Origin: Gammaproteobacteria bacterium
Lineage (GTDB): Bacteria; Pseudomonadota; Gammaproteobacteria; Steroidobacterales; Steroidobacteraceae
NCBI GenBank assembly: GCA_021323735.1
Contig: JAJPKM010000052.1
Location: 1-64,000, forward strand
Direction: 5' to 3'
Length of the DNA: 64,000 nt
This document shows, in pieces, positions 1 through 64,000 of the stretch. Position 1 is the first letter of the stretch. Each line of letters begins with the position of its first letter. Under the pieces are notes generated by a model that did no database searches, was not told where the DNA came from, and saw only the letters and a program-made list of their open reading frames with translations. Position numbers and translations under genes: made by a program.

Positions 1-54
1 CCTGAATTCATCCCGTCCACTTCGCACCTTGCGATGCGAAGGCACCATTTATTG
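1..54 (-). other. 5' part of a probable group I intron in the tRNA anticodon loop (cut by window edge)
   Basis: Directly after the CAT anticodon, the minus strand shows the start of a group I intron. A GTG at 45-43 can pair with the exon CAT to form P1, with the required U-G wobble at the splice site. A perfect 7-bp hairpin (CTTCGCA at 41-35 with TGCGAAG at 26-20) fits P2. The edge then reads GATGAATTCAGG, which resembles the start of the conserved core region leading into P4. The tRNA-Ile(CAU) intron of Azoarcus (subgroup IC3) has the same CAU/GUG pairing and insertion point. The P5-P9 core is outside the window, so this is inference from the visible 54 nt. Confidence 0.65.
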
Positions 55-91
55 ATGAGTCCCCTGCTCTAACCAACTGAGCTACAGGCCC
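55..91 (-). tRNA. 5' half of an intron-interrupted tRNA with anticodon CAT (probably tRNA-Ile2 or tRNA-Met)
   Basis: Read on the minus strand from 91, the sequence folds as a tRNA 5' half: acceptor strand GGGCCTG, TA, D-stem GCTC with a loop containing AGTTGGTTA, GAGC, then anticodon-stem strand GGGGA and loop CT-CAT. The anticodon CAT lies at 57-55. The expected continuation (rest of the loop, then TCCCT to close the anticodon stem) does not follow; an unrelated structured sequence begins at 54. A CAT anticodon can be elongator Met, or Ile when the C is modified to lysidine. The GGGCCTG acceptor and GGGGA stem resemble the intron-bearing tRNA-Ile(CAU) known from Azoarcus. The 3' half lies outside the window. 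Confidence 0.75.
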
Positions 92-189
92 GACGGCGCG
101 CATCTTAGCACGTGGCCTTTCCCAGGCCCGCATGCTCATGGGTTGGCACTTCGACAGGTAGTGACACTTCCATGGGTAATGGTGCGTCC

Positions 190-2739
190 ATGGGTTATCG
201 TACGGCGCCTGTGAAAACGCCAGCGCTACCTGATTTGCCCATCAATGAGGCCCTTCCGGCGCTCCACCAAGCCCTTCTCGAGCACCACAGTGTGCTCATC
301 GAGGCGCCCCCGGGGGCCGGAAAGAGCACCATCGTACCCATTGCGCTGCTGCCAAGCCCCTGGCTCAAGGGGCAAAAGATCTTGATGCTCGAGCCGCGAC
401 GCATCGCGGCACGGGCGGTGGCCATGCGCATGTCCGCGCTGTTGGGGGAACCCGTCGGCCGCACCGTGGGATTTCGCACCCGGTTGGAAACCCGCGTCAG
501 CGGCGAAACCCGCATCGAGGTGGTCACGGAGGGAATACTCACGCGCCTGCTGCAGGAGGATTCCGCTCTCTCGGGGTTAGGCTGCATCATCTTCGATGAA
601 TTCCACGAGCGCAGCTTGAATGCCGATCTCGGGCTGGCGCTGTGCATCGAGAGTCAGCAGACCCTGCGGGAGGACATGCGCCTGGTGGTGATGTCGGCGA
701 CGCTCGAACTCAAGCCGCTGGTGCGGCTGCTGGGCAGCGCGCCGGTGGTGTCCGCGCCGGGACGCAGCTTCGATGTGCGCACTCACTATGTGGCACGGCG
801 CAATGAACTCCATTTGGAGCTGCAAGTCTCGCAGGTGGTTCGCGCAGCCTTGGCGAAACACACGGGCGATGTGCTGTGTTTTCTGCCGGGCGCGGCGGAA
901 ATTCGCCGCGTGCAGCGCAACCTGGAAGAAGGCGGTCTCGATCGCGGCGTTCGGGTGATGCCGCTGTATGGAGAACTCGACGGTCCTGCACAAGATGCGG
1001 CGCTCGCGCCCTCGGCACCCGGTGGTCGCAAGGTCGTGCTGGCCACCAGCATCGCAGAGACCAGTCTCACCATCGAGGGCATCCGCGTCGTCGTCGACTC
1101 TGGAATGCGGCGCTACGCGGAATTCGATCCCGCGACGGGCATGAGCCGCCTGGTCACCGGCAAGGTCTCGCAGGCTGCCGCGGATCAGCGCCGCGGCCGT
1201 GCCGGCCGCTTGAGCGACGGGGACTGCTACCGCCTTTGGTCGGAAGGCACGCATGCGAGCTTAAGCCCGCAGACGCCGCCGGAAATACTGCATGCGGATC
1301 TCGCGCCGCTGGCGTTGGAGCTTGCCTGCTGGGGCGCGGCGGATGCGGCGAGCCTGGCCTGGCTCGATCCTCCGCCCACGGCACCGCTCGCCCAGGCGCG
1401 GGACCTGTTGCTCAAACTGGAGGCCGTCGATGCGGGCGCACGCATTACCACGCATGGGCGCGCGCTGCAGAGATTGGGAATGCATCCGCGCCTCGGCCAT
1501 ATGCTCGTGAAGGCGAGGGAATTGGGCGCCGCTCGACTGGCATGCGATCTGGCCGCCATCTTGGGCGAGCGCGATATCCTGCGCGCCGGTGCGGGTGCGG
1601 GCGCGCGCGATGCCGACCTGCGCCTTCGTGTGGCGGTGCTGCGCGGCGACAGCCGCGAGGTACCAGCAGGTGTCACGGTGGATGCCCGCGCCAAGGCCCA
1701 AGCTCAGCGCAGTTCCAGCCATTGGCAGCGGGACCTGCGCAATGCGCCCGACGCGGCGGATCCGCACGAAGCGACCGGCATTCTGCTGGCATGGGCCTAT
1801 CCGGACCGCATCGGGCGGGCGCGAGGCGACGGGGCGCGCTATTTGCTGGCGAGCGGCCGCGGCGCTCGATTTGGCGAGCCGCAGGCCTTGGCCAAATCAG
1901 AATTCATCGTTGCGGCTGAATTGGACGGTGCGGATCGCGAGGCGCGGATTTTCCTCGCAGCGCCCATCACTCTGGAGGAATTGGAAACGCATTTCGCTTC
2001 GCTCATGACAGACAGCGCCGACATTCATTGGGATGAGCGCGCCGGCGCGGTCAGCGCCAAACGCGAGCGAAGACTCGGCGCGCTGCTGGTGGAATCCTCC
2101 GAAATACGGGCGCCCGATCCCGACGCCATGCAAGCGGCTGCGCTGACGGGACTTAAGAATATCGGAATCGCAGGGCTGCCCTGGACGGACGAATTGCGTC
2201 AGCGGCAGGCCCGCATCATGCTGATGCGAAAATGTCAGGTCGCCGGCCCCGCGCCGTGGCCGGACTTGAGCGACGAGGCGCTCGAACACACACTCGAGGC
2301 GTGGGCGTCGCCGTGGATCATGGGCTTCACCCGGCGCGAACATTTCGCGCGGCTCGACTTGGGCAATGCGCTACGCGCCTTCCTCTCGCGCGCTCAAGAA
2401 AGCATCCTGGACCGGGAAGCACCCACCCATTTCACGGTCCCCAGCGGATCGCGCATCCCCATCGATTACCTGGACGGAGGGAACCCTAGTTTGTCGGTGC
2501 GATTGCAGGAGCTGTTTGGGTTGTCCGAGACTCCGGCAATCGCTGCCGGCAAGCTGCCGCTGCTTCTCAAGCTGCTTTCCCCAGCCGGGCGCCCGGTGCA
2601 AATCACCCAGGATTTGGTCAGTTTTTGGGAGCGCGGTTACCACGAGGTCAAGAAAGATCTCAAAGGCCGCTATCCCAAGCATTATTGGCCGGACGATCCT
2701 CACACCGCGCAGGCCACACGCCGCGCGCGGCCGCGCTAA
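190..2739 (+). CDS. hrpB: ATP-dependent RNA helicase HrpB (DEAH family)
   Basis: DExH/DEAH-box helicase. Visible motifs: Walker A PPGAGKS about 45 residues from the chosen start, DEFH (motif II) near residue 135, SATLE (motif III), and GRAGR (motif VI). The C-terminus carries the HrpB-specific region ending in GYHEVKKDLKGRYPKHYWP. From the ATG at 190 the protein is about 849 residues, close to the family's usual 810-840. An in-frame ATG at 172 and GTGs at 112 and 211 are alternatives; none has a clear ribosome binding site, so the start is uncertain. The cellular role of HrpB is poorly defined, but RNA remodelling is expected. It is divergent from the split tRNA and starts about 100 bp from its 5' end. 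Confidence 0.93.
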   Translation: MGYRTAPVKTPALPDLPINEALPALHQALLEHHSVLIEAPPGAGKSTIVPIALLPSPWLKGQKILMLEPRRIAARAVAMRMSALLGEPVGRTVGFRTRLETRVSGETRIEVVTEGILTRLLQEDSALSGLGCIIFDEFHERSLNADLGLALCIESQQTLREDMRLVVMSATLELKPLVRLLGSAPVVSAPGRSFDVRTHYVARRNELHLELQVSQVVRAALAKHTGDVLCFLPGAAEIRRVQRNLEEGGLDRGVRVMPLYGELDGPAQDAALAPSAPGGRKVVLATSIAETSLTIEGIRVVVDSGMRRYAEFDPATGMSRLVTGKVSQAAADQRRGRAGRLSDGDCYRLWSEGTHASLSPQTPPEILHADLAPLALELACWGAADAASLAWLDPPPTAPLAQARDLLLKLEAVDAGARITTHGRALQRLGMHPRLGHMLVKARELGAARLACDLAAILGERDILRAGAGAGARDADLRLRVAVLRGDSREVPAGVTVDARAKAQAQRSSSHWQRDLRNAPDAADPHEATGILLAWAYPDRIGRARGDGARYLLASGRGARFGEPQALAKSEFIVAAELDGADREARIFLAAPITLEELETHFASLMTDSADIHWDERAGAVSAKRERRLGALLVESSEIRAPDPDAMQAAALTGLKNIGIAGLPWTDELRQRQARIMLMRKCQVAGPAPWPDLSDEALEHTLEAWASPWIMGFTRREHFARLDLGNALRAFLSRAQESILDREAPTHFTVPSGSRIPIDYLDGGNPSLSVRLQELFGLSETPAIAAGKLPLLLKLLSPAGRPVQITQDLVSFWERGYHEVKKDLKGRYPKHYWPDDPHTAQATRRARPR

Positions 2740-2789
2740 GATCTCATGGGCATCGTCATCGGGCGTCATTGGCAATCAAGGAACACTTC

Positions 2790-3923
2790 ATGCGGCCAGC
2801 AGCATTCTTTGTGGTTGTTCTCCTCGCGGCTCTTCTTGGCCTGCCCTGCGCGGGCATGGCAGCTCCCACCGCGGGATCGACGGCAACGGCCGCAGCCGGG
2901 CCGGCGATGGACCCGGCGGCGGCCGCACGTTTTGCCGGTCTAGCGCTCAAATGCCTGCACGATGAGTATCCCAATCACATCAGTCTCAGCATGGACCAAG
3001 ATGCCGACGTACGTCCGCCGCGACAATTGACGCCCGCTTTCTATGGCTGCTTCGACTGGCATTCCGATGTGCATGGCCATTGGCTGCTGGTTCGCCTGCT
3101 GCGATTGATGCCCGACGCGCCGTTTGCGGCTCAGGCAAGGGCCGAGCTTGCGCGCAGCTTTACGGCGGAGAACATGGCGGGCGAACTGGCCTACCTGAAG
3201 CATCCCGGTCGCGCCTCCTTCGAGCGTCCGTACGGTCTGGCATGGCTGCTCGAGTTGTCGGCGGAGCTGCGCGAATGGAGCGACCCACAGGCGAAACAAT
3301 GGTCGAGTACCTTGCAGCCCTTGGAGGCCGAGGCGGCAGCGCGCATCAAGGCCTGGCTGCCCAAATTGCACTACCCCATTCGCATCGGCGAACACAATCA
3401 GACCGCATTCTCCTTCGGATTGATCTGGGACTGGGCGGGAATCACCGGCGATACCGAGATGCGCACGCTCCTCGAGGACACTGCGCAGAGATTCTATGCC
3501 AAGGATCGCAACTGCCCCTTGAGCTATGAGCCGTCGGGAGAGGACTTTCTCTCAGCCTGCCTCGCGGAGGCGGATTTCATGCGCCGCGTGATGGATGGCA
3601 AAGCGTTTGCGGCCTGGTTGTCGGGATTTCTTCCCGGCATACCCCGAACCGGCCGCGGCGACTGGCTGGCTCCCGGGGTGGTGACCGACCGTTCGGACCC
3701 CAAACTCGCCCACATCGACGGGCTCAACTTGAGCCGCGGCTGGATGCTCGAAGGCATTGCGCACGGATTGCCGGCGCGCGATCCACGGATACCCGCGCTG
3801 CTGGCCAGTGCCGGGGAGCACCGGGCGGCTGCCCTTCCAGCGGTCACCGGAGAGCACTACGAGGGTGGCCACTGGTTGGGGACGTTTGCCGTATACCTGA
3901 CGAGCGCGGCCGGGCTGCGCTGA
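2790..3923 (+). CDS. DUF2891 family exported protein
   Basis: 377-residue protein beginning with a Sec-type signal peptide (MRPAAFFVVVLLAALLGLP..., cleavage near the AMAAP-type site around residue 25). The body shows the DUF2891 signature: CLHDEYPNH, a PAFYGCFDWHSDVHGHW block, NQTAFSFGLIWDW and the SYEPSGEDFLSACLAEA block. The His/Trp-rich motifs suggest an alpha/alpha-barrel type fold, but no activity is known to me. The ATG at 2790 is preceded by AAGGAA, which supports this start over the longer open frame upstream that overlaps the end of hrpB. Probably periplasmic. Confidence 0.88.
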   Translation: MRPAAFFVVVLLAALLGLPCAGMAAPTAGSTATAAAGPAMDPAAAARFAGLALKCLHDEYPNHISLSMDQDADVRPPRQLTPAFYGCFDWHSDVHGHWLLVRLLRLMPDAPFAAQARAELARSFTAENMAGELAYLKHPGRASFERPYGLAWLLELSAELREWSDPQAKQWSSTLQPLEAEAAARIKAWLPKLHYPIRIGEHNQTAFSFGLIWDWAGITGDTEMRTLLEDTAQRFYAKDRNCPLSYEPSGEDFLSACLAEADFMRRVMDGKAFAAWLSGFLPGIPRTGRGDWLAPGVVTDRSDPKLAHIDGLNLSRGWMLEGIAHGLPARDPRIPALLASAGEHRAAALPAVTGEHYEGGHWLGTFAVYLTSAAGLR

Positions 3924-3929
3924 TATAAT
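3921..3929 (+). promoter_or_regulatory. extended -10 promoter for the HD-domain gene
   Basis: TGATATAAT is a perfect extended -10 element (TGn plus TATAAT), overlapping the stop codon of the upstream DUF2891 gene. No good -35 is visible, which is acceptable for an extended -10. Initiation near 3936 would give a leader of about 30 nt carrying the strong AAGGAGG site at 3953-3959 before the ATG at 3966. Confidence 0.6.
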
Positions 3930-3965
3930 CCGCGGCACCGATATCGCACCGGAAGGAGGAAAATC

Positions 3966-4571
3966 ATGACAGAGCACAGCGAGATGGATCGCGCCACCTT
4001 CAAGGCGATGACGGCCGGCACCCAAGAGGACTGGAAGAAGATCGCCACGGCGGCCGGACAATTCAACGGCGGTCTCGCCGACCGGGTGCTCAAGCATCTT
4101 GAAATGCTGAAGGGCGATTGCGGCGGTTTCTCGGTCGACCGTTTGGAGCACTCTCTGCAGTCCGCAACCCTGGCCTACCGCGACCGCATGGACGAGGAAT
4201 ACGTCGTGTGCGCGTTGCTACACGACATGGGCGACATTCTCGCGTCGACCAATCATGCGGAACTCGCCGCTACCGTTCTGAAACCCTTCGTCTCCGAAGA
4301 GAACTGGTGGCTGCTGCAGCATCACGGAATCTTCCAGGGCTATTATTTCTTTCATTACCTGGGGCTGGACCGGAATATGCGCGAGCAATTTCGCGGCCAT
4401 CCGAATTTCGAACGCACGGCGCTATTCTGCGAGCGACATGATCAGAATGCCTTCGACCCGGGCTACGACACCATGCCGCTGGAGGCCTTCGTGCCCATGG
4501 TGCAGCGGGTCATGGCACGACCGAAGCGCTCGATCTATATGCGCGCGGGGAAGGAACTCCTCGAGGCCTAG
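3966..4571 (+). CDS. HD-domain protein resembling PhnZ/MIOX-type di-iron oxygenases
   Basis: 201-residue cytoplasmic protein of the HD superfamily. Metal-ligand-like residues: LEHSLQ (His62), LLHDMGD (His86, Asp87), NHAEL (His97), QHHG (His119/His120) and ERHDQNAFD (Asp159). LEHSLQ followed by HD-x-G is the pattern of PhnZ, a mixed-valence di-iron oxygenase that cleaves phosphonates, and related to myo-inositol oxygenase; ordinary HD phosphohydrolases are the alternative. The ligand set looks complete. Translation should be strong: AAGGAGG lies seven bases before the ATG, with its own extended -10 promoter. No phosphonate genes are nearby, so the substrate is unknown. Confidence 0.8.
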   Translation: MTEHSEMDRATFKAMTAGTQEDWKKIATAAGQFNGGLADRVLKHLEMLKGDCGGFSVDRLEHSLQSATLAYRDRMDEEYVVCALLHDMGDILASTNHAELAATVLKPFVSEENWWLLQHHGIFQGYYFFHYLGLDRNMREQFRGHPNFERTALFCERHDQNAFDPGYDTMPLEAFVPMVQRVMARPKRSIYMRAGKELLEA

Positions 4572-4601
4572 CCGGAATTTTTCGTGAACAACGGCGGCTC
4601 C

Positions 4602-6221
4602 TCAAGACTTCACCGCAGCCATTTCCGCCGCATCGTTCTCCACCCCGATGACGGCCGGGGTACGCCAGCCGCTGCGTACGCCCCAAAAATAAAACGCCAG
4701 TGATGTCAGTGCCACGCACAGCTGATCCCAGCCAAAGCCGATGTACCCGTGGCCTTCGAATTCCTTGCTGCCGGCCCATGACAGGATGGTGATGGTGATG
4801 AGATAGGCGAGCAGCCACCACGACGCGCGCAGCTGACGGCCGAAGTCTTGCCAGTTGCCCTTCGCCTGATAGTACAAATAGACCGGCAGCGGCAGAATCA
4901 GCAGGAGCATGATCTGGCCGGTATGCGGCCAGCGCGCCCAGAACAGCATGAGCGTGGCCAGTACGAAGGCGATGGGCGCAAGCAGCGACAGGCCCGGAAC
5001 ACGCAGCGGCCGGTGCAGATTGGGCGCGGTACGCCGAAGCACGATGACGCTGATGGGCACCACCAGATAGGTGATGATGGTCGCCACCGAGATTACGGCC
5101 GCCAGTTTTCCCCAGCCGCGAAAGAAGAACAGGAACACGAAGGACACCGCCAAGTTGAACCACATCGCAGGCCGCGGAATGCCATATCGCGGATGCACCC
5201 GGCCGAATACTTCGGGAACCGTGCCGCTGCGTTCCATGGCGTAAATCATGCGCGCGGTGGTGGCCGTATAGGTACTGCCCGTGCCGCTGGGACTGACGAA
5301 GGCATCGGCATAGAGCAGTATGGCGAGCCAGTTCAGATTGAGCGCCAGCGCCAATTGCGCGAATGGCGAACTGTATTCGAGCGCCGCCCATCCCTCCCCC
5401 AGGTGCTCGGGCGCGACGGAACCCAGAAAGGCAACCTGCAGCATCAAGTACACCACCGTGCTCAGGGCGATCGAGCCGAAAATCGCGAAGGGCACGCTGC
5501 GCCCGGGGTGGCGCGCTTCGCCCGCCAGATTCACCGGACTCTGGAAGCCGTTGTAGCTGAAGACGATACCGCTCGTGGCCACCGCGGTGAGGATGGCCGC
5601 CAGATTGCCCACGTGCTTGCCGCCGTGGGTGCCTACGTGAAAATTCTCCCAATGAAACCCCGTGTATATCAGCGCGATGGCAGTCGCCGCCGGCACGATG
5701 AGTTTGAAGAAAGTGATGGCGCTGTTGGTGCCCGCAAACACCTTCACGCTCCAAAAATTGACTAGAAAATAAAGCACTACCAGCACGGCGGAAATGGACA
5801 GACCGGCAACGGTCAGTTCCCCCTGGCCATTGGCCGCGTGGACATACAGGGCATGCGCCCAAGCCCACGGCCACGAGCTCATATACTGCACGGAGGCCTC
5901 TGCCTCCACGGGAATCACCGAGACGATGGCAATCCATGCCGCCCAGCCGGCCACGAAACCCACCAGCGTGCCGTGTGAATAGTGTCCATAACGTACCGCG
6001 CCGCCGGACTCCGGAAACATGGCGCCGAGTTCCGCGTAGGTCAGCGCGACGAACAAGATGACCACTGCGCCGATGATCCACGCATAAATCGCACCGGGAC
6101 CGGCTAATTGGGCGGCGCGCCACGCGCCGAACAACCACCCGGAGCCGATGATGGAGCCTAGGCCCGTGAACATCAGTGCAATGGCGCCGACTTCACGACG
6201 GATGGCATTTTCATTGGACAT
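4602..6221 (-). CDS. APC-superfamily amino acid permease
   Basis: 539-residue inner membrane transporter with about 12 hydrophobic segments. The N-terminus has the APC hallmark GLGSIIGSGWLFG (the unwound TM1 substrate site) followed by AGPGAIYAWIIG and ALTYAELGAMFPESGG. Later motifs include FSYNGFQSPVNLAGEA and PSGTGSTYTATTARM. This places it in the amino acid-polyamine-organocation superfamily; the substrate cannot be read from sequence. GGAGAT upstream of the ATG at 6221 supports the start. It is convergent with the HD-domain gene (31 bp gap) and divergent from the DUF2062 gene. Confidence 0.9.
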   Translation of the reverse strand: MSNENAIRREVGAIALMFTGLGSIIGSGWLFGAWRAAQLAGPGAIYAWIIGAVVILFVALTYAELGAMFPESGGAVRYGHYSHGTLVGFVAGWAAWIAIVSVIPVEAEASVQYMSSWPWAWAHALYVHAANGQGELTVAGLSISAVLVVLYFLVNFWSVKVFAGTNSAITFFKLIVPAATAIALIYTGFHWENFHVGTHGGKHVGNLAAILTAVATSGIVFSYNGFQSPVNLAGEARHPGRSVPFAIFGSIALSTVVYLMLQVAFLGSVAPEHLGEGWAALEYSSPFAQLALALNLNWLAILLYADAFVSPSGTGSTYTATTARMIYAMERSGTVPEVFGRVHPRYGIPRPAMWFNLAVSFVFLFFFRGWGKLAAVISVATIITYLVVPISVIVLRRTAPNLHRPLRVPGLSLLAPIAFVLATLMLFWARWPHTGQIMLLLILPLPVYLYYQAKGNWQDFGRQLRASWWLLAYLITITILSWAGSKEFEGHGYIGFGWDQLCVALTSLAFYFWGVRSGWRTPAVIGVENDAAEMAAVKS

Positions 6222-6259
6222 TTATGATCTCCTTGCCGAACTGTAGCATCCTGGACGAG

Positions 6260-6742
6260 ATGAATTGGCTGAATCGCAGATTGCTCGAACCGCTGCTGGC
6301 ACTGTTGCGGCAGGGCATATCGCCGCAGCGGCTCGCGCTGTGCGTCGCAATTGCCATCGTGGTCGGCAACATTCCCATCCTGGGCGTGTCGACCATCATG
6401 TGCACCCTCATCGCGTTGATCTTTCGATTGAATCTGCCGGCCATACAACTCGTGCAAGCGGCGATGGCCCCCACACAGATACTGCTGATCATTCCCTTCG
6501 CGAGGCTGGGGGAATGGATCTTGCGCGTGCCGCCGCAGGTCGTATCCATCAAGGCCGCGCTTGCGCTCATGTCCCAGGGGGTATGGCCGGCCGTGGTGGT
6601 GCTCAGGGAGGCCATCTTTCACGCGGGTCTGGCTTGGGCCCTGATTGCGCCCTTTTGCATCTACTTGCTCCACCGGCTGCTTACGCCGGTGTTCGAGCGC
6701 ATGGCCACGCAAATCAGGCGCCGGCCCGACGGCAGTTATTGA
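6260..6742 (+). CDS. DUF2062 family membrane protein
   Basis: About 160-residue protein with the DUF2062 pattern: an amphipathic N-terminal RLLEPLLALLRQGISPQ segment, then ALCVAIAIVVGNIPILGVSTIMC, RLNLPAIQLVQ, and further hydrophobic helices. Function unknown; members are small inner-membrane proteins often found with glycosyltransferases or lipid genes, which is not the case here. The ATG at 6260 fits the family start; an ATG at 6224 would add 12 residues and nearly abut the divergent permease gene. Confidence 0.8.
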   Translation: MNWLNRRLLEPLLALLRQGISPQRLALCVAIAIVVGNIPILGVSTIMCTLIALIFRLNLPAIQLVQAAMAPTQILLIIPFARLGEWILRVPPQVVSIKAALALMSQGVWPAVVVLREAIFHAGLAWALIAPFCIYLLHRLLTPVFERMATQIRRRPDGSY

Positions 6743-6816
6743 CCCGGTCAAAGATTGTATTCGCTGCGCGTTTCGTTATATTTGCCCGACGCGACTTGCG
6801 CAGCAACGGCAATCCC

Positions 6817-7416
6817 ATGACCAACCGGCGAAGAACTTTTTATAAGCGCGCATGCCTGCTCGGTGCCGCATCAATTGCCTGTATTGCGGCGGCGGCGTCG
6901 ACGATGGCGGCTGCGAAATCAAAGTTCGTTCTGTCGAGTTCCGATCCGCAGCTCGCGATCAGCGTTCCCCTGATCTACACCGCCAAGGCCTTCGGCTGTT
7001 CAGGAGGGAATCAGTCGCCGGAACTGCATTGGTCGGGAGCGCCCAAAGGCACTCAGAGCTTCGTCGTGACATTGTTCGATCGGGATGAGCGCAGTACCCC
7101 CTCGGGATGGTGGCATTGGGTGCTGTACGACCTGCCGAAAGATATCGACAACCTGCCGCAGGGAGCGGGCGCCGAACACAGCAGTGCCTTGCCCGCCGGC
7201 GCACTGCAAGGCCGCACCGATCTTGGCGAAGATGCCTACCATGGGCCCTGTCCCGCCAAGGGCGACCCGCCGCATCGCTACGTGTTTACCGTATATGCAT
7301 TGAATGTGGCCAAGCTGCCGGTGCCCCCGGATTCGAGCGGCGGGATGGTGACCTCGATAGTGCAGGAGCACCTGCTGGGCAAGGCCGTGTTCGTCGCGCA
7401 CTACGGCCGGCCTTAG
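6817..7416 (+). CDS. YbhB/YbcL family (PEBP, Raf kinase inhibitor-like) protein with Tat signal
   Basis: 199-residue phosphatidylethanolamine-binding-protein family member. Core motifs: GGNQSPELHWSGAPKGTQSF, LFDRDERS, GWWHWVLYDLP and GEDAYHGPCPAKGDPPHRYVFTVYAL, forming the conserved anion-binding pocket. The N-terminus reads RRRTFYKR followed by a hydrophobic stretch ending ASTMAAA, matching the twin-arginine consensus, so export is probably in folded form. Bacterial members have no settled function. It is convergent with the metal exporter gene and separated from it by 17 bp. Confidence 0.9.
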   Translation: MTNRRRTFYKRACLLGAASIACIAAAASTMAAAKSKFVLSSSDPQLAISVPLIYTAKAFGCSGGNQSPELHWSGAPKGTQSFVVTLFDRDERSTPSGWWHWVLYDLPKDIDNLPQGAGAEHSSALPAGALQGRTDLGEDAYHGPCPAKGDPPHRYVFTVYALNVAKLPVPPDSSGGMVTSIVQEHLLGKAVFVAHYGRP

Positions 7417-7433
7417 TCAATCGGATTGCTCGG

Positions 7434-8453
7434 CTAGGCTGCGGCATCATCCTCGCAGCCATGCGCACATCGATCTCGTTCTATTTGCAGCGTGGCATGC
7501 TGGATCCGAAAGCGGCGCTTGAGATCCGGCGTCAACGAGGTCAAAAGCGCATCTTCCGCGCCCCGGTCCGGCACGACGAGATGCGCCGTCAGGGCGACGC
7601 TCGTCGTGCTGAGCGCCCAGATATGCAGATCATGCACGTCGGTGACACCACGCTGATCCGCCAAGTAGGACATGACCGCCGATGAATTGACGCCGGAGGG
7701 CACGCCGTCCAGCGACAAGGTCAGCGAGTCCTTGAGCAATCGCCAAGTGCCCAACAAGATCACCGCCACGATCAACAGACTCACCATCGGATCGAGCAAA
7801 CTCCATCCCGTCACCATGATGAGCAGGCCCGACAGCAGCACGCCGGCAGAAACGGCGGCATCACCGAGCATGTGGAGGTAGGCACTGCGGCGGTTCAAAT
7901 CACCATGACTGCCGGCGTGAAGCAGCCACGCACTGATTCCGTTGAGAACGATGCCGACGGCGGCCACGGCCATGACCGTTTGACCCGCCACCGGCGGTGG
8001 CGCTGAAAGCCGGCTTGCCGCCTCCCAGGCAATGGCTCCGCAGGCTAGGAGCAACAAACCGGCATTCGCCAGCGCCGCCAACACGGTCGAGCGCCCGAGA
8101 CCGTAAGTGAATTTGGCGCCGGGCCGACGCCGCCCCAGCAACAGCGCACCCCAGGCGAAGATCAAACCCAGCACATCGCTCAAGTTGTGACCGGCATCCG
8201 CAATCAATGCAACGGAGTTCGACAAGAACCCAAATCCGCCTTCGATGACCACGAAGACCACGTTGAGCGCCACGGCGATGCCCATTCGAAGGTTGATACC
8301 GTCGGACGGTATGACATGCGCATGCCCGTGAGCATGATTCGTATGGCCATGGTGCGCATGATCCTCATGGTCATGATCCGCGTGCCCACGATCCGCGTGC
8401 TCGGCGTGGTCATGATCGTGTCCGTGATGCGCGGTCTCGTGTTTGTGGTCCAT
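7434..8453 (-). CDS. cation diffusion facilitator (Zn/Co/Cd-type exporter) with histidine-rich N-terminus
   Basis: 339-residue CDF-family antiporter expected to export divalent metal in exchange for protons. Residues 2-48 form a His/Asp-rich cytoplasmic tail (MDHKHETAHHGHDHDHAEH..., ending NHAHGHAHV). Six TM segments follow, with the metal-site helices SNSVALIADAGHNLSDV (TM2, HxxxD) and SAYLHMLGDAAVSAGV (TM5, HxxxD). The C-terminal cytoplasmic domain has DVHDLHIWALS. The TM2/TM5 residue pattern fits CzcD/ZitB-like zinc transporters. The ATG at 8453 directly precedes the His tail; AGAGGA lies upstream. Confidence 0.92.
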   Translation of the reverse strand: MDHKHETAHHGHDHDHAEHADRGHADHDHEDHAHHGHTNHAHGHAHVIPSDGINLRMGIAVALNVVFVVIEGGFGFLSNSVALIADAGHNLSDVLGLIFAWGALLLGRRRPGAKFTYGLGRSTVLAALANAGLLLLACGAIAWEAASRLSAPPPVAGQTVMAVAAVGIVLNGISAWLLHAGSHGDLNRRSAYLHMLGDAAVSAGVLLSGLLIMVTGWSLLDPMVSLLIVAVILLGTWRLLKDSLTLSLDGVPSGVNSSAVMSYLADQRGVTDVHDLHIWALSTTSVALTAHLVVPDRGAEDALLTSLTPDLKRRFRIQHATLQIERDRCAHGCEDDAAA

Positions 8454-8556
8454 CGAATGGAATGTCCTCTGGTGCTCGAACGTTCGGCATCGGAACAATA
8501 CCGCAAAGCCCTCGTGAGCAGCGCACAGCCGTTGTGCGATGCAGCTTATTCGCCGA

Positions 8557-9021
8557 TTACAGGCCCAAATCACTCAATGAGGGATGGCTCTCCGGGCGAG
8601 GGCCTGGGTCCCAGCGATAAAGCCGTTCAGCTTCGGTTATAAGCAAGTCGTTGATGCTCGCCAAGCGCAGCCGCATCAAACCCTGCTCATCGAATTCCCA
8701 GTTCTCGTTGCCGTAGCTGCGAAACCACTGGCCGCTGTCATCATGCCACTCATAGGCGAAGCGCACCGCGATGCGATTCTCGCGAAACGCCCAGAGTTCC
8801 TTGATCAGCCGATAATCCAGTTCCCGCGCCCACTTGCGCACCAGGAATGCCTGGATGGCGCTGCGGCCTTGGAGAAATTCCGCGCGGTTGCGCCAGCGGC
8901 TGTCTTCCGTATAGGCGAGCGCCACGCGGGCGGGGTCCTGCGTATTCCAGGCATTCTCCGCCATACGCACTTTTTGAAGGGCCGTTTCCAATGTAAACGG
9001 CGGAAGAGGCGGTCTATCCAT
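8557..9021 (-). CDS. DUF1348 / NTF2-like protein
   Basis: 154-residue protein matching the DUF1348 family of the nuclear-transport-factor-2-like fold. Family signature: [76 protein letters not shown] and the terminal [15 protein letters not shown]. No signal peptide. No catalytic residues are established for this group, so a biochemical role cannot be assigned. It lies about 100 bp upstream of the CDF gene on the same strand and may be co-transcribed with it. Confidence 0.9.
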
Positions 9022-9082
9022 CAGATCTCCGAACGGCGCAAGGTGCCCACATGCGCAGTGGGTTGGCTTCCAATATGCTTGC

Positions 9083-11170
9083 TCAAAATCGTCGAGTCAC
9101 GTACAGCGTGGTGCTCTCGATCTTGAAGAAGGTCTCCGGGCGGACGCCCTGCACATCGCTCGCCAGCACGTGGTCCCGGGCAAGGTTCTGCCCATAGCGA
9201 TAGTCCAAATCCAGATCCCAGTAAGGCAGGATATCGCGCCACTCGACGCCAGCACCCCCGTACAGCGACGTCGCCGGCGTCTGTACATTGTAGCGTGCAA
9301 CTCCCGCGAATAAATCAAACGCGAGGGGGCCGTCGAAGCGGTGGCGATAGTCGACCACACGCAGGCCGATCAAAAGGTGATCGTCGATCTGGTCGAACTC
9401 TGCGCGCACGCCCAGATCGTTGCTGGTGCCGACGGCACGACGTGCGCCTACGGCAAAATGCGGACCGTATCCCAGCGGCGATGTGGTGATCGGAATCCCC
9501 TTCTCGAGGTCGGTGCGCACCTTGTTCGCGTTGACGCCGGCATTCACGAACACTTCGGCACCGTGTTGGTCGGCCGTCTGCGGCTCGTCATCCTCTTCGC
9601 TGTAAGGGCTCTCATCGCGAGTGCGCGCGTCGCCGCCGTAGCGCACGAATCCCGCAAGCCGGGAAAATGACTTGCCGTCGACGTCTCTGCCGCCGAAGGC
9701 CTCTCCGCCCACGACCACGCCGTTCCAGGGCCGCGAGTAGCGCAGAGTGAAATCATAGTAACGATGGTACGGAAACGGCGCCGGCGTGGCCACGTAGGTG
9801 CGGTTGTCGCCGCCGAAGTAGGTTTGATTCTGCAGCGTGCGCACGCGCTCCTCCAGATAGCCGCCGAATGAAGGCTCCCAGCCCACGCGCAACATCTGAC
9901 TGCGGGCGCCCACGCCGTCGTTGAAGTTGCGTTGATCCGCACCCCAGTTCCCCAGCACCAAATGATCGTTGGTCGTGCCGGCCAGAAAGATATTGTGCAC
10001 GTACCAGATGTTCGACCATTCGGAAATCTCATAGGTAAGATCGAAATAGCGGAGAATCCGCGGGAAATCGATGCCCACCGAGGTGGCGGGACTGCCCAGC
10101 AAGTAGCTGCCGCCGTCCTCGTTGTCCTCGCCCGCGTATTGAAAGTACACGGCGAACGGCGTCTTGGCCGGCACGATGAAACGGCTGACGTAGGACGCCT
10201 GTTGATTGCCCTGATTTTGGGAGGCTCCGCTGGGCACGAAGAAGTCTCGTGCCAGAAACCGCGCGGACGCGGGTAATCCGGCGCCGCCGCCGTACTCCAA
10301 TAGCCGGTTGAAACCTATCGACCAACCGCTGAGCGGTTCTATCGAAAACTGCGCGGCGAATATCCGCGGATCGCCCGATGCCCGGACACCGTTGTACGAG
10401 ATCTCTTGGGAGGATATGCGCGTGAGGAACAGTTCGTATTGGAATCCCAAGCGCGTCAACGGCTCATAATTCGACAGAGTCACCGACGGTGTCGTCGGCG
10501 TTTCGGTGCTGATGAGTGTGCTGCTGTCCGTCATCGGCGAAAGCCAGTGGTCGCGATAACCGACGTCGAGCTGCGCCCAGCTGGTGCCGAAGCTCACCGC
10601 CGACCCGGTCGGCGTGGTACGTCCGCGATAGGAAATCGCCCCGGCACTGACCAAGAGATAATCGCTGGGCTGTGCGTAGGCGATGGCGGACAGCTCGAAG
10701 TCGCTGTCCACCGGCATCCCATGCTGATTCGGCACCACCACGTTGTCCTTGGCATGCGTGGCCGCCCCCGTGGCGCTGGCGTGCGTCACGGCGTAGTCGC
10801 GCGAGTAGCGCTCGAGATATTTGGACACCCGGGTGCACAACGGCCTGTCGACCTCGCATGCCTGAGGCAGCGCCAGCTTCACCAGCTCCACCGAGAATGG
10901 GCGCTTCAGTATGGGTTCATCCGCCAAGATGAGCACCCGTTCTATCTGCCGTTCGATTTCTGGCTCGAGATTCATCGGCAGATAGGCCGTGACTCCCGCG
11001 GCGGTGGCGGCCGCGGACGCGGCCAGAAGCACGGCGGCAATCGCGAATCCATGGCTACTTGTAACCGTGAACCATCGCAATAGTTCGGCGCCACGCGGGA
11101 TGAAGCCCTCGAGTCGCGTACCGTAGATTAGGTTTCCCGGCAAACCGGTTAACTTGGGCGCGTTGAGCAT
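9083..11170 (-). CDS. Wzi-family capsule-assembly-like outer membrane protein
   Basis: 695-residue protein. After a short cytoplasmic N-terminus there is a hydrophobic export segment ([20 protein letters not shown]), a conserved periplasmic helical stretch ([21 protein letters not shown] and [22 protein letters not shown]), and a long run of alternating beta-strands ending in the aromatic ITLYVTRRF-type C-terminus typical of outer membrane beta-barrels (here TTLYVTRRF). This is the layout of the Wzi family, which in E. coli binds capsule polysaccharide at the cell surface. No capsule genes surround it, so it could bind another exopolysaccharide. The start is taken as the ATG at 11170; a longer frame reaches 11218. 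Confidence 0.82.
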
Positions 11171-11270
11171 GTGGGGATCGTAAGTTATAGCGGGCCAACT
11201 GTCGACGCGCGCGATCAAGTCAGCGCGGGCGACTGTTCAGTCCTCAGCGAAGTGCCGGAAGAACAATCAT

Positions 11271-12158
11271 TCAGTGTGCATCGAGAAAAGCTTCGATGCG
11301 CGGCGCGACCAATTCCGGCCGCTCGATGTGCAGCATATGCCCGGCGCCCGCGATGGCGGCAAGTTCGACGCCGGGATAGACGGCGCGCAGCGCCTCCGCG
11401 GTGCCGTCGGCGCCCAACCGCTTCAGATAGTCCGACTCCTCCCCCAGCATCAGCAGCAACGGGGCGCGTATTTCGCGCCAAGTGGCCTCGGCATCCTCGC
11501 GCTTGTAGAGAATCGGGTTCACCCAGTGGTGGCGCGGATCGGCCGCGAGGCGTACACGGCCCCGCTCGTCGGGCACACCCCACACGCGTGCGACGAAGGC
11601 GGCCGCCGCGGGAGCAAATCGTGGGTAGCGAAACTGAATGATGGACGCCAGCTGGGCAAAAGAGTCGTAGCTCTTCTCCTGCACCGGGCTCTTGATCTGA
11701 TCCAGCCATTTTCGCATGCGCTTCGGCGCCTCCGCCGCAAAGGTTCTTGGCAGTCCAAGCCCTTCCAGATTGATGAGGCAGCGCACGCGCTCCGGCCGCA
11801 GCCCCGCGTACAGGTTCGCGATGTTGCCGCCCATACTGTGACCCACGATGCGCGCAGGCCACTGCGGCGAAAGCCGGTCCATCAATGCGTCGAGATCGCC
11901 GAGATAATCGGGGAAGCCATAGCCTTCCTGCGGCCACTCGCTGCGCCCGAATCCGCGCCAATCGGGCGCAATGACCGGCCACTCCCGCCGGAAGGCATCG
12001 ACCATGAACTGGTAGGTTTCCGCCGCATCCAGCCAGCCGTGCAACAGAAACACCGGCGGTGAGACCGCGGAAGGCTCGGGGCCCCAACGGGTCAAATGCA
12101 TGTTGAGACCGCGTATCTTCAAGATCTCGCGCCGCGGTTGCCGCAGCGCTCGGTACAC
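11271..12158 (-). CDS. alpha/beta-fold hydrolase
   Basis: Alpha/beta-hydrolase of about 295 residues. Seen: oxyanion loop HGWLDAAETY, second signature DWRGFGRSEWP, nucleophile elbow GHSMGGN, catalytic acid in LLLMLGEESD and catalytic His in GAGHMLHIERPE. The triad is complete; substrate is unknown (esterase or C-C hydrolase types are possible). The first beta-strand sequence REILKIRGLNMHLTRWG begins before the first ATG (12101), so the GTG at 12158, eight bases after the ilvA stop, is the better start. Likely co-transcribed with ilvA. Confidence 0.85.
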   Translation of the reverse strand: MYRALRQPRREILKIRGLNMHLTRWGPEPSAVSPPVFLLHGWLDAAETYQFMVDAFRREWPVIAPDWRGFGRSEWPQEGYGFPDYLGDLDALMDRLSPQWPARIVGHSMGGNIANLYAGLRPERVRCLINLEGLGLPRTFAAEAPKRMRKWLDQIKSPVQEKSYDSFAQLASIIQFRYPRFAPAAAAFVARVWGVPDERGRVRLAADPRHHWVNPILYKREDAEATWREIRAPLLLMLGEESDYLKRLGADGTAEALRAVYPGVELAAIAGAGHMLHIERPELVAPRIEAFLDAH

Positions 12159-12165
12159 CGCGACG

Positions 12166-13722
12166 CTATCCAAGGCTGGACGCGGAGGGATCGCCACCGC
12201 CCAAGAAAATCTGGTACGCGGGGTTCTCGGTTTCCTCCGCGTAGGCGTACTGCAACGCGTCCAGGCGCAGCAGGAAATCGGTGCGGGTCTGCGGCGGTAC
12301 CTGGATGCCGGCCAGCACGTATCCCTGATCGGAACCGTGATTGCGGTAATGAAACAAACTGATATTCCAACCGCTACCGATGGCCTGCAGAAACTGGAGC
12401 AGCGCGCCCGGGCGTTCGGGAAACTCGAAGCGGTACAGCCGCTCATCGGCGAGGCCGCGCGCCGGGCCGCCCACCATGTAGCGTACATGCAGCTTCGCCA
12501 TCTCGTTGTCCGTCATGTCGCGTACGGCAAACCCTGCCGCCGCGAGCGCGTTCCGCAGATCTTCCCGCTCGGACCTGCCCGGTGCGAGAGCGACTCCCAC
12601 GAAGACCTGTGCCATGGGTTGATCGGCAAAGCGGTAGTTGAACTCGGTGACGCTGCGTTTGCCCAGCGCTTCGCAGAATTTCAAGAACGAGCCGGGCGCT
12701 TCGGGGATCTGCACGGCGAACAGCGCCTCACGCTGCGCGCCGATGTCGGGGCGCTCCGCCACGTGGCGCAGCCGGTCGAAATTCATGTTGGCGCCGCTAT
12801 TCACGGCGATCAACGTGCGCTCGGTGCAATTCTCCCGCGCCACGTATTTCTTGATCCCTGCCACGGCCAAAGCCCCCGCGGGCTCCGCAATGGAACGGGT
12901 GTCTTGAAAAATATCCCGAATGGCGGCGCAAATCTGATCCGTCGTCACCAGCACGATTTCATCGACGTACTGGCGTGCCAGCCGGAATGTCTCCTCGCCG
13001 ACGCGCCGCACGGCCACCCCGTCGGCGAACATGCCGATACGCTCGAGCGACACGCGCTTGCCGCCGCGCAGCGATTCGAACATCCCGGCCGCGTCTACCG
13101 GCTGCACGCCGATCACCTTGATACGCGGAAACAGCGCCTTCGCGTAGGCTGCCATTCCCGCGATCAAACCGCCGCCGCCGACCGGTACGAAGATGGCGTC
13201 GATGGCTTCGCCGTGCCGCTGGCGCAGGATTTCCATGGCAATGGTTCCCTGTCCGGCAATCACGTCGGGGTCATCGTAGGGATGCACAAACACCAGCTCT
13301 CGGCGACGGGCAAGCTCGGTTGCCTGCTCGTAGGCTTGGTCGAAGTCATCGCCATGCAAGACGATCTCAGCGCCCAAGTCTGCCGCCGCCTGCACCTTGA
13401 TCTCGGGCGTCGTCAGGGGCATGACGATCACCGCCGGGATGCCCCGGGTGCGCGCCGCCAGTGCGACCCCCTGGGCATGATTCCCGGCGGACGCGCAAAT
13501 CACACCGCGCTGCGCGCGGGTGGCCGAGAGTTGCGCGATCTTGTTGTAGGCACCGCGAATTTTGAACGAAAACTCCCGCTGGAGGTCTTCACGTTTGAAC
13601 ATGACGTGATTGTTCAGGCGTCGCGACAGCCGCGGTGCGGTTTCCAGTGCAGTCTCGACGGCCACGTCGTAGACCTTTGATTTGAGGATCCGATCGACGT
13701 AAGTTTCTTGGATGAGCGGCAT
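12166..13722 (-). CDS. ilvA: threonine ammonia-lyase, biosynthetic
   Basis: 518-residue PLP enzyme converting threonine to 2-oxobutanoate, the first step of isoleucine synthesis. The PLP lysine is in REFSFKIRGAYNK (Lys54); the SAGNHAQGVA phosphate-binding region and the glycine-rich FVPVGGGGLIAGMA loop follow. Two C-terminal ACT-like regulatory domains (starting near EALFAVQIPEAPGSF and RLYRFEFPERPGALLQF) are present as in E. coli IlvA (514 residues), so isoleucine feedback inhibition is expected. The ATG at 13722 gives the family start MPLIQETYVDRIL. It lies divergent from the DsbD-family gene. Confidence 0.96.
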   Translation of the reverse strand: MPLIQETYVDRILKSKVYDVAVETALETAPRLSRRLNNHVMFKREDLQREFSFKIRGAYNKIAQLSATRAQRGVICASAGNHAQGVALAARTRGIPAVIVMPLTTPEIKVQAAADLGAEIVLHGDDFDQAYEQATELARRRELVFVHPYDDPDVIAGQGTIAMEILRQRHGEAIDAIFVPVGGGGLIAGMAAYAKALFPRIKVIGVQPVDAAGMFESLRGGKRVSLERIGMFADGVAVRRVGEETFRLARQYVDEIVLVTTDQICAAIRDIFQDTRSIAEPAGALAVAGIKKYVARENCTERTLIAVNSGANMNFDRLRHVAERPDIGAQREALFAVQIPEAPGSFLKFCEALGKRSVTEFNYRFADQPMAQVFVGVALAPGRSEREDLRNALAAAGFAVRDMTDNEMAKLHVRYMVGGPARGLADERLYRFEFPERPGALLQFLQAIGSGWNISLFHYRNHGSDQGYVLAGIQVPPQTRTDFLLRLDALQYAYAEETENPAYQIFLGGGDPSASSLG

Positions 13723-13738
13723 CGGGAGCCTTATGAGT

Positions 13739-13761
13739 ATTCCAGTGAGCGCGTTGGCTGC
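13739..13761. repeat. intergenic copy of an ATTCC-GTGAGC-CGCGTTGGC motif
   Basis: ATTCCAGTGAGCGCGTTGGC followed by TGC, immediately upstream of ilvA. Similar blocks occur at 33999-34031, just upstream of the cysteine synthase gene, and at 37083-37140, upstream of the DUF4337 gene. On the minus strand this copy would place a GGAATACT -10-like sequence about 15-20 bp before the ilvA ATG. Confidence 0.4.
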
Positions 13762-13895
13762 ATGAGCGGTTGGCCCGCGGCGCCGGGGGTACATTAGCTC
13801 AAGCGGCCGCGCAGCGGTATCGCCGGGTCCATACTGTGAGATGCTCCACAGCCCGCGGGGCCCTGCGCTCGGGAAAGGATTTAATTCGGTAACAT

Positions 13896-16109
13896 ATGAC
13901 CATGCGTGCACTCAAGTTTGGGTTCGTCCTCCGGTTCTTCGGGCTCTTAGGGTTCTTCGGGTTCCTCGCCCTGCCTTTCGCCTCGCCGACAGCCTTTGCA
14001 CTGTCGGGGAGCACGGTGGCCACCGAAAACGTCAAGGCGCGGCTGGTCAGTGAAGTCACTGCGGTCGGGCCCGGCCAGAAGTTCTGGGTCGCCCTGGAAC
14101 TTGATATCCGCGACGGTTGGCATACCTATTGGCGCAATCCCGGCGATTCCGGCGAACCGACCAAACTGGCGTGGCAGCTTCCGCCGGGCTTCGCGGCCGG
14201 CGACATCGTCTGGATCACACCGCATCGCTTCGAAATTGCACCGCTGGTCAATTACGGCTACGCCAAGCATGCGGTGCACTTGGTGCAAGTAACCGCGCCC
14301 AAGGATCTGAAGGCGGGAATGCCGCTGACACTGGCGGCAAAGGCGAGCTGGTTGGTCTGCTCCGACGTGTGCATTCCGGAAGATGCAGACTTGCAGCTCA
14401 AGCTACCGGCCGTCGCCCACGATGGCGGCGTCGATCCTGCGGAATCGGCACTGTTCACGGCGGCTCGCAGCGAACTGCCGAGTGCGCAGCCGGCCGCGAC
14501 CAGCGCGCGGATCCAAGGCGATCAGCTGATCATTGCGCTGGGTCCGGAATGGGGCGCGATGCTGTCGCAGATCAAGTCGCTGACCTTTTTCCCATATGCA
14601 GAGGGTGGCATCGAATACGCCACGCCACAAAAACTGGCGCGTACCCAGGATGGGGTCGAACTCTCCATGAAGGTGGGCTACCAGCCGCCCAAGGCCGGCG
14701 CCATTCGCGGCGTGCTCATCGCCACCGAACAGAACGGCACCCAGTCCGACACCGTTCCCATCGAGATTGCCGCCGATTTTTCCGGTGCCGGCGCCGATAC
14801 CGCCAAAGCGAGTCCGCGATCCACCGGCGCGGCGCCCGTGACCGCACACCCCTCCCGGGAAGCAGAGCATTCGCTGCCGGTACTTCTGCTGTTCGCCATG
14901 CTGGGCGGCCTGATCTTGAACTTGATGCCCTGTGTATTTCCCGTGTTGTCCATCAAGGCCATCAACGTGGTCGAACAGGCCAAGAAGGACCCCGCCGCCG
15001 TGCGCCTCAAGGGCTTGGTCTTTGCCGCCGGCGTGGTCAGCTCGATGCTCGCCCTTGCTGCCGTCCTGCTGGCGCTGCGTGCCGGGGGCGAAGAGATCGG
15101 TTGGGGCTTCCAGCTGCAGTCGCCGCTATTCGTCACGCTGTTGATTTACTTGCTTTTGGCGGTGGGCCTCAATCTCTCTGGTGTTTTTGAGTTTGGCGGC
15201 GGTTTGGCCGGCGTGGGCGACGAGCTCACTCACGGCGACGGTTATCGCGCATCGTTCTTCACCGGCTTACTGACTACACTGGTGGCGACGCCATGCACGG
15301 CACCGTTCATGGCGCCGGCGCTCGGCGCCGCACTCACGCAACCGGCCATCAATGCCCTAGGTATATTCGCGGCCCTGGGGCTGGGTCTGTCCCTGCCCTT
15401 CGTGCTCCTATCCTTTGCACCCTGGACGCGCCGCGTGCTTCCCAGACCTGGGGCGTGGATGGATACCTTGAAGCAGGTCTTCGCCTTTCCGATCTACGCC
15501 TCCGCGGCATGGCTGCTGTGGGTCCTGTCGCATGAGACTTCTCCCTTCGGCCTGGGCGCCGCCTTGGCGGGAACCGTACTGATTGGCCTGGCTGCGTGGG
15601 CCTATCAAAAGTCCAACTCCAGCTCCGGCGGCGGCAAGGTCACCGTACTAGTCACGGCCGCGGCATCGCTGTTGCTGGCGATAGTCCTGCCGGTGCGCTT
15701 TGCCGACGTGGCCGGAGCCGCACCGGCCGGCACCGCACAGGTCAAGGGCGGCGACGATGAATGGCAGCCTTACAGCGCCGCGCGCGTTGCCGAGCTCAAC
15801 GCAGCGGGCCGCCCCTTGCTGGTGAATTTCACCGCGAGCTGGTGCCTGACCTGCCTCGTGAATGAACGCAATGCATTCTCCGATTCCGCCGTGCAGGAAA
15901 TTTTCCGCAGCAGGAAAGTCACCTTGATGAAGGGGGATTGGACCAATCGAGACCCCGCCATCACGCAGGCACTATCTGCATTCGGACGGGCCGGCGTACC
16001 GCTGTACGTGGTTTACAATTCAAGAGCCGGCGCGGAACCGCTGGTTCTGCCGCAAATCCTCACCGCCAGTGTCGTGCAGAGCGCGTTTACAGACGCACCC
16101 GCAAAATGA
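13896..16109 (+). CDS. DsbD-family protein-disulfide reductase
   Basis: 737-residue thiol electron-transfer protein that should move reducing power from cytoplasmic thioredoxin to the periplasm. Layout: signal segment with a curious FGLLGFFGF repeat; N-terminal periplasmic domain with WLVCSDVCIPE (CxxxC); membrane domain of about eight helices with the two redox cysteines in LNLMPCVFPVLSIKA and VATPCTAPFMAPALG; C-terminal thioredoxin domain with NFTASWCLTCLVNE (CxxC). The CxxxC N-domain is closer to ScsB-type proteins than to classical E. coli DsbD. Start at the ATG 13896, or 13902 two codons later. Confidence 0.92.
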   Translation: MTMRALKFGFVLRFFGLLGFFGFLALPFASPTAFALSGSTVATENVKARLVSEVTAVGPGQKFWVALELDIRDGWHTYWRNPGDSGEPTKLAWQLPPGFAAGDIVWITPHRFEIAPLVNYGYAKHAVHLVQVTAPKDLKAGMPLTLAAKASWLVCSDVCIPEDADLQLKLPAVAHDGGVDPAESALFTAARSELPSAQPAATSARIQGDQLIIALGPEWGAMLSQIKSLTFFPYAEGGIEYATPQKLARTQDGVELSMKVGYQPPKAGAIRGVLIATEQNGTQSDTVPIEIAADFSGAGADTAKASPRSTGAAPVTAHPSREAEHSLPVLLLFAMLGGLILNLMPCVFPVLSIKAINVVEQAKKDPAAVRLKGLVFAAGVVSSMLALAAVLLALRAGGEEIGWGFQLQSPLFVTLLIYLLLAVGLNLSGVFEFGGGLAGVGDELTHGDGYRASFFTGLLTTLVATPCTAPFMAPALGAALTQPAINALGIFAALGLGLSLPFVLLSFAPWTRRVLPRPGAWMDTLKQVFAFPIYASAAWLLWVLSHETSPFGLGAALAGTVLIGLAAWAYQKSNSSSGGGKVTVLVTAAASLLLAIVLPVRFADVAGAAPAGTAQVKGGDDEWQPYSAARVAELNAAGRPLLVNFTASWCLTCLVNERNAFSDSAVQEIFRSRKVTLMKGDWTNRDPAITQALSAFGRAGVPLYVVYNSRAGAEPLVLPQILTASVVQSAFTDAPAK

Positions 16110-16118
16110 CCACGCCAT

Positions 16119-16586
16119 GTGCTTGACTGCCTCCCCGTGGATAGTCCCACCACCGTATCGGTAGTCGATTTCCGCCGCCGAGCCATGGTGCTGCAGTGGC
16201 ACGCCCTCGGCGGCACGTGGACGGCCTGCGACATGCCGCCGGCGCTGGTTCATGGCATTGCCTTGATCCGCGCCGCGGGACCCAACATTTGCATCTTCGG
16301 TCAAGGAGGACGCTTGAGGCTGCAAGTCGGCCCCCATCAATATGCGCTGTCGGAGAACTCGCCGCGCATCAGCTGCACCCGCGGAATCGCCAGCTTCGGT
16401 TTTCGCCGGCGCTTTACGGTCAAGTCAAGCAGCGGCGACGTACTCTTCAGCCATTCCTACTGGACCCATCAAGGCCGGGATTTTTACCGCTGGCTGGCGG
16501 AGAAGGCGTCCGATCCTGACTGGCGAATCAGTTGCGCACGACAGTGGTCCGACGGCGTCGCTTCAGGGGCGATGCGGCCGCACTAG
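16119..16586 (+). CDS. conserved-looking protein of unknown function
   Basis: 155 residues from a GTG start nine bases after the DsbD-family stop, so probably the last gene of that operon. The protein has no signal peptide. It is predominantly beta in the first 100 residues (VSVVDFRRRAMVLQWHALGG, NICIFGQGGRLRLQVGPHQYAL, FGFRRRFTVKSS, DVLFSHSYW) and ends with an alpha segment (GRDFYRWLAEKASDPDW). Aromatic residues are abundant. I do not recognise a family. Its stop codon abuts the convergent rluF gene (1 bp). Confidence 0.7.
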   Translation: MLDCLPVDSPTTVSVVDFRRRAMVLQWHALGGTWTACDMPPALVHGIALIRAAGPNICIFGQGGRLRLQVGPHQYALSENSPRISCTRGIASFGFRRRFTVKSSSGDVLFSHSYWTHQGRDFYRWLAEKASDPDWRISCARQWSDGVASGAMRPH

Positions 16587-16587
16587 C

Positions 16588-17280
16588 CTAGATGCCGGTA
16601 TCCCTGATCAGCCCGGAGAGTTCTGCGAGCGTCAAATGGCGCCACTGCCCGGATGACAGCTTCCCCAAATGAATGTTCATGATTCTCACGCGCTCGAGCC
16701 GCTGCGCCTTGTAGCCTAGCGCCGAGCACATGCGGCGGATCTGCCGATTCAGTCCCTGGGTGAGAATGATGCGGAAGGATTGTGCATCGAGCCGCATGAC
16801 CTTGGCCGGTTTGGTCAATTCGCCCATGATCTTCACACCGCTCGCCATCATGCGCAGCGAAAGATCGGTGATGGGGCGGTCCACCGTGACCACGTACTCC
16901 TTCTCGTGATTGTTCTCCGATCGAAGGATCTCATTGACGATGTCGCCATCGTTGGTCAGCAATATCAGCCCCTCGGAATCGCGGTCCAGGCGCCCGACAG
17001 GAAAGATCCGTTCCGGATACCCGATGTAGCCGATGATGTTGTCCCGGATTTCCGGGTCGGTGGTGCAAATGATGCCGACGGGTTTATTGAAGGCGATGTA
17101 GATCTGCTTTTTCTTGCTGCCGATCAACTCGCCGTCGATGCGGACTTCGTCGCCCTCGCCCACCTGAGTGCCCAAGGTGGCAGCTTGGCCGTTGCAGGTC
17201 ACGCGACCGGCATCGATCCACCGGTCCGCCTCGCGCCGCGAACAGATGCCCGTTTCACTGATGTACTTGTTGAGACGCAT
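16588..17280 (-). CDS. rluF: 23S rRNA pseudouridine(2604) synthase RluF
   Basis: 230-residue RsuA/RluB-family pseudouridine synthase. N-terminal S4 RNA-binding domain (RLNKYISETGICSRREADRWI) and catalytic domain with FPVGRLDRDSEGLILLTNDG, which holds the nucleophilic aspartate. The block NHEKEYVVTVDRPITD and the segment QGLNRQIRRMCSALGY track E. coli RluF closely; the long basic C-terminal tail of E. coli RluF is absent. The enzyme isomerises U2604 in 23S rRNA (and U35 of tRNA-Tyr in E. coli). ATG at 17280 gives the family start MRLNKYIS. Confidence 0.92.
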   Translation of the reverse strand: MRLNKYISETGICSRREADRWIDAGRVTCNGQAATLGTQVGEGDEVRIDGELIGSKKKQIYIAFNKPVGIICTTDPEIRDNIIGYIGYPERIFPVGRLDRDSEGLILLTNDGDIVNEILRSENNHEKEYVVTVDRPITDLSLRMMASGVKIMGELTKPAKVMRLDAQSFRIILTQGLNRQIRRMCSALGYKAQRLERVRIMNIHLGKLSSGQWRHLTLAELSGLIRDTGI

Positions 17281-17386
17281 GGCGAGCCTCAAGAGCCTCG
17301 GTGCTCGGCAAACCCGTCCCGCTCGCGGCCACTGGGAAGACTCCGGCAGGCTGGGAACCTGACAGACTCGCGCAGTTTCCAACTAA

Positions 17387-18016
17387 CTAGGGGCGCGCGG
17401 ATAAGAAGGTTCCGATCTGTTTTGCCAGGGTTATTGGTGCCACCTCGAACAGGTCATCCGCGTAGTCGGTGATGTCGACGAACTTGGCTTGCGGCAGCGC
17501 GGTTTTCGCCTTGGCAATCTGCTCGGAGGTGTCCATCCGCGTGCGCATCACCAAACCGGGCTGTCTGACCGTCGGCAGCTTATCGTCCTCGGGAAGTCCT
17601 ACGAGCACCAGGCGTCGCGCAAGCTCCGGGCGGGCCTGCGCCAGTTCCAGCGCCACCGCCGCCCCGCCATGAACACCGAGGAGGTCTATTTCCCGGAGCC
17701 GTAGGTCATTTGCCAGGTCCGATAGGGCGGCGGCCGCATCGGCCACGCTGCCGCGGAGCGAAGGATCCGATTCGCCAAGACCCGGCAGATCCGGCGCGTA
17801 CACGGAACGCACATCCGCGATTTCGGGCAGAAACCGCACGAACCATCGGCTCGAACTCTTGGCTGGATGCAAACAGAACAGGGTGACTTGCTCGTCGAAT
17901 CCGCCGGTGGCCGGGAACGCCGTGCGCACGTGCAGCTGCCCAAACCGACAGTCAAAATAGGCGCGCCGGGTGCGGACCGGTCCGGCCGACGAATTAACTT
18001 TTGCGGACTTGGCCAA
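17387..18016 (-). CDS. short alpha/beta-hydrolase-fold protein lacking the nucleophile
   Basis: 209-residue protein with the N-terminal half of an alpha/beta hydrolase: FCLHPAKSSSRWF (oxyanion region), YAPDLPGLGESDPS, and the elbow LLGVHGGAAVALELA. The elbow reads G-V-H-G-G where G-x-S-x-G is expected, so the serine is replaced by histidine. The usual C-terminal acid/histidine region is reduced to a short helix-rich tail, making the protein about 60 residues shorter than typical. TTG start at 18016 with GGGAG upstream. Probably a non-catalytic fold member or one using different chemistry; function unknown. Confidence 0.75.
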   Translation of the reverse strand: MAKSAKVNSSAGPVRTRRAYFDCRFGQLHVRTAFPATGGFDEQVTLFCLHPAKSSSRWFVRFLPEIADVRSVYAPDLPGLGESDPSLRGSVADAAAALSDLANDLRLREIDLLGVHGGAAVALELAQARPELARRLVLVGLPEDDKLPTVRQPGLVMRTRMDTSEQIAKAKTALPQAKFVDITDYADDLFEVAPITLAKQIGTFLSARP

Positions 18017-18351
18017 CTTAAATCTCCCGCTCCAAATGAATTGGGAGCATACCCAACTTCGCCGACCGCCTCGACGAGGACTGCGCCACGCTCGCGGCCG
18101 CGACCACAGGCAGTCTGGGCATCACAACCGGACAAGGCGGTCAGAAATGCCCCATTGTATGTTGTATTTTCGCTACATTAAGTTTCACAGTTCTTAGCGA
18201 TAGGGCTAGCTTCGGAGGCGGAGCGAGGCTAAAGTGTTGCTCGAACGCAATTTGAGCGTGGCGGGAAAAAGACCGATCACCGACGAGCGCTCCTGACAAA
18301 GCGCCGCGAGGGGCATGGGGACCTTGAAGCCGGGCTATAGCCCGGCTTTTT
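18016..18351. other. intergenic region without protein-coding gene
   Basis: 335 bp between two minus-strand genes. The left part holds the promoter-like TTGGGTATGCTCCC (minus strand) for the 17387-18016 gene. The right part (about 18178-18353) is rich in short inverted repeats on the plus strand and ends in a strong intrinsic terminator; it is described as a candidate small RNA. Confidence 0.7.
18043..18056 (-). promoter_or_regulatory. promoter-like element GGGTATGCTCCC
   Basis: The minus strand reads TTGGGTATGCTCCC here, with TATGCT as a -10 candidate 30 bp before the TTG start at 18016. The identical 14-mer recurs at 24620-24633, 26 bp before the cysT start. TTGGG and CCCAA flank the core as an inverted repeat at this copy. 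No convincing -35 is visible at either site. Confidence 0.4.
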
Positions 18352-18353
18352 TA
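18178..18353 (+). ncRNA. candidate small RNA ending at an orphan terminator
   Basis: No plus-strand gene lies upstream within 1.7 kb, yet a strong plus-strand terminator ends here. The preceding sequence contains several stems: AGCTTCG (18209 region) with CGAGGCT, GCTC with GAGC around a GAACGCAATTT loop, and AGCGC with GCGCC near 18290-18310. No start codon with a sensible frame is evident. The promoter is not clear (TACATT at 18174 is a weak -10). The 5' end is a guess. Confidence 0.35.
18327..18353 (+). terminator. intrinsic terminator (22-bp perfect palindrome plus T tract)
   Basis: AAGCCGGGCTA/TAGCCCGGCTT is a perfect 22-bp inverted repeat followed by a run of T on the plus strand (TTTTTTATT). 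On the minus strand only two T residues follow, so it acts mainly for plus-strand transcripts. It abuts the stop codon of the minus-strand lipoprotein gene. Confidence 0.8.
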
Positions 18354-18992
18354 TTGCGCCACGCGATCCCATACCCGGGACAGGATGAAGCCGTTCGATC
18401 GCCCGCCCCGGAAGCTCACTTCCTCGACGAGGCGCTGCCCATCCTCATAGAGACTGTAGCGTTCTTCGAATGGGGGACGGTCCTCATCCACATCCCTGCC
18501 GCGCACGATCAGGGTCTTGTCGGACCAACCGCAGGTGGGGGGTGGTGCCTCGCGCGCCGCCGGTAACGGGGCATCGCGGTCCGTGGAGCGGCTGCGATGT
18601 CGAGAGTCCCGCTGCGCATCGCTCGGCTGGCACACGCGGTTTCTGCCATCGGAGGTAAATGTGATCACCCCGGCCGCCTGCTTGATGTCGAGCTGCTTGC
18701 CCGGGAAACGCACGGCCTCGGTCAGTGCGCCGATGGATGGCGTAGCCGGTGGGATGAGTGTCGGCGCGCCCAAGCCCTGTGAGCGTCCGCCTCGTCCCCC
18801 ACGTCCGCCTGCATTGCCAGCCTCCGCGGCCTGGCCGTTGGCTGCCAACAGTAAATGCGTCGGATCATCGCTGTCGGCCGCGTTCAATTTCCATTGACCG
18901 CTGAAATTCACGCCCGGCGGCGGCGCGGAACGCAAGCCGTCATCGGCACAAGCGCCGAGAGCAATAATGGCCGCCAGGACCGCGATGCGCAT
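18351..18992 (-). CDS. putative lipoprotein of unknown function
   Basis: 213-residue protein with a lipoprotein signal peptide (MRIAVLAAIIALGAC, lipobox LGAC, Cys15). The mature part has a GQWKLNAADSDDP segment, a Gly/Arg-rich linker (GGRGGRGGRSQG, about residues 62-73), a beta-rich middle (KQLDIKQAAGVITFTSDG), a low-complexity Arg/Ser/Asp stretch, and a second beta-rich part ending EERYSLYEDGQRLVEEVSF. It resembles the many small exported proteins that score DUF-like 'FSGxWxLN' folds, possibly lipocalin-like, but I cannot assign a family. GGGGG upstream of the ATG supports the start. Confidence 0.78.
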   Translation of the reverse strand: MRIAVLAAIIALGACADDGLRSAPPPGVNFSGQWKLNAADSDDPTHLLLAANGQAAEAGNAGGRGGRGGRSQGLGAPTLIPPATPSIGALTEAVRFPGKQLDIKQAAGVITFTSDGRNRVCQPSDAQRDSRHRSRSTDRDAPLPAAREAPPPTCGWSDKTLIVRGRDVDEDRPPFEERYSLYEDGQRLVEEVSFRGGRSNGFILSRVWDRVAQ

Positions 18993-19030
18993 GATGGACC
19001 CCCGTGAATTCGGGGAATCTTATAATGAAT

Positions 19031-19528
19031 TCAGCTCAGCTGTGCTTGCTTGACCGTCCGCAGGTCGTTCGGACCGCATATCCAGACTCGGCCCTCGAAC
19101 GGTTGGAAACATACGCGCACCGGTTCCGTACGCCGCAGGGTTTGCGAACCGCAGGCAATCTTGCCGTCCGCGAGATCGGCCTGGATCAAGTCCACCAACG
19201 AAGCGCTGGGCTCGCCGACATCGGTAGGCGGCAGGGCATGCGCCAGAATGCGTGCGTGAACATCGTCGCGGCGGGTCGAATTTCCGAGCACCGCTCGCTT
19301 GAACTTGTCCAGCACCACCAGCACCGAGCTCAATGTGTTGTCGGTCACATCGCTGGGACGGCCGGTACCGCCCATGAATCTCAGGTGCAACAAGCCTCCC
19401 ACCCCACGCCCTTCATCGTGCAGGCATAACGCCAGAGCGCCGTGCAAGTCGGCGATCAAGAGCATGGGCTCCGGCGAGACATGGTAGGTGTCCGGTACGA
19501 CCGATATTTCCGTGAGATCTTTAGCCAA
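19031..19528 (-). CDS. CheD-like protein lacking the catalytic cysteine
   Basis: 165-residue protein. The pattern PMLLIADLHGALALCLHDEGRGVGGLLHLRF lines up with the CheD core (TLGLGSCVAVC-x-D ... GGMNH): the CheD catalytic cysteine falls on Ala31, while the catalytic-type histidine is kept (His48) and the threonine is not. The later part (DVHARILAHALPP, a helix, then FEGRVWICG) follows the CheD beta-alpha order. CheD deamidates chemoreceptor glutamines and binds CheC; no chemotaxis gene is present in this window. TTG start at 19528 with AAAGGGA upstream. Assignment rests on pattern comparison by eye. Confidence 0.5.
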   Translation of the reverse strand: MAKDLTEISVVPDTYHVSPEPMLLIADLHGALALCLHDEGRGVGGLLHLRFMGGTGRPSDVTDNTLSSVLVVLDKFKRAVLGNSTRRDDVHARILAHALPPTDVGEPSASLVDLIQADLADGKIACGSQTLRRTEPVRVCFQPFEGRVWICGPNDLRTVKQAQLS

Positions 19529-19728
19529 ATGGAGTCCCTTTGTTGCCTCAGGGATGCTGCGCCGAACTCGGGGCCCGCTCTGCCGAGCAAATCACGGTTT
19601 TTACCTATTCCAAACGGAACTCTCGTTCCGATTGACAAGGATCGGCCATCACTGACGCAGATCGGCAGTCATAAGCTCATGTCGCGCGGTAATTGGCCCC
19701 ATTCTGCGGTTCCTCGTATGGTGCTGCC

Positions 19729-21381
19729 ATGTATCGGTACGATCTCACCGACAAGACTCTGGTGCGCGAGCGGGTGGCACAATTTCGCGACCAAACGCAG
19801 CGCTACCTCGCGGGTCGTTTGAGCGAGGACGAATTCCGTCATCTGCGCTTGCGCAATGGGCTGTACATCCAGCGCCACGCGCCCATGCTGCGCGTCGCGA
19901 TTCCCTACGGACTGCTGTCCTCGGCGCAGCTGCGCACATTGGCGGGGATCGCGCGCCGGTACGACAGGGGTTACGGGCATTTCACCACCCGCCAGAACAT
20001 CCAGTACAACTGGCCGAAACTCGAGGAAGTGCCGGACATTCTGGCGGAACTCGCCGAGGTTGAGATGCATGCCATCCAGACCAGCGGCAATCGCATTCGC
20101 AACGTGACTTCGGATCACTTGGCCGGCATCACTCCGCATGAGCTCGAGGATCCCCGCCCGTGGTGCGAGATCATTCGCCAGTGGTCCACCTTCCACCCCG
20201 AGTTCACCTATCTGCCGCGCAAATTCAAGATCGCGGTGACCGGCTCGCCGCAGGATCGGGCGGCCTCGCTGGTCCACGATGTGGGCGTGCACATCGTGCG
20301 TGGGCCGAACGGTGATCTAGGCTTTGAAATATTGGCGGGCGGCGGACTGGGCCGCACTCCCATCTTAGGTCAGGTGGTGCGCGAGTTTCTGCCGCGGCAA
20401 TATCTGCTCTCCTATCTCGAAGCGATTCTGCGCGTCTACAACTTGGAAGGACGCCGCGACAACTTGACCAAGGCGCGCATCAAGATTCTGGTGCGGTCGT
20501 TGGGCATTGAGGAGTTCAAGAAGCGGGTGGAAGCGGAGTGGCAACTGCTGCGCGAGACCGGCCCGCGCGTCGATGACGCTCAAGTCGCGCGCATGCGCGC
20601 GTTCTTCGATCCGCCCGCCTATCGTGCGCTGCCGGATGTCGAGCCCGATGCGGGGAAAGAGGCCGGCTTTCGCGCCTGGTACCGCTACAACACCGCCGCG
20701 CACAAAGTCGGCGGCTACCGGGCGGTATTCGTGTCGTTGAAAAAGCCCGACGTGCCCCCCGGCGATGCCACCGACGCGCAGATGGAATTGATCGCGCATC
20801 TTGCCGATCGCTATAGCTTCGGCGAAGTGCGCGTGACGCATACGCAGAATTTGCTGTTGGCCGATGTGGAACAGGGCAAGTGCTACGAGCTGTGGCAGGC
20901 ACTCAAGGGCGCCGGCCTTGCGACGCCGAACATCGGCACGTTGACGGACATGATTTGCTGTCCGGGACTGGACTTCTGCAGCCTGGCCAATGCCGGTTCC
21001 ATCGACGTCGCCAAGCTCATCAATGAGCGTTTCGACGACTACGACTATATCTATGACCTGGGTGAGTTGGACGTGAAGATGTCCGGCTGCATGAACGCCT
21101 GCGGACATCATCATGTCGGGAATATCGGTATTCTGGGCGTGGATAAGGGCGGCGAGGAGTGGTATCAAATCACCATCGGCGGCGCGGCCGGTGCGGATGC
21201 CTCGCTGGGCTCGGTGATCGGTCCGTCCGTCGCCAAGACTCAGGTGCCCGACACCATCGCGAGACTGCTGGATGTATACGTCGAGCATCGGCAACCCGAA
21301 GAGCGCTTCCTCGACACCGTGCGGCGCTTGGGGTTGCAGCCGTTCAAGGAGAGAGTCTATGCCTCGCCGCTTGCTGCGTGA
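19729..21381 (+). CDS. siroheme nitrite/sulfite reductase (sulfite reductase hemoprotein)
   Basis: 550-residue assimilatory enzyme that reduces sulfite to sulfide (or nitrite to ammonia) with six electrons. Two ferredoxin-like halves are seen: RHAPMLRVAIPYGLLSSAQ and GYGHFTTRQNIQYNWPKL in the first, YSFGEVRVTHTQNLLLADV in the second. The 4Fe-4S/siroheme cysteines are in MICCPGLDFCSLAN (about residue 410) and MSGCMNACGHHHVGN (about residue 453). Context in a sulfate cluster with cysG favours sulfite. No CysJ flavoprotein is present here, so a ferredoxin or other donor may be used. ATG at 19729. Confidence 0.92.
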   Translation: MYRYDLTDKTLVRERVAQFRDQTQRYLAGRLSEDEFRHLRLRNGLYIQRHAPMLRVAIPYGLLSSAQLRTLAGIARRYDRGYGHFTTRQNIQYNWPKLEEVPDILAELAEVEMHAIQTSGNRIRNVTSDHLAGITPHELEDPRPWCEIIRQWSTFHPEFTYLPRKFKIAVTGSPQDRAASLVHDVGVHIVRGPNGDLGFEILAGGGLGRTPILGQVVREFLPRQYLLSYLEAILRVYNLEGRRDNLTKARIKILVRSLGIEEFKKRVEAEWQLLRETGPRVDDAQVARMRAFFDPPAYRALPDVEPDAGKEAGFRAWYRYNTAAHKVGGYRAVFVSLKKPDVPPGDATDAQMELIAHLADRYSFGEVRVTHTQNLLLADVEQGKCYELWQALKGAGLATPNIGTLTDMICCPGLDFCSLANAGSIDVAKLINERFDDYDYIYDLGELDVKMSGCMNACGHHHVGNIGILGVDKGGEEWYQITIGGAAGADASLGSVIGPSVAKTQVPDTIARLLDVYVEHRQPEERFLDTVRRLGLQPFKERVYASPLAA

Positions 21382-21871
21382 CCGGCAGATCGTCGACGAT
21401 GATTGGCGCTACGCGGCGGAAGCGACAACCGATCCGGCGGCCGATGCGACCGGACCGCTCATCGTCACGCTTTCTCAATGGCAGACTGAACCGAATACCT
21501 GGCGTGCGCGTGCCGGCCGCTTGGGCGTGCTCCTTTCGCCTGCACACAAGATCGAACTCCTGGCGCCCGATCTTGCGCACTTCGCGCTCATCGCAGCGGA
21601 GTTTCCGGGTCCGGGCGATGGACGCGGCTACAGCCAGGGACGCTTGTTGCGCGAGCGCTGGAATTTCAAGGGCGAGCTGCGCGCCACGGGACATGTGCGC
21701 CGCGATCAATTGTTCTTCATGGCGCGCTGCGGCTTCAATAGCTTCGAACTGCCCGATGCGGAACTGGAAGACGCCGCGGCGGCGTTGTCGACTTTCAGCT
21801 TGGCCTATCAGCCTTCCAATGACCTGGGCTTGGCCTTCAGGCTGCGGCCGGATACACCTGCCACCGCCTGA
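21359..21871 (+). CDS. DUF934 family protein (sulfite reductase companion)
   Basis: 170-residue protein starting [16 protein letters not shown], overlapping the end of the sulfite reductase gene by 23 bp. Family features: [64 protein letters not shown] in separate short blocks, and the C-terminal [16 protein letters not shown]934 genes commonly sit directly beside siroheme sulfite reductase genes in proteobacteria; a role in its maturation or electron supply is plausible but not shown. Its 3' end overlaps the convergent cysA by 35 bp. Confidence 0.9.
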
Positions 21872-22898
21872 AACGCATACCGACTCGCTGGCCGATGGTG
21901 AATCGCTCTGCTTCGAATCGTTCGCGGCTGATTTCCGCCTCGAGCGGTTCGTGGATGGGCCGGTCGTCGGCGCATAGATCCAGGCGCACGATGGGTCCGA
22001 TCACGCGCACGGCGAGCACGGTGGCGGGCCATCCCGCGGATGCTTGGCCGACTTCGATTTCGTGCGGCCGGATCAGCGCGATGTTTCGCGCACTTCCGGT
22101 CTGCACCTCGGCCGCCGCGGAAATGTCGATGGGACCGATATAGGCACGCCCATCGCGCAACAGCACCGGGAGCTCGTTCACCTGCCCCAGAAAGCGGTGC
22201 ACGAATGCTGAGCGGGGCAGATCGTAGATCTCGTCGGGAATGCCCACCTGTTCGATCTTGCCCTGATTCAACAGCACCACCGTGTCCGCCACTTCGATGG
22301 CCTCCTGTTGATCGTGTGTGACGATGATGCTGGTGAAATGCAATTCATCGTGCAGCCGCCGCAGCCAACGCCGCAGCTCGTGGCGCACCTGGCTGTCCAA
22401 GGCCCCGAAGGGTTCGTCGAGCAGCAGCACCTTGGGGTCGATGGCCATCGCGCGCGCCAGCGCCACACGCTGTCGCTGACCGCCCGAAAGCTGGGCGGGA
22501 TAGCGGTCGTGCGCCCAGCTGAGCTGCACCAGCGCGAGCAGTTCCTGTACCTTCGTGCGGATGGCCGGCGCCGAGGGCCGCTCACCGCGGCGCTTTACTT
22601 TCAGTCCGAAGGCGACGTTCTCGAACACCGTCATGTGGCGAAACAACGCGTACTGCTGAAATACGAAGCCTACTTTACGATCCCCGATGGGCCACAGGGT
22701 TGCATCCTGGCCGTCGAACAGCACCTGACCCTGATCCGGTGTTTCCAGACCTCCGATGATCCGCAACAAGGTGGTCTTGCCGGAGCCTGAGCGGCCGAGC
22801 AGCGCCATCAACGCGCCGGTCGGAACATCCAGATCGATGTTCTCGACCGCCGCGTACTGTCCGAACTGCTTGGTCACGCCGCGCAATGCAATGCTCAT
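21837..22898 (-). CDS. cysA: sulfate/thiosulfate ABC transporter ATP-binding protein
   Basis: 353-residue ATPase energising sulfate uptake. Walker [10 protein letters not shown] (about residue 36), Q-loop VFQQYALF, signature [15 protein letters not shown], Walker [14 protein letters not shown]-loop IVTHDQQEA. The C-terminal TOBE-like domain of about 110 residues has [14 protein letters not shown] and [13 protein letters not shown] at 22898; it overlaps the cysW stop by four bases (ATGA), so translation is coupled. Last gene of the cysB-P-T-W-A block. Confidence 0.95.
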
Positions 22899-23734
22899 GA
22901 ATATGCTCTCCTCGTCCGATCGCGCGGCCTGCGGACCGCGTGGCGCAGCTCGGGCTGGCGCCATTCAAGAATGCTTTTTCCCGCCAGGGTCAGCAACGCC
23001 AGCAACGCCAGCAGCGAGGCGACCGCGAATGCCGCGGTGTAGTTGTACTCGTTGTAGAGGATCTCGACGTGCAAAGGCATGGTATTGGTCACGCCGCGAA
23101 TGTGTCCGGCCACCACCGAGACCGCACCGAACTCGCCCATGGCTCGGGCATTGCACAGCAGAACTCCGTAGAGCAGGCCCCAGCGGATATTCGGCAGGGT
23201 GACGCGCCAAAAGGTCTGCCAGCCCGTGGCGCCGAGCGACAAGGCGGTCTCCTCGTCGTCCTTGCCCTGCGACTGCATCACGGGAATCAACTCCCGTGCG
23301 ATGAATGGAAAGGTGACGAACATGGTGGCCAGCACGATGCCCGGCACGGCGAATACCACGCGGATATGATGCGCCCGCAAGTAGCCGCCGAACCAGCCGT
23401 GGGTGCCGAAGACCAAAATGAAAATCATCCCGGCGATCACCGGAGAAACGGCAAACGGCAGATCGATCAGGGTAATCAATGCGCTCTTGCCGCGGAAATT
23501 GAATTTGGCGATCGCCCAGGCGGCGGCCACGCCGAAAATCAGATTCAAGGGGACCGCAATGGCGGCCACCAGCAGCGTGAGCTTCACGGCGGCCCATGCC
23601 ATGGGCGCAAGTATCGCCAGGTAGTAGACCTCGAAACCCTTGGCCAGCGCCTGCGCGAATACCACGAGCAACGGCAGCACCAGAAAGACGCAGAGAAACA
23701 GCAGCGCGGTGACGATCAGCAGCAAACGTCCCAT
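22895..23734 (-). CDS. cysW: sulfate ABC transporter permease CysW
   Basis: 279-residue inner membrane permease with six predicted TM segments. The coupling-helix motif is [25 protein letters not shown] (EAA loop, seen as ALSLGAT-x3-F-x2-V-x-LP). [25 protein letters not shown] is characteristic of CysW. It pairs with CysT to form the sulfate channel. The ATG at 23734 shares one base with the cysT stop (TGATG). The C-terminus has an unusually basic end ([16 protein letters not shown]). Confidence 0.94.
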
Positions 23735-24597
23735 CAGCGTTCTCCGTGCCTGGAGGCAGCCCAATTTTGCAGTGCGTTGATTCCAAACATGATGGCGAAC
23801 GACAGCACCAACATGACCACCGCGATGGCCGTGGCGCCGGCGTAGTCGTATTGCTCCAGCTTGGCGACGATCAACAACGGAGCGATCTCGGACCTCATGG
23901 GCATGTTGCCGGCGATGAAAATCACCGAACCGTATTCACCGATGGCGCGCGCGAACGCCAGCGCAAAGCCGGTCAGCAGCGCCGGCCACAGGGCGGGAAA
24001 TATGACGCGGCAGAAGGCCTGCAGCGGCGAGGCTCCGAGGGAAGCGGCCGCCTGCTCCACTTCCCGGTCGAGTTCTTCCAGTACGGGCTGCAGCGTGCGC
24101 ACCACAAAGGGCATACCGATGAAGGTAAGCGCCACGACGATGCCCAAAGGTGTGAAGGCGACCTCGATGCCCAGGGGCTTGAGCCAAGCACCTAGCCAGC
24201 CGTTCGGGGCATACAGCGCGGTCAGTGCGATTCCCGCCACCGCCGTGGGTAGCGCAAAGGGCAGGTCCACCATGCCGTCGATGAATCGCTTGAACGGAAA
24301 GGTGTAGCGAACCAGCACCCACGAGACGATGAGTCCGAACACCACATTGATCGAAGCGGCAACCAGCGAGGCGCCGAAGCTCAAGCGCAGGGAGGCCAAT
24401 ACCCGTGGCGCGGTCACGACCTCCCAGAAATGCGCCCATCCTCCACTCGAGCTTCGGATGAACACCGCGGAAATGGGAATCAAGACCAGCAGTGACAGAT
24501 ACACCATGGTGTATCCCAGCGTGAGCCCGAAGCCCGGTAGTACACCCCGAGTCTTGCGTCCCATCAATGCCGCGGCAGCGGACGAATTTACCTTCAT
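23734..24597 (-). CDS. cysT: sulfate ABC transporter permease CysT (CysU)
   Basis: 287-residue permease partner of CysW. Six TM segments; coupling motif [24 protein letters not shown], upstream [20 protein letters not shown] and downstream [20 protein letters not shown], all typical of CysT/CysU. The ATG at 24597 is preceded by AGGAGG-like CAGGAGGCG, supporting this start over a longer open frame to 24690. The element TTGGGTATGCTCCC just upstream may give it a promoter of its own, separate from cysP. Confidence 0.94.
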
Positions 24598-24619
24598 CAG
24601 ACGTTGTCGCCTCCTGATC

Positions 24620-24633
24620 GGGAGCATACCCAA
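24620..24633 (-). promoter_or_regulatory. promoter-like element GGGTATGCTCCC upstream of cysT
   Basis: Identical 14-mer to that at 18043-18056, on the same strand and at a similar distance (26 bp) from a start codon. TATGCT is a -10 candidate. It would be an internal promoter in the 104-bp gap between cysP and cysT. Confidence 0.4.
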
Positions 24634-24701
24634 ACGTCGGGGTAGCCTCCTACACCCGATACCTACGCTCACGGCCACGGAAATAATCAAGGCGGGCTGG
24701 T

Positions 24702-25724
24702 CTACCGGCCGTAGATCCTGTCGAAGGTACCATGGTCGGCGAAATGCGTGGCCTGCGCCTTGGTCCAGCCGCCGAACAGCCCATCGACGGTGACCAGCAG
24801 CGGGATGTCCTGAAATTGCTGCGCATACTTGGCCGCCACCGACGGATCGCGCGGACGGTAGAAATGCCTGGCCGCGATCTCCTGTCCCTGAGGGGAATAT
24901 AGGTACGTCAAGTATTCCTCGGCCACTTTGCGCGTACCGTGTTCATCGACATTTTGGTCGACCAAGCTCACCGGCGGTTCGGCTACGATGCTCACCGAGG
25001 GCGCCAGGATATCGAACTTCTCCGGCCCCAGCTCTTTCCGCGCAAGGTAGGCCTCATTTTCCCAGGCGAGCAGCACGTCACCGATACCGCGTTCTACGAA
25101 TGTCACCGTCGCGCCGCGAGCGCCCGAGTCGAGCACCGGCACGTTGTGATATAGCCGTTTCACGAAGGCTTCGGCCGTGGCGTCGCTGCCGCCCGGCTGT
25201 TTCAATGCCCAGGCCCAGGCTGCCAGATAGTTCCAGCGCGCGCCGCCGGAGGTCTTCGGACTCGAGGTAATCACCGCCACGCCCGGCCGTACCAAGTCGC
25301 CCCAGTCATGAATGCCCTTCGGATTCCCCTTGCGCACCAGAAAGACGATGGTCGAGGTATACGGCGTGCTGTTGTCAGGCAGCCGCTGCTGCCAGTTGCG
25401 CGGGATCAATCCGCCTTGCATGGAAAGCGCATCGATGTCGAAGGCCAACGCCAGGGTCACCACATCGGCCTCCAAACCATCGATCACGGAGCGGGCCTGT
25501 TTCCCCGAGCCGCCGTGGCTTTGATTGACGATGACGGTGTCGCCGGTCTTGGTTTTCCAGTACGCGGCGAAGGCCTTGTTGTACTCCTCGTAGAACTCGC
25601 GCGTAGGATCATAGGAGACATTCAGCAGCTTGACCGTGGCCGCCGGCGAGACACCGGCTCCCAGGACGTACAGCAGCAGCATGCTCGCCATGAGGGCCCG
25701 GGTGCGTTTCATCGGTCCTGACAT
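24702..25724 (-). CDS. cysP: sulfate/thiosulfate-binding periplasmic protein
   Basis: 340-residue type-2 periplasmic binding protein. Signal peptide [25 protein letters not shown]. Signature motifs: [69 protein letters not shown] and [17 protein letters not shown], as in the Sbp/CysP family. It delivers sulfate to CysTWA. Start is GTG/ATG at 25724, or ATG at 25712 (MKRTRA), which gives a tidier signal peptide. Whether it is Sbp or CysP cannot be told from sequence; I use cysP for context. Confidence 0.93.
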
Positions 25725-25778
25725 ACTAGCGGGCGAAGAAGTGCACCTGAACTACCTTCCCGTCATCTGCATATGCCA

Positions 25779-26762
25779 TCACGGCATGTCGCGCAGCGGG
25801 ATGACCGCATCCTTGAGGACTCGGTCCGCCTCCTCCTGCGTTTCCAGCTTCTCGACCTCTCGCACCAGCTTGCGCGGCAGGTGCGGCGCCAACAGTTCGA
25901 TGAACTCGTACATATAGGCACGCAGCAGCGCGCTGCGGCGAAATCCAATCCAGGTGGTATGTCCTTCGAACAGATGAGAGGCATCCAGCACCACCAGATC
26001 CGCGTCGGTCACCGGGTCGACGGCAAGCCGCGCCAGGATACCGACACCCAACCCGATGCGCACATAAGTCTTGATCACGTCAGAGTCGCGCGCGGTCAAT
26101 GCCACATCCAACGACAGGCCGGCGGTTTCGAACAAGGCAGGAAGCGAGGATCGGCCGGAGAAGCTGAACACGTAGGTGACGATGGGATATTCGGCCAGCT
26201 TCTTCAGCGTGAGCTTGCCGGCGGATGCCAGCGGGTGGCCGCGTGGAACCACCACGGCGCGATGCCAGTGGTAGAGCGGCAAGCGCACCAGGTGCGGGAA
26301 TAATTCTTCCGAGCCGGTGGCAATCGCAAAATCGACCCGGTCGCGCGCCACCATTTCTGCGATCTGCTCCGAGGTGCCCTGATGCAGGTGCAGGCGCACC
26401 TTCGGGTACTTGACTCGAAACGCACGAATCACCTGCGGCAGCACGTAACGGGCCTGGGTATGCGTGGTGGCAATCGAGAGGGTACCGCCGTCGGCCTTGC
26501 GCAACTCCGCCGATGTGCGCCGGATATTTTGCATTTCACGCAAGATGCTGCTGGCGCGTGAAATGATTTCCTCGCCCGCGGCTGTGGTGCGCGTGAGAGC
26601 ACGGCCCTCGCGCTCGAACAGTTGGAAGCCGAGCTCTTCCTCGAGCAGCTTCAGCTGCCGGCTGACGCCGGGCTGCGAGGTATGCAGCTGGCGCGCGGCC
26701 GAGGTGATGTTCAGTCCGTTTTCGTGTACCGCCACGAGATAGCGCAATTGCTGGAATTTCAT
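25779..26762 (-). CDS. cysB: LysR-type regulator of cysteine biosynthesis, CysB family
   Basis: 327-residue LTTR. Winged HTH in residues 1-60 (MKFQQLRYLVAVHENGLNITSAARQLHTSQPGVSRQLKLLEEELG in family order). Effector domain carries TTHTQARYVLPQVI, RLHLHQGTSEQIAEMV and VRIGLGVGILA, the CysB/Cbl-specific pattern in which Thr100-102-like residues bind sulfate or the inducer N-acetylserine. It is expected to activate the divergent cysH-cysG operon and its own sulfate import block. It precedes cysP by 54 bp on the same strand. Confidence 0.93.
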   Translation of the reverse strand: MKFQQLRYLVAVHENGLNITSAARQLHTSQPGVSRQLKLLEEELGFQLFEREGRALTRTTAAGEEIISRASSILREMQNIRRTSAELRKADGGTLSIATTHTQARYVLPQVIRAFRVKYPKVRLHLHQGTSEQIAEMVARDRVDFAIATGSEELFPHLVRLPLYHWHRAVVVPRGHPLASAGKLTLKKLAEYPIVTYVFSFSGRSSLPALFETAGLSLDVALTARDSDVIKTYVRIGLGVGILARLAVDPVTDADLVVLDASHLFEGHTTWIGFRRSALLRAYMYEFIELLAPHLPRKLVREVEKLETQEEADRVLKDAVIPLRDMP

Positions 26763-26815
26763 CGACCCGTCCGGCCTTCGGCTTTAGGTTAAATCTTGCC
26801 GCCGTAGCATAAAGG

Positions 26816-26828
26816 TTTAAGGCGCATC
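26816..26828 (+). repeat. direct repeat A in the cysB-cysH intergenic region
   Basis: TTTAAGGCGCATC, matched by TTTAAGGCCCATC at 26871-26883 (12 of 13 identical). The start-to-start distance of 55 bp is about five helical turns, so both copies face nearly the same side. A regulator site (CysB or another) is a reasonable guess. Confidence 0.5.
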
Positions 26829-26862
26829 ACGAATAGGCATGTACTCATGCTGCGGAATTCGT

Positions 26863-26890
26863 TTGGCGAATTTAAGGCCCATCCTATAGT
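26863..26890 (+). promoter_or_regulatory. sigma-70-like promoter of cysH
   Basis: TTGGCG (26863-26868), 16-bp spacer, TATAGT (26885-26890). The direct repeat copy B (26871-26883) fills the spacer. Initiation seven bases after the -10 would be at about 26897, the A of the cysH ATG, so the message may be leaderless; no Shine-Dalgarno sequence is present before the ATG. Confidence 0.5.
26871..26883 (+). repeat. direct repeat B in the cysB-cysH intergenic region
   Basis: TTTAAGGCCCATC, second copy of the 13-bp repeat at 26816-26828. It sits between the -35 and -10 of the proposed cysH promoter, a position suited to repression or to a regulator-polymerase contact. Confidence 0.5.
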
Positions 26891-26896
26891 TCCTCC

Positions 26897-27634
26897 ATGT
26901 TCGAACTCTCCAAAGCACTACAAGCGCGCGTGCGGGCCAGTACCTCCGCGCTTTTAGCGGCGCTCGTGGAGTTTAAAAATGTCTGCTACGCCAACAGCTT
27001 AGGCCCGGAGTCCATGGTCCTTACCGATCTCATTTGGGGAGCGGAGCAAGGATCAGAAGCCGCCGCGCTGCCCAAAATCGAGATTTTCAGCATCGACACC
27101 GGCCGCCTCTATCCTGAGACCTATGATCTCATCGAGCGCGTGCAGCGACGCTACGGCCGGGCGTTGCGCATTTATTACCCGCAGGCCGCCGCTGTGGAAG
27201 GTTGGGTGGACGCGAACGGCATCAATGGATTTCGAGACGGCGTCGAGCAACGGCGCGGATGCTGCGCGATCCGCAAAGTGGAGCCTTTCCGGCGCGCCGT
27301 CGCCGGCCGCGACGCCTGGGTCACCGGCATCCGCCGCAGCCAGTCCGCGGGCCGTGCCACGGCGGCGCCCGTGGCGTGGGATGGGGAATACGGCTTGCAC
27401 AAAATCAGTCCGCTGCTCGATTGGACCGACAAAGAGGTGTGGGAATACATCCGCAGGAAGCAACTGCCCTACAACCCATTGCATGACAAGGGCTTCCCCA
27501 GCATCGGCTGCGCACCCTGCACACGCGCCGTCCAGCCCGGCGACGACCAGCGTTCGGGCCGGTGGTGGTGGGAGCGCGATGAATCCCGCGAATGCGGCTT
27601 GCATCCGCGCACTCAGGTAGGATTCTCGAAATGA
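26897..27634 (+). CDS. cysH: adenylyl-sulfate (APS) reductase, assimilatory
   Basis: 245-residue PAPS/APS reductase-family enzyme making sulfite from activated sulfate. PP-loop-like start region, SIDTGRLYPETY, then the two cysteine pairs of the 4Fe-4S type: RGCCAIRKVEP (Cys122, Cys123) and SIGCAPCTRAV (Cys205, Cys208), and the catalytic ECGLH (Cys233). The cysteine pairs indicate use of APS rather than PAPS, so no APS kinase is needed. It overlaps cysG by four bases (ATGA). Start ATG at 26897 lacks a ribosome binding site. Confidence 0.95.
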   Translation: MFELSKALQARVRASTSALLAALVEFKNVCYANSLGPESMVLTDLIWGAEQGSEAAALPKIEIFSIDTGRLYPETYDLIERVQRRYGRALRIYYPQAAAVEGWVDANGINGFRDGVEQRRGCCAIRKVEPFRRAVAGRDAWVTGIRRSQSAGRATAAPVAWDGEYGLHKISPLLDWTDKEVWEYIRRKQLPYNPLHDKGFPSIGCAPCTRAVQPGDDQRSGRWWWERDESRECGLHPRTQVGFSK

Positions 27635-29046
27635 AATACTTCCCGATTTTCTTCGACCTGTGGGCGCAGAAGGTGCTCGTGGTCGGCGGCGGCGAGGTGG
27701 CGCTGCGCAAAGTGGTGCTGCTCGAACAAAGCGGCGCTGCCATTACCTTGGTGGCGCCGGAGATTCTCCCCGAGCTGCGGGAGCGCGCCGCGGCCGGCAA
27801 GATCCAAGTGCACATTCGCGAATTTCTCCCCGCTGATCTTAGCGGCGCGCGGCTGGTGATCGTTGCGACCTCACGCCGCGCGGTGAATCGCTGGATCGCG
27901 GCTTTGAGCGAAGCGCGCGCAATCCCCGTCAATGTGGTCGATGATCGCGAGGCCTCGCGTTTCATCGTTCCGGCCATCGTCGATCGAGATCCTGTGCTGG
28001 CGGCCATTTCGACGAGCGGGACATCGCCGGTCCTGGCACGCCGTTTGCGCGAGCGCCTGGAGGCCGCGATCCCGAAAAATATCGGGGCGCTCGCTTCCTG
28101 GCTGCGCTCTTTGAGGCATATTGCCCGTCGCCGGTTGCACGGCATCGATGAGCGGCGGCGATTTTTCGAAACCCTTGTTGACGGCCCCGCGGCTCGGCAT
28201 TTCGTCGGCGGCGACGTCCGGGGTGCACAGCGCATCGCGCAACAGCTGCTGGCCGGAACCTCGGCCGCGCCGCACGCCTCGGGCGAAGTGACCCTGGTGG
28301 GCGCGGGACCTGGAGATCCGGAACTTCTGACCCTCAAGGCACTACGCGCCTTGCAAGACGCCGATGTCATTTTGCATGATCGCCTCGTTCCGCAAGCGGT
28401 GCTGGACATGGCGCGGCGCGATGCGGCGCAAATCTGCGTCGGCAAGGCCGCCGGCGGCATCGGCAGCACACAGGAAGAGATCAATGCGCTGCTCATCGAG
28501 CACGCCCTTCTCGGTAAACGGGTGGTTCGTTTGAAAGGCGGCGATCCCTTCATCTTCGGCCGAGGCGGCGAGGAATTGGAGGCGCTGCTCGACGCACGGA
28601 TCAGCTTCTCGGTGATCCCCGGTGTCACGGCCGCGGCGGGGTGCGCTGCTTACGCGGGCATACCGCTCACGCATCGAGACCATGCGCACAGCGTCACGTT
28701 CGTGACGGCGCATGCCGACAAGGACGGGCCGGAACCGGATTGGCAGGCTCTGGCCAAACCCGGGATCACCGCCGTGTTCTACATGGGTCTTGCGCGCGTC
28801 GAGCACATCGCGGCGCGGCTCATGGCGCACGGCGCCTCCGCGGCATTGCCGGCGGCCGTCGTGGCCCAAGGCACGCTGCCAAGTCAGCGCGTCATCACGG
28901 GGACTCTGGCCACCATCGCCGCCGTGACAGCCGGCTCCAATGTGGAATCACCGGCACTGTTGGTGGTGGGCGAGGTCGTGTCACTGCAACGCCGGCTCGC
29001 GTGGTTCGAGAGCGCCGAACCCCTCGACGTATCTCAGTCGGCGTAA
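27631..29046 (+). CDS. cysG: siroheme synthase (precorrin-2 dehydrogenase/ferrochelatase and uroporphyrinogen-III methyltransferase)
   Basis: 471-residue fusion protein. N-terminal CysG(B) half: NAD-binding KVLVVGGGEVALRKV and IVATSRRAVN, dehydrogenation and iron insertion. C-terminal CysG(A) half: SUMT motifs VTLVGAGPGDPELLTLKA, RLKGGDPFIFGRGGEE, VIPGVTAAAGCAAYAGIPLTHR and VFYMGLAR. It supplies siroheme to the sulfite reductase at 19729-21381. Length matches E. coli CysG (457). The ATG at 27631 overlaps the cysH stop codon, so the two are translationally coupled. Confidence 0.96.
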   Translation: MKYFPIFFDLWAQKVLVVGGGEVALRKVVLLEQSGAAITLVAPEILPELRERAAAGKIQVHIREFLPADLSGARLVIVATSRRAVNRWIAALSEARAIPVNVVDDREASRFIVPAIVDRDPVLAAISTSGTSPVLARRLRERLEAAIPKNIGALASWLRSLRHIARRRLHGIDERRRFFETLVDGPAARHFVGGDVRGAQRIAQQLLAGTSAAPHASGEVTLVGAGPGDPELLTLKALRALQDADVILHDRLVPQAVLDMARRDAAQICVGKAAGGIGSTQEEINALLIEHALLGKRVVRLKGGDPFIFGRGGEELEALLDARISFSVIPGVTAAAGCAAYAGIPLTHRDHAHSVTFVTAHADKDGPEPDWQALAKPGITAVFYMGLARVEHIAARLMAHGASAALPAAVVAQGTLPSQRVITGTLATIAAVTAGSNVESPALLVVGEVVSLQRRLAWFESAEPLDVSQSA

Positions 29047-29102
29047 CGCCTCACCCGCGCGATTTCACCCGACGGCCTCGGGCTGTGCGCGGCCCTAGGC
29101 CA

Positions 29103-29672
29103 TCATTGCGCTTTGGCACCATTGGTCGCGCCGGCTGTGTTTTTCACCGAGGCCAGCACGACCTTGCCGTCCTTCACGGGTAGGGAACTGCCCGGATCGG
29201 TGTCTGTGTGCAGGTGATGCTTGCTGCCGTTCAGTTCGTAGACGACATCGAATCCGGCCGGTTCTTCCTTCTTGTCATACACCGTGTTGCAGCGCTGCTC
29301 CGTCGTGGTGTACGTGTCCTTCTCCTGGGCATTCTGCTGAATCTTATTGCCGGCGTAGCCGCCTGCGCCCGCACCGGCAACGGTCGCCAGGGTTTTGCCG
29401 TTCCCGCCGCCGATTTGGTGCCCCAATACACCGCCCACCAGGGCGCCGATTCCGGTGCCGATCAACCGGTTCTGATCTTTGACGGGCTTCGTGTGCGTAA
29501 CTTCCTCGTCGTGGCATTCCTGACGCGGAATCTTGACCGTTCGCGTCAGCGGCTCGGCACTGAGCACCTTGGCCGTATGAGCCGCCTGATAAACGTGGTA
29601 GCCGGCAACGGCACTGCCGGCAACCACGACAACGGCGCCGGCAAGCGCTCCCGCCATAAACGATACTTTCAT
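29103..29672 (-). CDS. glycine-zipper 2TM domain protein (17 kDa surface antigen-like)
   Basis: 189-residue exported protein. N-terminal hydrophobic segment (MKVSFMAGALAGAVVVVAGSAVAG), then a basic/acidic stretch, and a glycine zipper (IGTGIGALVGGVLGHQIGGGNGKTLATVAGAGAGGYAGNKIQ in several GxxxG repeats) at about residues 70-110, followed by a C-terminal beta part with a Cys. The family includes envelope proteins like SlyB and Rickettsia 17 kDa antigen that stabilise the outer membrane. No lipobox is present, unlike SlyB. ATG at 29672 with AGAGGTG upstream. Confidence 0.88.
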   Translation of the reverse strand: MKVSFMAGALAGAVVVVAGSAVAGYHVYQAAHTAKVLSAEPLTRTVKIPRQECHDEEVTHTKPVKDQNRLIGTGIGALVGGVLGHQIGGGNGKTLATVAGAGAGGYAGNKIQQNAQEKDTYTTTEQRCNTVYDKKEEPAGFDVVYELNGSKHHLHTDTDPGSSLPVKDGKVVLASVKNTAGATNGAKAQ

Positions 29673-29967
29673 TCGCACCTCTGAACTATTTTCGGTCCTG
29701 TTTCACGGCAACGATGGCCGCTGTACACATATTATCGCGGTCGCGCTGCAGTGGATGTAATTGTCGGCGGCCTGCGACAGGTCGGTAAGTACCTGACGCA
29801 CGGCGGGCGACCCGACACCGCCGTCGTTCGAGGCCGAGGAGTCGTGGTGTTGGACCGCGATATGGCCAGAAGGTTTCCGACTCCAAATGGTTACCTGCGC
29901 TCACTCAGGTCCAATACGCGTCAGGCAGGTTAAAAGTTGCAGCCGAGTTGTCCGCCAGAAGCAGCCG

Positions 29968-30480
29968 TCATTTCCGGCACGCGATCTCGACAATTTTTGC
30001 AACCGTATTCAGGTTTCTCGCGGTGCCCTCGCTTGCCGCTGGGATTCGCAATTTCGATTTCCCCATGCCCTTTGGGTAGTGAACGTAAATCTCACGTCGT
30101 CCTAAACGCACGTCCTCTCCGTCGCGGCCCCGAATGCTGCCCAAGCAGCTGGCGGCAGGATTCGCATTGAGAAAGATCGCGTATGTGAACTTAGGTTCCT
30201 TATCGTGAAATGGATTGTTCTTGAGAATAGCCTCCACCTCTGCGGCAGTTCGCACAAATACGCCGATCTCCTTTCCCGCGTAGGTCCGCAAACTTGCTGC
30301 CAGCTTCGCCTGAACCCAGTCCGATGAATGATTGCTTTCAAAGACGACGTTGCCGCTGGCTATGTAAGTCTCGATGCGTGCGAATTTGAGTTCCGCACAC
30401 ATGGCGATTAAGTCGGCCATTGGCAACTTGCCGGTACCGCCCACATTGACAGCTCGTAGCAAGGCTATATACGTCGTCAT
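29968..30480 (-). CDS. DUF1697 family protein
   Basis: 170-residue cytoplasmic protein. DUF1697 hallmark start MTTYIALLRAVNVGGTGKLPMADL, then YIASGNVVFES, KEIGVFVRTAAEVEAILKNNPF, and the C-terminal RNLNTVAKIVEI. The family has a two-layer alpha/beta fold and no assigned role. It begins four bases after the DUF2237 stop codon, so the two genes form an operon. Confidence 0.92.
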   Translation of the reverse strand: MTTYIALLRAVNVGGTGKLPMADLIAMCAELKFARIETYIASGNVVFESNHSSDWVQAKLAASLRTYAGKEIGVFVRTAAEVEAILKNNPFHDKEPKFTYAIFLNANPAASCLGSIRGRDGEDVRLGRREIYVHYPKGMGKSKLRIPAASEGTARNLNTVAKIVEIACRK

Positions 30481-30484
30481 CCAG

Positions 30485-30904
30485 TCAATCGAGGTCGATG
30501 GCGAATCGTTTTAGGTCTGCGAGCGCGCAATGATTCAACGCCCCTTCATGGGAGGCACGCAAGGCAACACGCGGCGCACACCCAGCTTGCAGCGCCTCTT
30601 GCCACCGGGGTGCACACAAACACCAGCGGTCACCGGGTTTCAGTCCCACAAAGCCGAATTCCGGGACCGGCGTTGAGAGATCATTGCCACGAGATTTCGA
30701 GAATTCCAGAAATCCCGCGGTCATAACGGCACACACCGTGTGACTTCCGATGTCCTCCGGGTGGGTATCGCAGCACCCATTGCGAAAGAAACCCGTCATT
30801 GGACTCAGGGAGCAGGCATCAAGCGTTTCACCAAGCACGTTCTTGGCGCCGTTGCGCCGACCGCCGCCGCCCTTGTCGGCATCCTCTCTCAACATCAGTG
30901 GCAT
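30485..30904 (-). CDS. DUF2237 family protein
   Basis: 139-residue protein matching DUF2237: KNVLGETLDACSLSPMTGFFRNGCC, DIGSHTVCAVMTAGFLEFSKSRGNDLSTPVPEFGFVGLKPGDRWCLCAPRW as consecutive signature blocks, and the C-terminal LADLKRFAIDL. Conserved cysteines (GCC, WCLC) suggest metal binding or redox chemistry, not demonstrated. The N-terminal 20 residues are a Gly/Arg-rich extension. AAGGAGAGG upstream of the ATG at 30904 is a strong ribosome binding site. Confidence 0.92.
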   Translation of the reverse strand: MPLMLREDADKGGGGRRNGAKNVLGETLDACSLSPMTGFFRNGCCDTHPEDIGSHTVCAVMTAGFLEFSKSRGNDLSTPVPEFGFVGLKPGDRWCLCAPRWQEALQAGCAPRVALRASHEGALNHCALADLKRFAIDLD

Positions 30905-31297
30905 TTTGGCCCTCTCCTTTCGCTCGGAGATAGTTCAGTTCAGTCCGCTCAAAGTATATCAATCTAGTTGCGGCGCCTACCTTAGCCTGCGAGCGAGTAC
31001 CAAGGACGAGCTGGACCGTCGTCTTGAAGCGTAATGCGTATGCGATCGACGCGAACGGCAGGAAGATTGCGGCGGACGTGATTTCAAATATCGTCGCCGC
31101 CTATGACGGTGGAAGGCCAAAACCTCCACGCAACATAACGCGAATCGCCGGCTAGCCTGTTGTGAAAAGCAATTGCTTCGCGTTGCAGCGCAGCGATTGA
31201 TCGCTTCCCTGCCGTGCATGTGCCATGATCGGACCCTTGGGGTTGGTAGACTTTTTCTCTGATTTAAGCCACACAATAATTAGCATAGGGGGCTCTC
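30905..31297. other. 393-bp intergenic region without a convincing gene
   Basis: Divergent promoter region between the DUF2237 gene and the S53 peptidase gene. A plus-strand frame without start codon (30934-31155) spells a protein-like stretch (VVLKRNAYAIDANGRKIAADVI...), perhaps a decayed gene end. AAGCAATTGCTT at about 31168 is a 12-bp palindrome. Confidence 0.5.
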
Positions 31298-32818
31298 ATG
31301 ACTTTCAATTTTGTTCGGCGCACCGTCGGCGCGCTGGTTCTGTCGATTTCTGGACTACTCCTGGCGCAATCGGCGCTCGCCGCAACACCCAGCCATACCA
31401 TGCAAGGATTCCTACAGCGTGGACCGCTGGCCATTCTGAGCGGTGATCAAAGCAGCACGGCGGGCCCACAGTACTCTCTGTTCACTTGTCAGGTGGTGGG
31501 ACTTAGAGCTTCGAACTGCATTGACCCGTTCGAGATGCGCCACGCCTATCAAGTCGACTCCTTGATCGCGGCAGGATTCGACGGCACCGGACAGACCATA
31601 GTCATCCTCGACGCCTTCGATAACCCGAATCTCGTGGCCCAAATCGCGACTTTCAATGCCTTTTACGGGTTACCGGCCACACAGCTGACCAAGGTGGCAC
31701 CGGACGGACTGACGCCGTTCGTTCCAACCGACGCCAACATGTCCGGTTGGGCCCAGGAGATCAGTCTCGACGTCGAATGGGCGCATGCCATTGCCCCGGG
31801 CGCAAAGATCGTACTCGTTCTGGCAAAGACCAATTCCGATGCAGATATCGCATCAGCGCTCACTTACGCGGTCGATAACAATCTTGGCAGCGTCATCTCC
31901 ATGAGCTTCGGGGAGAACGAGAGTTGCCTTGCCCCTGCCGACCAGGCCGCGTATCACAAGGCGTTCGCTGCCGCCACGGCCAAGCACATCACGCTGCTCG
32001 CCTCCTCCGCCGACCAGGGTGCGGCACTGAATACTTGCGACGGCAACTCGTGGGTGAAGGCGGTCTCCTCGCCGGCCAGCGATCCGCTGGTCACCGGTGT
32101 GGGCGGCACGGAGCTGACGGTGGCAAAGTACTGCCTGGCCTCGCTTGGCTGCAATCCCAGTGCGAACCCGGCCCCAGGCACCTACCAGAGCGAAACGGTG
32201 TGGAACGAAGGTCTGCCATATGGCGACTTCGGGAATGTCTTCGGTGAGGGCACGCTCTCCACCGGCGGTGGATTCAGCGTCGTGTTCGCCGAACCGCCCT
32301 ATCAGGAGGGCGTCATCCACGGCGGCAAACAGCGGGCGGTGCCCGATGTGGCCTATAGCGCGGCGGTCGAGCATGGTGTGCTCACCTATCTGGCGATTCC
32401 AGGCATCCCTCCCGGGTTTTATCTGTTCGGCGGCACCAGCGCCGGTTCGCCGCAGTGGGCAGCCATCACGGCGATTGCCAACCAGCATGCGGGAACAAGC
32501 CTGGGATTCCTCAACGCGGGCATCTACCGCATCGTCGAAGCCAGCCAGTCGTACGCAAACTCGTTCCACGACGTGACCGTCGGCACCAATTCGTCGCTGC
32601 AATTCGATACATCCAACAATCCAGTGAACATTATCGGCTTCAATGCCGGTACGGGCTGGGACCCGACGACGGGTGCGGGGTCACCGCAAGGGGCGGGCAT
32701 CGTCAGCGACCTCCTCCTCAATGTCTACCCTGATACCGACGGAACGGCCGTGCTTGCGAACACCAAGCCGAAGTCGAATGCGAAGACCGGCGGCGCGGGT
32801 AGCGTAAAGGCTCATTAG
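31298..32818 (+). CDS. S53 family (sedolisin) serine-carboxyl peptidase, exported, no propeptide
   Basis: 506-residue secreted protease. Signal peptide up to SALAA (about residue 27). Catalytic domain: QEISLDVEWAHAIAPGA supplies the Glu/Asp pair (E-x-x-x-D), SSADQG the oxyanion Asp, and GGTSAGSPQWAA the nucleophilic serine (Gly-Thr-Ser). The C-terminal GFNAGTGWDPTTGAGSPQG holds the calcium-site-like end of the domain. Most sedolisins have a 150-200 residue pro-domain; here only about 50 residues separate the signal from the catalytic fold. AGGGGG at 31287-31292 supports the ATG. The C-terminal tail (KPKSNAKTGGAG) is unstructured. Confidence 0.9.
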   Translation: MTFNFVRRTVGALVLSISGLLLAQSALAATPSHTMQGFLQRGPLAILSGDQSSTAGPQYSLFTCQVVGLRASNCIDPFEMRHAYQVDSLIAAGFDGTGQTIVILDAFDNPNLVAQIATFNAFYGLPATQLTKVAPDGLTPFVPTDANMSGWAQEISLDVEWAHAIAPGAKIVLVLAKTNSDADIASALTYAVDNNLGSVISMSFGENESCLAPADQAAYHKAFAAATAKHITLLASSADQGAALNTCDGNSWVKAVSSPASDPLVTGVGGTELTVAKYCLASLGCNPSANPAPGTYQSETVWNEGLPYGDFGNVFGEGTLSTGGGFSVVFAEPPYQEGVIHGGKQRAVPDVAYSAAVEHGVLTYLAIPGIPPGFYLFGGTSAGSPQWAAITAIANQHAGTSLGFLNAGIYRIVEASQSYANSFHDVTVGTNSSLQFDTSNNPVNIIGFNAGTGWDPTTGAGSPQGAGIVSDLLLNVYPDTDGTAVLANTKPKSNAKTGGAGSVKAH

Positions 32819-32837
32819 GATTACTGTTCAGCCACAG

Positions 32838-32866
32838 ACGGGGCCCATCGGGCCCCGTTCTTCTTG
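32838..32866 (+). terminator. intrinsic terminator after the S53 peptidase gene
   Basis: ACGGGGCCC-ATC-GGGCCCCGT forms a 9-bp stem with a 3-nt loop, followed by TCTTCTT on the plus strand. It begins 19 bp after the peptidase stop codon and separates it from the convergent cysteine synthase gene. Confidence 0.8.
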
Positions 32867-32990
32867 AAGTTGAGGACTCGTTGTAGCTTGTCAGCGTGGC
32901 CCTGCACGGGCGGACCCGGTTCGCTCGCGAGGCTCAACAGTGCCTCGCCACTGGCTGTCTAAGCCGGCGTGATCGCTCCTGCGATCGCTT

Positions 32991-33977
32991 TCAAGAGATC
33001 GCCGCGAGAAATCCCCGCTCTGCGACCCAGGCCCGATTGAACAGCCGGGATTGATACTTCGCTCCACCGTCACAAAGAATGGTGACGATGGTGTGGCCGG
33101 GTCCCATCTGTTTCGCCAGGGTAACCGCCGCGGCCACGTTGATGCCGGCGGTGCTGCCGAGTAACAAGCCCTCTTCGCGCAGCAGGCGATATACGAAATG
33201 CATCGTTTCGGCATCCGAGATGCGCAAGGCGTCGTCGATGGGCGTCCCTTCCAGATTGGCCGTGACGCGCCCGGTGCCGATGCCCTCGGTGATCGAAGAC
33301 CCGCCGTCGGTCTTCAGCTCGCCGTCCTTGACGTAGTGGTACAAGGCACTGCCCGGGGGGTCGACCAGTACGATGCGTACGGCGGGGGACTTGGATTTCA
33401 GGTAACGGGCAATGCCTGCCAGCGTCCCCCCGGTGCCCGTGGAGGCGCAGAAGGCATCGATGCGTCCATCCGTGTCGCGCCACAGCTCAGGCCCCGTCGA
33501 CTCGAAATGCGCGTCCCGATTCGCAGTGTTATCGAACTGATTGGCCCAAATCGCACCCGGCAGTTCTTGGGCCAAGCGGCCCGCGACCTTCTGGTACTGA
33601 TTCGGATTGCTGTAAGGCACCGCGGGAACTTTGCGCAGCTCCGCGCCCAGCGCCTCGATGATCTGATACTTCTCGGCGGCCTGGTTGTCGGGCATGACGA
33701 TGACGCATTTGTAGCCGCGCGCATTGCACACGTGCGCGAGGCCGATACCGGTATTGCCGGCCGTGCCTTCGACCACCGTGCCGCCAGGCTGCAGCGTGCC
33801 GCGGCGCTCGGCATCGAGAACAATCCACTTCGCCGCGCGATCCTTCACCGATCCGCCGGGGTTCATGAACTCGGCCTTTCCCAGGATCTCGCAACCTGTC
33901 TCTTCGCTGAACGCCCGCAGGCGTATCAAGGGTGTGTTGCCGATGGAGTCCGTAAATCCGTTCTTGACGTTCTTCAA
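32991..33977 (-). CDS. cysteine synthase (O-acetylserine sulfhydrylase)
   Basis: 328-residue PLP enzyme of the beta-family. PLP lysine in MNPGGSVKDRAAK (Lys45), substrate loop GTAGNTGIGLAHVC (where CysK has TSGNTG), phosphate loop STGTGGTLAG, and the C-terminal ILCDGGAKYQSRLFN. It joins sulfide to O-acetylserine, completing the pathway served by the cluster at 19.7-29 kb. A cystathionine beta-synthase-like activity is a less likely alternative. The start is TTG at 33977 with AGAAGG upstream. Confidence 0.93.
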   Translation of the reverse strand: MKNVKNGFTDSIGNTPLIRLRAFSEETGCEILGKAEFMNPGGSVKDRAAKWIVLDAERRGTLQPGGTVVEGTAGNTGIGLAHVCNARGYKCVIVMPDNQAAEKYQIIEALGAELRKVPAVPYSNPNQYQKVAGRLAQELPGAIWANQFDNTANRDAHFESTGPELWRDTDGRIDAFCASTGTGGTLAGIARYLKSKSPAVRIVLVDPPGSALYHYVKDGELKTDGGSSITEGIGTGRVTANLEGTPIDDALRISDAETMHFVYRLLREEGLLLGSTAGINVAAAVTLAKQMGPGHTIVTILCDGGAKYQSRLFNRAWVAERGFLAAIS

Positions 33978-34470
33978 AGTCTAGAAGCCTTCTAAAGTAT
34001 TCCCAGTGAGCCGCGTTGGCTCTGCTGCGAATTTAAGCGATCCATTAGCCGAAAGTCGCGGAAAACAAATTTGCATGGCTGTTGCAGCTCCGAGAGTCTA
34101 TGCCGATTCTATCAATACGCTCGTCCAGCGCGGCCTTCCCAACCAGGCAACTCAGGTCACGAGCCACCCCTAACGCCGTGTAGGGGTGCGAGCCATTTGA
34201 GATGCCCCGCACGTTACTTTGCCCTATTAATTGCTGAAATGTCATCGCGTCCATGCTGACGAGGCACTCGGACGCTGGCGTGTTCAGCCGCTGTGAACTT
34301 AGGAGTATCGGTCGAAATTCCCCAAGGGAGAAGTCAATGGTCAGATTCGTTACGTTGATAGCCGCGTGTGTTACGGCATATAAAGGTCTCGCAAGCACTA
34401 GTGCAGCCTCGTTGACCTTGGAGACCACGGCTTGCAGCAAGCGTACGGTCGCGTTCTGGAATGCAAGCTT
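33978..34470. other. 493-bp gap without an assigned gene
   Basis: A minus-strand open frame fills 34045-34533 (162 codons), but it runs 63 bp into the rhomboid coding sequence on the other strand and I recognise nothing in its product (it contains TFQQLIGQSNVRGISNG and LSCLVGKAALDERIDRIG). A plus-strand frame of 73 codons ends across the rhomboid start (34471-34474). Neither has a clear ribosome binding site. The minus-strand frame is the better candidate if any gene exists. Confidence 0.35.
33999..34031. repeat. intergenic copy of the ATTCCC-GTGAGC-CGCGTTGGC motif
   Basis: ATTCCCAGTGAGCCGCGTTGGC followed by TCTGCTGCGAA, about 20 bp upstream of the cysteine synthase start. On the minus strand it gives a GAATACTTTAG -10-like sequence. 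Related copies at 13739-13761 and 37083-37140. Confidence 0.4.
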
Positions 34471-36117
34471 ATGAATCGGCAAACCCTGAACAGCAGGCAG
34501 TCCTTCGCCGCCTACATGGCAAAGCAGTTTCAAGCCAAGAAATCCTATGTGCTTGGTACGGTGCCAGAGGCAAGCGCGCTTGCAGAGGCGAGTGACATCA
34601 TTCTTACGCGATCCGACGGCATGACGTTCATTGTGATGTGTTTGATCGATCGAGATTCGAATCCTGGAAAGCGCTTTTCTCTTTCGCCCGAGACAGTTCG
34701 TGACATTGGGAAGAGATGTATTAAATATGCTGGCAAAGTCAATCGCACCCAGATGCCAGTAGTTGTTCAGATTTTGGAAATCGGCAATAGGCCGATCATC
34801 GAAGCTGACCGCCAGAGGTTGAAGGCGTACAAGCGCGAGTCGATCTTTTCAAAGGTAGTCGTATCGGCCTGGATTCTGGATACCCGTAGCAACACGATAT
34901 GGTCAAACTCCTTGGTCGGCAGCTTCCTGGCACGACACGGCTTCCTCTCGCGGCTCATGCGTGAGCCGCGATCTGCCGATGCCGACTTGGTGCCGCCGAA
35001 GGCGGCGGTGATAGCTCCGCGGCGCTTTCCATTTCTCACATGGGCGATGCTCGCAATACTCGCCAGCGTGTTTGCGATCGAGTTGCTGTATGGCGTGGAG
35101 CCGTTCAGCGGTTTGCTATCGCCCGGCCTCAACACGTTGATCGCCCTCGGCGGATTGAACAAGAGCCTCGTACTCCACTCGGGCGAGTGGTATCGCGTAG
35201 TCTCTGCCGTGTTGTTGCACGCAAATATCGTGCATTTACTGATGAACGGTATCGCGCTACTCATCGTTGGCTATGTGCTTGAACGCTTGGTGGGTCGGCT
35301 GTGGTTCGCAGCGCTTGTTTTGATTGGTGCCCTGTCGGGCTCAGCTATGTCGCTCGCCACCAATCCCGATACGGTGATTTCCGTAGGCGCTTCTGGAGCC
35401 ATAATGGGTCTCTTCGCTGCGGCATTTGTCTGTAGCTTCCGGCTTCCAGCTGGCGCCAATCGCACACCGGTACAGATGAGTCTTTTGCGCGTTTTGATTC
35501 CCTCGCTCATCCCCTTGGCAACAACTCATTCGGGTGGTCACATCGATTTCGGGGCTCACCTAGGGGGCGCTTTAGGTGGAACCGTCGCCGGGCTCATTCT
35601 CTTGAGGAATTGGGACAGGGCGAGCACCGTACCCAAATTTCGTGTCATCGCAGCTTCTCTGGCGATCGCCGGTCTCGTCGCTTTGACCGTTTCCACCGCG
35701 GCGGTAGCCGGTCAGTACGCTCGCTACGCATTGAATACAAAATTAATCCCCAGCAATCAGCTACCAAAGACTGATGGCGAGGCCAAGGCTCGATCCGCGG
35801 ACTATGTCAGCCGGTACCCTGGCGACCCCCGATCACATCTTTTTCGAGCGGCAGCGCAGATGGATGCCTCCAATGCCACCGAAGCCGAGCGTGAATTGCG
35901 CACAGCCTTGGCCAACAGCGTGGTGCTTCACACACAGTTTCAGCCACAACTGGAATTTCGCCTGATAACCATGTTGGCCACCGCGCTGCTCAAGGAAGGG
36001 CGATCCACCGAGGCCCGAGCCACCGCCCAGCCAGCTTGCTTGAGCGTATCGGCCGGCGATCTTCGCGTCACGCTCGACAAGGAGGGACTGTGTCAGTTAA
36101 GCCAATCCCAACGTTGA
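34471..36117 (+). CDS. rhomboid intramembrane serine protease with extra N- and C-terminal domains
   Basis: 548-residue membrane protease. Three parts: an approximately 185-residue soluble N-terminal domain (starts MNRQTLNSRQSFAAYMAKQF, unknown family); a rhomboid core of six to seven TM segments with LLHANIVHLLMNG, the nucleophile SVGASGAIMGL (GxSG) and the partner histidine in DFGAHLGGALGG; and a C-terminal soluble domain of about 130 residues with TPR-like helices (RSHLFRAAAQMDASNATEAERELRTAL). Catalytic Ser and His are both present. Base composition is lower in GC than the neighbours. Start ATG at 34471 is the second Met of the open frame. Confidence 0.88.
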   Translation: MNRQTLNSRQSFAAYMAKQFQAKKSYVLGTVPEASALAEASDIILTRSDGMTFIVMCLIDRDSNPGKRFSLSPETVRDIGKRCIKYAGKVNRTQMPVVVQILEIGNRPIIEADRQRLKAYKRESIFSKVVVSAWILDTRSNTIWSNSLVGSFLARHGFLSRLMREPRSADADLVPPKAAVIAPRRFPFLTWAMLAILASVFAIELLYGVEPFSGLLSPGLNTLIALGGLNKSLVLHSGEWYRVVSAVLLHANIVHLLMNGIALLIVGYVLERLVGRLWFAALVLIGALSGSAMSLATNPDTVISVGASGAIMGLFAAAFVCSFRLPAGANRTPVQMSLLRVLIPSLIPLATTHSGGHIDFGAHLGGALGGTVAGLILLRNWDRASTVPKFRVIAASLAIAGLVALTVSTAAVAGQYARYALNTKLIPSNQLPKTDGEAKARSADYVSRYPGDPRSHLFRAAAQMDASNATEAERELRTALANSVVLHTQFQPQLEFRLITMLATALLKEGRSTEARATAQPACLSVSAGDLRVTLDKEGLCQLSQSQR

Positions 36118-36281
36118 TTTATCGGCGGACCAAGAAACTGCCAGTCGTTCATCTCCTGCTGGGACCAGGCAGGGGGAATCCGAGGCCGGCTTGGTAAAAC
36201 CGTTGACCGATTTGGGCGTGTCGCCAAGTGTTGATCCGGCGGGGATTTGGGGCAGCTGCACTAACGCCCCTTCAAAAAGAA

Positions 36282-36306
36282 TCCCCGCAGGAGCCGGGGA
36301 ATTTTC
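36282..36306 (+). terminator. terminator-like hairpin
   Basis: TCCCCG (36282-36287) pairs with CGGGGA (36295-36300) across a 7-nt loop and is followed by ATTTTC; on the other strand the same stem is followed by TTCTTTTTG. It may stop transcription in both directions. About 165 bp after the rhomboid gene. Confidence 0.45.
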
Positions 36307-36524
36307 AGTGGAACAGGTGCCGGGTCGTAACCCTACACGTCCTTACCGTGGCAGATACGCCGCACAAAAGTGCCAAAACGTTCGGCTTCTCGCTGTCGAC
36401 CAGTGTTGCAACTAAGTAACGCTGGTAAAAACACGAACCACGTCGTTGACACTATGATAGGCGTTTAGGTAGAGAAATCCAAGAGTTAACGCTTTTTAAT
36501 ACGTCCTTGCTGCGCTATGTCAAA

Positions 36525-36546
36525 CTTGTTGCCAATTGGTAACAAG
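36525..36546. promoter_or_regulatory. 22-bp inverted repeat, operator candidate
   Basis: CTTGTTGCCAA-TTGGTAACAAG: the two 11-bp arms are complementary at 10 positions with no spacer. It lies 96 bp upstream of the gloA start in an otherwise non-coding stretch. The size and symmetry suit a dimeric repressor of TetR, LacI or LysR kind. Confidence 0.5.
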
Positions 36547-36641
36547 CGACCTTGGGAGCGTTGCTGGTTTGCTGCGATAGCGACACCGGTTTGCTTTTAT
36601 GCAGGCGTTGCTCCAGATTCGAGAATTCCGCGAGATTACTC

Positions 36642-37061
36642 ATGAAATACTTACACACCATGGTGCGGGTGACGGACATCGAGCAGTCGCTGCGCTTCTA
36701 TCGCGACGCGCTCGGCCTGACGGAACTGTCGCGAAAAGATTATCCGCAGGGGCGCTTCACGCTGGTGTTCTTGGCGGCGCCCGGCGACGAAGCGGCGCAG
36801 GTTGAACTGACCCATAACTGGGACCCTGAAGCCTATACAGGCGGCCGCAACTTCGGGCATCTGGCCTATGCGGTGGACAACATCTATGCGACCTGCCGGC
36901 GGCTCATGGAGCACGGCATCACCATCAATCGTCCGCCGCGCGACGGGCGCATGGCCTTCGTTCGCTCGCCGGACCAAGTTTCCATCGAATTACTGCAGAA
37001 GGGTACCGCCCTGGCACCGGCCGCGCCCTGGACTGAAATGCCCAATATCGGCCAGTGGTAA
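36642..37061 (+). CDS. gloA: lactoylglutathione lyase (glyoxalase I)
   Basis: 139-residue VOC-fold metalloenzyme that isomerises the methylglyoxal-glutathione hemithioacetal to S-lactoylglutathione. Metal ligands fit E. coli GloA: His5 (KYLHTMVRV), Glu55 (AQVELTHNW), His73 (NFGHLAYAV) and Glu116 (QVSIELLQKG). The short form with these ligands is usually nickel/cobalt dependent. Glutathione would come from gshA at 41499-43079. The ATG at 36642 gives the family start MKYLHTM. Confidence 0.95.
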   Translation: MKYLHTMVRVTDIEQSLRFYRDALGLTELSRKDYPQGRFTLVFLAAPGDEAAQVELTHNWDPEAYTGGRNFGHLAYAVDNIYATCRRLMEHGITINRPPRDGRMAFVRSPDQVSIELLQKGTALAPAAPWTEMPNIGQW

Positions 37062-37082
37062 GCCTTGCAAGCTACCTACGAA

Positions 37083-37140
37083 TATTCCCCGTGAGCCGGC
37101 TAAAATTTACCCGCGTTGGCCGGACCAATGCAGCTGCGAA
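37083..37140. repeat. intergenic copy of the ATTCCC-GTGAGC-CGCGTTGGC motif with insert
   Basis: ATTCCCCGTGAGCC (37083-37096), a 14-bp insert including GGCTAAAAT, then CCGCGTTGGC (37111-37120) and CTGCGAA (37134-37140). Compare 13739-13761 and 33999-34031. TAAAAT could be a -10 for the DUF4337 gene that starts at 37168. Confidence 0.35.
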
Positions 37141-37167
37141 CGATTCTAACGATGAGGATAGTCAAAC

Positions 37168-37689
37168 GTGCCTGAGATTGAGTTGAAACCGGAACACGCC
37201 GCGGATCCCGACAACCGGCGTGTGGGAATTCTAGTGGCGGTGGTCGGCATTTTATTGTCGGTGGTGACCATTGCCTCGCATCGTGCCCATACGCAGACCG
37301 TCATTCACCGCACCGAAGCGAACGATCAATGGAGCTACTATCAGGCGAAGAAAATCCGCGAAAACAACGCCGAAGTCGCGCTGACGGTGATCCCGTCTTT
37401 GGCCACCGACGCCGTAAAGACCGAGGCCGCCGTACACAAGCTGGAGGCGGCGCGCGCCAAGTATGCCTCGGATGCGGAAAAGATTCAGGAAGACGCGCGG
37501 GCGAAGGATGCAGAGAGCGAAGTCGAGGAGCACCGCGCGCTTTACTTCGATATCGGAGAAGGCCTGCTGGAATTGGGCCTGGTGCTGTGTTCGTTGTTTT
37601 TTCTGGCGCGCAAGCGGTTTTTCCCGCTGCTCGGGGTGCTGGCGAGCGTGGCCGGCAGCATCATGGGCATGCTGGGCGCCATGCTGTGA
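37168..37689 (+). CDS. DUF4337 family membrane protein
   Basis: 173-residue inner membrane protein: one N-terminal TM (VGILVAVVGILLSVVTIASH), a charged soluble segment with the family block TEANDQWSYYQAKKIREN and a helical stretch rich in Lys/Glu/Ala (about residues 85-125, coiled-coil potential), and two C-terminal hydrophobic segments (GEGLLELGLVLCSLFFLA and LLGVLASVAGSIMGMLGAML). The function is unknown. GTG start at 37168. Its stop overlaps the GTG start of the next gene by four bases. Confidence 0.88.
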   Translation: MPEIELKPEHAADPDNRRVGILVAVVGILLSVVTIASHRAHTQTVIHRTEANDQWSYYQAKKIRENNAEVALTVIPSLATDAVKTEAAVHKLEAARAKYASDAEKIQEDARAKDAESEVEEHRALYFDIGEGLLELGLVLCSLFFLARKRFFPLLGVLASVAGSIMGMLGAML

Positions 37690-38171
37690 AACGGCTCGCG
37701 CTGCTGTTGTCGGCGGTGGCGACCTGCGCTCTCGGCACATCCGTCTCCGCCGAGGCGCCCGCGGTTCCGCGCGTGGAGGCGCATTCCGCGGACTTCTTGG
37801 CGGTGGGCGTCGTGCATGGCGACACCATGAGCATTCATGTCAGCCGCCCGGCCGACAACGCGCCGGTGCGGGATGCAACGATCACGGTGGTATTGCGCGG
37901 AACGCCGCACGCCGCGACGGCGGAAACCGACGGCAGCTATTCGCTGCAGACCAAGGATCTGGCGCTGCCCGGAGCGGCGGCGGTTGAATTCCAGGTAGTC
38001 GAAGGGACTGCGCGCGCCAGCCTCAAGGGCACATTGGACGTTGCAGACACCGGCGGCGGGTCCGAGGATAAGAACAATGCCCGCCAGTTGTGGTGGTGGG
38101 TGCTGAACTTTGGCGTGTGCTTCGGCATCCTGTGGCTTATTTCCAGGCGCCGCAAGGCCGCGCAGACCTAG
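37686..38171 (+). CDS. exported protein with carboxypeptidase-regulatory-like domain and C-terminal TM
   Basis: 161 residues from a GTG start overlapping the DUF4337 stop (GTGA), so the two are coupled. Signal peptide VKRLALLLSAVATCALGTSVSA; then a beta-sandwich-like domain (VRDATITVVLRGTPHAATAETDGSYSLQTKDL) resembling CarboxypepD_reg/transthyretin-like folds; linker; then a C-terminal TM (LWWWVLNFGVCFGILWLIS) and basic tail. The topology is periplasmic domain with membrane anchor. I know no functional assignment; the pair with DUF4337 suggests a membrane complex. Confidence 0.8.
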   Translation: MKRLALLLSAVATCALGTSVSAEAPAVPRVEAHSADFLAVGVVHGDTMSIHVSRPADNAPVRDATITVVLRGTPHAATAETDGSYSLQTKDLALPGAAAVEFQVVEGTARASLKGTLDVADTGGGSEDKNNARQLWWWVLNFGVCFGILWLISRRRKAAQT

Positions 38172-38280
38172 CCGAACCGTTCATGAGAGCGCGAGAATTT
38201 ATTGACCCCGTTACAGGCGGTCAGCGGCCGGCATTCCATGCCGTTGTTCAAGCTCTTCCGTTGTCGATGAATTGCCCGAG

Positions 38281-38631
<351 letters not shown>

Positions 38632-38854
38632 TCAGAGGCCGTCTGGGTAATACTATTACGATTCTGTCGAGGGCACACAATGATCTCCACAATCGTGGTC
38701 ACAGGCGGCGGCCAGAACCGGGGCACGGGCCGTCGACCCATTGCGCCGCGAAGGGTTCGAGGGCGGGCTCTTGTTGGGTCCGGCCGGCGCTGGTGCACCG
38801 GCGGCCGCCGTCGTCCAACGGTTCGATGTCGGGCGAACTGACGGTTCACCGTTA

Positions 38855-39181
38855 ATGCCGCGCATCACTTTCATCGAGCCGGGCGGCTTGCGGCGCGCAG
38901 TCGACGCGCCTGCCGGCATCAGCCTCATGGAGGCGGCCGTGCAAAACGGCGTGCAAGGCATCCTCGCGCTGTGCGGCGGAGCGTGCGCATGTGCCACGTG
39001 CCATGTGTATGTCGAGGCGCGATGGCTGCCGAAGCTTCCAGCCCGCGAGGAGATGGAGGAAGGTATACTGGAGTGCGCCTGGGAGCCTCGCGGGAACAGC
39101 CGCTTGAGCTGCCAGATCTACGTGACGGCGGATCTCGACGGGCTCGAAGTGACTGTGCCGGAGCGGCAAGGAGCGATATAG
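38855..39181 (+). CDS. 2Fe-2S ferredoxin (adrenodoxin type)
   Basis: 108-residue electron carrier. Cysteines Cys40, Cys46, Cys49 in LCGGACACATCHVY (CX5CX2C) and Cys86 in RLSCQIYV ligate the cluster, the ISC/adrenodoxin-type arrangement. Ferredoxins of this type feed cytochromes P450 or Fe-S assembly; no partner is adjacent. The next gene starts three bases after the stop, so the two are co-transcribed. Start at the ATG 38855; an upstream in-frame extension to 38741 has no family similarity. Confidence 0.9.
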   Translation: MPRITFIEPGGLRRAVDAPAGISLMEAAVQNGVQGILALCGGACACATCHVYVEARWLPKLPAREEMEEGILECAWEPRGNSRLSCQIYVTADLDGLEVTVPERQGAI

Positions 39182-39184
39182 GCG

Positions 39185-40099
39185 ATGTTCGGTATGGCAA
39201 TTCACGGCGGCGCGGGCACCTTGCCGCGCGCCGACATGTCGGCCGAGGCGGAACGCAGGTACCGGGCCGGCTTGCAGGAGGCGATCGACGCGGGCTTTGC
39301 CGTGCTCGAAGAAGGCGGCACGAGCGTCGACGCGGTGACCCGAGCAGTGATGCTGCTCGAAGATAACCCCGTGTTCAACGCCGCGAAGGGCGCCGTCTTC
39401 ACACTCGACGGGCGGAATGAGCTGGACGCTTCCATCATGGACGGGAGCACTTTGAAAGCCGGTGCGGTGTGCGGCGTCACTCGGATCCGCAATCCGGTGA
39501 CGCTAGCGCGGGCCGTCATGGAGAAGTCGCCGCACGTCATGCTGGCGGGCGTCGGGGCGGAGGAATTCGCCTCCACCCAGGGATTTTCGTTCGTGCCGCC
39601 GAGCTATTTCCATACCCCAGAGCGTTGGCGGCAACTCGAACGCATCCGCGGCGGGGACGCCGGGCTTTCCGCACTGACCATTTCGCATATCGGCACGGTG
39701 GGCGCCGTCGCACTCGACATCCACGGTGGGCTGGCGGCGGCCACCTCCACCGGCGGTATGACCGGCAAGCGCTATCAACGCATCGGCGACTCGCCCATCA
39801 TCGGGGCGGGTACTTACGCCGATAACCGCTCATGCGCGGTTTCCGCGACCGGCCATGGCGAGGTATTCATTCGAACGGTCGTGGCTCACGACATCTGCTC
39901 GCGGATGCGCTTCGGAGGACGCGATATCGGCACCGCAGTGCGCGAGGTGGTTCTCGAAGAGCTGCCGCCGTTGGGCGGGGAGGGCGGGGTCATCGCCATC
40001 GACGCGCGCGGCGAGATCGTCATCGAGTTCAATTCCCAGGGCATGTTTCGCGCCAGCCGCAGACAAGGAGAACTGGCCCAGATTGGCATCTATGCCTGA
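39185..40099 (+). CDS. isoaspartyl peptidase/L-asparaginase (Ntn hydrolase, plant type)
   Basis: 304-residue precursor that self-cleaves into alpha and beta chains. MAIHGGAGT at the start, GAVCGVTRIRNPVTLAR in the middle, and the autocleavage site SHIG-TVGAVALD with nucleophile Thr171, followed by TSTGGMTGKRYQRIGDSPIIGAGTYAD. It hydrolyses isoaspartyl dipeptides and asparagine. The C-terminal end IGIYA* is followed by degenerate repeats of the same bases. Co-oriented with the ferredoxin gene. Confidence 0.94.
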   Translation: MFGMAIHGGAGTLPRADMSAEAERRYRAGLQEAIDAGFAVLEEGGTSVDAVTRAVMLLEDNPVFNAAKGAVFTLDGRNELDASIMDGSTLKAGAVCGVTRIRNPVTLARAVMEKSPHVMLAGVGAEEFASTQGFSFVPPSYFHTPERWRQLERIRGGDAGLSALTISHIGTVGAVALDIHGGLAAATSTGGMTGKRYQRIGDSPIIGAGTYADNRSCAVSATGHGEVFIRTVVAHDICSRMRFGGRDIGTAVREVVLEELPPLGGEGGVIAIDARGEIVIEFNSQGMFRASRRQGELAQIGIYA

Positions 40100-40186
40100 T
40101 GCGCATCTATGCCTGGTGCCGATTTAAGCGCGATGCCGGTGTATCCGTGATGCCAATCTATCCGCGAACGATCTATGCGCGATGAC
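40083..40186 (+). repeat. degenerate short repeats after the asparaginase gene
   Basis: GCATCTATGCCTGATGC and GCATCTATGCCTGGTGC lie back to back (about 40085-40123), with weaker copies such as GATCTATGCGCGATGAC near 40168-40186. They spread across the stop codon of the asparaginase gene into the end of the diguanylate cyclase gene. Probably slippage-derived. Confidence 0.5.
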
Positions 40187-41399
40187 GACGCTTCTCGAAG
40201 CGGCCCGTTCTCATGGTGTGGTATTCGGCTTCCATCACGATGACGCGGTTTCTGCCCTCTTCCTTCGCGCAGTACAGGGCCTCGTCGGCCAGCTGAATGA
40301 GACCTTCCAACGTGCGGTTGGCGGCCGGCAGCACGAATGCCGCGCCGATGCTCACGGTGAGCCGGCTGGCGACTTTCGACGCTTCGTGCGGAATATTCAA
40401 TTCGGCGATGGAACGCTGGATGCGGGTGAGCACCTCGGCGATGTATTCGCGGCTGGCTTCATACAATACGATGGCAAACTCCTCGCCGCCGTATCGCGCC
40501 ACGAAGTCCAAGGGGCGCCGCGCGCACTGGCTCAAGGACACTGCAACGGCGCGCAGACATTCATCGCCGGCCTGATGGCCATACCGATCGTTGTAGTCCT
40601 TGAAGCAGTCGACGTCCGCCAGCAGCACCGCAATGCGTTCTTCTTCGCGCACCGCCTGCTGCCAAACCCGCGCGATGTGCTGATCGAACATGCGCCTGTT
40701 CTGAATGCCGGTCAGGCCATCGCGCGCCACCATTTCACCCAGCAAGCACGCCTCCAAGAAGCGCAGTCGACTGGTTTTCTCGTGCACGTAGGTGACCGAC
40801 GCACAAAATAAATTGGCGGCGACGATCGCCATGGCGCTGTAGCTGAATTCCCGGCCCGGCAGCACCAGCGCCGTGCCGGCGGCCAGATACACCAGCATCA
40901 CGATCACGTTGGCCGCCACCGCATGATAGAAAATCAGCCCGCTCATGAAATAGATGAATATGATGCTCAACGTCAGCGATGGCGTCAGCATCGCGAGGCC
41001 GCCGAGCGTGGCCATGACCTGGATGGTCGCCAGACTCAATCCGATCAACGTCATGGTGGCGATGGTGAGCGGTGCATGAATGCGGTGACGCCGCGGCGAA
41101 AAACTCACCGCGAGGCCGATGAGCAGCATGGGAATGATGACCAGCATGCATATCCGGCTCGGAATTCTACCCAGCTCGGGTCCCAAGACAATCGCGTCCA
41201 TGGCCGAGAAGGCAATCACGATGAGGACCGCCAGGCACAGGTTCACGCGCGTGTGCAGCAGCTTCTCATCGAAATTACGCCGCCTGAATTCGGTCTCTAA
41301 ATCGCCATCGAAGATGAGCCACGGAAATCCGGCGCGCAGCTGACGTGCATGCGGTGAATGGGGCAGATCCTCGGTCGACAGTCCATGTGCAATGCTCAT
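40173..41399 (-). CDS. membrane-bound diguanylate cyclase (GGDEF domain)
   Basis: About 408 residues. N-terminal membrane module with roughly five to six TM segments (for example LAVLIVIAFSAMDAIVLG, MLVIIPMLLIGLAVSF, VMLVYLAAGTALVLPG) resembling MASE-type sensors, then a GGDEF domain with RDGLTGIQNRRMFD, LLADVDCFKDYNDRYGHQAGDECL and the active-site ARYGGEEFAIVL. The A-site is GGEEF, so synthesis of c-di-GMP is expected; no EAL domain. An RxxD inhibitory site is not evident. The start is ATG 41399, or GTG 41447. Confidence 0.9.
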   Translation of the reverse strand: MSIAHGLSTEDLPHSPHARQLRAGFPWLIFDGDLETEFRRRNFDEKLLHTRVNLCLAVLIVIAFSAMDAIVLGPELGRIPSRICMLVIIPMLLIGLAVSFSPRRHRIHAPLTIATMTLIGLSLATIQVMATLGGLAMLTPSLTLSIIFIYFMSGLIFYHAVAANVIVMLVYLAAGTALVLPGREFSYSAMAIVAANLFCASVTYVHEKTSRLRFLEACLLGEMVARDGLTGIQNRRMFDQHIARVWQQAVREEERIAVLLADVDCFKDYNDRYGHQAGDECLRAVAVSLSQCARRPLDFVARYGGEEFAIVLYEASREYIAEVLTRIQRSIAELNIPHEASKVASRLTVSIGAAFVLPAANRTLEGLIQLADEALYCAKEEGRNRVIVMEAEYHTMRTGRFEKRRHRA

Positions 41400-41498
41400 T
41401 GGGGTAACGTACCGATGCGGCGCCCGGCGCTCAATGATCTGCGGCACTCTTTGACTTAAAAGGCGCTCCGACCTTCGATTGAATTATGTCAAATACGA

Positions 41499-43079
41499 TC
41501 AATCGGCTAGGTAGTGGGCCAGGTAGGCGTCGAAGGTCTCGCGATCGGCGGTCTCGACGGCGCGCTGAGTCTCGAGCGATTCTCGGGCCTCCGTCGCGAA
41601 TTCCCCTAGGCGGCTCTCGTTGGGCGGATACAGCCCGAGGAAGTAATCCTTGTGCAGCTTCGACATGCGCAGGGCAAGCTGAAAAAAGCTCTCGCCGGTC
41701 TGGCGCATCTCGGTGAGCAGGCGAGCCGACGGCGTCCTTTCCACGTCATCGATTTTGGCGCGCTGCTGTTCGAGAGCGGACGAGTAAGGCCTGGAAGGTT
41801 CGCCGTGATCGAGCATTTCGCACAAGCCCTGCATCGAATCGAGCAGCTCGCGCGCCCATTCGATCATGGGAAAATCCCGCCCTTCCCGGCGCAACATCAG
41901 ATTCGGCTCGCGGCCGCGCCTCGCAACCAGCAGATGGTTCGTATCCAGCGCCGGCTGTTCGCTGATGCCGATCGGCGCGCTCTCGCGCAGCAGGCACAGG
42001 GCGAGAAAGGCCTCCAGGAACCGCAGCTTGTTTTGATTCACGCCGACCGGGTCGAAGGCACTCACGTCCAACGCCCGAACTTCGATGTATTCCACCCCCG
42101 CCCGATGCAGCGCCTTGGTCGGCCGTTCGCCCGACTGCGCGATGCGTTTGGGACGGATGTAGCTGTAGTACTCATTCTCGATTTGCAGAATATTGGCGTT
42201 GAGCTGCCGATACACGCCGTCGACCTTAACGCCGAGCTTCTCGTAAGGCGGATAGGGCGTGCCGATGGCGCGAGTGAGGTCGCGAACGTACTCCGCCAGG
42301 CTGTTGACCGATACGCTCAAGGTCGACTGATTCTTGTTGAGATAACCGATGTCGCTCATGCGCAGCGATGTGCCATAGGGCTCATACACCGTATCGGCGC
42401 CCAGCGCCGGCAGCGTGGTCTCGCGGCCGGCGAAAAAGCTGTTCGACACCGCGGGCGAGGTCCCGAACAGATACAGCACCAGCCAGCCGTAGCGCCGGTA
42501 GTTGCGCAGCACGCCGAAATACTGCTCGGACACGAAGTCCTGGTGCGCCTGTCGGGAACGATTGACGTCGGCCAGCACTCCCCACAACTTGGGGCTGAAG
42601 GAGTAGTTGAAGTGCACGCCTGAAATCGCCTGCATGATGCGTCCATAGCGCACGCCCAACCCATGGCGATAGACCGTTTTCATGCGCCCAACATTGGACT
42701 TGCCGAATTGCGCCAGTGGAATGCTGGCATCGCCGTCGATGGCGCAGGGCATGCTGGTCGCCCAAAGCAGTTCGTCCTCCAAGTGGCGGTACACGAACTG
42801 ATGGATATCGCATAGATACTGCAGCAGCTCCCAAGTTTCGCCGAATGGCGGAGTGACCAGTTCGATCAGCGCTTCGGAGAAATCCGTGGTGATGTGATCG
42901 TTGGTGAGGGGCGCTCCCAATAACTGCGGATGGCGGGTCTGCGCGATGGCCCCATCCGGCGAGACTCGCAATGACTCCTTCTCCACGCCCTTGCGACCGC
43001 CGCGCAATACCCCACGCTCGCCGGAATTGATCAGTCCGGCGAGGCGGCGCTCGAAATCCTTGTCCACGACGTTACGCAA
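41499..43079 (-). CDS. gshA: glutamate-cysteine ligase, type I
   Basis: 526-residue enzyme of the first step of glutathione synthesis, close to the E. coli length of 518. Motifs: GVEKESLRVSPDG (N-terminal Glu-rich metal region), ISGVHFNYSFSPKLW, YEPYGTSLRMSDIGY, GVEYIEVRALDVSAFDPVGV and the C-terminal SFFQLALRMSKLHKDYFL. It uses ATP and Mg to join glutamate and cysteine; cysteine would come from the sulfur cluster. gshB is not in the window. Start ATG at 43079. Confidence 0.95.
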   Translation of the reverse strand: MRNVVDKDFERRLAGLINSGERGVLRGGRKGVEKESLRVSPDGAIAQTRHPQLLGAPLTNDHITTDFSEALIELVTPPFGETWELLQYLCDIHQFVYRHLEDELLWATSMPCAIDGDASIPLAQFGKSNVGRMKTVYRHGLGVRYGRIMQAISGVHFNYSFSPKLWGVLADVNRSRQAHQDFVSEQYFGVLRNYRRYGWLVLYLFGTSPAVSNSFFAGRETTLPALGADTVYEPYGTSLRMSDIGYLNKNQSTLSVSVNSLAEYVRDLTRAIGTPYPPYEKLGVKVDGVYRQLNANILQIENEYYSYIRPKRIAQSGERPTKALHRAGVEYIEVRALDVSAFDPVGVNQNKLRFLEAFLALCLLRESAPIGISEQPALDTNHLLVARRGREPNLMLRREGRDFPMIEWARELLDSMQGLCEMLDHGEPSRPYSSALEQQRAKIDDVERTPSARLLTEMRQTGESFFQLALRMSKLHKDYFLGLYPPNESRLGEFATEARESLETQRAVETADRETFDAYLAHYLAD

Positions 43080-43101
43080 CGCTATCTTCGATTCATTGCG
43101 T

Positions 43102-43674
43102 TTAGGGCAGCTCGGCGACGACTTCGATCTGCACGAGAAAGCCGGGATCGACCAGCCGCTGGACTTGCACCCAGGAAGTCGTCGGCAACCGCTCCTTGTC
43201 GTAATACTCGAAGCGCAAATCGGAAGCTTTTAGCAATGAGTCCATGTCGGTCGTATAGATGGTTTCTCTGACTACTTCTTCGAAATCCGCACCATGGGCG
43301 GCAAGAGTACGGCGTATATTCGAATAAACGGCGCGCAATTGCCCGGCCATGTCGCCGGCCGATACCAAGCGCCCGTTCTCATCCGCGGCCACCGAACCGG
43401 AAATATACAGCGTTTTGTCGATGAGGACGGCCTGAGAATAACCGAAATCCTTTTCGTACGGGTTCAAGTGAAAGACCCGTTTGACGCGCATCGGCGGCGC
43501 TTCTGGCTCCCGCTCGCAGGCGATCAAGGTAAAGACCGTGAGCGAGGCGATGACGACGGCACGGGCGCCAACCAGAATGCGATGCCGCGGACCGGTAACG
43601 CGGCACGAAACTCCATCCGACCCGCGGCGTTCAAACCGGACCGTCGCCCGGCGGCTGGTTTGGGGTGCAATCAT
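43102..43674 (-). CDS. RidA-family lipoprotein lacking the catalytic arginine
   Basis: 190-residue protein. After a long basic N-region there is a TM and lipobox (VVIASLTVFTLIAC, Cys about residue 53), then a RidA-type chorismate-mutase-like fold: AVLIDKTLYISGSVAADENGRLVSAGDMAGQLRAVYSNIRRTL, EEVVRETIYTTDMD and QRLVDPGFLVQIEVVAEL. RidA enzymes need an arginine in the P-A-R-S motif to hydrate imines; here the segment reads LPTTSW, so the arginine is absent. It overlaps the DUF885 stop by four bases (ATGA). Confidence 0.78.
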   Translation of the reverse strand: MIAPQTSRRATVRFERRGSDGVSCRVTGPRHRILVGARAVVIASLTVFTLIACEREPEAPPMRVKRVFHLNPYEKDFGYSQAVLIDKTLYISGSVAADENGRLVSAGDMAGQLRAVYSNIRRTLAAHGADFEEVVRETIYTTDMDSLLKASDLRFEYYDKERLPTTSWVQVQRLVDPGFLVQIEVVAELP

Positions 43675-45368
43675 TTTGCCGCCTCCGCCCAAGCTTTCAT
43701 CTTAGCCTCGAGAAGATCCATGGGCATTGCGCCATCCTTTAGAAGTTCCGCGTGATATTCGCGAACGTCGAAGCGCGCGCCCAGCCACTGCTGCGCATGA
43801 GCCCGCAGCGCGCGGAATCTAAGCGCCCCCGTCATACAAGCCAGAGCGTCGGCCGGATTGGCGGCATAGGAATCGACCATCGCCTCGGCATCCAGGTCAT
43901 CGATCCCGAGATGCGCACGAAGATAGGCAAGGGCCTGGCCTCGAGTCCAGCCTTTGGCATGCAGACCCGTGTCGACCACCAAGGCGACCGCGCAGCGCAT
44001 CTCTCCCGCTGCCGCCTCGGATTTCGCTGCTTCGTCCGGATAGAGCCCCAGTGCCTCGCCGAGGGAAGCGGCATACAAACCCCAACCCTCCGTGAAAGCA
44101 GGTTCTGTACCGAACCGACGAAACCTCGGCAACGCCGCGCGTTCCAGCTGAAGCGTCATCTGCAGATGATGGCCCGGCAAGGCCTGTTGCAGGAAACCGG
44201 CCACCAACACCTTGCGCGCAGCCGTCCCCTGCGTAGTCCCTTGCGTATCCACATAGAGGACGGCGGGGCCGAACGAGCCCGCGCGCCGATAGTACAGCGC
44301 ATTCGCCTGGGTAGGTAACCACGCGGCCGCGCGAATATCAAAATCCGTCTGTGGAATATCGGAAAATAAACTCGGCATTGCCGCTCGCACCCGTGCTTCG
44401 AGTTCTCGATAGGCAGCAGCCGGATCAAGGGCGCCAGGTGCCGCGGCATCACGAGTCGGCGCCGGCGCAGTCGGCATTGGCGCACCGATGCGTTCGACTT
44501 CCGCCAGCCCTAAGCGGTTGACCTCATCGGGCGAGAGCACGGTGCCGACCGCTCTCTTCACCCGGTAGGCATACCACTGGTTGCCCAACGGCAGCTCCGA
44601 CAATGCCATGCCAACCCGGGCACGGGGCAGATACTCTTGCCGCAAAAAATCACGCAGCGTGCGATTCGCCGGCAGCAGCCGACGCGAAACGGCGTCGGCC
44701 ATGGCCTTGCTCAATTCGCCGCGCTTGGGTTCCGGGATCGTCAGCGGCAATGAACGCAGGGGTGCATAGAGGACATTCGCGGACTCATCCGCACCCAGGC
44801 GTTCGAGCAACGGGAGCATACGTTCGATCAGCGCGCGCGGCGATGTATATCCACGGCGCATCCCTTCGCGCATATTGGCGGCCGCCTGCTGCGTCCAACG
44901 CACGTAGTCATCGATGCGGCTCAGCCACTTTTCGTACTCCGCGGCGGAGGCCGGCGGATGCGCCGCCAGATCCAAAGCCTGTGCCGCAAACTGCTGTGGC
45001 ATGCTGCCGAACGGATTGATGGGCATCAGTTCGCTCGGGAACGTGAAGCCCTCGATGAGCAGCTCTCGCTGTCTCACGAAGATGTCGTAGGTCAGTCTCG
45101 AAGCGGCATCCAGCTTCTCGCGCGGCACACTGCGGACCTCGGCGAGATAGCGGCGCTCGATGCCGAGAGAATCCGCGAGAACCTGCGGCGCAATGGCCGT
45201 GTCCGCCGGCAAGTGCTCATCCCAGTATCCTTCGACCAGGCGGCCGAGCTGTTCGACCGGCACCGCAGGGGTAGGTGCCGGCGGGGGCGGCGGCCGCGGC
45301 GGCGAGCCGCAGGCGGTCAGCGTCAAAAACGCGAGTCCGCACCAACCCATGGGAGAAAATCCAGGCAT
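43671..45368 (-). CDS. DUF885 family lipoprotein with degenerate metal motif
   Basis: 565-residue protein. Lipobox LTAC after MGWCGLAFLTLTAC, proline-rich linker, then DUF885 domain: ADSLGIERRYLAEVRS, WYAYRVKRAVGTVLSPDEVNRLGL and the family block LQQALPGHHLQMTLQLERAA followed by EGWGLYAASLGEAL. DUF885 proteins normally have HE-x-x-PGHHLQ, with the first His and Glu part of a zinc-peptidase-like site; here LQ replaces HE, while GHH and EGW remain. Enzyme activity is therefore doubtful. ATG at 45368 (or 45350). First gene of the pair with the RidA lipoprotein. Confidence 0.85.
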   Translation of the reverse strand: MPGFSPMGWCGLAFLTLTACGSPPRPPPPPAPTPAVPVEQLGRLVEGYWDEHLPADTAIAPQVLADSLGIERRYLAEVRSVPREKLDAASRLTYDIFVRQRELLIEGFTFPSELMPINPFGSMPQQFAAQALDLAAHPPASAAEYEKWLSRIDDYVRWTQQAAANMREGMRRGYTSPRALIERMLPLLERLGADESANVLYAPLRSLPLTIPEPKRGELSKAMADAVSRRLLPANRTLRDFLRQEYLPRARVGMALSELPLGNQWYAYRVKRAVGTVLSPDEVNRLGLAEVERIGAPMPTAPAPTRDAAAPGALDPAAAYRELEARVRAAMPSLFSDIPQTDFDIRAAAWLPTQANALYYRRAGSFGPAVLYVDTQGTTQGTAARKVLVAGFLQQALPGHHLQMTLQLERAALPRFRRFGTEPAFTEGWGLYAASLGEALGLYPDEAAKSEAAAGEMRCAVALVVDTGLHAKGWTRGQALAYLRAHLGIDDLDAEAMVDSYAANPADALACMTGALRFRALRAHAQQWLGARFDVREYHAELLKDGAMPMDLLEAKMKAWAEAAK

Positions 45369-45429
45369 GAATGGATTATATGCTGCCGGGTAGGTCCATA
45401 ATCCGCAGCTTACCGCTTAGGAGACAACC

Positions 45430-46716
45430 ATGTTGGTAGGAGCAAGTCCGCGGCGCGTCGCCATCATCGGCGGCGTCCGCATTCCCTTTGCGCGCGGCAA
45501 CGGCGCCTATGCGCAAGCCGGTAACCAGGAAATGTTGACGGCCGCGCTGCGCGGCCTGGTGGACCGCTTCGGATTGCACGGCCAGCGTGTCGATGATGTT
45601 GCCGCCGGCGCGGTGGTGAAGCATTCGAGCCAATGGAATTTGACCCGCGAATCGGTCCTTGGCTGCGGCCTCGCCGCAGAGACCCCAGGACTCGATTTGC
45701 AGCGCGCCTGCGGCACCAGCCTCGAGGCCGCCATTTTGCTGGGTAATAAGATCGCGCTGGGTCAGATCGACTGTGGGATCGCCGCAGGCGCCGACACGGT
45801 GAGCGATCCGCCCGTCGTCTATCCCAGAAGCTTTCAGCAGCTCTTGCTGCGCAGCTATCGCGGCAAGAGCGCCGCGGCGCGAATCCGCCCGTGGCTGGGT
45901 CTGCGCCCCAAAAATCTATGGCCGGTACTACCGGGAGTCACGGAGCCTCGCACCGGCTTGTCGATGGGCGAGAGCACGGAACTCATGGTGAAAACCTGGG
46001 GAATCACGCGCTCAGAACAAGACCAGCTTGCCCTGGAGAGCCATCAAAAAGCGGCGGCCGCCTACGCACAAGGCTTCTACCAAGACTTGGTCGTGCCGTA
46101 TCTGGGTCTTTCCCAGGACAACAATATTCGCCGCGACACGACACTGGAGCAGCTCGCCAAGCTGCGGCCGGTTTTCGATACCTCGGGCGCAGGCACCTTG
46201 ACCGCGGGCAACTCCACGCCGATGACCGACGGCGCCTCCGCCGTTTTGCTCGGCACGGAAGCCTGGGCCCGCGAGCGCAATCTGCCGGTGCTGGCTTTTT
46301 TGAGCTACGGCAAAGTGGCCGCGGTCGACTATCTGGAGAATAAGGAGGGCCTGCTCATGGCACCTGCCTACGCAGTGCCGCGCATGCTGAGCGATGCCAA
46401 ACTTGCGCTGTCTGATTTCGACTTCTACGAAATACACGAGGCGTTTGCGGGTCAGGTGCTCTGCACGCTGAAGGCCTGGACCGATCCGGCTTATTGCCGC
46501 GACAGGCTCAAGCTCCCCGGCGCGCTCGGCGCCATCGATCGGACCAAGCTCAATGTCAAGGGAGGCAGCGTGGCGATCGGCCATCCATTCGCGGCGACCG
46601 GGGCACGCATCGTCGCCACCTTGGCGAAAATCCTCGAGGAAAACCAGGGCAGGCGCGGGCTGATCTCGGTCTGCACGGCAGGAGGCATGGGCGTCACGGC
46701 CATTCTCGAGCGCTAG
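45430..46716 (+). CDS. acetyl-CoA acetyltransferase (thiolase, FadI-like)
   Basis: 428-residue thiolase. Nucleophile in LQRACGTSLEAAI, second active-site motif NVKGGSVAIGHPFAATGARI, the HEAFAGQVL motif and CTAGGMGVTA with the C-terminal catalytic cysteine. Length and the insert around residue 130-190 resemble FadI (trifunctional enzyme beta) more than biosynthetic AtoB. It cleaves 3-ketoacyl-CoA in fatty acid or polymer breakdown. No fadJ is adjacent, so the partner is elsewhere. GGAGAC before the ATG. Confidence 0.92.
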   Translation: MLVGASPRRVAIIGGVRIPFARGNGAYAQAGNQEMLTAALRGLVDRFGLHGQRVDDVAAGAVVKHSSQWNLTRESVLGCGLAAETPGLDLQRACGTSLEAAILLGNKIALGQIDCGIAAGADTVSDPPVVYPRSFQQLLLRSYRGKSAAARIRPWLGLRPKNLWPVLPGVTEPRTGLSMGESTELMVKTWGITRSEQDQLALESHQKAAAAYAQGFYQDLVVPYLGLSQDNNIRRDTTLEQLAKLRPVFDTSGAGTLTAGNSTPMTDGASAVLLGTEAWARERNLPVLAFLSYGKVAAVDYLENKEGLLMAPAYAVPRMLSDAKLALSDFDFYEIHEAFAGQVLCTLKAWTDPAYCRDRLKLPGALGAIDRTKLNVKGGSVAIGHPFAATGARIVATLAKILEENQGRRGLISVCTAGGMGVTAILER

Positions 46717-46787
46717 CATAGAGTTCAGTGCAGGAGGCTAGCCGGCTGCTTTAGCGCCGGCAACCGAAACACGTTATCCTCGCGTCA

Positions 46788-48248
46788 GTGCACTTGAAAG
46801 ATCCAAAATTGCTGCGCGAGCTGTGCTTCATCGATGGCGCGTGGACAGGCGCGGACAATGGCGCAGCGCTGGATGTGAAGAATCCGGCTACGGGGCGCAG
46901 GCTGGGCTCGATTCCCAACATGGGTGCCGCGGAGACACGGCGCGCGATTGCCGCGGCCGCCGCCGCTCTGCCGGCGTGGAAGGCGCGTACCGCCAAGGAA
47001 CGTGCCGTCATCATGCGCCGCTGGTTCGATTTGATGGTCGAACATCAGGAAGACCTCGCCACGCTGATGACGGCCGAGCAGGGCAAGCCGCTGGCCGAGT
47101 CGAAAGTGGAAATACTGTATGCAGCCTCCTTCATCGAGTGGTTTGCGGAAGAGGCCAAGCGCATTTACGGCGATGTGATTCCGGCTCATCAAAGCGACAA
47201 GCGGATTCTGGTGCTGCGCCAGCCGGTCGGTGTCGTCGCCGCCATCACACCCTGGAATTTCCCCGCCGCGATGATTACACGCAAGGCAGGCCCGGCGCTT
47301 GCCGCCGGCTGCACTTTAGTGTGCAAACCCGCCACGCAAACACCCTTTTCGGCGCTGGCCATGGCGGAACTCGCCGAGCGCGCCGGCATCCCCGGCGGCG
47401 TGTTCAACGTGATCACGGGCAGCGCCGCGGCAATCGGTGGCGAGATGACCGGCAACCCCACGGTGCGCAAGCTCACGTTCACCGGGTCGACCGAAGTTGG
47501 CAAGAAGCTGATGGTTCAATGCGCCGGCACGGTGAAGAAGCTATCGCTGGAACTGGGCGGCAATGCGCCGTTCATCGTGTTCGACGATGCCGATCTGGAC
47601 GCCGCCGTCCAGGGCGCGCTGGCGAGCAAGTATCGAAACACCGGACAGACCTGCGTCTGCGCCAATCGGCTCTTGATCCAGGCCGGTGTGTATGACGAGT
47701 TTGCGAAGCGGTTGAGATTGGCCGTCGCGCAATTGCGCGTGGGAGACGGGCTTGCGGGCGTCACCGATCAGGGTCCGCTGATCGACGCCAAGGCAGTGAG
47801 CAAAGTCGAAGAGCACATTGCGGATGCGCTGGCGAAAGGTGCCAGCATTCTGCTCGGCGGCAAGCGCCACGCCTTGGGCGGAACGTTTTTCGAACCCACC
47901 ATCCTCACCGACGTCACGGCCAAGATGCTGGTGGCGCGCGAAGAGACGTTCGGACCGGTGGCGCCGCTGTTCAAATTTGAAACCGAATCGCAGGCCATCG
48001 CCATGGCCAACGACACCGAGTTCGGTCTGGCCGCATACATCTATACGCGCGATCTCGCGCGCAGCTGGAGAGTATCCGAGGCGGTAGAGTACGGCATCGT
48101 CGGATTGAACACCGGGATCATCTCCACCGAAGTCGCGCCGTTCGGCGGTGTCAAGGAATCGGGCACCGGCCGCGAGGGGTCGAAATACGGCATTTTGGAC
48201 TACACCGAAATCAAGTATCTCTGCATCGGCGGAGTGAGTGGATCCTAA
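46788..48248 (+). CDS. gabD: succinate-semialdehyde dehydrogenase (NADP-type)
   Basis: 486-residue aldehyde dehydrogenase. Cofactor site ITPWNFPAAMITRKAGPALAAGC and FTGSTEVGK, catalytic Glu in LELGGNAPFIVF, catalytic Cys in YRNTGQTCVCANR (a second Cys two residues on, as in GabD), and the tail KESGTGREGSKYGILDYTEIKYLC of GabD. It oxidises succinate semialdehyde to succinate in 4-aminobutyrate breakdown. GTG start at 46788. The next gene starts three bases after the stop. Confidence 0.93.
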   Translation: MHLKDPKLLRELCFIDGAWTGADNGAALDVKNPATGRRLGSIPNMGAAETRRAIAAAAAALPAWKARTAKERAVIMRRWFDLMVEHQEDLATLMTAEQGKPLAESKVEILYAASFIEWFAEEAKRIYGDVIPAHQSDKRILVLRQPVGVVAAITPWNFPAAMITRKAGPALAAGCTLVCKPATQTPFSALAMAELAERAGIPGGVFNVITGSAAAIGGEMTGNPTVRKLTFTGSTEVGKKLMVQCAGTVKKLSLELGGNAPFIVFDDADLDAAVQGALASKYRNTGQTCVCANRLLIQAGVYDEFAKRLRLAVAQLRVGDGLAGVTDQGPLIDAKAVSKVEEHIADALAKGASILLGGKRHALGGTFFEPTILTDVTAKMLVAREETFGPVAPLFKFETESQAIAMANDTEFGLAAYIYTRDLARSWRVSEAVEYGIVGLNTGIISTEVAPFGGVKESGTGREGSKYGILDYTEIKYLCIGGVSGS

Positions 48249-48251
48249 CTC

Positions 48252-48983
48252 GTGCTGGGACGCTTCCTGGAGTTCTCGCTCGCCACGCCGGATATTCAGG
48301 CGTCCTTGGAGTTCTATGCAGGCTTGGGATTCTCCGGCGCGGACGTGGGGGATGCCTGGCCCCATGCCTATGCGGTGGTCACGGACGGACGGATCTGTCT
48401 CGGACTGCATCAGTCGCCCATCCCCGCCCCATCGCTTACCTTCGTGAAGCCGGATCTGCTCAAGCACTTGGACGATCTTGAACGCAGAGGGATCGAGTTC
48501 GAATTCCGACGCCTTGGCAATGATGTGTTCAACGAAGTGGGCTGGTTCGATCCTTCCGGCCAGCTGGTGCGGTTGATCGAGGCGCGGACTTTTTCGCCGA
48601 GCAAACGGCTCGCGCACGACACCTCGCGCTGCGGATATTTTTTGGAGATTGCCATGCCGGCGCCGGACCTCGAAGCGGCGAAGGCATACTGGGAAGCTTT
48701 CGGATTCGTCGGCATGGACCAGCCCGAGGATCGCTTGCCGCATATTGCATGCACGAGCGACTTCATCGATGTCGGGCTGTATCACCCGGCGGACCTGCGC
48801 CGCACGACCTTGAGATTCGAGGTGGATGATGTGGGCGGCGCGCTGGCCCATCTTGCCGACAAAGGCATCGTGCCGAACGGCGAAACGCCGCCGGGTCTGC
48901 GCTCCGTTCCCGCCGCCGCGCTGGTCGCGCCCGAGGGCACGCCGATTCTCCTGACCAGGAGCGTCTCTGAGCATTCCGCCTGA
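48252..48983 (+). CDS. VOC-family protein with two glyoxalase-like modules
   Basis: 243 residues, two tandem betaalphabetabetabeta modules: MLGRFLEFSLATPDIQASLEFYAGLGF and, from about residue 129, YFLEIAMPAPDLEAAKAYWEAFGF. Each half has a plausible metal/ligand set (Glu/His in HAYAVV and EVGWFDPSGQLVRLIE). The substrate is unknown; extradiol dioxygenase-like or lyase-like uses are possible. GTG start three bases after gabD, so it is translated with that gene. Confidence 0.88.
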   Translation: MLGRFLEFSLATPDIQASLEFYAGLGFSGADVGDAWPHAYAVVTDGRICLGLHQSPIPAPSLTFVKPDLLKHLDDLERRGIEFEFRRLGNDVFNEVGWFDPSGQLVRLIEARTFSPSKRLAHDTSRCGYFLEIAMPAPDLEAAKAYWEAFGFVGMDQPEDRLPHIACTSDFIDVGLYHPADLRRTTLRFEVDDVGGALAHLADKGIVPNGETPPGLRSVPAAALVAPEGTPILLTRSVSEHSA

Positions 48984-49188
48984 GCCGAGTGGCCGCTAGG
49001 CGCCCGTCTTAAGGTTCGCGGCTGATCGGCAACGATGCGCAACTTCAGCTGCAGGACGTCGTCGACCTGCAAGGTCGTGCACAGGCGGACAGGCTCAGTG
49101 CCAGCAGCACGATGGCAATCTTGTCGAACAACAATGGCGGCCCGCCGACTTGCTAAACTAGGCGCTACATTTTGCACCCGGAGGTACG

Positions 49189-49752
49189 ATGCCAATCTCA
49201 GGTTCACCCGGCCGCTACAGCCCCGTGGCTCAAGGCTTTCATTGGATCATCGCCGGACTCATCGTGACCCAATTCACCCTGGCGTGGATGGCGGACGATC
49301 TGCCTTTGGGGATGCATAAGCTTGCCCTGCTCACCCGTCACAAGAGCTTCGGCATGACCGTGCTTATGCTGGCGGTGTTGCGGCTGTCGTGGCGACTGTT
49401 CAATCGCCCTCCGGAATTGCCCGCCGGCATGTCGAGGATCGAAAGAATTCTCGCCAAGGCCACCCATGTCGCATTCTACGTTTTGTTGTTCGCCATGCCG
49501 CTGACCGGCTGGTTGATGTCCTCGGCGAAGAACTACTCGGTCAGCTGGTTCGGCCGATTCACGTGGCCGAATCTCATCGGCCCGGACGAAGGGTGGTTCG
49601 TGGCGCTGAGAATCATTCACGCGTTATTGAGCTGGCTGCTGCTCAGCCTCGCGATCTTGCACATTCTCGCCGCGCTCAAGCATCATTTCTGGAACAAGGA
49701 TGATGTGCTCAAACGCATGCTGCCATTCACCAAATCGGAGGAGCGAACATGA
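49189..49752 (+). CDS. cytochrome b561-type membrane protein
   Basis: 187-residue four-helix membrane cytochrome. Heme-binding histidines are visible in QGFHWIIAGLI (His18), MHKLALLTRHKS, and the later HILAALKHHFWNKDD and RIIHALLSWLL helices. These carry b-type hemes and transfer electrons between quinones and periplasmic partners. GGAGG seven bases before the ATG at 49189. Overlaps the YceI gene by four bases (ATGA), a common pairing. Confidence 0.93.
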   Translation: MPISGSPGRYSPVAQGFHWIIAGLIVTQFTLAWMADDLPLGMHKLALLTRHKSFGMTVLMLAVLRLSWRLFNRPPELPAGMSRIERILAKATHVAFYVLLFAMPLTGWLMSSAKNYSVSWFGRFTWPNLIGPDEGWFVALRIIHALLSWLLLSLAILHILAALKHHFWNKDDVLKRMLPFTKSEERT

Positions 49753-50312
49753 ACAAAGCCATCATTGCCGCAGCCGCGGGCCTCTTGTCGGCCGTGGCGG
49801 CAGGCGCCGACAATGCGCCGAGCTACACCGCGGACACCCAGCAAAGCAAACTGGAATTTACCGGCGTGCAGGCGGGCGCGGAATTCAAAGGCGTGTTCCA
49901 TAAATTCACTGCCGGCGTCGATTTCGCCCCTGAGGCGCCCGCGGCCTCGCGCATCGACGTGCAGATCGACATGAATTCCGTCGATTCGATGGACAAGGAT
50001 CGCGATACGACTATTCGCGGCAAGGACATCTTCGACGTCGCGCATCTGCCGACGGCACACTATGTCACCAAGACCATCTCCAAGACCGCCGCGGGTTTCA
50101 GCGCGGTGGGCGCACTCACTTTGCACGGCGTCACCAAGGACGTGCCTATCGACTTCCAGTTCACGCAGGCTTCGGGCGGCGCCAAACTGACCGGGACCGC
50201 GAAGCTCAATCGTCTGGATTTCGGCGTGGGACAGGGTGATTGGAAGAGCACCGAGTGGGTCGGCGATGCGGTGAAAATCAGTTTTTCGCTGGTACTTAAA
50301 CCTAAGACTTAG
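49749..50312 (+). CDS. YceI family periplasmic protein
   Basis: 187-residue exported lipocalin-like protein. Signal peptide MNKAIIAAAAGLLSAVAAGADN; YceI fold: SKLEFTGVQAGAEFKGVFHKFTAGVDFAPE, DSMDKDRDTTIRGKDIFDVAHLPTAHYVT, GALTLHGVTKDVPIDFQF and KSTEWVGDAVKISFSLV. YceI proteins bind polyisoprenoids and often accompany cytochrome b561 genes, with which it is translationally coupled here; the pair may act on isoprenoid quinones. Confidence 0.94.
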   Translation: MNKAIIAAAAGLLSAVAAGADNAPSYTADTQQSKLEFTGVQAGAEFKGVFHKFTAGVDFAPEAPAASRIDVQIDMNSVDSMDKDRDTTIRGKDIFDVAHLPTAHYVTKTISKTAAGFSAVGALTLHGVTKDVPIDFQFTQASGGAKLTGTAKLNRLDFGVGQGDWKSTEWVGDAVKISFSLVLKPKT

Positions 50313-50382
50313 GAGCCTGGGAACTGGATTGTTTTTAGGCCGCCGAGTAACCTTGCCGGCCTCAAAGCTTCCGGAGCGAGTT

Positions 50383-51492
50383 ATGAAAATCGGCGTCCCC
50401 AAAGAGATCAAAATTCATGAATACCGCGTGGGCCTGGTGCCCGCGGGCGTTCGCGAACTCGTCGATTCGGGACATCAAGTCCTCGTGCAAAGCGGGGCAG
50501 GTGCGGGGATAGGCTTCGAAGATTCCCACTACCAGGCGGCCGGCGCCGCGATATCCAGGAAGGTCGAGGAAATCTTCGGTACCTCCGATCTCATCGTCAA
50601 GGTCAAGGAGCCGCAACTGGCCGAATGCCAGCTGCTGCACAGCGGCCAAACGTTATTTACTTATTTGCATTTGGCGGCCGATCGGGAACAGACGCTGGCG
50701 CTGCTTGCCTCCGGGGTGACCGCGATCGCGTACGAGACCGTCACTGCCCCCGACGGGTCATTGCCCCTGCTGACTCCCATGAGCGAAGTGGCGGGACGCA
50801 TGTCGGTGCAAGTCGGTGCGAATTGCCTGCAAAAGGCCAATGGCGGCTTTGGCGTGCTGTTGGGCGGGGTTCCGGGCGTTGCGCCGGCGAAGGTCCTGGT
50901 CCTGGGCGGAGGCGTTTCGGGCACCCATGCCGTGGAAATGGCGGTGGGGCTGCGCGCCGACGTGACCGTCGTCGACCGCTCGGTCAAGCGCCTGCGGGAA
51001 CTCTCTACCATCTTCGGCAGCCAGCTCAAGACCGTGTACTCGACGGCGCACGCCATCGAGGAACTCGTGCGCGAGGCCGATCTGGTGATCGGCGCCGTTC
51101 TGATCGCGGGCGCGGCGGCTCCTAAACTGGTGACCCGCGCGATGGTCAAGACCATGAAACCCGGCGCCGTACTGGTCGACATTGCGATCGATCAGGGCGG
51201 TTGCTTCGAGACCAGCCGTCCCACGACTCACGCAGAGCCCACCTACGTGCTGGACGGCGTCATCCATTACGCGGTCACCAACATGCCAGGTGCCGTGCCG
51301 AGAACCTCTACTTTCGCGCTCACCAACGCGACGCTCCCCTATGTCAAAGCGCTGGCGGATCACGGTTGGCGGGCTGCGATTTCCAACGACGGCGGACTGG
51401 CGCAAGGACTCAACGTGCATGCCGGTCAGCTGACACACCAGGCCGTGGCCAGTGCCCTTGGATTGGACTATCGAGCCTATCGCGCAGCCTAG
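50383..51492 (+). CDS. ald: alanine dehydrogenase
   Basis: 369-residue NAD-dependent enzyme interconverting alanine and pyruvate plus ammonia. MKIGVPKEIKIHEYRVGLVP at the start, active-site Lys/His region VKVKEPQLAEC and TYLHLAADREQT, Rossmann KVLVLGGGVSGTHAVEMA, and VTNMPGAVPRTSTFALTNATLPYV near the C-terminus. ATG at 50383 with GGAGCGAG upstream gives the family start. It may serve alanine breakdown or ammonium assimilation. Confidence 0.96.
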   Translation: MKIGVPKEIKIHEYRVGLVPAGVRELVDSGHQVLVQSGAGAGIGFEDSHYQAAGAAISRKVEEIFGTSDLIVKVKEPQLAECQLLHSGQTLFTYLHLAADREQTLALLASGVTAIAYETVTAPDGSLPLLTPMSEVAGRMSVQVGANCLQKANGGFGVLLGGVPGVAPAKVLVLGGGVSGTHAVEMAVGLRADVTVVDRSVKRLRELSTIFGSQLKTVYSTAHAIEELVREADLVIGAVLIAGAAAPKLVTRAMVKTMKPGAVLVDIAIDQGGCFETSRPTTHAEPTYVLDGVIHYAVTNMPGAVPRTSTFALTNATLPYVKALADHGWRAAISNDGGLAQGLNVHAGQLTHQAVASALGLDYRAYRAA

Positions 51493-51533
51493 CTGCGCGC
51501 CAGAGACCCGCCGTCCGTCCCGGCGCTGTCTGA

Positions 51534-53177
51534 ATGCTGCGTCCGGAGCTCACCGTGGCTGATTCGCCGCGCGACGTAGTCATCGTCGGCGCCGGCCACA
51601 ATGGGTTGGTCTGCGCCGCGTATCTGGCGGCGGCCGGCCTCAAGGTCACCGTGCTCGAACGGCGCCCAGTCGTCGGCGGGGCCGCCGTGACCGAAGAATT
51701 TCACCCGGGATTCCGCAATTCGGTGGCGGCATACACGGTGTCGCTGCTCAATCCCAAGATTATTAGGGAGCTCGAGCTGGCGCGCCACGGCCTGCGCATC
51801 GTTGAGCGCAAGCTGGCCAACTTTCTTCCGCTGGACGCGAGCACCTACTTGAAGGTGGGCGCCGGCCACACCGAGCGAGAAGTCGCCAAATTCTCCGCCC
51901 GCGATGCGCAGCGCCTGACCGCCTACGGCGCCAGGCTCGAGGTGATCGCCGATGTATTGCGCGATCTGGTGCTTAAGACACCGCCCAACGTGACCGCAGG
52001 CGGCTGGCGAAGCGCGCTGCCCGAACTGCTGCGGAGCGCACACCTGGGAAGGCGCATCGCCCGATTGGATCTGCCGATGCGGCGCGAGCTGCTGGATTTG
52101 TTCGTCAAGTCCGCCGGCGACTATCTGGACTCCTGGTTCGAGAGCGCGCCCATCAAAGCGGCCTTCGGCTTCGACGGCGTCGTCGGCAACTTTGCCAGTC
52201 CGTACGCGGCGGGGTCCGCCTACGTGCTGCTGCATCATGTGTTCGGCGAGGTCAACGGCAAGAAGGGTGCCTGGGGGCATGCCATCGGCGGCATGGGTGC
52301 CATCACACAGGCGATGGCCAGAGCCGCGGCCGAACGTGGCGTGGACATTCGAGTCGCGAGCGCGGTGCGGGAAGTTCTGGTCGAAAAAGACCGCGCGGTC
52401 GGAGTGGTCACCGAGAAAGGCGAGGCGATTCGCGCGCGCAGCGTGGCATCGAACTTAAATCCGAAATTGCTGTACGGATCGTTGATCGATGCCGCGGTGC
52501 TGCCGCAGGATTTTCGCGAGCGTATCGGCCGTTGGCGCTGCGGGTCCGGGACCTTTCGCATGAACGTAGCGCTTGCGGAGCTGCCGGATTTCAGCGCCCT
52601 GCGGGGGCGCGCGGCCGCCGATCACCACACCGCCGGTATCATCATGGCGCCCAGCCTTACGTACATGGATCAGGCCTATCTCGATGCCAAGGCCGGGGGA
52701 TGGTCAAAGCGTCCCATCGTAGAGATGCTCATCCCCTCCACCCTGGATGACACACTTGCACCGGCGGGTCAGCATGTAGCCAGCCTGTTCTGCCAGCACG
52801 TCGCGCCGGTGCTACCGAACGGTGCGTCATGGGATACGCACCGAGAAGAGGTCGCGGACGCCATGATCGATCTGGTCAATTCGCATGCACCAAATTTCAA
52901 GGCCGCCGTGCTCGGCCGACAAATCATGAGCCCGCTCGATCTGGAGCGCACCTTCGGGCTCATCGGCGGCGACATTTTTCATGGAGCCCTGAGCCTGGAT
53001 CAGCTGTTCTCGGCGCGGCCGATGCTGGGGCATGGCGACTATCGGGGCCCTTTGAAGGGCCTGTACATGTGCGGGTCGGGCACGCATCCGGGCGGCGGCG
53101 TGACCGGCGCGCCCGGCCATAATGCCGCACGCGAAATCATTGCCGATTTTCGCCGCGGCCGCCTGAAGCAGGTCTGA
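51534..53177 (+). CDS. FAD-dependent oxidoreductase, PYROXD2/phytoene-desaturase-like
   Basis: 547-residue flavoprotein. FAD-binding dinucleotide fold VVIVGAGHNGLVCAAYLAAAGLKVTVLERRPVVGGAA at the N-terminus, middle block SWFESAPIKAAFGFDGVVGNFASPYAAGSAYVLLHHVFGE, and C-terminal FAD motif GLYMCGSGTHPGGGVTGAPGHNAAREI. This is the PYROXD2-like branch of the phytoene desaturase family, not a carotenoid gene by context. Substrate unknown. Start ATG 51534 or GTG 51555. Confidence 0.9.
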   Translation: MLRPELTVADSPRDVVIVGAGHNGLVCAAYLAAAGLKVTVLERRPVVGGAAVTEEFHPGFRNSVAAYTVSLLNPKIIRELELARHGLRIVERKLANFLPLDASTYLKVGAGHTEREVAKFSARDAQRLTAYGARLEVIADVLRDLVLKTPPNVTAGGWRSALPELLRSAHLGRRIARLDLPMRRELLDLFVKSAGDYLDSWFESAPIKAAFGFDGVVGNFASPYAAGSAYVLLHHVFGEVNGKKGAWGHAIGGMGAITQAMARAAAERGVDIRVASAVREVLVEKDRAVGVVTEKGEAIRARSVASNLNPKLLYGSLIDAAVLPQDFRERIGRWRCGSGTFRMNVALAELPDFSALRGRAAADHHTAGIIMAPSLTYMDQAYLDAKAGGWSKRPIVEMLIPSTLDDTLAPAGQHVASLFCQHVAPVLPNGASWDTHREEVADAMIDLVNSHAPNFKAAVLGRQIMSPLDLERTFGLIGGDIFHGALSLDQLFSARPMLGHGDYRGPLKGLYMCGSGTHPGGGVTGAPGHNAAREIIADFRRGRLKQV

Positions 53178-53331
53178 GCGAAGGCCACTGCTCTGCCGAA
53201 ACACTTTTGTAAGGCGATGCATCGATTCGCCATCCCTGGCGAGCCCGCTCGGCGCACGCGCCGAGCTCTGTTTTTCATGCTCCGCAAAATGCCTGTCCAA
53301 ATCCTCCTTCGTAAGAAGGCTTCAGCTTAAG

Positions 53332-54969
53332 TTAGCGCCTATTGCTCGGATCCGGATAGTCGAACGGATCGGTCACTGCCGGCTGCGTGGGCAGCGTTCT
53401 GCGCGGCAGAGCTTTCTCCGCATTTGCCGCGGCCACCAGTACCGTCGCCAACACCACGGACGCCTGCCGCAGATCCTGCGGCCGCAGGTGATCGAAGGTA
53501 TCGAGGTCCGTGTGATGAACCCGCGTCTCGTAGTCCAAAGGATCCTGGATGAATTGGAACGCAGGCAAGCCGAGACGGCTCATGAACACATGATCGGTCG
53601 CGCCGGTCGGTTCTGCGACCACCGTGCTCGCGCCGAGGCTTGCGAAGGGGGCCAGCCACTCGCGAAACAGAGGGACCACCGCAAAATTGCCTTCCGTGTA
53701 AATGCCCCGAATCTTGCCCGAGCCATTGTCCAGATTGAAATAGGCGTCGAGGTCGGAAAAGCCCGGCAGTGTCTGCACCGGATATAGGTCGCTCGAGAAA
53801 TAAGGCGGGAGTGCGGCTTCGTCCGGATCGGTGGGCCGCGGGCGGTGAGCCAGATGGCTCTCGACGAAGGCGTTTGATCCCAGCAATCCTTCCTCTTCGC
53901 CCGCCCATAACACGAAACGAATCGTGCGCTTTGGCTTGACGCCGATGCTCGCCAGAATGCGGGCCGCCTCCATCACCACCGCGCTTCCGGCGCCGTTGTC
54001 GGCGGCGCCGTCGCCGGCCACCCAGCTGTCCAAATGCGCACCCGCCATGACATAGCCGGCACGCGGATCCGAGCCCGGAATCTCGGCAAAAATATTGTAG
54101 GCATTGTGATCGGCGTCTTCGAAGTGCACGCGGTTGTCGATTTCGAGCCGCACCTCGCCGCGCTTCGCCAACCTGGCGAGCCGCCGGTAGTCCTCCGCCG
54201 CGAGTTCGATCCCGGGAAGCTGCGGTGTTTTTCCCACACGATAGCCGTAGCCTTCCCCATGCACCAAGCGGCCTTCGGTGCGCGACATCTGCACCAAGGC
54301 GACGGCGCCTTCGCGCGCCAAGAACGCATCCAGATTGGGCCTGAAGCGATAGCGCTCGATGCGTTTTTGCCGCTGCGCCGGGTCAAACGTGGGCTGCTCG
54401 TATTTGTCGAGCTTGGCAATTTCGGCATCGGTCAGCCGTTGAAACGGCGCTTCGCCATCGTCCTTAGGAGGCGCGGGCCAGGTGACCAGCACGATCTTGC
54501 CGGCCAGTTTTCCCTTCCACTCGTCGAAATCGCTCTCTTTGGCCATGGGCGCGACAATGACGGGCGCCGACAAGACTCCGTTGGTCGCGGGAGTCCAGGC
54601 AATGGGAATCGCCCGCAGCTCCAGGGGCCGGGGCGCAATCATCCGAGCGTGCGACGACTCGATCCACCAACCTCTGCCGAAATCGAAGGCTTCGGTCCTG
54701 ACGTCCTTCAGACCCCAGCCGGTGAACTTGTCCTGCGTCCACCGTTCCGCCTTGCGCATGGCCGGGGAATTGGTCATGCGGCCGCCGATTTCGTCCGCTA
54801 GATACGCCGCCGTGAGGAGAACCTCGCTGTGGTTGAAACCCGCATCGGCAATCCGATTGATGGTAATGGGCTCACCCGGAAATGTGGGAGCCTTGGGTGC
54901 CGTCACCGCAGCCGGCAAGGAGGCGCTCAGGAGAAAACAGGCAAGGAAAACACATCGCTTTGTGAACAC
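53332..54969 (-). CDS. M28 family zinc aminopeptidase with PA-like insert
   Basis: 545-residue exported peptidase. Signal peptide to VTA (about residue 24), N-terminal region, a protease-associated-like insert (about residues 120-260), then the M28 metal core: AGAHLDSWVAGDGAADNGAG (His, Asp), LWAGEEEGLLGSNAF (Glu pair), FNLDNGSGKIRG and HHTDLDTFDHLRPQDL (terminal His). All five metal ligands are visible, so it should be active on N-terminal residues of periplasmic or external peptides. GTG start at 54969 with AGAGGG upstream. Confidence 0.92.
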   Translation of the reverse strand: MFTKRCVFLACFLLSASLPAAVTAPKAPTFPGEPITINRIADAGFNHSEVLLTAAYLADEIGGRMTNSPAMRKAERWTQDKFTGWGLKDVRTEAFDFGRGWWIESSHARMIAPRPLELRAIPIAWTPATNGVLSAPVIVAPMAKESDFDEWKGKLAGKIVLVTWPAPPKDDGEAPFQRLTDAEIAKLDKYEQPTFDPAQRQKRIERYRFRPNLDAFLAREGAVALVQMSRTEGRLVHGEGYGYRVGKTPQLPGIELAAEDYRRLARLAKRGEVRLEIDNRVHFEDADHNAYNIFAEIPGSDPRAGYVMAGAHLDSWVAGDGAADNGAGSAVVMEAARILASIGVKPKRTIRFVLWAGEEEGLLGSNAFVESHLAHRPRPTDPDEAALPPYFSSDLYPVQTLPGFSDLDAYFNLDNGSGKIRGIYTEGNFAVVPLFREWLAPFASLGASTVVAEPTGATDHVFMSRLGLPAFQFIQDPLDYETRVHHTDLDTFDHLRPQDLRQASVVLATVLVAAANAEKALPRRTLPTQPAVTDPFDYPDPSNRR

Positions 54970-55029
54970 CGCTCACCCTCTAGTATTTGTTGTGAACCTA
55001 AGACAATACTGCAATCGCCGCCGATCCCG

Positions 55030-56175
55030 TCAACCATCTTCCCAGCTGAACCGCCAGACGGCGATAGATGCAAATAAGACGGACCAGCCGATCAAGATTG
55101 CCGTGGGCGCCAGCGCGGATTGCAGCGGCAGACCGCGCCAGGTCATGGCATCCAGTCCGTCGACGGCCCAGCGAGTCGGCACGAACTCCGTCACATGCTG
55201 TAGCCATTCCGGAAACAAGAACGATGGCACCCAAGCGCCGCCCAGCATGACGAGCACGAGTACGGAGAATATGGCCACACCGCGCGTCGCACCAACCGAG
55301 CGGCCGAGCGCGGATATCATGAGTCCGGTGGTGGCCGCCAGCAGCGAAAAGGCGGCGGCGATCATGATGAAGCCCGGTACACTGCCGGCGATGCGCACGC
55401 CGAATGCCAGGCACGCAACCAGGTAGACGACGGTGAGGATCAGCATCGAGATCAACATCGTGGCGACTGCCCGGCTACCCACCAATACCCCGCGAGACAG
55501 GGGCGCAGCGCGCAGCCGGCGCCACAAACCTTCCTGGCGCATCAAGAGCAGCGTGATGCCGGCGTCGATGCCCATGAACAGGATGAACTGAATGCTCATG
55601 CCGGCGAATGAATGGGCGTATGAATTGTATCGAGGGCCGGTGGTGACCGCGGTATCGACGAGGTTGAAGGGTGCCGGCCGGGTGCCGCCGATGAAGTTAG
55701 GCCGAGAAATTCGCTGCATGACATGTTGCGTGAGCAAGCCGGCAACCATGGGCCTTACTATGGACTGCGACGGATCATAGAGAAGCTGGATGTCCGGCAT
55801 TTTCCCTAAGCCCACCAGCGCACCGGTTGCCGCAGTTTCGAAGCCGGCCGGAAATACCATGGTGGCACGTAGCTTGCCGCTCTTCACCAGTTGCCGCGCC
55901 TGAGCTTCGGGCAGCATTTGGACATCGAGCGACTCATCTTGGGTGAGGCTCTCCACCACCGCTTGAGTGAGCGCGCTGTTATCCAAGTCGGTGATGCCGA
56001 CCGGCATGCGCGAAATCGGACTGCCGCCCGAACCCGTGCCGCCGAAGAGAGAGCCGAAGAAGGCGGCGACCGCGATGGGCGTCAGCACGCTGACTACGAG
56101 CGCGCGCCGGTCGCGCACGAACAGGGCAATGTCCTTGCGCACCAACGCCCGAAATGCCGTGAATGCAGTGCTCAT
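55030..56175 (-). CDS. ABC-2 type exporter permease
   Basis: 381-residue membrane protein of the ABC-2 family. TM1 near the start (ALVVSVLTPIAVAAFFGSLFGG), a large extracytoplasmic loop (about residues 50-190), then five TM segments in the C-terminal half with the family block LWRRLRAAPLSRGVLVGSR and LGGAWVPSFLFPEWLQHVTEFVPTRWAVDGL. It pairs with the ATPase gene that overlaps its start by four bases (ATGA). The substrate (drug, polysaccharide or lipid) is not evident. Confidence 0.9.
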   Translation of the reverse strand: MSTAFTAFRALVRKDIALFVRDRRALVVSVLTPIAVAAFFGSLFGGTGSGGSPISRMPVGITDLDNSALTQAVVESLTQDESLDVQMLPEAQARQLVKSGKLRATMVFPAGFETAATGALVGLGKMPDIQLLYDPSQSIVRPMVAGLLTQHVMQRISRPNFIGGTRPAPFNLVDTAVTTGPRYNSYAHSFAGMSIQFILFMGIDAGITLLLMRQEGLWRRLRAAPLSRGVLVGSRAVATMLISMLILTVVYLVACLAFGVRIAGSVPGFIMIAAAFSLLAATTGLMISALGRSVGATRGVAIFSVLVLVMLGGAWVPSFLFPEWLQHVTEFVPTRWAVDGLDAMTWRGLPLQSALAPTAILIGWSVLFASIAVWRFSWEDG

Positions 56176-57110
56176 GCGTCGCGCAACGTGCGTCCCGTCA
56201 AGGCCAGGAAGACATCCTCGAGATTGGCGCGCCGGCTCGTCAGTTCCTGGCAGCTGAAGCCCCGCGCCGCGAGCCGTTCGAGCACGCGCGGTGCGGCGGT
56301 CCCCAGATCCGCCGCGGATACCGACAATTGAGTGCCGGCAAGATCGACCTGGATAACGCCCGGCAGGCCGGTGATCTCGGTCAGCGCGGCACGATCCGGC
56401 GGCAGGTCATATCTCAACGTCAGCTTGTTCGCGACCGGCGCGCTTGCCAACAGGCCCGAAAGCGAATCGTCAGCAAGAACCTTTCCGTGATCGATAATCA
56501 CCACACGATCGCACAGCCGCTCCACTTCCTCCATGTAGTGCGTCGTGTAGATCAATGTCCGGCCTTCGCCCGCAAGTACTTCGATGGTTTCAAAAATGGC
56601 ATTGCGGCTTTGCGGATCGACGCCCACCGTGGGTTCATCGAGCAGCAGAATATGCGGTTCGTGCAGTAGCGCACAGGCAATATTCAGGCGCCGGCGCATG
56701 CCGCCGCTGAACTCTTTCGGAGCATCTCCGGCCCGGTCCGACAGACTGGTCAATTCCAGCACCGCCGCAATCCGGGCCGCGAGCTTGTGGCCGGAAAGAC
56801 CATACAGCCCGCCAAAGAATTCCAGATTCATACGCGCCGGAAGGTCCTCGAGAAGGGTAATTTCCTGGGTGACCAATCCGATGCACTGCTTGCCCGGGTC
56901 GGCGCCGGTTCCGAGGGGCCTTCCGTCGATCTGCACAGCACCCATGTCCGGTTTCGTGAGGCCGGACAGCATGCTGATGATGGTCGACTTGCCGGCGCCA
57001 TTGGGACCCAGCAGCCCCAACACTTCGCCCGGCGTCGCGGCAAATGACACCCCGGCGACCGCGGTGATCGCGCCGAATTTCTTGTGGAGCCGGTCAGCGA
57101 CCAGTTGCAT
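56172..57110 (-). CDS. ABC-2 type exporter ATP-binding protein
   Basis: 312-residue ATPase. Walker A GLLGPNGAGKSTIISMLSG, Q-loop LVTQEITLLEDL, signature EFSGGMRRRLNIACALL, Walker B LLLDEPTVGVDPQ, H-loop IYTTHYMEEVERL. The C-terminal domain of about 90 residues is typical of NatA/CcmA-like exporters. It overlaps the permease gene by four bases. The ATG at 57110 gives MQLVADRLHKKFG. Confidence 0.93.
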   Translation of the reverse strand: MQLVADRLHKKFGAITAVAGVSFAATPGEVLGLLGPNGAGKSTIISMLSGLTKPDMGAVQIDGRPLGTGADPGKQCIGLVTQEITLLEDLPARMNLEFFGGLYGLSGHKLAARIAAVLELTSLSDRAGDAPKEFSGGMRRRLNIACALLHEPHILLLDEPTVGVDPQSRNAIFETIEVLAGEGRTLIYTTHYMEEVERLCDRVVIIDHGKVLADDSLSGLLASAPVANKLTLRYDLPPDRAALTEITGLPGVIQVDLAGTQLSVSAADLGTAAPRVLERLAARGFSCQELTSRRANLEDVFLALTGRTLRDA

Positions 57111-57142
57111 CCGACGATACTGCCAGCAGATGCGCTCGGGCG

Positions 57143-58744
57143 CTACGCCTCCAACCCCTGCGCCTTCAAATACTCATCGTAGGTGCCCCTGAAATCGACC
57201 ATCTTCCCCTCGGGGCGCAGTTCGATGATACGCGTGGCGAGGCCACCGACGAACTCACGGTCGTGCGACACGAAGATGAGCGTACCGGCATAGTGTTCGA
57301 GGCCGATTTGCAGAGACTCGATGGTTTCCATGTCCATATGGTTGGTGGGCTCGTCCATGAGGAGCACATTGGGTTTGGTCAAAATGAGCTTGCCGTAGAT
57401 CATGCGGCCTTTCTCGCCGCCGGACAGCACGTGCACCGACTTTTTGGTCTCTTCGCCCGAGAACAATAGACGCCCCAAGGTGGCGCGCACGATCTGATCG
57501 TCGTCCGCCTTGCCCGTGTATTGGGACATCCAGGCGAACAAGTCGATTTTGTCCGCGAATTCCGCCTGAGGATCCTGCGGCATATAACCCGGTTGGGCAT
57601 TCTCGACCCACGCGATGCGGCCGTTGGGACGCAATTCGCCCGCGAGACAGCGCATCAGGGTGGTCTTGCCGACCCCGTTTGGCCCGATGATGGCGATGCG
57701 CTCGCCGGCTTCGACGTTGAAGGTCAGGTCGTTGAGCACTTTCTCATCGGAACCCGGATAGCTGAAGCTCAAATGTTCCACCGTTACCGCGGAGCGGTAC
57801 AGCTTCTTGCCTTGCTCGAACCGGATGTAGGGATTTTGCCGCGACGAGGGTCGGATCTCCTCGATCTTGATCTTTTCGAGCTGCTTCTTGCGGGACGTGG
57901 CCTGGCGCGCTTTCGAGGCGTTCGCCGAAAAGCGCCGCACGAACTCCTGCAGGTCCGATATGCGGTCCTTGGCCTTGGCGTTGGCGGCCTCCACACGGGC
58001 GCGCGCCTGAACCGAGGCCAGCATGAAATCGTCGTAGTTTCCCGGATAGATCTTGAGTTGCTGGAAATCCAAGTCGGCGATGTGCGTGCACACCTGGTTC
58101 AAGAAATGCCGATCATGGCTGATGATGACCATGGTGGCGTTATAGTTGTTGAGCGCACCCTCGAGCCAACGGATCGAATTGATGTCCAGGTTGTTGGTCG
58201 GCTCATCCAGCAGCAATACATCGGGGCTGGAGAACAACGCCTGCGCCAGCAGCACGCGCAGCTTCAACCCCGGCGGCACCTCGCGCATGGGCCCGTTGTG
58301 CCGCGATTCGTGGATGCCGGCATCGGTGAGAATGCTGGCGGCCCGAGCTTCCGCGTCGTAACCACCATACTCGGCGAACACACCCTCAAGTTCCGCCGCC
58401 TTCATGTAATCCTGGTCGGTCGCCTTGGGATCGGCATAGATGCGGTCACGTTCCTGCATTGCCGCCCACAGTTCCGTGTGGCCACGCATCACCACATCGA
58501 GAACGCGGTCATCCTCGTAGCCGAATTGATTCTGATTCAGCTTGCCGAGCCGCATGCCCATCTGCAGCATCACATCGCCGGCGCTTGCCTCGAGATCCCC
58601 GCCCAGAACCTTCATGAGCGTGGATTTGCCCGACCCGTTGGCCCCGATCAGCCCATAGCGATTGCCGTCGGAGAATTTGACCGTCACCTGCTCGAAGAGC
58701 GGCTTGGCGCCGAATTGCACGGCGACGTTGGATGTAGAAAGCAT
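57143..58744 (-). CDS. ybiT: ABC-F family ribosome-associated ATPase YbiT
   Basis: 533-residue soluble protein with two ABC domains and no TM. First domain: Walker A GANGSGKSTLMKVLGG and Walker B LLLDEPTNNLDINSIRW; its signature region reads EVPPGLKLRVLLAQAL, not LSGGQ, a trait shared with E. coli YbiT. Linker with SRFSANASKARQATSRKKQLEKIK. Second domain: GPNGVGKTTLMRC, VLSGGEKGRMIYGKL, LLMDEPTNHMDMETIESL. ABC-F proteins bind the ribosomal E-site and influence elongation. Strong similarity to E. coli YbiT along its length (530 residues). Confidence 0.94.
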   Translation of the reverse strand: MLSTSNVAVQFGAKPLFEQVTVKFSDGNRYGLIGANGSGKSTLMKVLGGDLEASAGDVMLQMGMRLGKLNQNQFGYEDDRVLDVVMRGHTELWAAMQERDRIYADPKATDQDYMKAAELEGVFAEYGGYDAEARAASILTDAGIHESRHNGPMREVPPGLKLRVLLAQALFSSPDVLLLDEPTNNLDINSIRWLEGALNNYNATMVIISHDRHFLNQVCTHIADLDFQQLKIYPGNYDDFMLASVQARARVEAANAKAKDRISDLQEFVRRFSANASKARQATSRKKQLEKIKIEEIRPSSRQNPYIRFEQGKKLYRSAVTVEHLSFSYPGSDEKVLNDLTFNVEAGERIAIIGPNGVGKTTLMRCLAGELRPNGRIAWVENAQPGYMPQDPQAEFADKIDLFAWMSQYTGKADDDQIVRATLGRLLFSGEETKKSVHVLSGGEKGRMIYGKLILTKPNVLLMDEPTNHMDMETIESLQIGLEHYAGTLIFVSHDREFVGGLATRIIELRPEGKMVDFRGTYDEYLKAQGLEA

Positions 58745-58999
58745 ATATCCCGATCACACTGAAGAATGCGGCCGCATGGCCGTTTGCATAAAAAATCCGT
58801 CAAATGGAATGCCGTCGCTGCGTGGCGGGACGCGAGGCGTCGCAAAGCGTCCGGTCCGGCAGATACAGTTTAGCCGAGCTGGAGGTAAAAGATGGCGTTT
58901 TCGGTGTTTTGAGCGTGCCGGCGGTGCAATCGGGAGCGCGGGTCACCCTTCGAACGGTCTGGATTCACCCACTCGCCGCGGGGCGTGCGGATTGGCGAG

Positions 59000-59389
59000 T
59001 CAAAGCCGCGGCGAGTCCGCGGACAGCCGCCAGGGCGGAAATCGGCGCGTGCTCCCGGCGTGATAGAGACAAAGGATATTGCCGTCCGGATCCTGCAGGT
59101 ATGCCTCCCGCCAAAGCCAAATTTGGTCCTTGGGCGCCTGATTGAATTCTATCCCCAAGCCGCGCAATCGTTGATAGGTGGCATCCAGGTCGTCACATTC
59201 GAAGTAAACGACGGTTTGCGAGGGAGTCACCGAGTCGACTGCATGCAACGAGAACGTCGCGCCGTCTTGGCATTCGAATCTTGCATAACGCGGCGGCGCG
59301 CTGACGATCTGGGTGAATCCCAGTCTGCGATAGAACAGTGCGGACCGCTCGACGTCGGTCGCCGGCAATGTCACTTGATTGAGATTCAT
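59000..59389 (-). CDS. VOC-family protein
   Basis: 129-residue glyoxalase/bleomycin-resistance-fold protein: MNLNQVTLPATDVERSALFYRRLGFTQI at the start, VVYFECDDLDATYQRLRGLGIEF, and the terminal YLQDPDGNILCLYHAG with the DPxGN turn. Probably a dimeric metal-dependent enzyme or binding protein; the substrate is unknown. An upstream in-frame extension to 59719 overlaps the CPBP gene and is not coding. Starts at the ATG at 59389. Confidence 0.88.
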   Translation of the reverse strand: MNLNQVTLPATDVERSALFYRRLGFTQIVSAPPRYARFECQDGATFSLHAVDSVTPSQTVVYFECDDLDATYQRLRGLGIEFNQAPKDQIWLWREAYLQDPDGNILCLYHAGSTRRFPPWRLSADSPRL

Positions 59390-59478
59390 CGTGTTTCCCC
59401 GTGCGTGCCTCAAGACAGCGATTATCACGCTTCCTATCGCAGAAAGCCCACCAAGTCCCGTCAGAGACCCCAAGAACG

Positions 59479-60234
59479 TCAGGCCGACATCAGGCTGCTG
59501 ATGCAGGCGATGCCGTTCAGAGTGGCGTGCATAGCGAAGGAAGGCAGTAGTGTTCGATAGCGTATAGCTAGCGCCGAGGTCCCAAGCCCTACGAGAAATC
59601 GCTGAATGAAGAGTACCCAGCCGACATGGCCGTATATGAAACCGTTGTCGTGCAGCAAGGCGAATAGCAGGCTCAATAGGAGCGACGCCGCCCACACATT
59701 CATCTTCTGCTTGAGCCAATCGAGCAGCAGGCCCCGAAATAGGAGCTCTTCGGCAAGCGGACCCACGACGATGAACAGCGCGAATGCGGCCGGCAAATCT
59801 GAGATGGCATGCGGCAACAATGGCGAGGGCGGAATTTCACCCGGATGAGAATCAAACATTTCCAGCACTGCGGCTAGCGCAGCAGTCAAGGGAAGCAGAC
59901 CTACAGCCAGAGCGGCACCGCCCAGCAGCGGCTTTAAGTTGATTGGCGCAAACTTGGTGCTCAGATTCTCCCAGCTGTGATTGGAAGCGACCCATCGATA
60001 GCTCACGATCCACGATAGATACAGCACGGCAGTGGCCGCGACCGCGGCAGGAAGCTTGATCTTGGCAATCGCAAGGATGGGCGCGCATACGATAAGGACC
60101 AAGATTGTGCTGGGGATCGGGACGCCTACCGCGAGTGCAACGTCGCGGAGGCGGATTTCAGGCCCACTGTTTGTTTCATGGGCGGAGCGCCAGCCAAAAG
60201 CGCGTTGGAAACGAAGGCGGTAGCGGCGCTGCAT
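59479..60234 (-). CDS. CPBP-family intramembrane metalloprotease
   Basis: 251-residue membrane protein (CAAX protease and bacteriocin-processing, ABI family). Six to seven TM segments. Catalytic motifs: PLAEELLFRGLLLDWL (EExxxR), LLFALLHDNGF (FxxxH) and SFAMHATLNGIACI (HxxxN-like). All three are intact, so it is probably an active glutamate-type intramembrane protease. Function in this organism unknown; immunity or sorting roles are known in other bacteria. Confidence 0.92.
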   Translation of the reverse strand: MQRRYRLRFQRAFGWRSAHETNSGPEIRLRDVALAVGVPIPSTILVLIVCAPILAIAKIKLPAAVAATAVLYLSWIVSYRWVASNHSWENLSTKFAPINLKPLLGGAALAVGLLPLTAALAAVLEMFDSHPGEIPPSPLLPHAISDLPAAFALFIVVGPLAEELLFRGLLLDWLKQKMNVWAASLLLSLLFALLHDNGFIYGHVGWVLFIQRFLVGLGTSALAIRYRTLLPSFAMHATLNGIACISSLMSA

Positions 60235-60339
60235 CAGGGCATCGAACTCATGATGGACTGTCCTGCGGGTTCACCTGACGCCGGGTTAAGATAGCTCCGA
60301 CATGTCGCATTACATCGGGGATGCCCCCAGGAGTGGCGT

Positions 60340-60654
60340 TTGAAGACCTTTATCATTCTAGCGTTGGCGATGCTGTCCGGATGCAGCTGGTTCCATTTCA
60401 AAGGTCCGCCCGCACCACCATCCCCGGTATTCATCGTGACCGGTGCTCCGGCGGGATCGGTGATATTCATCGACGATGCGCAGACAGGGCCGGCCGCGCA
60501 GTTCAATGACAAGCCGCAGGCGGTGAGTTCGGCCGAAGGTATGCACAAGGTCGAAGTGCGCTTTGGCGATACCATCGTCTACCGCGAAAACGTCTACATC
60601 AAGGCAGGCGAGAGGCGCGTCATCACCGTCCTGTCGGGGTCAAATCGCGAATAG
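60340..60654 (+). CDS. small lipoprotein with PEGA-like domain
   Basis: 104 residues from a TTG start (CAGGAG upstream). Lipobox LSGC after MKTFIILALAML (Cys15), then a proline linker and a compact beta domain: VFIVTGAPAGSVIFIDDAQTGPAAQFNDKPQAVSS, GMHKVEVRFGDTIVYRENVYIKAGERRVITV, like the PEGA surface-layer type repeat. No enzymatic motif. Convergent with acs by 15 bp. Confidence 0.75.
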   Translation: MKTFIILALAMLSGCSWFHFKGPPAPPSPVFIVTGAPAGSVIFIDDAQTGPAAQFNDKPQAVSSAEGMHKVEVRFGDTIVYRENVYIKAGERRVITVLSGSNRE

Positions 60655-60669
60655 CCGCGGTTCCTATTT

Positions 60670-62901
60670 CTAACGCCGTGCCTTGCGAGACTTCGACGCT
60701 CTGCGTTTCACCGACACCTTGCGTTTCACCGACACCTTGCGTTTCACCGACACCTTGCGTTTCACCGAAGCCTTGCGCTTCACAGCGGCCTTGCGCTTCG
60801 CGGGGGTTTTGCTCTTGGCGGCCTGCGTCGACTTGCGGGCATTCCTCAAGGTCTTGGGTTTCTTCCCTGCCTGTTTCTTGGCACTCTTCTGCGGCACGGC
60901 AGGCTGCTTCGCGGCTGACGGTTTCGCAGCTGTGGCGGGGACGGCGCCACGCAACTGCTCGAGGATGGCCGGATTCTCCAGTGTCGACATATCCTGGGTG
61001 ATCTCCTCGCCGCGTGCCACGGCGCGCAGCAGCCGGCGCATGATTTTGCCGGAGCGGGTTTTCGGCAGATTGTCGGTCAGTCGAATCTCGTCCGGCTTGG
61101 CGATCGGACTCAGCTGATCGGCGACCCAGGCCCGCAGTTCCTCGGTCAAAGCAATCGCGGCGGCGCCCTGTGGCCTCGGCACATTGAGTACCACATAGGC
61201 AAATGCCGACTCACCCTTGATCTCATGCGGCTTGGCGACCACGGCGGCCTCGGCAACCTTCGGATGCGCGACCAAGGCGGACTCGATTTCCATGGTGCCC
61301 AGTCGATGACCGGCAATGTTCAACACATCGTCAATGCGCCCCATGATCCAGTAATAGCCGTCCGCATCCCGCCGCGCCGAATCCCCCGCCACGTAGTAGT
61401 GATTGTTGAATTTTTCCCAGTAGGTCTTGATGTAGCGCTCGTTGTCGCCCCAGATGGTGCGCAGCATCGAGGGCCATGGCCGCTTGATGACGAGATAGCC
61501 GCCGGCGTTCGGCTTCTTGACCGGTCGCCCTTCCTCATCGACGATGTCCGCGAATATTCCGGGAAAGGGTTGGGTGCAAGAGCCGGGCTTGGTGGCCGTC
61601 ACGCCGGGAACCGGCGCCATCATGGCCGCGCCGGTCTCGGTCTGCCACCAGGTATCCACGATGGGGCAGCGCTCACCGCCGATGATGCGGTGATACCACA
61701 TCCACGCTTCGGGGTTGATGGGTTCGCCGACGGTACCCAGCACCCGCAGCTTGCGTAAATCGCTCTTGGCCGGCAGCGCATCGCCCAGCTTCATGAGCGC
61801 GCGAATCGCCGTGGGCGCGGTATAGAAAATACTGATGCCGTGGGCCTGGCACATTCTCCAAAACCGCCCACCGTCGGGAAACGTCGGCGCGCCTTCATAT
61901 AGGAACAGAGTGGCTCCCGCCGCCAGCGGCCCGTAGACCACGTAGGTGTGCCCGGTAATCCAGCCGACATCGGCCGTGCACCAATACACATCGCTGTCCT
62001 TGAGATCGAACGCCCATTTCGTGGTCAGCTTCGCATTGAGCAGGTAGCCGGCGCTCGAGTGTTGAATGCCCTTCGGCTTGCCCGTGGAGCCGGAGGTATA
62101 AAGGAGGAACAATGGGTGCTCCGCGTCGATCCACTCGGGTTCGCAGACGACTCGCTGTCCCGCGATCGCGTCGTGCCACCACAGGTCGCGGTCCGGCCGC
62201 ATGCCGCACGCGGTACCGGTGCGCCGGTAGACGATGACTTTTTCAACTGATTCGCAGCCTTCGGCCAACGCCTTGTCGACGGCTGCCTTGAGTTCGACAT
62301 GTTGACCGCCGCGCCACCCGGCATCGGCAGTAATCACAAGCTTGGCACCCGCATCTTCGATCCGATCTTTGACGGCGTTGGCGGAAAAGCCGCCGAACAC
62401 CACCGAATGCACGGCACCGATGCGTGCGCAGGCCAGCATGGCCACCACCGCCTCGGGAATCAACGGCATGTAGATGATGACGCGATCGCCTTGGGCGATG
62501 CCTTGGGCCTTGAGGGCATTGGCGAAGCGGCACACCTCTTGATGCAGCTGCGCGTAGGTCAGTTTGCGAATATCCCCGGGCTCACCCTCGAAAATGATGG
62601 CCACTTTGTCCGCGCGCGCCGCCAAGTGCACATCCAGGCAGTTGTGCGATACGTTCAGCCGGCCGTCGGTGAACCAGCGGTAATTCGGTGCGCGCGAGTC
62701 ATCGAGAGGAATCGTGAAGGGCCGGTACCACTCGATCTCGGCTGCGGCCAGATCCGCCCAGAACCCGACATAGTCATCGGCGGCCCTGGCATGCATCCGC
62801 GTAAGTTCCGCGGCCTTGAGCGTGGCCTGCTTGGCGAACGCCGCGGACGGCGGAAACACGCGGTCCTCTTGCAGGACGGATTGAATATTCTTCTGCGCCA
62901 T
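60670..62901 (-). CDS. acs: acetyl-CoA synthetase with a histone-H1-like basic C-terminal tail
   Basis: 743 residues. Residues 1-652 are a standard Acs (E. coli Acs is 652): adenylate motif [48 protein letters not shown] and the regulatory lysine site [15 protein letters not shown]. It makes acetyl-CoA from acetate, CoA and ATP. Residues 653-743 are an added tail of about 91 residues with some 36 Lys/Arg and no acidic residues; its end is a VKRKVS-type hexapeptide repeat encoded by 18-bp tandem repeats. The tail resembles histone H1/AlgP-like DNA-binding tails. GGGGGA before the ATG at 62901. Confidence 0.95.
60703..60792 (-). repeat. 18-bp tandem repeat in the acs tail
   Basis: Plus-strand unit GCGTTTCACCGACACCTT: three identical copies at 60703-60720, 60721-60738 and 60739-60756, then decaying copies at 60757-60774, 60775-60792 (and 60793-60810). 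Each encodes one KVSVKR/VKRKVS hexapeptide. Unit length is a multiple of three, so copy-number change would keep the frame. Confidence 0.95.
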
Positions 62902-62915
62902 GGTCTTCCCCCGTC

Positions 62916-63845
62916 TCAAGCGGCCGCTGCGATGCGCCGCACCTGCTGCCTCAGGATATTTCCAAATCCATGGGTGTCGAAAAATGCATCGAGCCCGCTG
63001 CGATCCTGCGGCCGGGGCTTCAAATCATCCACTGTGGCGTCGATCGGCATATCGCAAACTATCCCGGTGAGGCGCCGGGCGAGATACGCGGCATCCTTGT
63101 GAGCCAGCAGTTTAGCAGCCACCGCGGCGGCACCGCGCAGCTTCAATGACGGAATCCGGTGAAGATTTGCGTACAGATCATCCAGGGAAGCGAATACCGC
63201 GAACAGTTCCGCGGCCGTCTTCTTGCCGACTCCCGGAACGCCCGGAATGTTGTCCACGCTGTCGCCCGTCAGCGCCAGGAAATCCGCGATGAGTTCGGGA
63301 ATCACGCCGAAGCGCGGACCGATGTCATGATAGTGATAGCGGTTGTTGCCGCTGTAGTCCCAGAACACGTCGCCGTCGCGGATCAGCTGCGACAGATCCT
63401 TGTCGCGGGTCACCAGCACGTTGCGCAAACCCGCGGCACGCGAGCGCGAGGCCAAGGTTCCGATGATGTCGTCGGCTTCGTATTCGGCGCTCGCAAACTC
63501 AGCCACGCCCATATGGCGACAAAACTCGCGGCATAGGGTGAATTGGCGCTCCAAATCGGCGGGGGGCGCTTCGCGATTGGCCTTGTAAGCAGGATAAATA
63601 CCGTTGCGGAACGAGGTCACGCTGCGCAGGCTGATGTCGAAGGCGACCCCGATGCGCTCCGGCCGTACCTGCTCGAGAAGGTCCGATAGAAAGCGCGCAA
63701 ACCCGTACAAGGCATGCGTGGCGTTACCCTCTGCGTCGACCATGTCCGAAGGCATCGAATGGTATGCCCGGAAGATGAAATAGCTGGCGTCGATGTAATA
63801 CACCGCGCCGGACCGCGCAACGGGGACCCCGCCGATTGCGCTCAC
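62916..63845 (-). CDS. 5'-3' exonuclease (PolI N-terminal/ExoIX-like)
   Basis: 309-residue FEN1-type nuclease. [14 protein letters not shown] at the start, [28 protein letters not shown], the acidic metal cluster [12 protein letters not shown] and [11 protein letters not shown], and the helix-3-turn-helix [23 protein letters not shown]. Length corresponds to the stand-alone domain, with no polymerase attached. It would degrade 5' flaps or RNA primers. GTG start at 63845 overlaps the stop of the upstream gene (GTGA). Fourteen bases separate it from acs. Confidence 0.92.
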
Positions 63846-64000
63846 ATCGGCCAGCGTTGCATGCGCTCGTGCAGCGGACTGGAGCGGGGGAAATGCGCGA
63901 CCAGATATTCCATCTGGTCCGCGAGCACGCGCCGGCCCTTCAAGAAGATGTATTCGGCGTAGGTCGGTGTGAACGGCACCGCCAGCAGCTGCATACCCGC
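63842..64000 (-). CDS. C-terminal part of an unidentified protein (cut by window edge)
   Basis: Minus-strand frame of 52 codons plus stop, open to the window edge: ...GMQLLAVPFTPTYAEYIFLKGRRV and, later, [20 protein letters not shown]. The protein-like sequence, continuous frame and the GTGA overlap with the exonuclease start support it as coding. I do not recognise the family from this fragment. Translationally coupled to the exonuclease gene. Confidence 0.7.
   Translation of the reverse strand, partial: AGMQLLAVPFTPTYAEYIFLKGRRVLADQMEYLVAHFPRSSPLHERMQRWPM

What the first reader, a model, noticed from the sequence alone, without database searches (positions are those of the whole stretch)
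1..91. tRNA(CAT) split in its anticodon loop by a probable group I intron
Seen: a complete tRNA 5' half (91-55) ending exactly at the CAT anticodon, then, instead of the 3' half, a GTG that can pair with CAT (P1 with U-G at the splice site), a perfect 7-bp P2 hairpin and a core-like GAATTCAGG at the edge. Known: group IC3 introns sit at this position in Azoarcus tRNA-Ile(CAU). Inference: a self-splicing intron here. Such introns are rare in gammaproteobacteria and only 54 nt are visible, so its type and any maturation machinery are open.
Basis: partly seen in the sequence, partly recalled or inferred. Interest (0 to 1): 0.8.

Follow-up and report, generated by a model that had tools for sequence, protein, structure and literature searches.

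The report
Self-splicing intron in tRNA-Ile(CAU) gene
The edge of this window cuts through a group I intron inside a tRNA gene needed to read the isoleucine codon AUA; the same intron sits at the same place in nearly all examined members of its genus and in many relatives, so it is of a known kind, with an extra conserved RNA hairpin.

Summary
Window 91-55 (minus strand) is the 5' half of a tRNA-Ile(CAU) gene; 54-1 is the first 54 nt of an intron that continues on contig C4 of the same assembly, which shares 100 end bases with the window's contig. On C4 the intron is 231 nt, scores 69.5 bits with Rfam Intron_gpI (cut-off 50), ends in G and is followed by the tRNA 3' half. Joined, the halves make a clean 77-nt tRNA. 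Covariation over 58 related introns supports the fold: 96.5% of cells paired, 0 of 500 shuffles as high. None of 43 other tRNAs found in the genome is an intact tRNA-Ile(CAU). It is not rare here: 20 of 22 other genomes of the genus show it, and the genus' introns form one group in both trees; deeper descent is unsettled. It works like the Azoarcus IC3 tRNA-Ile intron, but this lineage carries an extra hairpin between P7 and P3, like P7.1 of the phage td intron. The kind is known (Azoarcus, Burkholderia, Acidovorax); the hairpin makes it a variant. Splicing was not tested.

The parts
55..91 (-). 5' half (exon 1) of tRNA-Ile(CAU), ending at the anticodon CAT
   Evidence: joined with the 3' half on C4 it gives a canonical 77-nt tRNA with CAU anticodon and encoded CCA
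1..54 (-). first 54 nt of the 231-nt group I intron; the other 177 nt and the tRNA 3' half lie on contig C4 (C4:101-277 and 278-317; loci L006, L107)
   Evidence: exact 100-base overlap of contig ends; Rfam RF00028 69.5 bits on C4:34-268; boundaries
43..57 (-). P1: CAUCA (57-53) paired with the internal guide UGGUG (47-43), U.G at the 5' splice site (between 55 and 54)
   Evidence: first four pairs identical in 58 of 58 aligned introns, fifth pair forms in 41 of 58
20..41 (-). P2 hairpin, 9 bp, with GNRA loop GCAA
   Evidence: all 9 pairs show changes on both sides in some rows, though the first fails in 23 of 58; L2 is GNRA in 58 of 58
10..15 (-). 5' strand of P3 (partner is on C4)
1..5 (-). 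start of the 5' strand of P4 (partner is on C4)
112..2739 (+). HrpB-like ATP-dependent helicase reading frame, divergent from the tRNA gene (start codon not settled); a neighbour, not part of the intron
   Evidence: ORF; the name is recalled, no family search was run; a similar frame lies beside the tRNA in 19 of 20 same-genus loci compared

Best explanation
The window edge cuts a tRNA-Ile(CAU) gene (the tRNA whose C34 is made lysidine by TilS so that it reads AUA; recalled pathway) that is interrupted right after the anticodon, between U36 and A37, by a 231-nt group I intron of IC3-like build. The precursor is transcribed leftwards out of the window. The intron folds (P1-P9, P3/P7 pseudoknot), binds guanosine at P7, cuts after U36 at the U.G of P1, then the freed U36 attacks after the terminal G of the intron, joining CAU to AAUCC and restoring the anticodon loop. 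The intron has no ORF of note, so I infer that it does not move by itself now. Shown: anatomy, covariation, uninterrupted sites in relatives, distribution, one group for the genus. Inferred: that it splices, that it needs no protein, and how it was inherited beyond the genus.
For: Complete intron and 3' half on the overlapping contig. Joined halves give a clean CAU tRNA. Of 100 distinct tRNA-Ile(CAU) sequences read in the fetched loci (chosen partly for having the intron) 77 have an insert after CAT ending in G before AATCC and 23 run on without one; the search asked for a 3' half of that form, so the boundary is partly built in, and 10 loci without such a 3' half in reach were not counted (3 of them run on without insert, the others stop first). 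Covariation over 58 introns: 72 pairs, 96.5% of cells paired against 35-42% when slid; 32 pairs with changes on both sides; 0 of 500 shuffles as high on any of five measures. TilS at 142.4 bits, cut-off 93.6. None of 43 other tRNAs is tRNA-Ile(CAU); the two other CAT tRNAs read as elongator and initiator Met. Of 107 matching genomes none shows both the C and the A state with the pattern. The 19 introns of the genus form one group (99/98; also one group).
Against: No RNA data, so splicing is not shown. P3, P4, P5 and P7 hardly vary and give no covariation of their own. The genome is in 58 contigs and 95.94% complete; no tRNA-Ile(GAT) or tRNA-Trp is among its 43 detected tRNAs, so an intact second copy in a gap is not excluded. 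The C48-C4 join rests on a 100-base overlap, not on reads.
Confidence: 0.95

Rival explanations
1. The tRNA gene was broken by an integrated element using it as attachment site, and the resemblance to an intron is chance.
For: The window alone shows only a tRNA half ending at a contig edge.
Against: The 3' half follows after 231 nt that match the group I model; relatives have the same insert at the same place.
Confidence: 0.01
2. The intron is degenerate and no longer splices; an intact tRNA-Ile(CAU) copy lies in an assembly gap.
For: The assembly is incomplete and some other tRNAs are missing from the 43 found.
Against: Splice-site U.G and the P7 pairs are kept in 58 of 58 aligned introns; a single-contig relative (G031) has one match to the tRNA-Ile(CAU) pattern and it is of the intron type.
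Confidence: 0.03
3. The C48-C4 overlap joins contigs of two different organisms, and the window's own tRNA differs beyond the edge.
For: Contigs of other genomes also end inside this intron: L163 (G005), L119 (a record of 11858 bases) and L205 (G853), as expected when co-occurring species share a strongly conserved stretch.
Against: The 54 nt in the window are already this intron, so the identification would not change. C5 and C7 of the same genome overlap by 107 bases across a tRNA in the same way.
Confidence: 0.05

Closest known systems
Azoarcus sp. BH72 tRNA-Ile(CAU) group IC3 intron, and group I introns in tRNA-Ile2 of Burkholderia and Acidovorax (PMC8450103, passage)
   Same: Same tRNA and, by recall for Azoarcus, the same position; small intron without ORF; P1 with U.G; GNRA loops in P2 and P9; no P5abc (Azoarcus details recalled).
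   Different: The Azoarcus-like introns met here (L215, L247; so called from recall, not by comparison with an Azoarcus record) have 35 and 39 nt between the two P7 strands; 74 introns of this lineage have 61-118, the extra being a hairpin between P7 and P3. The Burkholderia and Acidovorax introns were not examined.
Synechococcus tRNA group IC3 intron
   Same: Described as sharing highly analogous secondary structures with Azoarcus in core and periphery (PMC4498298, passages).
   Different: Other tRNA (recalled: Leu); no extension between P7 and P3 in that description.
Phage T4 td intron (group IA2)
   Same: Has an extension (P7.1/7.2) inserted between P7 and P3 (PMC4498298).
   Different: td lies in a phage protein gene (recalled); here the host is a tRNA and the extension is one hairpin.
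[quoted passage not shown]
   Same: Gammaproteobacterial tRNA genes (PMC4853749, passage).
   Different: Other tRNAs; that paper says their structure and type were not determined.

Membership tests
Group I intron | Conserved core P3-P8 with the P7 guanosine site, scored by the Rfam model | tested here: met
   69.5 bits, cut-off 50, model positions 1-253 of 253; P3, P4, P6, P7, P8 paired in 99-100% of cells over 58 introns
Group I intron | U.G pair of P1 at the 5' splice site and terminal G of the intron | tested here: met
   U.G in 58 of 58; all 77 inserts end in G
Group I intron | Exact excision restores the host RNA | tested here: met
   in silico joining gives a canonical tRNA; 23 distinct uninterrupted sequences in relatives
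Group I intron | Guanosine-dependent self-splicing | not testable with these tools
   no RNA experiment
Subgroup IC3 (Azoarcus/Synechococcus type) | tRNA anticodon-loop host, small size, GNRA loops in P2 and P9, no P5abc | tested here: met
   L2 GNRA 58 of 58, L9 GAAA 57 of 58
Subgroup IC3 (Azoarcus/Synechococcus type) | No extension between P7 and P3 (the difference from td as stated in PMC4498298) | tested here: not met
   61-118 nt between the P7 strands in 74 introns and 91 in L167, against 35 in L215 and 35-51 in 18 of 21 other measured introns (exceptions L238 60, L239 75, L014 53; L234 not measurable); inner helix 100% paired with both-side changes at 3 of 5 pairs
Subgroup IA (td type) | P7.1/P7.2 extension between P7 and P3 | tested here: inconclusive
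   a hairpin is present; its basal 4 bp never vary and are not in the isolated minimum-energy fold; no subgroup model was available
tRNA-Ile2 (CAU, lysidine) | CAU tRNA distinct from both Met tRNAs, with TilS in the genome | tested here: met
   lysidine itself not testable

The most novel reading that the evidence does not exclude
A separate, long-lived lineage of tRNA-Ile(CAU) introns with an IC3-like core and an IA-like P7.1 hairpin, whose conserved URAUNA bulge may be a docking motif, carried for long in Gammaproteobacteria and making the reading of AUA codons depend on a ribozyme throughout a genus. It would link two intron subgroups that are usually kept apart.
Probability: 0.4. Interest if true: 0.5.

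Novelty: new variant of a known kind. Interest (0 to 1): 0.36.

Why it matters
tRNA finders skip such genes: ARAGORN in its default mode reported no tRNA-Ile(CAU) in any stretch of this genome given to it, and the tRNAscan-SE 2.0 authors name group I introns as the cause in 36 genomes that lack an fMet or Ile2 call (PMC8450103, passage). The intron is present throughout a genus, apparently as the only tRNA-Ile(CAU), which makes it a test case for how long an ORF-less group I intron can last in an essential gene. The conserved extra hairpin gives a ready test of what a P7.1 element adds to a small IC3-like ribozyme.

Tried and rejected
Rejected: broken tRNA or attachment site (3' half and core found). 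Rejected: intron with its own endonuclease (longest stop-free stretch 52 codons here, 114 in any of the 77 introns). Tried without use: ARAGORN with introns allowed sets the intron off by a few bases and calls a Gln tRNA; uninterrupted relatives settle the site. Tried, noisy: an automatic search for the P3 3' strand misfired on many introns, so I used the distance between the P7 strands. A motif count for the extra hairpin was first written too strictly (54 of 77), then corrected to 73 of 77; of the four misses L202 has the hairpin with a small change, L037 has a run of N there, L167 has a different stem and L215 lacks it. Checked: other CATA tRNAs of some relatives could have been second tRNA-Ile(CAU) copies; the two looked at from that set (L139, L140) have another acceptor stem and read as Met tRNAs.

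Rows dropped: of 72 main-lineage introns 58 went into alignment A1; left out were L019, L026, L031, L033, L037, L053, L063, L116, L184, L200, L201, L202, L207, L209. L203, L146, L147, L167 and L215 had been set aside, although the first three carry the same hairpin. The first tree used 70 introns; L112, L113, L121 and L137 were left out because they carry no group code, besides L037, L167 and L215. Put back, those four break the single family group (see full report).

Papers tried and not held. Literature searches. No listed title spoke of group I introns in Steroidobacteraceae tRNA genes or of a P7.1 element in IC3 introns, but lists were capped (15 to 25 shown of 24 to 682 papers), and the library lacks most subscription journals. 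Passages, not whole papers, were seen of PMC3984707, PMC4033280, PMC8450103, PMC11835236, PMC4498298, PMC6125680 and PMC4853749; of all others the listing only.

Full report
What is in the window. Read on the minus strand, 91-55 is GGGCCTG...GACTCAT, a complete tRNA 5' half ending with the anticodon CAT, and 54-1 follows with intron sequence. Inside the window ARAGORN finds no tRNA and Rfam no family at its cut-offs. The window starts at base 1 of contig C48.

The rest of it. Contig C4 of the same genome begins with the last 100 bases of C48 on that strand; no other overlap length from 20 to 299 fits. On C4 the Rfam group I model matches at 34-268 with 69.5 bits (cut-off 50) over its whole length. 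The intron runs from base 47 to 277 (231 nt, ending GTG) and the tRNA 3' half AATCCCTTGGTCCTCGGTTCGAGTCCGAGCGGGCCCACCA follows. Joined in silico, the halves give a 77-nt tRNA with all arms paired and anticodon CAU. Loop and stem fit tRNA-Ile2 (recalled). TilS scores 142.4 bits, cut-off 93.6. Of 43 further tRNAs found by the tRNA model, fetched and called by ARAGORN, none is a tRNA-Ile(CAU); the two with CAT read as elongator and initiator Met. No tRNA-Ile(GAT) or tRNA-Trp is among the 43, and the assembly is 95.94% complete, so a hidden second copy is possible. AUA codons are rare but used: 3 of 35 isoleucine codons in the neighbouring helicase frame.

Why the contig stops here. The first part of the intron is nearly the same in related species, and contigs of other genomes end inside it (L163, L119, L205). 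C5 and C7 of this genome overlap by 107 bases across a tRNA-Lys. I infer a fork in the assembly, not an element end.

Structure. On an alignment of 58 introns (72 had been listed) I drew P1-P9 by hand from the window's intron and counted pairs: 72 pairs, 96.5% of cells paired, 32 pairs with changes on both sides against 23.3 on average in shuffles, 0 of 500 shuffles as high, 35-42% paired when partners are slid. The slid control is lenient because the structure was drawn on one of the rows. P1 has the U.G pair at the splice site in 58 of 58. P2 carries a GNRA loop in 58 of 58, P9 a GAAA loop in 57 of 58. P3, P4, P5 and P7 are almost unvarying and give no covariation of their own. One P9.0 pair reads A-U in 46, G-U in 11 and G-C in 1. 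Pairs at the edges of P1, P2 and P9 and all of P5a fail in a good part of the rows (23 of 58 at the first pair of P2), so their exact form is not fixed.

The unusual part. Between P7 and P3 this lineage has an added hairpin, in the window's copy CCUG-A-GCGC...GCGC-UUAAUGA-CAGG. The inner helix is paired in every row, with both-side changes in 29, 17 and 1 of 58 rows at three pairs. The basal CCUG/CAGG never varies and is not in the isolated minimum-energy fold, which instead lengthens the inner helix by U-A and G-U, pairs that all 58 rows also allow; the basal stem is therefore inferred. In its favour, L167 and L239 have basal stems of other letters (GGGUGC/GCACCC, GAUG/CAUC) that form in the fold, though the L239 fold is no better than shuffles (49 of 200 as good). 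The bulge reads URAUNA in all 58 aligned rows. The motif is in 73 of 77 introns; L202 has it slightly changed, L037 has N, L167 another stem, L215 lacks it. Between the P7 strands lie 61-118 nt in 74 introns, 91 in L167, 35 in L215, and 35-51 in 18 of 21 other introns measured, the exceptions being L238 (60), L239 (75) and L014 (53). PMC4498298 (passages) says the td ribozyme (IA2) is like the Synechococcus and Azoarcus IC3 ribozymes except for a P7.1/7.2 extension between P7 and P3. By that description this lineage is IC3-like with an IA-like addition.

Distribution. The group I model matches in 38 of 60 relatives, own included, among them 20 of the 22 other genomes of the genus (G005 only at 34.8 bits, under the cut-off); not all matches outside the genus are this intron. 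With a pattern that prints the base after CAT, 107 of 148 relatives (own included) match: 50 have C, the start of this intron type, and 57 have A; none has both. In the genus 20 of 22 have C, none A; G002 and G013 (86% and 82% complete) do not match. Genera g10, g21, g30 and g496 have both states. A does not always mean no intron: L215 (G033) is an intron beginning with A. No match does not mean no gene: G045 and G058 have an uninterrupted gene with another stem. Across the class a narrower pattern finds 24 of 369 genomes, own included, and across the phylum 2 of 398, own included, the other in the same class. Variant D arms escape these patterns, so the counts are lower bounds, and the class may include former betaproteobacteria (recalled). 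The group I model over the phylum matches 25 of 299 genomes, many in other tRNAs by reading.

Who it is. A named scan returned 30 records, all titled MAG. I take the window to be Steroidobacteraceae; its own record was not named.

Descent. In a tree of 70 introns all 19 of the genus form one group (99/98) and all 37 of the family another (97/84). A check tree with four more named introns keeps the genus as one group, but there the 37 family introns need two changes and starred branches force two; the bootstrap of that tree had not settled. Families f97, f95 and f17 and genera f1g13 and f1g501 are not single groups either. So descent within the genus is well supported, deeper descent with losses is likely but not shown, and transfers are not excluded. 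A helicase frame like that of the window lies beside the tRNA in 19 of 20 same-genus loci.

Known or not. Group I introns in bacterial tRNA genes are known from cyanobacteria, alpha- and betaproteobacteria (PMC4033280, passages), in tRNA-Ile2 of Burkholderia and Acidovorax (PMC8450103, passage) and in two other tRNAs of Beggiatoa and Thiomargarita (PMC4853749, passage). The kind is known; this member was not seen in the capped listings searched; the added hairpin makes it a variant.

Noticed in passing
L014 (G051:C27:99536-99756): A group I intron sits in the anticodon loop of a tRNA with anticodon CTT (tRNA-Lys by reading the loop), with a short extra hairpin between P7 and P3.
   Followed up: partly
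L239 (G478:C1:2334779-2335017): Intron in another tRNA (probably tRNA-Lys by reading) whose P7-P3 insert has a UAAUA bulge and a differently lettered basal stem; the extra hairpin may be shared across tRNA hosts.
   Followed up: partly
L215 (G033) and L247 (G557): Azoarcus-like introns (likeness recalled) at the same tRNA-Ile(CAU) site; L215 is in the window's own family, so two intron lineages use one site.
   Followed up: partly
   Followed up: partly
L017/L237 (G029) and L038 (G033): Group I introns in what reads as 23S rRNA, two close together in G029; the L038 match is long (651 nt) and may hold an ORF.
   Followed up: no
L018, L019, L020, L022, L026, L027: In these same-genus genomes the tRNA-Ile(CAU) gene ends ...GGGCCCACTA, so CCA is not encoded, unlike in the window's genome.
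   Followed up: no
G000 contigs C5 (end) and C7 (start): These contig ends overlap by 107 identical bases across a tRNA-Lys(TTT); probably adjacent, or a repeated tRNA.
   Followed up: partly
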